The notes beneath the pieces were generated by a model, which did no database searches, was not told the DNA's origin, and saw only the letters and a list, made by a program, of their open reading frames with translations. DNA of 23,349 nt, from the IMG/VR virus record IMGVR_UViG_3300043313_001321, positions 1 to 23,349 of that record. One strand, given 5' to 3'. This document shows, in pieces, positions 1 to 23,349 of the stretch (the stretch's first letter is position 1; every line of letters starts with the position of its first letter). The position numbers and the translations under genes were made by a program. The stretch is from a virus.

Positions 1-1
1 C

Positions 2-1969
2 ACCCGCACCGCCACCCCCCGCGCCGCCTTCGCCGCGGACGGCCGCCTGCTCGCCCTCATCGCCGACGGCGAGGACACCCCCGACCCGCTGGCGTTCCTC
101 GACGTAGAGGAGGGCCAGCCCCTCCCCACCCGCGACCAGATCACCGAGGCCCTCACCGGGCTGTCCGCCGACGAGCTGGCCGCCGTCATCGACGCCGCCG
201 TCGCGGAGGGCCAGGCCATCGGCGCCTCCGACGACCCGATCACCCCCGAGGTGCTGGCCCGCATCAACGCCCTCGCCGACGCCCGCGAGGTCGCCGAGGA
301 GCGGCAGGGTGCTATCGCCGCCGAGGCGGAGGAGGCGCAGCGGCAGCGTGACGAGGCCCTGGCCCGCCTCGCCCCCCGCTCCGAGGACGGCCCGGAGGAC
401 GACGAGGAAGGCGACGAGGGCACCGGAGACGGCTCGGACGGTGAGGGTGAGGGCGACAGCCAGCCCGCCGGTTCGCAGGCCGCCCCTGAGCCCGTCGCGG
501 CCTCCGCGGGCCAGCGTCGCCGTGTGCAGGCCGCCGGGCGGCCCGGAGCTGTCCCCTCCTCCTCCACCTCGACCCGCAACCGCGCCGCCAACTCGGCCGG
601 GGGAGAGCCCGCCGGGTTCGTCGCCCCCCGCGCCACCGCCACCCTCGTCGCCTCCGCCGGGAACCAGCGCGCCGGGCTGGAGGTGGGGGCGACCATCGCC
701 ACCGCCGACCAGCTCGGGGAGGCCATCAACCTTCGCCGCCACGCCCTCCGCAACACCAGCGGAGGCGACGGCGAGCAGGTGCCCGTCGCCTCGCTGCGAA
801 CCTCCTACCCGGCGGAGCGCTTCCTCGGTGACGATGCCGCGCAGAACACGCAGCTCATCGACGCCGCCACCGACCAGGCCACCCTCGTCGCCTCGGCGCA
901 GGCCGCCCTCGCCAACGGCGCGATCGTCGCCGCCGGGGGGCTGTGCGCCCCCCTCAACCTCGACTACGACGTGCCCGTGCTCGGCTCCGTCGCCCGCCCC
1001 GTCCGCGACGCCCTCACCAACTTCGGTGTCCAGGGCCAGGGTGGGGGAGGTATCCGCTGGCGGCAGCACGTCTCCTTCGGCGACTTCGCCGGGGCCACCG
1101 GTATCTGGACCCTCGCCGACGACGCCGCCGTCACCGGCGACCCGGACACCGAGCCCAAGGTCAAACCGTGCATCGACGTGGAGTGCCCCGACGACGCCGA
1201 GGCGTACGTGGAGGCCATCACCATGTGCATGACCTTCTCCAACATGACGGCCCGCTTCGACCCGCAGGCCACCGCCGCCAACGTGCAGGCATCCCAGATC
1301 GCGCACGCCCGGCTGACGGAGAACCGTCTGCTCACCCAGATCGCCGCTCTGTCCACCACCGTCACCGCCGGGGTGGTCGTGTCCGCGATCCGGGACGAGC
1401 TGCTCGCCACGGACCGGCTGATCGCCGCGTTCCGCAACTTCTACCGCCTGGACGAGGCCATCGCCCTCCGCGCCGTCAAGCCCATCTGGTGGCGTGACGC
1501 GATCCGCGCCGACCTGATGCTGGGCGCCGGGGTGGGGTCGGGCACGGACATCCGGGAGGCGTTCGCCGTCGCCAACGCCACCATCAACTCCTGGTTCGCC
1601 GCCCGCAACATCAACATCACCTGGCACCTGGACGGCCGCCCCGCGACCGTCGCCGGGGGCTCCGAGGTGACGATGGCCAACCAGTTCTACGCCGCCCTCA
1701 CCGACAACGCGGCCGTGCCCGACTTCCCCGCCCAGGTGGAGACCCTGCTGTGGCGCGAAGGGGACATGCTGCACCTCGACGGCGGCAGCATGGACCTGGG
1801 TGTCGTCCGCGACTCCTCCCTCAACCAGGTCAACCGCTACAAGCAGTTCTCCGAGACCTTTGAGGGTGTCGCCCACCGCGGCGTCGAAGCTGTCCGGCTG
1901 GTCACCGACCTCCAGCCGACCGGCATGACCGCGGGCACCGCCGACACGGCGGCCATCCTCGCCGCCTGA
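2..1969 (+). CDS. Major capsid protein, 5' end outside the window
   Basis: The frame is open from base 2 to the stop at 1969 (655 residues visible), so the true start probably lies upstream; GTG at 251 is in frame but has no ribosome binding site. The visible N-terminus is helical and charged, with Glu/Gln/Arg-rich coiled-coil character around visible residues 85-125. It is followed by a very acidic Asp/Glu/Gly linker (about 128-158) and then a long Ala/Val-rich domain with Trp and Gly patches. Such an N-terminal helical part plus linker is typical of HK97-fold capsid proteins whose scaffold-like delta domain is removed by the prohead protease. The position ahead of neck and tail genes agrees. 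The family is inferred from layout and composition, not from an alignment. A protease domain fused further upstream cannot be excluded. A hairpin follows at 1978-2016. Confidence 0.7.
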   Translation, partial: TRTATPRAAFAADGRLLALIADGEDTPDPLAFLDVEEGQPLPTRDQITEALTGLSADELAAVIDAAVAEGQAIGASDDPITPEVLARINALADAREVAEERQGAIAAEAEEAQRQRDEALARLAPRSEDGPEDDEEGDEGTGDGSDGEGEGDSQPAGSQAAPEPVAASAGQRRRVQAAGRPGAVPSSSTSTRNRAANSAGGEPAGFVAPRATATLVASAGNQRAGLEVGATIATADQLGEAINLRRHALRNTSGGDGEQVPVASLRTSYPAERFLGDDAAQNTQLIDAATDQATLVASAQAALANGAIVAAGGLCAPLNLDYDVPVLGSVARPVRDALTNFGVQGQGGGGIRWRQHVSFGDFAGATGIWTLADDAAVTGDPDTEPKVKPCIDVECPDDAEAYVEAITMCMTFSNMTARFDPQATAANVQASQIAHARLTENRLLTQIAALSTTVTAGVVVSAIRDELLATDRLIAAFRNFYRLDEAIALRAVKPIWWRDAIRADLMLGAGVGSGTDIREAFAVANATINSWFAARNINITWHLDGRPATVAGGSEVTMANQFYAALTDNAAVPDFPAQVETLLWREGDMLHLDGGSMDLGVVRDSSLNQVNRYKQFSETFEGVAHRGVEAVRLVTDLQPTGMTAGTADTAAILAA

Positions 1970-1977
1970 CAGGTACG

Positions 1978-2016
1978 CCCGGCGCCAGCTCTCGACCCCC
2001 GCTGGCTGGCGCCGGG
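1978..2016 (+). terminator. Hairpin after the capsid gene
   Basis: A perfect 12-bp stem (1978-1989 with 2005-2016; arms CCCGGCGCCAGC and GCTGGCGCCGGG) encloses a 15-nt loop and is followed by only two T. It starts 8 nt after the capsid stop. It may act as a partial terminator or as a 3' stabiliser that sets capsid expression above that of downstream genes. Confidence 0.55.
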
Positions 2017-2051
2017 TTCCCTGACAGGCATCCCGACCGCGAGGAGCACCC

Positions 2052-2897
2052 ATGACCGTCACCGTCACCGCCCCCCCGGCGGCCGCCCCCCCGCATTCGC
2101 TCCTCCGCGCCGCCATCACCAACCGCGACGACGACGCGGGCGGTGAGTGGGTGCGCGGCCTCCAGTACGTGTCGGAGACCTGCGGTGGCTACCGGGCCCT
2201 CTCCGACTGCACCGCCGAGGAGCTGGACCAGGGCGCCGCCGCAGGCGTCGCCGACGCTGTCGTGTACCGGCCGTGGGACCTCCAGGTGCAGGACCCCTGC
2301 CCCACCACCTTCGGCTACCAGGAGGCGGAGGTGACGGCCCGGCTACGCCGCGCCGCCGACTCCATCGAGTCCTACGCCATCGCCCGCGAGCTGTGGACCG
2401 GGGAGCTGTCCGAGCAGGAAGCCGCCGCCATCGGCGGGGGCGCCGAACCCAACCTGTACCTCGCCAAGGACCCCACCGTCCTCGGCTCCGGGCCCGTCTC
2501 CCCCCGGCGCGGCCTCGGCCTCCTCCAGAAAGCAGCCGGGGACGCCTTCCACGGCCAGCAGGTGTTCCTCCACATCGCCCGCGACGCCATCACCATGTTC
2601 GGTCCCGACCTGGCGAAGGTGGGGAACCTCCTCTACACCAACCTGGACAATGTGGTGGTGGCCGACGCCGGATATCCGGGCACCCCCCCGGAGGGCACCT
2701 CCGCCGCCGCCAACGTGTCGTGGATGTACGCCACCGGGCCCGTCGTGGTCCGCCGCAGCCCCCTCGTCCTCGACTCCGCCAACGACGCGGAGGTCATCGA
2801 CACCCGCACCAACACCATCCGCCGGACCGCAGGGAAACGCGTGGCGGCCACGTTCGACACCTGTGCGTACTTCGCCGTCCCCATCACCCTGAGCTGA
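2052..2897 (+). CDS. Probable second capsid-type protein (pentamer/minor capsid candidate)
   Basis: This 281-residue protein starts at ATG after GAGGAG (2041-2046). It begins with a Thr/Val/Pro/Ala stretch, continues with a mixed alpha/beta region, and ends in a beta-rich segment of alternating Val/Arg/Asp/Thr (about residues 225-281, including GPVVVRRSPLVLDS and ending FAVPITLS). It sits directly behind the capsid gene. That ending resembles the C-terminal strands of HK97-type capsid proteins. Some actinophages encode two capsid proteins, one for hexamers and one for pentamers, and this would fit that arrangement. The role is inferred from position and general look; a decoration or head-completion protein is the alternative. 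Confidence 0.5.
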   Translation: MTVTVTAPPAAAPPHSLLRAAITNRDDDAGGEWVRGLQYVSETCGGYRALSDCTAEELDQGAAAGVADAVVYRPWDLQVQDPCPTTFGYQEAEVTARLRRAADSIESYAIARELWTGELSEQEAAAIGGGAEPNLYLAKDPTVLGSGPVSPRRGLGLLQKAAGDAFHGQQVFLHIARDAITMFGPDLAKVGNLLYTNLDNVVVADAGYPGTPPEGTSAAANVSWMYATGPVVVRRSPLVLDSANDAEVIDTRTNTIRRTAGKRVAATFDTCAYFAVPITLS

Positions 2898-2907
2898 GGA
2901 GCCCCCT

Positions 2908-3576
2908 GTGACCACGCCCACCCCTGTCCGCAAGTCCGGCAGTGTGTTCGCCCTCGGTGGGCGCTTCACCCGCATCGCCTCCAACGGCGCCCCCGTTGTC
3001 GGCCCCGACAACGCGTACGTGTCGGACAACCTCGTCAAGCTCGACTACACCCTGGAGTACCGGGACGGCACCGAGGTCGAACGCCTCAACGGCCAAGGCA
3101 AGGCGTGCCTGTACTACTCGTCGCCGCCGACCGTGAAGCGTCTCGTCATCGACTCCCTGGAGTTGTGCTACCCCGACCCGGAGCTGGAGGAGATGCTGGG
3201 CGGGGGGGATGTGCTGCTGGACGAGGACGGCCGCCCCATCGGCCACGCCGCCCCCGAGGTCGGCTCCGATCCCGTCCCCAACGGGATCGGCGTGGAGCTG
3301 TGGTCCTCTGCGATCACCGACGACGGGGTGGACGACGAGCTGCCCTACATCTGGTGGACGCTGCCCCGGCTGTACCTCAAGCCGTCCGGTGTCTCCATCT
3401 CCGCCGATCCGATGGCCGCCGCGTTCGAGGGTCAGGGCAACCAGAACCCCAACTGGGGCAACGGGCCCCTGAACGACTGGGAGTGGGAGTCCGGCCGTGT
3501 CGTGCAGCGCGTCCGGCAGGCCACCATGCCCGACCTGTCCGCCAACGGCTTCATCGCGGTCCCGGCCGCCGTCTGA
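2908..3576 (+). CDS. Probable major tail (tube) protein
   Basis: This 222-residue protein starts at GTG with TGAGGAG upstream (2895-2901). The sequence is beta-rich and soluble. It has a block of the form DYTLEYRDGTEVERLNGQG near residues 46-65, followed by ELCYPDPELEEMLGGG. Such a 'Pro-Glu-Leu ... Leu-Gly-Gly' step between strands recurs in siphovirus tail-tube proteins. The C-terminal NQNPNWG segment and long strands also fit a tube subunit. In many phages the tube gene follows the neck genes, whereas here it comes before the adaptor at 3579. A head decoration protein is the main alternative. Confidence 0.58.
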   Translation: MTTPTPVRKSGSVFALGGRFTRIASNGAPVVGPDNAYVSDNLVKLDYTLEYRDGTEVERLNGQGKACLYYSSPPTVKRLVIDSLELCYPDPELEEMLGGGDVLLDEDGRPIGHAAPEVGSDPVPNGIGVELWSSAITDDGVDDELPYIWWTLPRLYLKPSGVSISADPMAAAFEGQGNQNPNWGNGPLNDWEWESGRVVQRVRQATMPDLSANGFIAVPAAV

Positions 3577-3578
3577 CC

Positions 3579-4310
3579 GTGGTCGCCCCGTGGACGGACC
3601 TCGACGCCATCCCCGCCCCGGTGCCGGAGCTGGGTGGCGCAGAGGAGTGGGTGCCGGTCATCGCCCTCGCCTCCGAGGTGCTGTGGGCGCTGTCCGGCCG
3701 CCGCTGGGGTGGCATCACCACGCGCACCGTAGAGGTGGTGGCGCCCGCGCCCGGTGACCCCATCCCCTCCGGCTGGGACCTGACCTGGGGCACGGCCATG
3801 CACCCGGCCGTCGTGGACGGCCAGATCATCAACCACGGCTGCTGCGCCGCCCCCACCGAGGTCCGGCTGCCCGGCTCCCCGGTCGCCGTCTCCGAAGTGT
3901 CCCACCGGGAGGCGGTCCGCGACCCGGACACCTACGACCTGCGCGGCCCCTACCTGCGGGACCTCACCGGCACCGGCTGGCCCGTCTGCGAGCCCGGCAT
4001 CGTCGTCACCTACACCTCCGGGCAGGAGCCGCCCGACGGGGGCCGCCTCGCCGCCGCCCTCCTCGCCCGCGAATACGCCCTGTCCGCCCTCGGCCAGCCG
4101 TGCGCCCTCCCCGCCAACGTCACCTCCGTCACCCGGCAAGGCATCACGCAGACCTTCGTCCCCGCCTCCCAGATCATCGCCCTCGGACAGACGGGTCTGG
4201 TGCCGGTGGACTCGTGGCTCGCTACCGTCAACCCCGCGAAGCTCACCCGCCGGGCCCGCGCATGGTCCCCGGACACCTCGCCCCGCACCTACCGGAGGAC
4301 AGCACCGTGA
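3579..4310 (+). CDS. Head-to-tail connector (adaptor)
   Basis: GTG at 3579 lies 2 nt after the previous stop, giving 243 residues; the same frame is open further upstream but only over the neighbouring gene. The N-terminal helix includes IALASEVLWALSGRRW, followed by a strand region, then LPGSPVAVSEVSHREAV, a YTSGQEPPDGG turn, and a helix LAREYALSALGQPCALP leading to VTRQGITQ. This order (helix ending in SGRRW, central LPG-PV strand, GxxPP before an Ala-rich helix, then C-LP and RQG) is the usual pattern of actinophage gp6-type adaptors. These proteins form the ring between portal and tail. The gene overlaps the next by GTGA. Confidence 0.75.
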   Translation: MVAPWTDLDAIPAPVPELGGAEEWVPVIALASEVLWALSGRRWGGITTRTVEVVAPAPGDPIPSGWDLTWGTAMHPAVVDGQIINHGCCAAPTEVRLPGSPVAVSEVSHREAVRDPDTYDLRGPYLRDLTGTGWPVCEPGIVVTYTSGQEPPDGGRLAAALLAREYALSALGQPCALPANVTSVTRQGITQTFVPASQIIALGQTGLVPVDSWLATVNPAKLTRRARAWSPDTSPRTYRRTAP

Positions 4311-4942
4311 TCCTGCTCCTGGGCCTACTGGCCCTCCTGGCGTTGCCGCTGCGCGCCGTCTACGACCCGTTCGCCCCGGCCGCCCCCGGCTTCCCCGACA
4401 AGCGTCTGCGCCGCGCCGGGCTGGATGACGAGACGATGCAACGTCTCCGCGACGAGTACGCGGGCATGGACCGCGACGACCAGCGCCAGTTCATGCGTTT
4501 CGTGTCCCGCAACCCGGACCGCTCCATCGCCGCCCGCTACCAGGGCCGCCGATCCCGCGAGGACCTGGAGCACATGACGGTGGACGATGAGCTGATCCCG
4601 CTGCTGCGGGAACGCCGCCTGTCCACGCAGGGCCGCAAAGCGGAACTCATCGAACGGCTCCTCGCCTCCTACGACGCCCCGAGCGGTGCCCTAAGCGCCG
4701 ACAAGCCACCCGCCCGGCCGGACACCCCCGACGAGGGCCCGGAGGCCGGGAGGAGCAGCGACACGGCCGGGAATGACACCCCGGACGCGGGACAGCCCGC
4801 AACCCCGGCGCCCGCTACGCCGTCCGCGCCCGCCTCGGCGCCGTCCACGCAGGCGCCCGGCCCGCAGACCCCGGACGCCGAACCGGCTCCGGCCACCCCC
4901 GCCTCGGCGGACACCACCACCAAGGAGGCCCCCCGTGGCTGA
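4307..4942 (+). CDS. SAP-domain protein with hydrophobic N-terminus
   Basis: GTG at 4307 overlaps the previous stop (GTGA) and has GGAGGA about 8 nt upstream; 211 residues. Residues 2-15 (ILLLGLLALLALPL) form a hydrophobic stretch that could anchor in a membrane. Residues 40-88 are charged and helical. Residues 91-121 match a SAP motif: VDDELIPLLRERRLSTQGRK followed by AELIERLLA, that is, helix, short loop with Gly, Lys/Ala/Glu-Leu helix. SAP domains bind nucleic acid in many proteins. From about 130 the chain is a disordered Pro/Ala/Thr/Asp-rich tail. The neighbours are neck genes, so a structural or packaging role is possible. A short membrane-like segment next to a SAP motif is unusual. 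Confidence 0.65.
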   Translation: MILLLGLLALLALPLRAVYDPFAPAAPGFPDKRLRRAGLDDETMQRLRDEYAGMDRDDQRQFMRFVSRNPDRSIAARYQGRRSREDLEHMTVDDELIPLLRERRLSTQGRKAELIERLLASYDAPSGALSADKPPARPDTPDEGPEAGRSSDTAGNDTPDAGQPATPAPATPSAPASAPSTQAPGPQTPDAEPAPATPASADTTTKEAPRG

Positions 4943-5105
4943 CAGCGACGACAAGTACACCGTCAAGGAAATCTCCAACGACCCCGCCGACTACATCACC
5001 GGCCCCCGCCGCGGAGAGGCCAACCGCACCCACGGCGGCACCACCCGCGACGGCGCCGTGCAGGTCCTCGTCGTAGAGGGCGCCGGAGACACCTCCAGCA
5101 AGTGA
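4935..5105 (+). CDS. Small hydrophilic protein, 56 residues
   Basis: GTG at 4935 follows AAGGAGG (4922-4928) and overlaps the end of the SAP-domain gene by 8 nt; the stop overlaps the next start (GTGA at 5102). The protein is acidic at the start (ADSDDKYTVKEISNDPADY), then basic Arg/Gly/Thr-rich, ending VQVLVVEGAGDTSSK. No known domain is recognised. The tight coupling and good ribosome binding site support a real gene made together with the neck proteins. Confidence 0.6.
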   Translation: MADSDDKYTVKEISNDPADYITGPRRGEANRTHGGTTRDGAVQVLVVEGAGDTSSK

Positions 5106-5653
5106 GCGAACTCGCCCGCCTGCCCGGAGTCGGGCCTGCGTCACCGGATGCGGTGGCGCAGGCCCTCCTCGACGGCGTGGTGGGCTGGTTCGCCGACAAC
5201 ACCCCCGATGACTACCCGGCCCTCCCCGCACGCCGCTACGTGGCCGGAGGCGACCCGCGGGCCGTCGCCTGGGACGACACCGCCGGGCAGGTCACCGTCA
5301 CCCTCGGCCGCATCCTCGTCGGCCTCGACTCGACCCGCTCCCAGCAGCCGGTGCGTGTCCCCCGCGCCTCCCCCGCCAACTCCGGCCGCTACACGCAGAC
5401 CGCCTCCTTCGAGGTGCAGGTGGTGCGGTGCGCGCCCGCCCTCGCCCCCGCCGACGCGCTCCACGCCCACGGCCTCCTCGTCACCGCCGACGCGGGCTAC
5501 CTCATCCGGGCCGTCCTCGCCGTCGCCAACTCCGGCGCCCTCACCCGCGCCCCCGTCGGCGAGGCCGGGGTGACCGTCGATGACCTGGTGACCCTCGGCC
5601 CGGACGGGGGGGCGGCCGCCGCCGCCGTGGGCCTCACCGTCCCCCTGCTGTGA
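5102..5653 (+). CDS. Neck protein (tail terminator or stopper type)
   Basis: This 183-residue protein starts at GTG, coupled by GTGA overlap. An N-terminal helix (AVAQALLDGVVGWF) is followed by strands with TVTLGRILVGLD, then ASFEVQVVRCAP, and a helix TADAGYLIRAVLAVANSG. The helix, strand and 'FEVQVVRCAP' arrangement resembles small actinophage neck proteins that close the tail tube or the head. It lies between the adaptor and the gp10-like gene, as expected for stopper or terminator. Which of the two it is cannot be told from the sequence alone. Confidence 0.55.
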   Translation: MSELARLPGVGPASPDAVAQALLDGVVGWFADNTPDDYPALPARRYVAGGDPRAVAWDDTAGQVTVTLGRILVGLDSTRSQQPVRVPRASPANSGRYTQTASFEVQVVRCAPALAPADALHAHGLLVTADAGYLIRAVLAVANSGALTRAPVGEAGVTVDDLVTLGPDGGAAAAAVGLTVPLL

Positions 5654-5790
5654 CCGTCCGCGCCGAACCCCGCTGCCTGCTGGCCGCGCCCGGCTGGTGG
5701 TGCTCCCGTCTCCGCGGCCACGAAGGGCCGTGCGCGCTCCGCCCGTCCTGGTGGAACCTGCCCGCCCTGTGGCGCCACTGGAGGTCCTGA
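5650..5790 (+). CDS. 46-residue Trp/Cys-rich protein
   Basis: This ORF starts at GTG overlapping the previous stop (GTGA) and stops in TGATG shared with the next ATG, so it fills exactly the space between two neck genes. The protein has five Trp and three Cys. The CSRLRGHEGPC segment gives Cys18, His24 and Cys28, with an upstream Cys9, which could bind a metal ion. C-x-GHEGPC-like motifs are common in small actinobacterial proteins. The perfect coupling at both ends is the best evidence that it is translated. There is no clear ribosome binding site, so it would depend on translation of the upstream gene. Confidence 0.55.
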   Translation: MTVRAEPRCLLAAPGWWCSRLRGHEGPCALRPSWWNLPALWRHWRS

Positions 5791-6122
5791 TGGTCAAGGG
5801 ACGAGTAGCCAGTGATGGGAGCTACGTCTACATCGATCCCGACAAGCTGGCCGCCTACGTCCGCGACGGCGGAGGCCCCATCCTCCGCGACCTCGACCGC
5901 CGCGCCAGCCGCGTGCAGGCCGGAGCCCGCCGCCAGGTCGGCAAGGACACCCGCCGCCTCGAACGCAGCATCGTCAAACGGCAGGGCGTGGACGCCAAGG
6001 GCCCGTTCATCCTCGTCGTCTCCGAGGGCGTGCCCTACGGCTACTGGCATCACGAGGGCAACACCCGAGGCTGGCCTGGTAACCGCTTCCTGTCCGACAA
6101 CCTGCACCTGGCCCGCGGATAG
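5790..6122 (+). CDS. HK97-gp10-like neck/tail-completion protein
   Basis: This 110-residue protein starts at ATG with TGGAGGT just upstream (5779-5785). A central basic helical part (ILRDLDRRASRVQAGARRQV) leads to strands and the segment VPYGYWHHEGNTRGWPGNRF near residues 81-100. The pattern 'YxxxxHxG ... RP-like ... FL' close to the C-terminus is characteristic of HK97-gp10-type proteins, which act in joining head and tail. It is the last gene of the first rightward group; a large hairpin follows at 6126-6185, then the leftward cassette. Confidence 0.68.
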   Translation: MVKGRVASDGSYVYIDPDKLAAYVRDGGGPILRDLDRRASRVQAGARRQVGKDTRRLERSIVKRQGVDAKGPFILVVSEGVPYGYWHHEGNTRGWPGNRFLSDNLHLARG

Positions 6123-6125
6123 ACG

Positions 6126-6185
6126 CAGCGAGGGCCCGCCTCCTGCCGGGAGCCCAGATGGGCGGCAGAAGGACGGGCCCTGCTG
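6126..6185. terminator. Hairpin between convergent gene groups
   Basis: The left arm 6126-6148 and right arm 6163-6185 pair over about 20 positions, with AGGGCCCG/CGGGCCCT as a perfect 8-bp core and CAGC/GCTG at the base; the loop is about 14 nt. It lies 4 nt after the rightward neck gene stop and just beyond the end of the leftward cassette. No T-run is present on either side. A bidirectional terminator is the natural reading. Confidence 0.65.
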
Positions 6186-6198
6186 TCGGCGCGGAGGG

Positions 6199-6330
6199 CT
6201 ACACCCGCCCGTGGGACTTACGGTGCGCTTGGGTCCCCGCCGGACACGGCACAGCGTAGACGCGCCGGAGCCCCGCCCTCCCCGCCGCAGCGTGTGGGAG
6301 ATGCAGGGCCCCGGCCTTACCGTGACTCAA
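6199..6330 (-). CDS. Possible last small ORF of the leftward cassette
   Basis: The frame ends with TAG at 6199 and can be read from TTG at 6330 (43 residues). It ends VYAVPCPAGTQAHRKSHGRV, a Cys/His pattern similar in style to the short basic zinc-type proteins common in Streptomyces phages. There is no ribosome binding site and no ATG or GTG in a useful place, so the start is a guess and the ORF may not be expressed. Without it, 6186-6346 holds no gene. Confidence 0.28.
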   Translation of the reverse strand: MSHGKAGALHLPHAAAGRAGLRRVYAVPCPAGTQAHRKSHGRV

Positions 6331-6346
6331 ACGGTGGACGGCCAGC

Positions 6347-6541
6347 CTACCGGCACTGCTTGCAATTGCGCGCCGCCCACCGGGCGAAGTGGTTGTGCGG
6401 ACACCTCGGCGCCGGTACCCGATGGTACCGGCCCTCCGTCCCCTCCACCGGCGCCAGCTCATCCAGCAGCGCGTACACCGCCGGGCAGGCCTTCGTGGCG
6501 AACCGGCCCACCTCATCCCGAGGCTGATCGAGGACGGTCAC
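6347..6541 (-). CDS. Small Cys/His protein, 64 residues
   Basis: GTG at 6541 overlaps the preceding stop by GTGA on the minus strand. An ATG further upstream at 6562 is in frame but would overlap the previous gene by 25 nt. The protein begins VTVLDQPRDEVGRFATK, has a helix (VYALLDELAPV), and ends with RCPHNHFARWAARNCKQCR, placing Cys47, His49, His51, Cys60 and Cys63 as a compact possible zinc site. Function unknown. Coupling to the two genes upstream in the cassette suggests a joint role. Confidence 0.55.
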   Translation of the reverse strand: MTVLDQPRDEVGRFATKACPAVYALLDELAPVEGTEGRYHRVPAPRCPHNHFARWAARNCKQCR

Positions 6542-6681
6542 CGCTCCCACCTCCGCAGGCACACCCAGTGCATGCCGTACGTGACCCGGTCCCCGTCACC
6601 CAGCGGCAGCGGGCACCGCGGGCAGGCGGGCCGCTCGATGCGCCGCAGGCACGCCCGGAATACCTCGCCGCAGTCGCTCAC
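6538..6681 (-). CDS. 47-residue zinc-knuckle-like protein
   Basis: GTG at 6681 overlaps the stop of the two-HTH gene (GTGA), and the stop overlaps the next GTG. The motif is C20-x2-C23 then H38-x2-C41 (ACPRCPLPLGDG ... MHWVC), a plausible single zinc site, with Cys4 and Cys11 ahead of it. The layout is the same as in the 51-residue protein at 7328-7483, so the two may be distant relatives. No enzyme motif is present; a protein- or nucleic-acid-binding role is likely but unproven. Confidence 0.55.
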   Translation of the reverse strand: MSDCGEVFRACLRRIERPACPRCPLPLGDGDRVTYGMHWVCLRRWER

Positions 6682-7331
6682 GACTCCACCGCCCGGTGCA
6701 CCCGCATGCCGTCCCGCCGGTCCTCGGAGCGGACCGCGAGACCCCGCCGCAGCAGGTCCGACAGCAGCCCCGACGCGGACCCCTCCGACCAGCCCCCCGC
6801 CTTCGCCAGGGAGGCGATGGTGAGGCCGTCCGGCGCCTGCCGCAGCAGCGCCGCCGCCCGCCGCCACTTCGGCCCGGTCACCGGCTCCGGCGCCCGGCGG
6901 CCCGTCCTCGCGGACAGCACCCGCCCGTCGGTGGCGATGATCGTGTCCGGCGCCGGATCGTGCTTCGCCAGCGCATCCGCGACCGCCGAGGCGCCCACCC
7001 CCAGCCGGTCGCGGATGACGCGGGTGGAGTCCCCCGCCTCCCGCATCGACCAGATGAGGGCTTCCCGCTCCGCGATGGCCGCCTTGGTGCCGGTCAGCCG
7101 CAGGTCCGCGAGGTCCCCGAACCACCGCAGGCACGCCTCATGCCACAGCGTGTCCGGGCCGAACGAGGTCAGGTGCGCCCCCGCCTCGCGGAGGACAGCG
7201 AGCCGCTGCAACGGCCGGACCAGCTCCGCGCGGATCGCCGCAACCTCGGCGTCAATCTCCGCCTGGCTCATCGGCCGGGCCGCGCCGATCGCGCCCCGCA
7301 CCACCGCGAGGTCGTACACGACGGCGGTCAT
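6678..7331 (-). CDS. DNA-binding protein with two helix-turn-helix regions
   Basis: This 217-residue protein starts at ATG 7331, overlapping the preceding stop (ATGA). The N-terminal 55 residues are helical. Residues about 88-124 (EREALIWSMREAGDSTRVIR then DRLGVGASAVADAL) look like a helix-turn-helix. A short ATDGRVLSARTGRR linker follows, then residues 155-212 (AALLRQAPDGLTIASLAKAG, GWSEGSASGLLSDLLRRGLA) form a second, winged-helix-like unit. This two-HTH layout with a 'DGR' linker is found in phage and actinobacterial DNA-binding proteins. It is the largest gene of the leftward cassette and a candidate regulator of its own or the neighbouring promoters. Target and role are not shown by the sequence. 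Confidence 0.7.
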   Translation of the reverse strand: MTAVVYDLAVVRGAIGAARPMSQAEIDAEVAAIRAELVRPLQRLAVLREAGAHLTSFGPDTLWHEACLRWFGDLADLRLTGTKAAIAEREALIWSMREAGDSTRVIRDRLGVGASAVADALAKHDPAPDTIIATDGRVLSARTGRRAPEPVTGPKWRRAAALLRQAPDGLTIASLAKAGGWSEGSASGLLSDLLRRGLAVRSEDRRDGMRVHRAVES

Positions 7332-7483
7332 CGGACGGCCGGGCAGGCGAGGTGGGTGGCGCGCTCGTCAGTGGTGACGTAGGCGCCCTGACCGTTGACG
7401 ATGGGGTCCGGGCATACCTCGCAGATGCGGGGTGTCGGGTGGACGTTGGTGATGCGGGCGGCAATGCGTCGGCTGCGGGCCAT
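7328..7483 (-). CDS. 51-residue zinc-knuckle-like protein
   Basis: ATG at 7483 has a strong ribosome binding site, GAAGGAG (7496-7490), 6 nt upstream. A longer in-frame version starting at 7564 would run through the promoter at 7521-7538 and is rejected. The basic N-terminus (MARSRRIAARITNVH) precedes C21-x2-C24 (ICEVCPDPI) and H44-x2-C47 (THLAC), matching the layout of the 47-residue protein encoded two genes downstream. It is the first gene of the promoter-driven leftward unit and overlaps the two-HTH gene by ATGA. Function unknown. Confidence 0.65.
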   Translation of the reverse strand: MARSRRIAARITNVHPTPRICEVCPDPIVNGQGAYVTTDERATHLACPAVR

Positions 7484-7499
7484 GGTGATCTCCTTCGGT

Positions 7500-7538
7500 G
7501 GCGTGGGATCGTGCGCGCTCATTATGCACACACCTAAC
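7500..7538 (-). promoter_or_regulatory. Leftward GTGCATAAT promoter and leader
   Basis: On the minus strand GTTAGGTGTGTGCATAAT spans 7538-7521 and is identical over 18 nt to the element at 19862-19879 on the plus strand. The CATAAT hexamer (7526-7521) is a likely -10. CCACGCC follows at 7506-7500, just before the ribosome binding site GAAGGAG. GGGGGACAG, found in three of the related leaders, is missing here and is replaced by GAGCGCGCACGA. Confidence 0.65.
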
Positions 7539-7548
7539 GGGGGGATGT

Positions 7549-7845
7549 CTAGACGGCGCGCCACTCGCGGCGCAGCTCCGCGTTGACGACCGCGGCGGCC
7601 CGACCGGCGGAGCCGTGCTCCGCGATCAGCTCCGTGGCGTGACCCACCGGCACGAGGACGATCAGGGTGCCGTCGTCCTCGCCGAGGTCCTCGCCGTCGA
7701 TGGTCAGGAACGCCGCGAGGCGCGGCTGGTAGATGGCCGGGCCCGCCAGGCCGTCGGCCACGTCCAGGACGACGGTGCCGAGGAGGCGGGTGGCGGCCGC
7801 GGAGAGGGCGGCAGCGGTAACGCGGGGGGCGGTAGTCGTGGTCAT
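7549..7845 (-). CDS. Unknown small protein, 98 residues
   Basis: I place the start at ATG 7845, with GGTAGGG about 3 nt upstream; an in-frame start at 7899 would cross the GGGGGACAG element and is less likely. The protein has a Thr/Ala-rich helical N-terminus (VTAAALSAAATRLLGTVV), then strands (AIYQPRLAAFLTIDGED and GTLIVLVPVG), and a C-terminal helix (AVVNAELRREW). No Cys, no membrane segment and no known motif. It is the first gene of the leftward region and appears to have its own promoter at 7866-7883. It is separated from the next gene by the second leftward promoter. Confidence 0.6.
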   Translation of the reverse strand: MTTTTAPRVTAAALSAAATRLLGTVVLDVADGLAGPAIYQPRLAAFLTIDGEDLGEDDGTLIVLVPVGHATELIAEHGSAGRAAAVVNAELRREWRAV

Positions 7846-7865
7846 GTCCCTACCATCGGCCGAAA

Positions 7866-7883
7866 CTGTCCCCCCCTTTAGCC
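7866..7883 (-). promoter_or_regulatory. Putative leftward promoter/operator with GGGGGACAG
   Basis: On the minus strand the sequence reads GGCTAAAGGGGGGGACAG, ending 20 nt before the ATG at 7845. The GGGGGACAG part (7874-7866) is shared with five other intergenic sites. TAAAGG or GCTAAA could serve as a weak -10. The assignment rests on the repeated motif rather than on a good -35/-10 pair. Confidence 0.45.
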
Positions 7884-7970
7884 GGGCACGCGGGGGCACC
7901 CCCCGAAAGGGTGAACCGCTCCGACCAGAGCGCTCCCCCCTACCCCCCGCAACTCACCCCCCGGCATGGT

Positions 7971-7983
7971 TACGCTGACCGCC
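7971..7983 (+). promoter_or_regulatory. Putative leaderless promoter for tail genes
   Basis: TACGCT (7971-7976) is followed by GACCGCC and then GTG at 7984. The element at 13551 has the same layout: TAGGCT, seven bases GCCCGCC, start codon. Streptomyces -10 elements are of the TAGRRT type, and a 7-nt gap puts transcription start at or next to the start codon, giving a leaderless mRNA. Confidence 0.45.
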
Positions 7984-8703
7984 GTGACGACCCCCGAGAC
8001 CTCCGCACCCCCCGCGCCGCCGACGCCGCCGCTGCCCGCCTACCCGCCGGTCACCGGCCGGACCGCGCCCGCCCCCCTCGACCCGCCGCAGCCGCTGCCC
8101 GACGGGGTGCCGGTGTTCGGCAAGGTGGACGACCGGGTCGCCGTCCCCACCAAGCAGTTCGGGCTGGAGGTGCGCTACCGGCACCGCGGCAAGAAGGTCA
8201 CCGAGCAGGTGCCGTTCACCGTCTACACCAAGCTCGACGCCGGAGGCATCCTCCGTCTCATGCAGGCCCAGACCGAGATGGAGCAGGCCAACGCCACCGC
8301 GTTCGTCCTCGCGACCTCCCTGCTGGATGACGACGGTGTCCCCACCGACTGGTCCCCGCCCGGCATCGACGAGCCCGCCCTGGAGGACGAGGGCGACCTG
8401 GACTCCCGCGCCCTCCGCGGCGAACCCACCGAGGTCGATCCGGAGGGCCCCCTGCTGTACGAGCGGTGGGACGGCGAACTGGTCCCCTACGACGACCTCG
8501 GCTACGACGAGTTCCGGGACGGCTCCTCCCGCCGACGCTTCGCGTTCATCATGTCCAGCACCTACTACCGGGTGGAGCTGGACGCCCTCATCGACACCTC
8601 CAAGTGGCTGATCGAACAGTCCGGGGGACGCCCTACGGGGCGGCCCGCGTCCTCTGGGCGTGGGCCGCAGTCAACGCCCCGTGGGTCCGGTCGCAAGCGC
8701 TGA
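7984..8703 (+). CDS. Tail assembly chaperone, short form
   Basis: I choose GTG at 7984 (239 residues) because it lies 7 nt after a TACGCT -10 element. ATG at 7966 is in frame and would add six residues, but has no ribosome binding site. The N-terminal 45 residues are Pro/Ala/Thr-rich. The body is acidic and folded (VRYRHRGKKVTEQVPFTVYT, then a helix ILRLMQAQTEMEQANATAF). The last stretch after 8628 is Gly/Arg/Ser-rich and looks like non-selected tail sequence. Placement directly before the tape measure gene, with a second frame overlapping at its end, is the hallmark of the lambda G/GT pair of chaperones that coat the tape measure during tail assembly. Confidence 0.75.
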   Translation: MTTPETSAPPAPPTPPLPAYPPVTGRTAPAPLDPPQPLPDGVPVFGKVDDRVAVPTKQFGLEVRYRHRGKKVTEQVPFTVYTKLDAGGILRLMQAQTEMEQANATAFVLATSLLDDDGVPTDWSPPGIDEPALEDEGDLDSRALRGEPTEVDPEGPLLYERWDGELVPYDDLGYDEFRDGSSRRRFAFIMSSTYYRVELDALIDTSKWLIEQSGGRPTGRPASSGRGPQSTPRGSGRKR

Positions 8704-8915
8704 CCCGCCTCCACTGCACCGACCTCACCGCGCTCCCCGCAACTGCCCTGTGGGATCTGATCTACTGCCTGGTGGTGGAGGACACCAAGGAGGCCCGAGA
8801 CCATCGGGAGAAGGTGGACGCAGCGCTCGACTCGCAGTCCACCGGCAAACCCGACCGGGCCACCTGGGGCAAGCTGCCAGCCCACCAGCGGGCCATGAAG
8901 AACGCGCCGATGTGA
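7984..8915 (+). CDS. Tail assembly chaperone, predicted -1 frameshift product
   Basis: The frame one base back is open through 8466-8915 and encodes a protein-like segment after about 8628: TPYGAARVLWAWAAVNAPW, then ALWDLIYCLVVEDTKEAR and a basic C-terminus ending HQRAMKNAPM. It has no start codon of its own at a sensible place. Joining it to the short form by a -1 slip near 8623-8628 gives SGG-TPYGAARVLW. The fused product would be about 310 residues and ends 12 nt before the tape measure start. G/GT-type frameshifting is well known for long-tailed phages; the exact slip point here is inferred. Confidence 0.65.
8623..8668 (+). other. Candidate -1 frameshift site with downstream stem
   Basis: In the chaperone frame the codons are TCC GGG GGA CGC from 8620. 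A slip of the glycine tRNA from GGA (8626-8628) back to GGG (8625-8627) leads into the second frame. GCGGCCC (8640-8646) can pair with GGGCCGC (8662-8668), starting 12 nt after the slip codon. This is not a textbook X-XXY-YYZ heptamer, so the mechanism is inferred. Confidence 0.5.
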
Positions 8916-8927
8916 GGAGGCCGCCGG

Positions 8928-11474
8928 GTGGCTGTCGTCGTCGGTGACGCCGCCGTCCGCGTCCGCCCCGACACCGACAAGTTCGAGGACGACGCCGAGG
9001 GCGGCATCGTCGGCGCGATGAGCAAACTCGGCGGCAAGGGCGCCGCCGCCATGGGGGCCGCCATCGGTGGGGCCCTCGCCATCGGCGAAGGCTTCTCCCA
9101 GGCCCTCGAACGGGGCGCCCTGTCCGACCGGCTCGCCGCCTCCCTCGGCCTCACCGAAGGCAAATCCGCCGAGGTCGGCAAGGTCGCCGGGAACCTGTTC
9201 GCCAACGCCTACGGCGACAGCATGGAGACCGTCAACGCCGCCGTCGGCGCCGTCATGACCTCCATCGATGGCATGGCCACCGCCTCCTCCGCGGACCTGG
9301 AGGCGCTGACCGGCACCGCCCTCAACTTCGCCACCACCTTCGACGTGGACGTGAACCGGGCCACGCAGATCGCCGGGCAGCTCATGCGCACCGGCCTCGC
9401 CAAGGATGGCACCGAGGCGTTCGACCTGCTCACCGCCGCCTCCCAGAAGGTGCCCGCCGCCCTCCGCGAGGACGTGCTGGACGCCGCCGACGAGTACGGC
9501 ACCTTCTTCGCGTCCCTCGGCTACTCCGGCTCCGAGGCGTTCGGCACCCTCGTCAAGGGCGCCGAGCAGGGCATGTACGGCATCGACAAGGCCGGGGACG
9601 CGATCAAAGAATTCACCATCCGCGCCACCGACATGTCCGCCAGCTCCACCGCCGCCTACGACTCCATCGGCCTCGACGCGCAGACGATGGCCAACCGCAT
9701 CCTCGCCGGAGGAGACACCGCCAAGGGCGCCACCCAGAAGATCATCGACGGCCTCCTCAAGATCAAGGACCCCGCCACCCAGGCCAACACCGCCATCGCC
9801 CTGTTCGGCACCCCCCTGGAGGACATCGGCACCGCGAAGGTGCCCGAGTTCCTCAAGTCACTGTCCGCCGCCGGGGGAGGGCTGGGGGACGTGTCCGGCG
9901 CCGCCGACCGCATGGGGCAGACCCTCAACGACAACGCCTCCACCAACATGACCCAGTTCATGCGCACCGCGCAGTCCCTCGCCGTGGACTTCCTCGGCGG
10001 CCAGGTCATCCCCAAGGTGCAGGAGGTGTCCGGCTGGCTCAACGACCACTTCGGCCCGGCCGTCTCCTACGTGGCGGGGATCATCACCGACGACATCATC
10101 CCCGCCGTCAAGGACTTCACCGGCTGGGTGGACGACAACTCCACCACCATCAGCGTCATCGCCGCCGTCATCGCCGCCGTCTTCATCCCCCACCTGCTGG
10201 CGCTCGCCGCGCAGGCCGTCCTCACCGGCGCCACCACCGCCGCCATGTGGGTCGCCTCCAAGGTGGGCGCCATCCAGGCCGCCGCCGTCCACTCCGCGCA
10301 GATCGCCGGAATGATCGTCCGCTGGATCGCCCTCGGCGCGCAGGCCGTCGCCTCCGCCGCCGTCGTCGTCGCCCAATGGGTGTGGATGGGGATTCAGGCC
10401 GCCGCCTCCGCCGCCCGCACCGCCGCCGCCTGGGTGGCCGCGCAGATCCGCACCGTCATCTCCCTCGCCGTCATGGCCGCCGGGTTCGTCGCGCAGGGCG
10501 CCGTCATGGTCGCCTCCGTCGCCGCCACCGTCGCCGGAGTCGTCGCCGGATGGGTGCTGATGGCCGCGCAGTCCCTCATCCAGGCCGCCCGCATGGCCGC
10601 CGCCTGGTTCATCGCCCTCGGCCCGATCGGCTGGATCATTGCCGCCGTCATCGGCCTCGTCGCCCTGATCATCGCCAACTGGGAGACCGTCAAAGGCTGG
10701 ACGATCGCCGCCTTCACCGCCATCTGGGGCTTCATCCAAGGCGTCTGGGAGTGGATCAAGGGCGCCATCTCCGCCGCCCTCGGCTTCATCGGGGACGCCA
10801 TCAAGTGGTACCTGAACATGTGGTGGACGGTCATCTCCACCGTGTTCAACGCCGTCGTCACCGTCGTCACCACCGTCTGGAACACGATCGGCAACGCCAT
10901 CCGCGGAGCCCTCGACTGGATCTGGGGCATCATCACCGGCGCCTTCAACAAGATCAAAGACTTCGTGGGCTCCGTGTTCTCCGGCATCGCCTCCACCGTC
11001 GGCGCCGTCTGGGACGGCATCGGCGCCGCCATCAAAACCGCGATCAACGGGATCATCGGCACCATCAACAAGTTCGTCATCGGCGGGGTCAACGTCCTCA
11101 TCGACGGCGTCAACCTGGTCAATCCGTTCTCCGACGTGCCGCACATCCCCTCCATCCCCAAACTGCACTCCGGCGGCATCTTCGACTCCGGGCAGGGGGA
11201 GGGCCTGGCGCTGCTCCGCGACCAGGAGCGGGTCATCACCCCACAGCAGCGGCTCATCGCCGACCGGCTGCTGGGTGACCTGCTGTCCGGCACCATCGCC
11301 GCCGGGACAGCGATGGACGCCGCAACCGGCGGAGGGCTCACCGTGCACAACGAGATCACGCAGCAGCCGGGCGAGTCCGGCGCCGTCCTCGCCGCCCGCG
11401 TCACTCAGGACACCGTGTGGCGGCTCAACGCGGGCATCACCCGCCGCATCGGCGCCACCGGAGCCCTCGCATGA
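8928..11474 (+). CDS. Tape measure protein
   Basis: GTG at 8928 follows AGGAGG (8915-8920) at 7 nt; 848 residues, the largest gene in the window. It is Ala-rich and mainly helical. The first part (to about 400) contains repeated Gly/Ala helices and ALxGTALNFA-type segments. Hydrophobic stretches follow near 405-435 and 564-585 (GPIGWIIAAVIGLVALIIAN), then Trp-rich helices (WETVKGWTIAAFTAIWGF). Near residue 745 comes LHSGGIFDSGQGEGLALLRD followed by QERVITPQQ, the usual C-terminal signature of tape measure proteins. It sets tail length and passes through the tail during DNA entry; at about 0.15 nm per residue a tail near 125 nm would be expected. It ends in an ATGA overlap with the next gene. 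Confidence 0.92.
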   Translation: MAVVVGDAAVRVRPDTDKFEDDAEGGIVGAMSKLGGKGAAAMGAAIGGALAIGEGFSQALERGALSDRLAASLGLTEGKSAEVGKVAGNLFANAYGDSMETVNAAVGAVMTSIDGMATASSADLEALTGTALNFATTFDVDVNRATQIAGQLMRTGLAKDGTEAFDLLTAASQKVPAALREDVLDAADEYGTFFASLGYSGSEAFGTLVKGAEQGMYGIDKAGDAIKEFTIRATDMSASSTAAYDSIGLDAQTMANRILAGGDTAKGATQKIIDGLLKIKDPATQANTAIALFGTPLEDIGTAKVPEFLKSLSAAGGGLGDVSGAADRMGQTLNDNASTNMTQFMRTAQSLAVDFLGGQVIPKVQEVSGWLNDHFGPAVSYVAGIITDDIIPAVKDFTGWVDDNSTTISVIAAVIAAVFIPHLLALAAQAVLTGATTAAMWVASKVGAIQAAAVHSAQIAGMIVRWIALGAQAVASAAVVVAQWVWMGIQAAASAARTAAAWVAAQIRTVISLAVMAAGFVAQGAVMVASVAATVAGVVAGWVLMAAQSLIQAARMAAAWFIALGPIGWIIAAVIGLVALIIANWETVKGWTIAAFTAIWGFIQGVWEWIKGAISAALGFIGDAIKWYLNMWWTVISTVFNAVVTVVTTVWNTIGNAIRGALDWIWGIITGAFNKIKDFVGSVFSGIASTVGAVWDGIGAAIKTAINGIIGTINKFVIGGVNVLIDGVNLVNPFSDVPHIPSIPKLHSGGIFDSGQGEGLALLRDQERVITPQQRLIADRLLGDLLSGTIAAGTAMDAATGGGLTVHNEITQQPGESGAVLAARVTQDTVWRLNAGITRRIGATGALA

Positions 11475-12394
11475 GCGTCCTCGCCGCCGACGACCGCGCC
11501 TACCTGACCGCCGGGCGCCGCACCCGCTACGCCCTCGGCCTCCCCGAGGCGCCGCTGATCGTCCTCAACGACGCCGACACCTACGGCTGCATGTGGGCGT
11601 GCGACGTGCCGGACGGCTGGGATTCCCCCGAGGTGACCACCCCCTCCGACCGGCGGCAGGGCGGTCACGGCTCCTACCTCGGGGAGTCCACCTACGAGGA
11701 GCGTGTCCTGGCCTTCGAGGGCACCGTCACCGCCCCGACACCCGCCGCCCTGGACGACGCCTACCGGAGGCTCCTGCGGGCCCTCCTGGGGCAACTCAGC
11801 AGCTTCCTGCGGTACACGCACCTGGACGAGACACCGGCCGCGATGGGGCTGTGGGTGCGGCCCACCGGCAAACCCCGCTGGCGGGTCCTCGATGATCGGG
11901 TGGCGGACTTCTCGTTCACCCTCGTCGCCGAGGACCCCATCAAAACCGGCTCCGCCGCCGTCTACGGGCCCGTCCGCCTCCCCACCGTCGGGGGGGAGGG
12001 CGGCTACCCGATGGGCGCCAGCGGCGCCGTCATGCCGTGGACCTCAGCCGGTGGCACCATCGCCGTCACCGTCGTCACCGTCCCCAACGCCGGGGACGAG
12101 GACTCCCACGCCATCTACACCGTCACCGGGCCCGTCCCCCGCCCCCGCATCCAACTGGGGCGCGGCCCCTACGTGGCCCTCAACACCGACCTCGGAGCCC
12201 TCGACGTGTGGGTGGTGGACACCGCCGCCGGAACATCCACCGTCAACGGCGTCAACCGCTACGACGCCTGGGGCGCCGGATCCACCTTCCCCCTCATCCC
12301 CGCCGGAGGCGACGAGGTGCGCCTGCGGTCCGCAACCGGCGGCACCGACCAGGCCGCTGGCCTGACCGTGACCACCGCCCCCTCCTGGAAGTGA
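11471..12394 (+). CDS. Minor tail protein (distal-tail/Dit-like)
   Basis: ATG at 11471 overlaps the tape measure stop (ATGA); 307 residues. The N-terminal part contains GWDSPEVTTPSDRRQGGHGS and YEERVLAFEGTV, followed by a helix (LDDAYRRLLRALLGQL) and strand-rich sequence with VLDDRVADFSFTLVAEDP. This order, 'gW dsP ev...  G ... R.l.f.G.v... d......' and then 'F...L.AEDP', is common in Dit-type tail proteins that follow the tape measure gene. The second half is beta-rich (Val/Thr/Gly), like a galectin-type or other carbohydrate-contacting domain. It probably forms the hub at the tail tip. Confidence 0.72.
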   Translation: MSVLAADDRAYLTAGRRTRYALGLPEAPLIVLNDADTYGCMWACDVPDGWDSPEVTTPSDRRQGGHGSYLGESTYEERVLAFEGTVTAPTPAALDDAYRRLLRALLGQLSSFLRYTHLDETPAAMGLWVRPTGKPRWRVLDDRVADFSFTLVAEDPIKTGSAAVYGPVRLPTVGGEGGYPMGASGAVMPWTSAGGTIAVTVVTVPNAGDEDSHAIYTVTGPVPRPRIQLGRGPYVALNTDLGALDVWVVDTAAGTSTVNGVNRYDAWGAGSTFPLIPAGGDEVRLRSATGGTDQAAGLTVTTAPSWK

Positions 12395-12401
12395 GCGCCC
12401 C

Positions 12402-13529
12402 GTGGCTGTCCTGAGTCCCCCGTACGCCCTCGGCGCCGCCGGTCAGGTGCTGTCCGGCCGCCTCCTCCGGCAGAACATCGGCGCGATGGCGATGCCCCTC
12501 GGCGCCGGGATCACCACCCGCTCCGGCTGCATCGTCGGGCCCACCGGCCAGAACGGCGAGGTGACGCTGCCGACCCCGACAACCTGCACCGTGCAGCCGT
12601 TCCGCGCTGTCGTGCAGAACACGCAGGACCTCACCGCGGGCCCCGCCCTCGTCACCAACGACGCCGCCGTCACCCTCGCCGTCACCGCGCAGCACGCCAC
12701 CCAGTTCCGCAAATCCCTGGTGCTCATCGAGGTCAACGACTCGCAGACCGCCGGGGTCGGATCCTCCGGCACCACCGACCGGGCCCGCCTGTACCCGCTG
12801 GACGGTGCCCTCGCCGCCACCTCCGGCGCCGCCGCCCTGCCTGCGCTGCCCGCCAACTCCCTCGCCCTCGGCGAGATCCTCATCCCCCCCACCGGGCAGA
12901 CCGTCACCCTCACCCCGTACAACCCGCGGACAGTCATCCGTGGAGAGGTCTACCCCGTCACCGACGAGGCCGCCCGGCTCGCCATCCCCTCCGCGGACCG
13001 CTACCCCGGCCTGGAGGTCCTCGCCCTCTCCACCGGCCGCGTGTGGCTGTGGAACGGCACCAAATGGCTGTTCAGCACCGGGCCGATCCCCACCTGCGTC
13101 GTCCGCCGGACAACCACGACTGGCGGGATCGTCGGGCAGGTGTGGACCCCGACCATCTGGGAGCTGATGATCACCGCGGACACGACTGACACGAGCATGT
13201 GGTCCGCGGCGCAGCCCACCCGCATGATCGCCCCCATTGACGGCATCTACCACTGCTCGGGGATCGGTTCGATCGCACAGGGTCACGGAAACCTCGACAT
13301 GTTCACCGCGTTCCGCAAGGGCAGCGACGGTCTCTCGCGGCGCAGCAACTCCCTGGGGCACATCACCAACCAGGCCGCCGAGGTGCAGTCGGACACCACC
13401 ATGAAGCTCGCCGCCGGAGACTACGTGGAGTTCCTGCTCTACATCTCCGTCGCCGGAACGCTGAACTTCATCGCGGCCGGTGTCGAGATCACCCCCCGCT
13501 TCGAGATGACGTGGATCGGTAACTCCTGA
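12402..13529 (+). CDS. Minor tail protein with C-terminal C1q-like fold
   Basis: GTG at 12402, 375 residues. The first 180 residues are Thr/Val/Ala-rich strands resembling a tail appendage base. Residues about 183-225 (EVYPVTDEAARLAIP, then YPGLEVLALSTGRVWLWNG) form a module seen in many actinophage tail proteins. Residues 230-375 read like a jelly-roll of the C1q/TNF kind: aromatic strands with DGIYHCSGIGS, a Met-Lys-Leu-Ala-Ala-Gly-Asp-Tyr-Val-Glu segment (aaGDyVe) and the ending ITPRFEMTWIG. Such domains are used for receptor contact. The fold is my reading of the pattern; host-surface binding is inferred. The gene ends 34 nt before a putative promoter-driven gene. Confidence 0.68.
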   Translation: MAVLSPPYALGAAGQVLSGRLLRQNIGAMAMPLGAGITTRSGCIVGPTGQNGEVTLPTPTTCTVQPFRAVVQNTQDLTAGPALVTNDAAVTLAVTAQHATQFRKSLVLIEVNDSQTAGVGSSGTTDRARLYPLDGALAATSGAAALPALPANSLALGEILIPPTGQTVTLTPYNPRTVIRGEVYPVTDEAARLAIPSADRYPGLEVLALSTGRVWLWNGTKWLFSTGPIPTCVVRRTTTTGGIVGQVWTPTIWELMITADTTDTSMWSAAQPTRMIAPIDGIYHCSGIGSIAQGHGNLDMFTAFRKGSDGLSRRSNSLGHITNQAAEVQSDTTMKLAAGDYVEFLLYISVAGTLNFIAAGVEITPRFEMTWIGNS

Positions 13530-13550
13530 CCCTGCCCCTCAACCCCCCGA

Positions 13551-13563
13551 TAGGCTGCCCGCC
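13551..13563 (+). promoter_or_regulatory. Putative leaderless promoter for the 53-residue/lysin genes
   Basis: TAGGCT (13551-13556) and a 7-nt gap (GCCCGCC) lead directly to ATG at 13564. CTGACC at 13526-13531 could be a -35, with a longish 19-nt spacer. The layout matches that before 7984. There is no ribosome binding site for the ATG, which agrees with a leaderless transcript. Confidence 0.5.
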
Positions 13564-13725
13564 ATGGCTCAGCGCAAGCAGGACGACCTCACCGCCGACG
13601 ACCGGCGGGTGGAGTACACCGACAACGGCCCCAAGCCCGGTGACCCGGACGACGTTGAGCCGATCGAGCAGGACCCCGCCTGGCTGCCGCCGGGCACGCA
13701 GACCGCCGCCGAGGAGACGAAGTGA
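13564..13725 (+). CDS. Acidic 53-residue protein before the endolysin
   Basis: ATG at 13564 lies 7 nt after a TAGGCT -10 element; the stop overlaps the lysin start (GTGA at 13722). The protein reads MAQRKQDDLTADDRRVEY, then Pro/Gly/Asp-rich sequence with DPDDVEPIEQDPAWLPP, ending AAEETK. It is hydrophilic, without a membrane segment, so it is not a holin. No domain recognised. The overlap with the lysin suggests coupled expression, perhaps as a lysin partner or a tail chaperone-type protein. Confidence 0.6.
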   Translation: MAQRKQDDLTADDRRVEYTDNGPKPGDPDDVEPIEQDPAWLPPGTQTAAEETK

Positions 13726-14477
13726 CCGCCACCCCCGGAGCTGTCCTCGACGTGGCCCGCTCCCAACTCGGCACCGTTGAGGACAGCGACGGCAACACCC
13801 CGTACGGCGCCGCCTACGGCATGAACGGCGTCGCCTGGTGCGCCGAGTTCCAGTGGTGGGTGTTCCGGGAGGCCGGGGCGTCCGACCTCATCCCCAAGAC
13901 CGCCTACACCCCCACCTTCTACAACTGGTTCGTACAGAAAGGGCAGGCCAGCCGCCAGCCCCGCGTCGGCTCCCTCGTCTTCTACGACTGGCCGGACAGC
14001 GTGCCCCGCATCCAGCACGTCGGCATCGTGGAGGCCGTCAACGAGGACGGCACCCTCACCACCATCGAAGGCAACACCACCTCCGGCACGGGCGGCAACC
14101 AGTCCGACGGGGGAGGCGTGTGGCGGCGCCGCCGCTCCCAGACATCCGTCGTCGGCTACGGGCATCCCGCCTACGCCGCCGTCACCGAAGCCCCCCACGC
14201 CCCCCCGGCCGCAGGCTTCGACCCCAACAGCCTCCGCACCCTCACCTACGGCATGCGGAACGACGCCGGGGTGAGAGCCCTCCAAGGCTTCCTCAACCGC
14301 TACAACTGGGTGCCCGCCCTCCCCCTCCTCCCCGCCACCGGCAACTACCTCAACCAGACCCGTGACGTGGTCAAGGCCGCCCAGAAGCAGTGCGGCATCA
14401 CCGGCGCCGACGCCAACGGGGAGACCGTCGGCCCCCGCACCAAGGCCGCGTTCGGCGCCCGCGGCGCCCGCTGGTGA
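13722..14477 (+). CDS. CHAP-domain endolysin with peptidoglycan-binding C-terminus
   Basis: GTG at 13722 follows GAGGAG (13711-13716); 251 residues. The N-terminal CHAP amidase/endopeptidase domain shows the nucleophile in NGVAWCAEFQWW (Cys40), the base in RIQHVGIVE (His99) and the third polar residue in TTIEGN (Glu116/Asn118), plus the typical VGSLVFYDW strand. After a Pro/Ala linker (about 155-167), residues 170-251 carry YGMRNDAGVRALQGFLNRYN and GETVGPRTKAAF, as in peptidoglycan-binding domains. It cuts cell-wall peptide links. It sits inside the tail gene cluster with GTGA overlap into a minor tail gene, so a tail-borne entry role is also possible. No holin is visible nearby. Confidence 0.88.
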   Translation: MTATPGAVLDVARSQLGTVEDSDGNTPYGAAYGMNGVAWCAEFQWWVFREAGASDLIPKTAYTPTFYNWFVQKGQASRQPRVGSLVFYDWPDSVPRIQHVGIVEAVNEDGTLTTIEGNTTSGTGGNQSDGGGVWRRRRSQTSVVGYGHPAYAAVTEAPHAPPAAGFDPNSLRTLTYGMRNDAGVRALQGFLNRYNWVPALPLLPATGNYLNQTRDVVKAAQKQCGITGADANGETVGPRTKAAFGARGARW

Positions 14478-15748
14478 CCTCGCTGCTGACCGCACCGGCC
14501 GGGCTGCTGGCACGCGCCGACCCCCGGCTGGTGCGCTGGCGCTACCACTTCACCGACTTCCGCTCCGGCCGTCTCCTCGCCACCCTGCCGATGACCGACA
14601 CCACGTTCGATACGGTGCTGTCCGGCGCCTCCTCCGCCTCCGGCACCGTCCCCCTCGCCTCCGAGGCCGTCCGCCGCCGAGACCCGTTCGGCTCCACCGT
14701 CCCCCGCCGCTCCTGCCTGTGGGCGGAACGGCAGGAACGGGACCCCGCCACCCGCACCGTCATCGACACCCGCATCATGTGGGGAGGCGTCATCATGGGC
14801 CGCGCCCGGCAGCACGCCGCCCGCACCATGAAGCTGACCGCCGTGTCCTGGGAGTCCTACCTGCAACGGCGGCTGTCCGGCGACTCCACCTGGGCCGCCG
14901 CCGACAAGTTCCTGATCATGCGGTGGCTCGTCTCCGAGGGTTTCATGCAGCCCACCTCCACCGGCCTGTACCCGTCGATGAGCCCGCACACCGCCGGGCT
15001 GGACTACGCCCTCGCGGGCGCCCTCCCCTCGCCGCCGTGGAACACGTCCGGTGTCGTCGCCGACCGCACCTACCTCGCCGCCGACCTCAAACCGGTCCTG
15101 GAGAACTGCCTGGAGCTGTCCCGCTCCGGCGCCGGATTCGACTGGCGGCTCGTCCCCGAGTGGGGCACCCCCGGAGACCTCACCACCCTCCGTGTCCGCC
15201 TCGACATGGGCTACCCGCGGCTGGGCCGGACCGCGCCCGCCGACCTGCGCTGGTCCACCGAACGCGCCGACATGCGGTCCCGCTGGGGCTACGTCGATGA
15301 CCTGACGATCGCCGAGGACGGTGGGGGCGTCCACAACCGGGTGACCGCCCTCGGGGAGGGCACCGGCCCCAACCAGCTCCGCGCTGTCGTGGATTCCTCC
15401 ACCACCACCCGCGACGAGAGCGCCGCCGGGTATCCCGTCTACGAGGCGTCGCTGGGCTCCTCCACTCAGGATCTCCGCACCCAGGACTCCGTCACCGGTC
15501 ACGCCCGCGGCGCCCTCCTCGCGCAGCTCTCCTCCGAGACGAAGGTGTCCGGCATCAAGGTCCGCGGCGACCTCGCCCCCACCGTGTTCATGTACGACGT
15601 GGGCGACGACGCCACCCTGCGCATCGGGGAGACCACCACCGGGCAGACCACCCAGATCATCGGGCAGATCGTCGGCCGATCCATCTCCCCCCCGGAGCAG
15701 GACACCACCGAGCAGGTCACCCTCGACATTCAGGGTTCGGTGACGTGA
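14474..15748 (+). CDS. Minor tail protein (tail hub/Tal-like)
   Basis: GTG at 14474 overlaps the lysin stop (GTGA); 424 residues. It begins with a region of strands and basic loops (VRWRYHFTDFRSGRLLATLP), then WGGVIMGRARQHAARTMKLT followed by AVSWESYLQRR. Further on are a helical segment (DKFLIMRWLVSEGF), GFDWRLVPEW, YPRLGR and NRVTALGEGTGPNQL. The last part (RGDLAPTVFMYDVGDDATLR, then QIVGRSISPPEQDTTEQVTL) matches the style of tail-hub proteins of the gp27/Tal type, in which beta domains form a ring at the tail tip. The 'W.s.L..R' and 'L.......P...vGD...' patterns are often seen in actinophage minor tail proteins. It overlaps the next gene by TGATG. Confidence 0.72.
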   Translation: MTSLLTAPAGLLARADPRLVRWRYHFTDFRSGRLLATLPMTDTTFDTVLSGASSASGTVPLASEAVRRRDPFGSTVPRRSCLWAERQERDPATRTVIDTRIMWGGVIMGRARQHAARTMKLTAVSWESYLQRRLSGDSTWAAADKFLIMRWLVSEGFMQPTSTGLYPSMSPHTAGLDYALAGALPSPPWNTSGVVADRTYLAADLKPVLENCLELSRSGAGFDWRLVPEWGTPGDLTTLRVRLDMGYPRLGRTAPADLRWSTERADMRSRWGYVDDLTIAEDGGGVHNRVTALGEGTGPNQLRAVVDSSTTTRDESAAGYPVYEASLGSSTQDLRTQDSVTGHARGALLAQLSSETKVSGIKVRGDLAPTVFMYDVGDDATLRIGETTTGQTTQIIGQIVGRSISPPEQDTTEQVTLDIQGSVT

Positions 15749-16284
15749 TGGCGCAAACCCTGGACGACACCCTGGAGGCGCGCCTCGGCGAGCTGGAGAC
15801 CGGGCTGCGGGCCCTGCGCACCGCCAACCCGTTCGGTCAGATCACCGCCGTCGACCTGGCGCTGGTGGAGCTGTGGGGGACGCCGAGCACCGTCGGCAGC
15901 GTCGGCTGGGTGTCCGGCACCCCCCTCGTCTCCCTGTACGTCGCCTCCGGCCGCCTCCGCGTGGACGTGGCCGCCTCCCAGGTCGCCTCCGGCAACAAGT
16001 GCTCCGTGTACACCTCGTACGCCGTCCTCGGCCCCGCCGCCACCGCCGCCCTGTCGCTGACCGCCGCGCAGGTCGTCGCCCCCGCCTACGACCGCTCCTA
16101 CGAGGTGCAGCACTCCGGCACCGGCCAGGACGCCCGCGGCGCCGCCTCCACCTTCGGCCTGCACACCGGCCTCGCCCCCGGCTGGTACACCGTCGCCGCC
16201 CGCTACGCCCTCACCTACTCGTCCACCGCTGTCGCCCCCTATGGGGGCATCACCAACCGGCGGCTGTCCGCCATGCCGTACTGA
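15748..16284 (+). CDS. Minor tail protein, C-terminal appendage type
   Basis: ATG at 15748 lies in TGATG with the previous stop; GTG one codon earlier (15745) is an equal alternative. The 178-residue protein starts with a short coiled coil (LDDTLEARLGELETGLRALR), typical of the stalk of actinophage tail appendages, followed by a beta-rich Thr/Ser/Val/Ala domain with YVASGRLRVDVAAS, YEVQHSGTGQ and GWYTVAARYALTY. This suggests a trimeric or clustered tip protein. It is the last gene of the tail operon and ends 1 nt before the stop of the convergent HNH gene. Confidence 0.62.
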   Translation: MAQTLDDTLEARLGELETGLRALRTANPFGQITAVDLALVELWGTPSTVGSVGWVSGTPLVSLYVASGRLRVDVAASQVASGNKCSVYTSYAVLGPAATAALSLTAAQVVAPAYDRSYEVQHSGTGQDARGAASTFGLHTGLAPGWYTVAARYALTYSSTAVAPYGGITNRRLSAMPY

Positions 16285-16285
16285 G

Positions 16286-16666
16286 TCAGGTGACCGGCTC
16301 GTAGCCGCCCTCCGGGGTGAGGAACACCCACCGCCGCCCGCGCAGCAGCAGCGGCACCGCCCCCGGATCAGGCTCACTCGGGGACAGCAGGTAGCCGCGC
16401 GGCCCGGACCATGCGGGGTCGCCGTGGACGGAGCGACCGTCCTCGCCGTCGATGATCAGGCCGGGCGCCCCGAAGTTGTGGACCCGCGCCAGCAACGCGA
16501 TCACGTTCGGCAGGCTGTCCTGATCGGGTCGTCGGGTGCCTCCCATGCCGCCCGGCCGCCGGTGGTGGAGCTGCCACAGGTCGCCGTCCACCTCGCCGAG
16601 GAGAGCCCCGGTGATCGCGCACCGACCGTCCTCCCGCTGCCACGCGGCCCGCCGCAACTCGCGCAT
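16286..16666 (-). CDS. HNH endonuclease
   Basis: ATG at 16666, 126 residues; a TTG two codons upstream is possible but less likely. The HNH core is clear: WQLHHRRPGGMGGTRR (His34/His35), DSLPNVIALLARVHN (Asn54, His63). The Cys pair that often surrounds such cores is missing, with only Cys16 present. The C-terminus (GRRWVFLTPEGGYEPVT) resembles short actinophage HNH proteins. It may be a homing-type nuclease or, as in many phages, a packaging helper; its location away from the terminase genes favours a free-standing nuclease. It faces left while its neighbours face right, and its promoter overlaps the divergent promoter of the next gene. Confidence 0.85.
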   Translation of the reverse strand: MRELRRAAWQREDGRCAITGALLGEVDGDLWQLHHRRPGGMGGTRRPDQDSLPNVIALLARVHNFGAPGLIIDGEDGRSVHGDPAWSGPRGYLLSPSEPDPGAVPLLLRGRRWVFLTPEGGYEPVT

Positions 16667-16674
16667 CCCCAACG

Positions 16675-16693
16675 CTGTCCCCCTCGGTTCCTA
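16675..16693 (-). promoter_or_regulatory. Leftward promoter of the HNH gene
   Basis: On the minus strand TAGGAA (16693-16688) is a TAGRRT-like -10, followed by CCGA and GGGGGACAG (16683-16675), then 8 nt and ATG at 16666. The GGGGGACAG lies where transcription should begin. The stretch is immediately next to the rightward -10 at 16699-16704, so the two promoters cannot easily be used at once. Confidence 0.55.
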
Positions 16694-16696
16694 TCG

Positions 16697-16734
16697 TGCA
16701 TAATCGGGGGGACAGTTGTACCACGCCGAGGAGG
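16697..16734 (+). promoter_or_regulatory. Rightward GTGCATAAT promoter and leader
   Basis: TGCATAAT (16697-16704) is followed by GGGGGGACAG (16706-16715), CCACGCC (16721-16727) and the ribosome binding site GAGGAGG (16728-16734), 5 nt before ATG at 16740. The same order of modules is found at 19874 and 20906. GGGGGACAG here mirrors CTGTCCCCC at 16675-16683, giving an inverted repeat around both divergent -10 elements. Confidence 0.65.
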
Positions 16735-16739
16735 ACACC

Positions 16740-16961
16740 ATGACCGCACCACCCGTCGCGAAGCGCCCCGCCGGACGCCCCCCGAAGATCAAGAACCGGG
16801 CCCGCTGGGGTCTGTACGTCAACGCCGAGCACCGCCGCAAGGGGGAGGAGCGGGCCGCCCGCAAGGACCACGGTGACTACACCGACGTGCTGCGCTCCCT
16901 CATGGCCGCCTACGCCGCGGGCAAGCTGGACGCCTACGCCGCCACCCCGCCGGAGGACTGA
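16740..16961 (+). CDS. Ribbon-helix-helix-like DNA-binding protein
   Basis: ATG at 16740 has GAGGAGG 5 nt upstream; a TTG at 16716 is in frame but lies in the leader. The 73-residue protein has an AT-hook-like basic arm (KRPAGRPPKIKNR, residues 8-20), a strand RWGLYVN (22-28), and two helices (EHRRKGEERAARKDHG and TDVLRSLMAAYAAGK). A strand followed by two helices after a basic arm is the layout of Arc/CopG-type ribbon-helix-helix repressors. It is first in the recombination operon, right behind the divergent promoter, which is where an autoregulator would be expected. DNA binding is inferred from the pattern. Confidence 0.6.
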   Translation: MTAPPVAKRPAGRPPKIKNRARWGLYVNAEHRRKGEERAARKDHGDYTDVLRSLMAAYAAGKLDAYAATPPED

Positions 16962-16963
16962 CG

Positions 16964-17212
16964 GTGCCTTACCGGACCACAACCTGCGGGAGCTGTCCGG
17001 CGCCGATCATCTGGGCCCGCACCCCCGCCGGGAAGCGCATGCCGGTGGACGCGGAGCCGACACCGGACGGCAACGTCACCCTCGTCCCCCCGCTGGAGTC
17101 CTACGACTCCCCGCTGGCCGTCGTCTCCTCGGAGCGCGACCCCAGCTCCACCCGCTACACCTCGCACTTCGCCACCTGCCCGAACGCCGACTCCCACCGT
17201 AGGAGCCACTGA
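16964..17212 (+). CDS. Small zinc-ribbon-like protein, 82 residues
   Basis: GTG at 16964 follows GGAGGA inside the previous gene's end; the stop overlaps the next ATG (TGATG). The N-terminus carries C8-x2-C11 in TTCGSCPAPIIWARTPAGKR, followed by MPVDAEPTPDGNV, and His68 and Cys72 near the C-terminus could complete a zinc site. 'C..C..PI.WA.T..G..MPVD' is a very common pattern in Streptomyces phages and their hosts. The function of that family is unknown to me. Confidence 0.7.
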   Translation: MPYRTTTCGSCPAPIIWARTPAGKRMPVDAEPTPDGNVTLVPPLESYDSPLAVVSSERDPSSTRYTSHFATCPNADSHRRSH

Positions 17213-18024
17213 TGCCTGGCCAACGCACCAACACCAAGACCGATCCCTCCCCCGCCGGGGAGCCCGCCCCCGTTCCCATCGAGGAGGTCCCGCCGACAGC
17301 CCCGCCCGCCCCGGCGCCGGAGCCCGCGCCGGAGGAACCGCACACTTCCCGCCGCATCGGCTTCTTCGGCCAGGAGTTCCCCCTGTCCGTCGGCGAGGCC
17401 ATCGCAGAGGTGACCCGCCGCATCGGCGCCATCGAGAAGACGGGCCGATCCACGGAGGGCTACCGCTTCCGCGGCATAGATCAGGCCCTCGCCGCCCTCC
17501 ACCCCATCCTGGGTGACGTGGGTCTGGTGATCGTGCCCGGTCAGGTGGTCCGGGAGCAGTGGGAAACCCGGGCCACCGCCAAGGGCGGCACCCTCAACGT
17601 GGCCCGACTCCTCGTCGGCTACACATTCATGGGCCCGGACGGCTCCACCCTGCCCGCCGCCGCGTGGGGGGAGGGTGCCGACTCCGGCGATAAAGCCACC
17701 CAGAAGGCGCACAGCCAGTCCTACAAGACCCTCGTGTTCCAGGCGTTCACCATTCCCACCGAGCAGTCCGCGGACGACGAGGCCGACGCCACCAACGAGG
17801 CCGCCCGCCCGTTCACCGCGGAGGAGGTCACCCGCGCCATCACCGCCGCGCAGGCCGCTGACGGCTGCACGGGTGTGGACGCCCTCGCCGGGGTGCGCCG
17901 CCGCGCCCTGGAACTGCTCACCGTCCCCGTGCCCCTGGAGGACGGCTCCGTGGTTCCGCTGTCCGTGCTGTTCGACCAGCGCCGCGCCGCCCTGGAGGGC
18001 CAGGCCGGGGGTGAGCCCGCGTGA
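17212..18024 (+). CDS. ERF-family single-strand annealing protein
   Basis: ATG at 17212 with TAGGAG upstream; 270 residues. The first 45 residues are Pro/Ala/Glu-rich and disordered. The core (about 58-185) shows IGAIEKTGRSTEGYRFRGID, ALAALHPILGDVGLVIVP, and WGEGADSGDKATQKAHSQSY then KTLVFQAFTIPTE. The run 'GEG.D.GDKA..KA.....YK' with 'F.IPT' is the signature of ERF-type recombinases. These bind ssDNA and anneal complementary strands in phage recombination and replication. The C-terminal 80 residues are acidic and helical. SSB is encoded four genes downstream, which fits. Confidence 0.88.
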   Translation: MPGQRTNTKTDPSPAGEPAPVPIEEVPPTAPPAPAPEPAPEEPHTSRRIGFFGQEFPLSVGEAIAEVTRRIGAIEKTGRSTEGYRFRGIDQALAALHPILGDVGLVIVPGQVVREQWETRATAKGGTLNVARLLVGYTFMGPDGSTLPAAAWGEGADSGDKATQKAHSQSYKTLVFQAFTIPTEQSADDEADATNEAARPFTAEEVTRAITAAQAADGCTGVDALAGVRRRALELLTVPVPLEDGSVVPLSVLFDQRRAALEGQAGGEPA

Positions 18025-18650
18025 CCGTCATCGACGAGACGGGCGCCGAGGTGTCCCCGCCCGAGGAGGAGGACAGCGGCTGCCCGCACCCGGCCGGAGC
18101 CCGGCGCCTCGCGGAGGTGGTGGGCGGCCGCGTCCAGGTGTGCACCGCCTGCGGGGAGGAGGTCCCCGCCGCCGCCCACCAGGCCATCGTCCCGAAGGAC
18201 CGGCCGGGCACCACCGACCCCACCCAGCGGGAGGGCGATGAGCGTTCCGTCGGCGGCCTCCGGCACGTCACCTGGGACCCGACCAACCCGGCCTCCTCCC
18301 GCCCGTACACCCCGGAGGAGGTGGAGCTGGAACTGGTGGACACCCTCGACCGGATCGAACGCGGCGCCGGGTTCCTCACCACAAAGGAGGAGGCCCGCTC
18401 CGCCGCCAAGGTCCGCTACGAGCTGGACTTCGCCCGCGCCCGCTTCACCTCGGAGCGGCGCACCGTCGGCGAACGGGAGGACGACGCCCTGCTGGCCTGC
18501 CGCGACGAGTACGAAGAATGGCAATTATTGGAGATGACGTGCCGGACAGCGAAAGAGGGGCTGCATAACCTCCGCACCAAGGCCAACGTCCTCCAGTCCG
18601 TCCTGTCCTCCATCCGCGAGGCCATGCGGGGGGGCGGTGGCTTCGGGTGA
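18021..18650 (+). CDS. Unknown protein with zinc-like N-terminus and helical C-terminus
   Basis: GTG at 18021 overlaps the ERF stop (GTGA); 209 residues. The N-terminus has C21, H23 and C41-x2-C44 (DSGCPHPAG, VQVCTACGEEVP), a plausible small zinc site. Residues about 100-205 are almost wholly helical and charged (VELELVDTLDRIERGAGF, ARSAAKVRYELDFARAR, EYEEWQLLEMTCRTAKEGLH, KANVLQSVLSSIREAM). Small helical proteins of this look often lie beside phage annealing proteins, perhaps as loaders or mediators, but I know no firm function. The codons at 18518-18535 (GAATGGCAATTATTGGAG) are unusually AT-rich for this genome. Confidence 0.55.
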   Translation: MTVIDETGAEVSPPEEEDSGCPHPAGARRLAEVVGGRVQVCTACGEEVPAAAHQAIVPKDRPGTTDPTQREGDERSVGGLRHVTWDPTNPASSRPYTPEEVELELVDTLDRIERGAGFLTTKEEARSAAKVRYELDFARARFTSERRTVGEREDDALLACRDEYEEWQLLEMTCRTAKEGLHNLRTKANVLQSVLSSIREAMRGGGGFG

Positions 18651-18868
18651 TCGCCGACCTATGGGGCGAATCCACCGCCCCCCTCGTCGGGGAGCTGACC
18701 ATGCCGGACGGCTCCCGCTGGCTCGTCGTCCAGCGGGAGCTGTCCTCCGCGGACCGCTACTCCGACCTGGCGGCCGCGGAGGTCGTCACGATCACGCACA
18801 CCCTCGTCAAGGCGGGCAGCCGCCACGACCCCCGCGTCCGCCCCCTCCCCGAGGTGGGTGGCGGATGA
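18647..18868 (+). CDS. Unknown small protein, 73 residues
   Basis: GTG at 18647 overlaps the previous stop (GTGA), and the stop overlaps the next ATG (ATGA). The sequence is mixed: DLWGESTAPLVGELTMPDGS, RWLVVQRELSSADRYSDLAA, then EVVTITHTLVKAGSR. The strand-rich start and helix may form one small domain. No motif recognised; placed in the recombination operon. Confidence 0.55.
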   Translation: MIADLWGESTAPLVGELTMPDGSRWLVVQRELSSADRYSDLAAAEVVTITHTLVKAGSRHDPRVRPLPEVGGG

Positions 18869-19302
18869 GGACCTGCGCCGACCTCGCCTGTCCCTGCCAC
18901 GCGGCACCGCCGTCCGTCTCCGCTGTCGCCCTCCACGCGGCCGCGGAGGCGGAGCGGCTACGGGCCTCCGAGCCGGAGCTGTTCCCCCTCGCCCGGCAGT
19001 GGTCGCTCTACACCGGAGAGCCGCTGGCGGCCTCCCTCGCCCGCTGGCGCGCCGTCCGCGACTCCTTCCAGGCCGTCATGCGGCAGATGGCGGAAGCCAT
19101 CAACGGCACCCTCCCGCACATGGAGCGGCTACGCGCCGCCCTCCGCGACGCCGGACAGCTCCGCGAGGAGCCACCGGCCGACCCCCGCGCCCGTGCCCTG
19201 TGGGCGCGGGGCAACCGATCCACCGGGCCTCCCCGCCCGGCGGCCGGGCGGACACGCCGCCCGCGCACCCACCCCGGCACCACCGACCGAAAAGGAGCCT
19301 GA
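18865..19302 (+). CDS. Unknown helical protein with Cys-rich start, 145 residues
   Basis: ATG at 18865 overlaps the previous stop (ATGA). It begins [16 protein letters not shown] (Cys4, Cys9, Cys11, His12), which could hold a metal. The next 90 residues are helical ([57 protein letters not shown]). The last 35 residues are Arg/Pro/Thr-rich and basic, likely disordered. It ends 1 nt before the SSB start, with the SSB ribosome binding site inside its end. Function unknown; an accessory factor for ssDNA handling is a guess from context only. Confidence 0.6.
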
Positions 19303-19303
19303 C

Positions 19304-19762
19304 ATGGCAGGCGAGACAACGATTTGCGTCGTCGGAAATCTGACCGCCGACCCTGAGCTGCGCTTCACCCCGTCCGGGGCGGCCGTCGCCAACTTCACCG
19401 TCGCGAGCACCCCCCGCACGTTCGACAAGCAGAGCCAGGAGTGGCGGGACGGGGACGCCCTGTTCCTCCGGTGCAGTGTGTGGCGGGACGCCGCCGAGCA
19501 CGTCGCGGAGTCCCTGACGAAGGGCAGCCGGGTCATCGTCCAGGGCCGCCTCAAGCAGCGCTCCTATGAGACGAAGGAAGGGGAGAAGCGCACCGTCGTG
19601 GAGCTGGACGTGGAGGAGGTCGGCCCGTCCTTGAAGTTCGCGGATGCCAAGGTTATGCGCGCCGCCCGCCGGGACTCCGCCCCGGCGCAGCGGTCCGGCG
19701 GACTGGATGACCCGTGGGGGTCGTCCATGGCGGGTGCCGCCTCGGAGGAGCCTCCGTTCTGA
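19304..19762 (+). CDS. ssb: Single-stranded DNA-binding protein
   Basis: ATG at 19304 has AAAAGGAG upstream; 152 residues. The OB-fold is complete: [50 protein letters not shown], and [20 protein letters not shown]. The linker is short (about 115-145) and the tail ends ASEEPPF, a shortened acidic tip of the DDDIPF type used by bacterial SSB to recruit partners. It coats ssDNA in replication and recombination alongside the ERF protein. A strong hairpin follows 12 nt after the stop, ending the operon. Confidence 0.95.
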
Positions 19763-19774
19763 CGCATGCACACT

Positions 19775-19819
19775 GAGTGATGGCCCGGCTCTCCTTCCCT
19801 GGGAGCCGGGCCATCACTC
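19775..19819 (+). terminator. Strong hairpin after ssb
   Basis: A perfect 17-bp stem (19775-19791 with 19803-19819, arms GAGTGATGGCCCGGCTC and its complement) with an 11-nt loop. There is no T-run after it. It begins 12 nt after the ssb stop and separates the recombination operon from the next promoter at 19849. Confidence 0.85.
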
Positions 19820-19848
19820 GCTCGGGGGACGACGCGCGGCGCGCCGGA

Positions 19849-19910
19849 TAGACACAACAGGGTTAGGTGTGTGCATAATACGGGGGACAGGCCCCCTCCA
19901 CGCCAAGGAG
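19849..19910 (+). promoter_or_regulatory. Rightward GTGCATAAT promoter and leader
   Basis: TAGACA (19849-19854) may serve as -35, 19 nt before CATAAT (19874-19879). GTTAGGTGTGTGCATAAT (19862-19879) is identical to the leftward element at 7538-7521. GGGGGACAG (19882-19890), CCACGCC (19898-19904) and the ribosome binding site AAGGAG (19905-19910) follow in the same order as at 16697 and 20906. Confidence 0.7.
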
Positions 19911-19916
19911 CACACC

Positions 19917-20804
19917 ATGAACGCCACCACCCCCCGCTGGACCGTCACCACCGACTCCTGGTCCCTCGCCCGGATGCGGGAGGCGCAGGCCTTCCGCCGC
20001 GCCAACCCCGGTGTCACCGTCGAAGAGCAGGCCACCGACATCTACCTGGACGCCTACCTGGCCGCCTGCGAGGACGCCGCCGCCGAGGTCGGCACCACCA
20101 CCGAGCGCGCCACCGCCGACGAGGCGCCCGCGCTCCGCGGCACCGGCTCCGGCAACAGCACCGGCGGCAACCGCAACGCCCCCACCGACGGGCAGATCCG
20201 CTTCCTCGCCTCCCTTGCCCGCGACCTCGGCTACGAGCTGCAGACCCCCCGCGACAAGTCGCACGCCTCCCTCATCATCGACGGCGCCAAGAAGGCCCTC
20301 GACAAGGCCCGCCGCGAGGGCACCGCCGCCGTCCGCCCGGAGCGCAAGGCCACCGAGGGCCAGATCAGCTACCTGACGGACCTCCTCGCCACCCGCGTCG
20401 CCCCCGAGGGCTCCGACTACGCCCTGATCGACCCGGCCACCCTGTCCTTCGCGGACGCCTCCCTCGCCATCGACGTGCTGTCTAAGCGCCCCCGCGCCAC
20501 CGCCGCCACCTCCGCCCACGGCATCCGCGAGGGCCGCTACGCTTTTCAGCCGGAGGACGCGCAGGCCATGTTCCTGCGGGTCAGCCGGACGGGTCGCGTC
20601 TACTCGCAGGCCGGGCCCTCCGAGCACCCCTACCGCGGCACCGACACCGACGCCCTGCGCTGGATCGCCGCCAACCCCCGCGAGGCCGCCGCCCTCTACG
20701 GTCAGCTCATTGGCTGCTGCGGGCGGTGCGGCCGGGAGTTGACTGATGAGACCTCACGGTCCGCGGGCCTGGGCCCGGATTGCGCCAAGAAGGCCGACTG
20801 GTGA
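19917..20804 (+). CDS. Two-repeat protein with DUF6011-like zinc end
   Basis: ATG at 19917, ribosome binding site AAGGAG 6 nt upstream; 295 residues. Residues 1-60 are helical and 60-86 are Thr/Gly/Asn-rich linker. Two similar segments follow: 88-131 (APTDGQIRFLASLARDLGY ...) and 144-192 (KATEGQISYLTDLLATRVA ... SFADASLAIDVLSK), each starting T-x-GQI-x-(F/Y)L. The C-terminus has YGQLIGCCGRCGRELTDETS with C268-x2-C271 and GLGPDCAKK (Cys289), as in the DUF6011 zinc-binding family. It is a one-gene transcription unit between hairpins at 19775 and 20820, under its own promoter. DNA or RNA binding is likely by the look of it; the function is unknown. Confidence 0.75.
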   Translation: MNATTPRWTVTTDSWSLARMREAQAFRRANPGVTVEEQATDIYLDAYLAACEDAAAEVGTTTERATADEAPALRGTGSGNSTGGNRNAPTDGQIRFLASLARDLGYELQTPRDKSHASLIIDGAKKALDKARREGTAAVRPERKATEGQISYLTDLLATRVAPEGSDYALIDPATLSFADASLAIDVLSKRPRATAATSAHGIREGRYAFQPEDAQAMFLRVSRTGRVYSQAGPSEHPYRGTDTDALRWIAANPREAAALYGQLIGCCGRCGRELTDETSRSAGLGPDCAKKADW

Positions 20805-20819
20805 GCTGACCCGCCGGAC

Positions 20820-20855
20820 ACAGTGCCCCCCGCCGAGACAGGCGGGGGGCACTGT
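20820..20855 (+). terminator. Hairpin after the DUF6011-like gene
   Basis: A perfect 15-bp stem (20820-20834 with 20841-20855, arms ACAGTGCCCCCCGCC and its complement) with a 6-nt loop GAGACA, followed by CGGTTCTAGG. It starts 15 nt after the stop at 20804 and insulates the last operon from upstream transcription. Confidence 0.88.
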
Positions 20856-20881
20856 CGGTTCTAGGCTGGGCCCCCCGCAAG

Positions 20882-20941
20882 CTAGCTCCCGCGCTAGTGT
20901 GCGTGCATAATCGGGGGGACAGCCCGCCCACGCCGAAGGAG
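20882..20941 (+). promoter_or_regulatory. Rightward GTGCATAAT promoter and leader
   Basis: CTAGTGTGCGTGCATAAT ends at 20911 (CATAAT 20906-20911). GGGGGGACAG lies at 20913-20922, CCACGCC at 20928-20934 and the ribosome binding site GAAGGAG at 20935-20941. A short inverted repeat CTAGC/GCTAG (20882-20886 and 20892-20896) lies where a -35 or an operator might be. Confidence 0.65.
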
Positions 20942-20945
20942 ACCC

Positions 20946-21206
20946 ATGACCACCCGCCCGCTCCTCCCCCTCGCCCCCCCGGTGGGCTGCCACGTCTGCC
21001 GCACCGGCTGTATCTGCCCCGCCGACCGTCTCGGCTGCGGCCACTACGGCTGCCGCGGACGCGCCCCCCTGTCCTGCCCGATCGCTCTCGCCTCGCAGAT
21101 CGAGTACGAGCAGCGGCTGGCCGCCACCCGCCGTCAGCGGGCTGTCCTCGCCGCCCGCCGGGCCGCCTGGCGTGACGGCGCCCTCCTCGCCAACCTCCTG
21201 CCGTGA
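20946..21206 (+). CDS. Cys-rich small protein, 86 residues
   Basis: ATG at 20946, 4 nt after GAAGGAG; the stop overlaps the next GTG. Seven Cys fall within residues 15-44: C15-x2-C18 (VGCHVCRTGC), C22, C24, C31 (LGC), C36 (GHYGC) and C44, with His16 and His33 nearby, enough for two metal sites. The C-terminal 40 residues form a basic helix (QIEYEQRLAATRRQRAVLAA). Zinc-dependent nucleic-acid or protein binding is plausible. First gene of the last operon. Confidence 0.68.
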   Translation: MTTRPLLPLAPPVGCHVCRTGCICPADRLGCGHYGCRGRAPLSCPIALASQIEYEQRLAATRRQRAVLAARRAAWRDGALLANLLP

Positions 21207-21634
21207 CACCGCTCCGAGGTCCGGCGGAGCTGCTGCGCACCCTGCCCCAGGTCCTCGGCCGCAGGCCGGTCACCGCCGAAACCATCCTGCTCGGCTGGAA
21301 CGACGAGGACCGCGCGCATGCCGTCGCTGTCGCCCTCCCCCCGGACCTGTGGCCCGCCGATCACGTCAACGCCATCGCCCGCCTGTGGGAGGACGGGGCC
21401 ACCCGCTGCGCCCTCGTCGTCTACACCGGGGAGCCGCACCCCACCAGCCCGGAGCTGTCTGCCTGGCTGCGGTGGATGGTGGCCGCTGCTGTCCGCTACG
21501 ACCTCACCGTGCACGACGCCCTGATCGTGTCCCGAACCCCCAGCGGCACCACTTGGCGCTCGCTGGACTGCACCAACCCCTCCTGCTGTCCGCCGGAGGG
21601 CAACACCCTGATTGAGGAGCCATCCACGCCATGA
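21203..21634 (+). CDS. DUF4192-like protein
   Basis: GTG at 21203 overlaps the previous stop (GTGA); 143 residues. It has a helix RGPAELLRTLPQVLGRRP, a strand-helix core with LVVYTGEPHP and MVAAAVRYDLTVHDALIVS, and the C-terminal signature WRSLDCTNPSCCPPEGNTL (residues 118-136). 'RW.S..C....CCPpeG' at the end is the mark of DUF4192, an actinobacterial family of unknown function that is normally longer. Here the domain is compact, suggesting a shortened phage form. Coupled by ATGA to the next gene. Confidence 0.72.
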   Translation: MTPLRGPAELLRTLPQVLGRRPVTAETILLGWNDEDRAHAVAVALPPDLWPADHVNAIARLWEDGATRCALVVYTGEPHPTSPELSAWLRWMVAAAVRYDLTVHDALIVSRTPSGTTWRSLDCTNPSCCPPEGNTLIEEPSTP

Positions 21635-22491
21635 CCGAGACAACCCCCCGCACCGCCGAGCAGAACGCCGCCGAGGGCCGCTACCCCGAATTCATGACCG
21701 CCGACTGCCGTGGCTGCACCGCCGTTGGCGGCCACTACCCGGAGTGCCCTCGCTACGCCGCCAACCTGCCCGCTGTCCCCCTGGGCCGCATCGACCTCGG
21801 ATCGTTCGTGCTGGAGGTAGACGACATGCGGCGCCTGGCGCCCGTCGTCCGTGACCGGCTGGTGGAGGAGCTGCGGGCCTCCGCCGCAGCGTTCCGCAAG
21901 GCCCGAGGCACGGTCGTCGTGCCGGAAGATGTTTTCGAGCTGGTGCGCCGGGTCACCGCTGCGCAGGAGGTCCTGACCCAGTGGGCGCAGGCGTTCACCG
22001 CCGCCGCCAGGGAGTGCACCGCCCTCCTGGAGGAGGAGGCGCTGACCGCCAACGGGGGCCTGCCCGGCTACGAAGAGGCGCCCGCCGGGTCCCTGTTCGT
22101 GCCCGACGGCACCGGGCAGCGGATCGCTGTCACCCCCGACTGGAAGCCGGGCGGCTCCACCTGGGACGTGGACACACTCGCGGCGTGGATCGCGGAGACG
22201 GTGGTGGCCGACGAGGGCCGCAAGCCGGAGCCCGCGATGCTGGCGCCGGGGGAGGAGCCGTCGGAGGTTCCTGTCTGGACGAACGAGGAGGCGGTGAGTC
22301 TGTGTCGGGACGCTATCGACAAGCTCCGCCGCCTCGGCACCTACACGCCCGGCATCAAGCTGCTGGAGGCGGAGCGGAAGCGCCTCGCCGGGCTGGGTCG
22401 CGACGCCGACGCCGCTGTCCTCCGGCAGGTGCGCTCCGTCGGCCTGCGCCAGTACCGCGGCGTCCGCATCACCCGCGAGGACGCGAAGTGA
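21631..22491 (+). CDS. Unknown protein with N-terminal zinc-like motif, 286 residues
   Basis: ATG at 21631 overlaps the previous stop and follows TGAGGAG. Residues 26-39 (CRGCTAVGGHYPEC) give C26-x2-C29-x5-H35-x3-C39, a plausible zinc site. Residues 60-155 are helical (VRDRLVEELRASAAAFRKAR, VFELVRRVTAAQEVLTQWAQ). Residues 150-200 form a mixed region with TPDWKPGGSTWDVDTLAAWI, and the C-terminus is helical and basic (AIDKLRRLG, KLLEAERKRLAGLGRDADAA), ending GLRQYRGVRITREDAK. No enzyme motif is recognised. It overlaps the next gene by GTGA. Confidence 0.62.
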   Translation: MTETTPRTAEQNAAEGRYPEFMTADCRGCTAVGGHYPECPRYAANLPAVPLGRIDLGSFVLEVDDMRRLAPVVRDRLVEELRASAAAFRKARGTVVVPEDVFELVRRVTAAQEVLTQWAQAFTAAARECTALLEEEALTANGGLPGYEEAPAGSLFVPDGTGQRIAVTPDWKPGGSTWDVDTLAAWIAETVVADEGRKPEPAMLAPGEEPSEVPVWTNEEAVSLCRDAIDKLRRLGTYTPGIKLLEAERKRLAGLGRDADAAVLRQVRSVGLRQYRGVRITREDAK

Positions 22492-22691
22492 CCCGGCATG
22501 GCCGTGGTCGCGCCATCGGCCGGGCCCGCCGCGGGCCGCGGGCCGTCGTGCCCGACCATGACACCCGTGTTCGCAACTTGAGCAGCGTGCGGTGGCAGGT
22601 GTCGTGCTCCTGCGGGTGGGCCTGCGACTGCCGGTGGGCGTTGTCCGCTCGCGACGCCTCCGCCGGGCACCTGTTGGACGTGACCCGGTGA
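22488..22691 (+). CDS. Basic 67-residue protein with Cys cluster
   Basis: GTG at 22488 and stop at 22691 both overlap their neighbours (GTGA). The first 30 residues are Arg-rich. Then comes VRWQVSCSCGWACDCRWALS with Cys40, Cys42, Cys46 and Cys48, and His61 in SAGHLLDV. 'W...CsCGW......w......A..H' is a small recurring pattern in actinobacterial and phage proteins. Likely metal-binding; role unknown. Confidence 0.62.
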   Translation: MTRHGRGRAIGRARRGPRAVVPDHDTRVRNLSSVRWQVSCSCGWACDCRWALSARDASAGHLLDVTR

Positions 22692-23254
22692 CCCTCGACG
22701 GGGAGGTTAAGTCTATCCGCGCTACCGCCCGCCGCATGCGCGGGGCGGGGACAGCGAACGCCCGGCAGCTCGCTGCCTGGGCGAAGACCCTGGACGACGC
22801 CGCCCGCGGACTCGAACGGGGGCACCGGTTCCTCCGGGCGGCGGCCGCCGACGCCGCGAGCGCTTCGCTAACGGCTTCCGACCCGTCCGCCGGTGTCCTC
22901 CCCCCGCCGGACCGTCCCGGGCCGGGACAGCGGCAACGAGCGGCCCGCCGGACCTCGATCGCGGCGGCCGCCGCCGTCGAACCGCGGACAGGCACCCAGC
23001 GGCACCGGCTCCTCGCCGCCGTTGCCGCTGTCGCCCGTAACCCCGCCCTCGTCGGCCTCACCGATGTGGAGCTGAGCGCGGCCACCGGCATCCGCCCCAA
23101 TTCGCTGCGTCCCCGCCGCGGGGAGCTGGTGGACGGCGGGTGGCTGGAGGATTCCGGCCGGACCCGCATCCACCACGGCCGGGAGCACACCGTCTGGGTG
23201 TTGTCCGACAAGGCGGTGCGGCTCCTCGCCGGGCCCGCGGAGCGGGGGGCATAG
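22688..23254 (+). CDS. Winged-helix DNA-binding protein
   Basis: GTG at 22688, coupled to the previous gene; 188 residues. The N-terminal 60 residues are helical (VKSIRATARRMRGAGTANAR, then QLAAWAKTLDDAAR). A Pro/Gly/Arg linker (about 65-90) follows. Residues 105-182 look like a winged helix: a helix RHRLLAAVAAVARN, turn and recognition helix LTDVELSAATGIRPNSLRPR, helix RGELVDGGWLEDS, and a wing (TRIHHGREHTVWVLSDKAV). 'T.....atg......lr.R...L...G.i..s' is the common pattern of such DNA-binding ends in phage regulators or replication initiators. Last gene of the operon. Confidence 0.7.
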   Translation: MTLDGEVKSIRATARRMRGAGTANARQLAAWAKTLDDAARGLERGHRFLRAAAADAASASLTASDPSAGVLPPPDRPGPGQRQRAARRTSIAAAAAVEPRTGTQRHRLLAAVAAVARNPALVGLTDVELSAATGIRPNSLRPRRGELVDGGWLEDSGRTRIHHGREHTVWVLSDKAVRLLAGPAERGA

Positions 23255-23278
23255 GCTCCTCCCTCTCCGGGGGGACAG
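23252..23278 (+). promoter_or_regulatory. Putative promoter with GGGGGACAG at the right edge
   Basis: TAGGCT (23252-23257) overlaps the stop of the winged-helix gene. GGGGGGACAG follows at 23269-23278, then GCCCGC as at 20923. CCACGCC appears further on at 23326-23332, so the module order of the other leaders is kept, with a hairpin inserted. The gene it would serve lies beyond the window. Confidence 0.5.
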
Positions 23279-23293
23279 CCCGCACATGAGAGT

Positions 23294-23325
23294 GGCGCCC
23301 CGCCCGGGGGACCGGGCCGGGCGCC
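23294..23325 (+). terminator. Hairpin in the final intergenic region
   Basis: GGCGCCC (23294-23300) pairs with GGGCGCC (23319-23325), and inside it GCCCGG (23302-23307) pairs with CCGGGC (23312-23317) around a GGGA loop, with one C:C mismatch. No T-run follows. It may end the last operon or act as a leader hairpin of the next gene. The remainder of 23255-23349 holds no gene. Confidence 0.55.
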
Positions 23326-23349
23326 CCACGCCATCCACCCCCAAGAAAG

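Follow-up and report, generated by a model that had tools for sequence, protein, structure and literature searches.

What is a block of small leftward genes doing in the midst of the rightward late genes of a phage, and by what is it expressed? The window—the whole stretch of 23,349 nucleotides analyzed here—is a fragment of the genome of an actinobacterial-type siphovirus. The block lies in it between a neck gene (5790–6122, plus strand; phrog_5 Neck1, E 4e-4) and the gene in the tail assembly chaperone position (7966–8703, plus strand), which precedes the tape measure gene. Near TCCGGGGGACG (8600–8650), a programmed frameshift likely leads from the chaperone gene into the frame at 8466–8915.

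The same phage is found in G001 (IMG/VR IMGVR_UViG_3300028790_000007, 55,735 bp), which matches the window in two parts, at 99.94% and 100% identity, and is permuted relative to it; about 125 bp of window sequence are common to both contig ends. Judged by its sequence, this 55.7-kb genome is that of a lytic-looking actinophage. A simple codon-usage gene call places 87 genes on the whole genome, almost all of them rightward, the leftward exceptions being the cassette, the gene at 16286–16666, and one doubtful open reading frame. The gene at 16286–16666 looks HNH-like by eye, has no Pfam match, and keeps its position in the two closest relatives used here, a sister phage (L012, contig 3300048931_000013; about 73–83% nucleotide identity in the cassette region) and a cousin phage (G006/L030, contig 3300037071_004025). 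Outside the window, about 4.6–3.3 kb short of the end of the rotated G001 sequence, an FtsK/SpoIIIE-type ATPase gene (PF01580) stands between the capsid protease gene and the early-type genes of this integrase-free phage. A near-identity search among named phages gave no match. No host was found, because two scans of bacterial genomes with the HTH protein of the cassette and a tail protein gave no relative.

Genes and boundaries of the cassette

The cassette consists of five supported minus-strand genes encoding 98, 51, 217, 47, and 64 amino acids, which overlap or lie adjacent to each other. The first, orf98 (7549–7845), has homologs of 56–80% identity in IMG/VR contigs and no recognized fold: its predicted structure reaches a pLDDT of only 45, is not interpretable, and resembles no recognizable fold, and the 98-residue protein family is undescribed in the libraries searched. 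It is followed by zn51 (7328–7483), with the motif C-x2-C…H-x2-C, by the two-HTH regulator of 217 residues (6678–7331), and by zn47 (6538–6681; CxxC…HxxC) and zn64 (6347–6541; CPH…CxxC). Stop and start codons overlap as ATGA between zn51 and the HTH gene and as GTGA at the HTH/zn47 and zn47/zn64 junctions. In the sister phage, zn51 is exactly missing, so that promoter P2 (see below) and the ribosome-binding site run straight into the HTH gene; zn47 is 87% identical there, and zn64 has homologs in L012, L043, and G006. The dN/dS values against the sister are 0.29 for orf98, 0.25 for the HTH gene, and 0.37 for zn47, close to the 0.23 of the structural genes, with zn64 (0.58) as the exception.

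The original prediction had counted five or six leftward genes. Overlaps and dN/dS bear out five of them; the sixth, at 6199–6346, is not supported, as starts and lengths differ between window and sister and no start codon is common to both. The C-terminal peptide AGTQAHR before the stop in this stretch between zn64 and the terminator is common to both phages.

The C-terminal part of the 217-residue protein is predicted as a winged HTH with a pLDDT of about 87–92. The protein matches MarR_2 with 35.3 bits in the window (cut-off 27) and with 17.8 bits in the sister. The best fold matches are ArsR, SmtB, and MarR-family repressors, none of them below E 0.001: for the MarR/ArsR-like matches, a probability of 1.0 goes along with an E value of 0.04 at best. 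WhiB-like proteins were considered as well, and no Pfam Whib domain exceeded the cut-off in the phage records, with two weak matches in other phages.

At its distal end the cassette meets the late operon in a convergent hairpin (6126–6185), which faces the end of the neck gene head-on, has a folding energy of −51 kcal/mol (z −4.2 for the cassette strand), and bears no U-run. The hairpin had been predicted from the window, and L012 and L043 have one in the corresponding position; presumably, it serves as a terminator common to cassette and late operon. Together with the promoters described below, this architecture argues for the independent expression that had been proposed for the block.

Distribution and positions of the module

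Profile scans found orf98 in 13 IMG/VR contigs, while translated searches of the INPHARED phages (about 50,700 named phages) and of the PLSDB plasmids gave no match. Every locus has a two-HTH gene downstream of orf98, in most cases with a start codon that overlaps the preceding stop, and this linkage persists while the HTH protein diverges down to 23% identity. Hence, orf98 and the two-HTH regulator are, as far as gene linkage can tell, the conserved core of a module that unrelated phages from soil have in common.

This pair occupies four kinds of late-region position in the 13 contigs. The cassette sits at the site and in the orientation of the window in L043 and L048, two phages with structural proteins of no more than 37–65% identity to those of the window phage, and the sister keeps it at the same site. 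In L042, L046, L047, and L058, the pair lies directly before the major capsid gene; in L041, with the terminase gene upstream, and in L040, it precedes the portal gene; and in L045 and L060, it is found some distance after the lysin gene. In the cousin phage, gene order is kept from the tail protein over neck and chaperone to the tape measure gene and onwards, and the neck protein is 69% identical, but the junction between neck and chaperone is empty: the two matches lie 56 bp apart. A plain absence of the cassette from this phage was considered and rejected, since its orf97, zn69, and HTH gene were located elsewhere, in rightward orientation, with the capsid protease gene on one side and the major capsid gene on the other. 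In the empty junction (L030, 2990–3030), the sequence GGCGGGTTCGACTCCCGCCCCACCC is similar to a tRNA T-arm and 3′ end; no tRNA was detected there by ARAGORN. Another candidate for site comparison, the tape measure relative L006, was dropped; it has no other structural gene in common with the window and is therefore uninformative on the cassette site.

The comparison of gene order that had been suggested for this locus shows the site empty in the cousin and occupied in L012, L043, and L048. The idea of an inserted block stands insofar as the cousin site is empty; the insertion is not a recent one, because the same block is found at the same place in phages with structural proteins of 37–65% identity. 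Since the site is the same in distant phages and the position differs in other relatives, the cassette reads as an old module, able to relocate and with a preference for gaps between late genes. Nor does it look like a universal late block linked to the virion: the position varies and every locus encodes a DNA-binding regulator.

Neither PF00589 nor PF00239 found a match in the 13 records, three of which exceed 53 kb. A locus for a lysogeny or immunity repressor was rejected on these grounds, and a classic lysogeny switch is unlikely given that no integrase or resolvase appears in these records.

Two promoters of different type

The cassette had been predicted to carry two promoters of its own, at 7521–7538 and 7866–7883, and to be tied by one of them to an early-type network. 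For the inner promoter, P2, this is borne out. P2 comprises the sequence GTTAGGTGTGTGCATAAT at 7521–7538 on the minus strand, with the −10 box CATAAT at 7521–7526 and a −35-like TAGACA at 7546–7551 that overlaps the stop codon of orf98; it is conserved in the sister. The 18-bp identity with the site at 19862–19879 on the plus strand, before the gene for a DUF6011 protein (19917–20804), is exact. Trained on the genome's eight rightward GCATAAT sites and not on P2, a weight matrix scores P2 at 33.8, equal to the best site, compared with 11.8 for the best non-site and 16.4 for the best of 20 Markov shuffles. The family therewith comprises nine sites genome-wide: P2 and eight rightward ones, three in the window and five more in G001. 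The other two in the window have their −10 box CATAAT at 16699–16704 and 20906–20911 (both plus strand) and precede the genes 16740–16961 and 20946–21206; in the site at 19862–19879, the counterpart of these boxes is 19874–19879. An ATG begins 34–40 nt downstream of P2 and of all rightward sites but one, which has a gene with a GTG start behind it.

The eight rightward sites follow the consensus GTTAGGTGTGTGCATAAT-NN-GGGGGACAG, where the GGGGGACAG block comes directly after the −10 box. P2 is the sole family member without it, in the window phage and the sister alike. This block lies where transcription presumably starts and could serve as operator or leader element. At the first rightward site (16670–16715), the −10 box is flanked by an inverted repeat of CTGTCCCCC and GGGGGACAG. 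In the cousin, homologous genes are preceded by a related form, GTGTGTCTATTAT, and the HTH gene by a weaker one. The products behind family sites are nonstructural where they can be recognized (DUF6011, DUF932). We infer that this family is transcribed early, and P2 is the promoter that, by position and sequence, would drive the HTH operon.

The outer promoter, P1, is of another kind; the stretch 7866–7883 turned out to be the upstream half of a sigma-28-type promoter, so that the tie to the early-type network applies to P2 and not to the first promoter. In the window, P1 reads TAAA-N16-GCCGATGG, or TAAAG-N15-GCCGAT (7853–7880, minus strand), with the −35 element TAAA at 7877–7880, followed by G, and the −10 element GCCGATGG at 7853–7860, which ends 7 nt before the orf98 start codon. 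Inside the spacer lies the element GGGGGGACAG (7866–7875, minus strand), which is GAGGGGACAG in the sister; GGGGGACAG is likewise what stands behind the −10 box of the eight rightward early-type sites. Aligned orf98 starts display T-N-N-A-G, 15 nt, and G-Y-C-G, usually followed by (A/T)-T, at constant spacing; positions 1 (T), 4 (A), and 5 (G) do not vary in 11 aligned loci, and the N16 spacing is fixed in 12. Columns of the motif are 70% identical compared with 38% for the columns outside. In 11 of the 12 loci, 6–7 nt separate the end of P1 from the start codon; in the twelfth, P1 lies 40 nt upstream and is accompanied by a ribosome-binding site. Two loci that came up once the motif had been defined also fit P1, with a distance of precisely 7 nt to the start codon, each of them resembling an earlier locus.

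Against TAAA-N16-GCCGATAA, the FliA/WhiG consensus, P1 fits at 113 of 144 positions over the 12 loci, whereas random stretches of the same loci reach 80.6 ± 1.7 with a maximum of 85; the resulting z of 18.8 is to be read with the 12 loci amounting to about seven independent lineages and with a consensus that was tried on P1 only after the sequences had been seen. Six other patterns (vegetative, SigB, SigE, SigR, sigma-54, and BldN) give a z of 4.8 or less. Among the consensus strings compared, only that of FliA/WhiG was taken from cited papers. Individually, six of the 12 loci, the window included, fit at 10 of 12 positions and the remaining ones at 8–9 (three or four mismatches). The window P1 is the sole site in the 55.7-kb genome that fits TAAA-N15/16-GCCGATAA at 10 of 12 positions or better, and a relaxed pattern finds few further sites in the relatives. 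WhiG and flagellar promoters have been defined by a −35 TAAA and a −10 GCCGATAA with at most two mismatches (PMC8325347), a range that includes the window P1. The spacing of 16 in all loci differs from the 15 of the E. coli sigma-28 consensus TAAAGTTT-n11-GCCGATAA (PMC2859248); for WhiG promoters, open-licence PubMed Central papers yielded no published spacing value.

The assignment of P1 as a promoter of the FliA/WhiG (sigma-28 family) type is well supported at the level of sequence. A phage-encoded sigma factor as reader of P1 was rejected, as no sigma-70 region 4 domain exceeded the cut-off in 11 records. Since no phage sigma factor is recognizable, a sigma factor of the host is the simplest reader, on the assumption that the host possesses WhiG or FliA.

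Possible working and related systems

We give about an even chance to the reading that the cassette is a regulatory module responsive to the state of the host, with P1 read by a sporulation or motility sigma factor of the latter. The ancestral form was probably one translationally coupled operon, expressed from P1 as a leaderless or nearly leaderless mRNA, and in most relatives orf98 and the regulator would still make up one such operon. The host's own FliA-family sigma factor would read P1, switching the module on as the host enters a sporulation or motility state, and the HTH regulator might then adjust phage gene expression. In the window phage, P2 would have been built at the orf98 stop codon, so that the regulator is also made along with the early-type genes; the small zinc-finger-like genes may be satellites of the core formed by orf98 and the HTH gene. 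The activity of FliA-family sigma factors marks sporulation in Streptomyces and other programs elsewhere (PMC8325347). This suggests that the module tracks the developmental state of the host, and the phage might lie dormant in differentiating cells or be carried by them. Gene content, conservation, relocation, promoter elements, and terminator can be read from the sequences, while the sigma factor used, the timing, and the effect on the phage are inferred. More tentatively, and with considerable doubt, one might generalize that lytic actinophages of several unrelated structural types have in common a two-gene sensor of developmental state—WhiG/FliA acting on orf98 and its regulator—that reprograms infection, for example, toward carriage of a dormant genome in spores or motile cells.

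Alternatively, the cassette might be an ordinary moron, whose regulator acts on the early/late switch of the phage through the nine-site family and in which host development plays no part; P1 would then be read by the vegetative sigma factor or be an operator. Its own promoters and terminator, the antisense orientation, the empty site in the cousin, and the membership of P2 in the early-type family all agree with this. So do the relatives of the regulator: in its N-terminal and first HTH region, the cousin protein is 37–44% identical to prophiGD43A-5 gp3, vB_MoxS-R1 gp5, and PFR1 Orf30, which in these temperate phages are encoded near the start of the early region, after an excise gene or a small gene adjacent to a regulator. 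Such locations favor a regulation directed at the phage and speak for the host-responsive reading too. The cassette HTH gene differs from these relatives in belonging to phages with no recognizable integrase and in its place among late genes, downstream of orf98 and P1. Against the moron reading, P1 is a poor fit to the vegetative consensus (z 4.8 compared with 18.8), and an operator for the module's own HTH protein should drift along with it; that P1 stays while this protein falls to 23% identity argues that P1 serves a conserved host factor rather than a drifting phage protein. We hence regard the purely phage-directed reading as possible but somewhat doubtful. Among the functions originally envisaged for the block, the regulatory one agrees with its content; nothing indicates exclusion or host takeover as such.

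It is also conceivable, if rather unlikely, that the module counteracts development: P1 would fire as the infected host sporulates or changes its lifestyle, and the HTH protein would repress developmental genes, keeping the cell permissive for the phage. A WhiG-type promoter would provide such timing, Streptomyces is poorly permissive while it sporulates, and repression of developmental genes has been reported early in Alderaan infection (PMC10117723); however, the relatives of the regulator with annotated context are early genes of phages. That orf98 is a capsid-linked or morphogenesis protein, as its place just before the major capsid gene in L042, L046, L047, L058, and G006 might suggest, is highly improbable in view of the other positions (terminase/portal, after the lysin, reversed at neck/chaperone), the constant linkage to a DNA-binding protein, and the separate promoter.

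Phages of sporulating or zoosporic actinobacteria have to handle differentiating hosts, and the development of Streptomyces is described to limit phage spread (PMC10117723). A conserved FliA/WhiG-type promoter before a phage regulator would make the question of how they do so directly testable. In open-licence PubMed Central papers, we found no report of a phage promoter read by a developmental sigma factor. Known links between phages and host development comprise phage-encoded WhiB, ParB, FtsK, and SsgA, SP-beta and the sporulation of B. subtilis, and sporulation sigma factors of phages (PMC10117723). These phages carry or act on a developmental regulator, whereas in the host-responsive reading the phage would sense the state of its host by way of the host's sigma factor. 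With the WhiG/FliA regulons of actinobacteria, the window P1 has in common the TAAA/GCCGATAA elements with at most two mismatches (PMC8325347); it differs in that the target is a phage gene, the spacing is 16, and the transcript would be leaderless or nearly so in 11 of 12 loci. Phage morons, too, are among the closest known counterparts; they resemble the cassette in having their own promoter and terminator, a variable position between late genes, and an empty site in a relative. Unlike a rare insert, however, the cassette is built on a core pair conserved in 13 phage contigs and bears a promoter that appears to be of a host developmental sigma class. It is best described as a variant of the moron: a conserved actinophage regulatory pair with a FliA/WhiG-type promoter.
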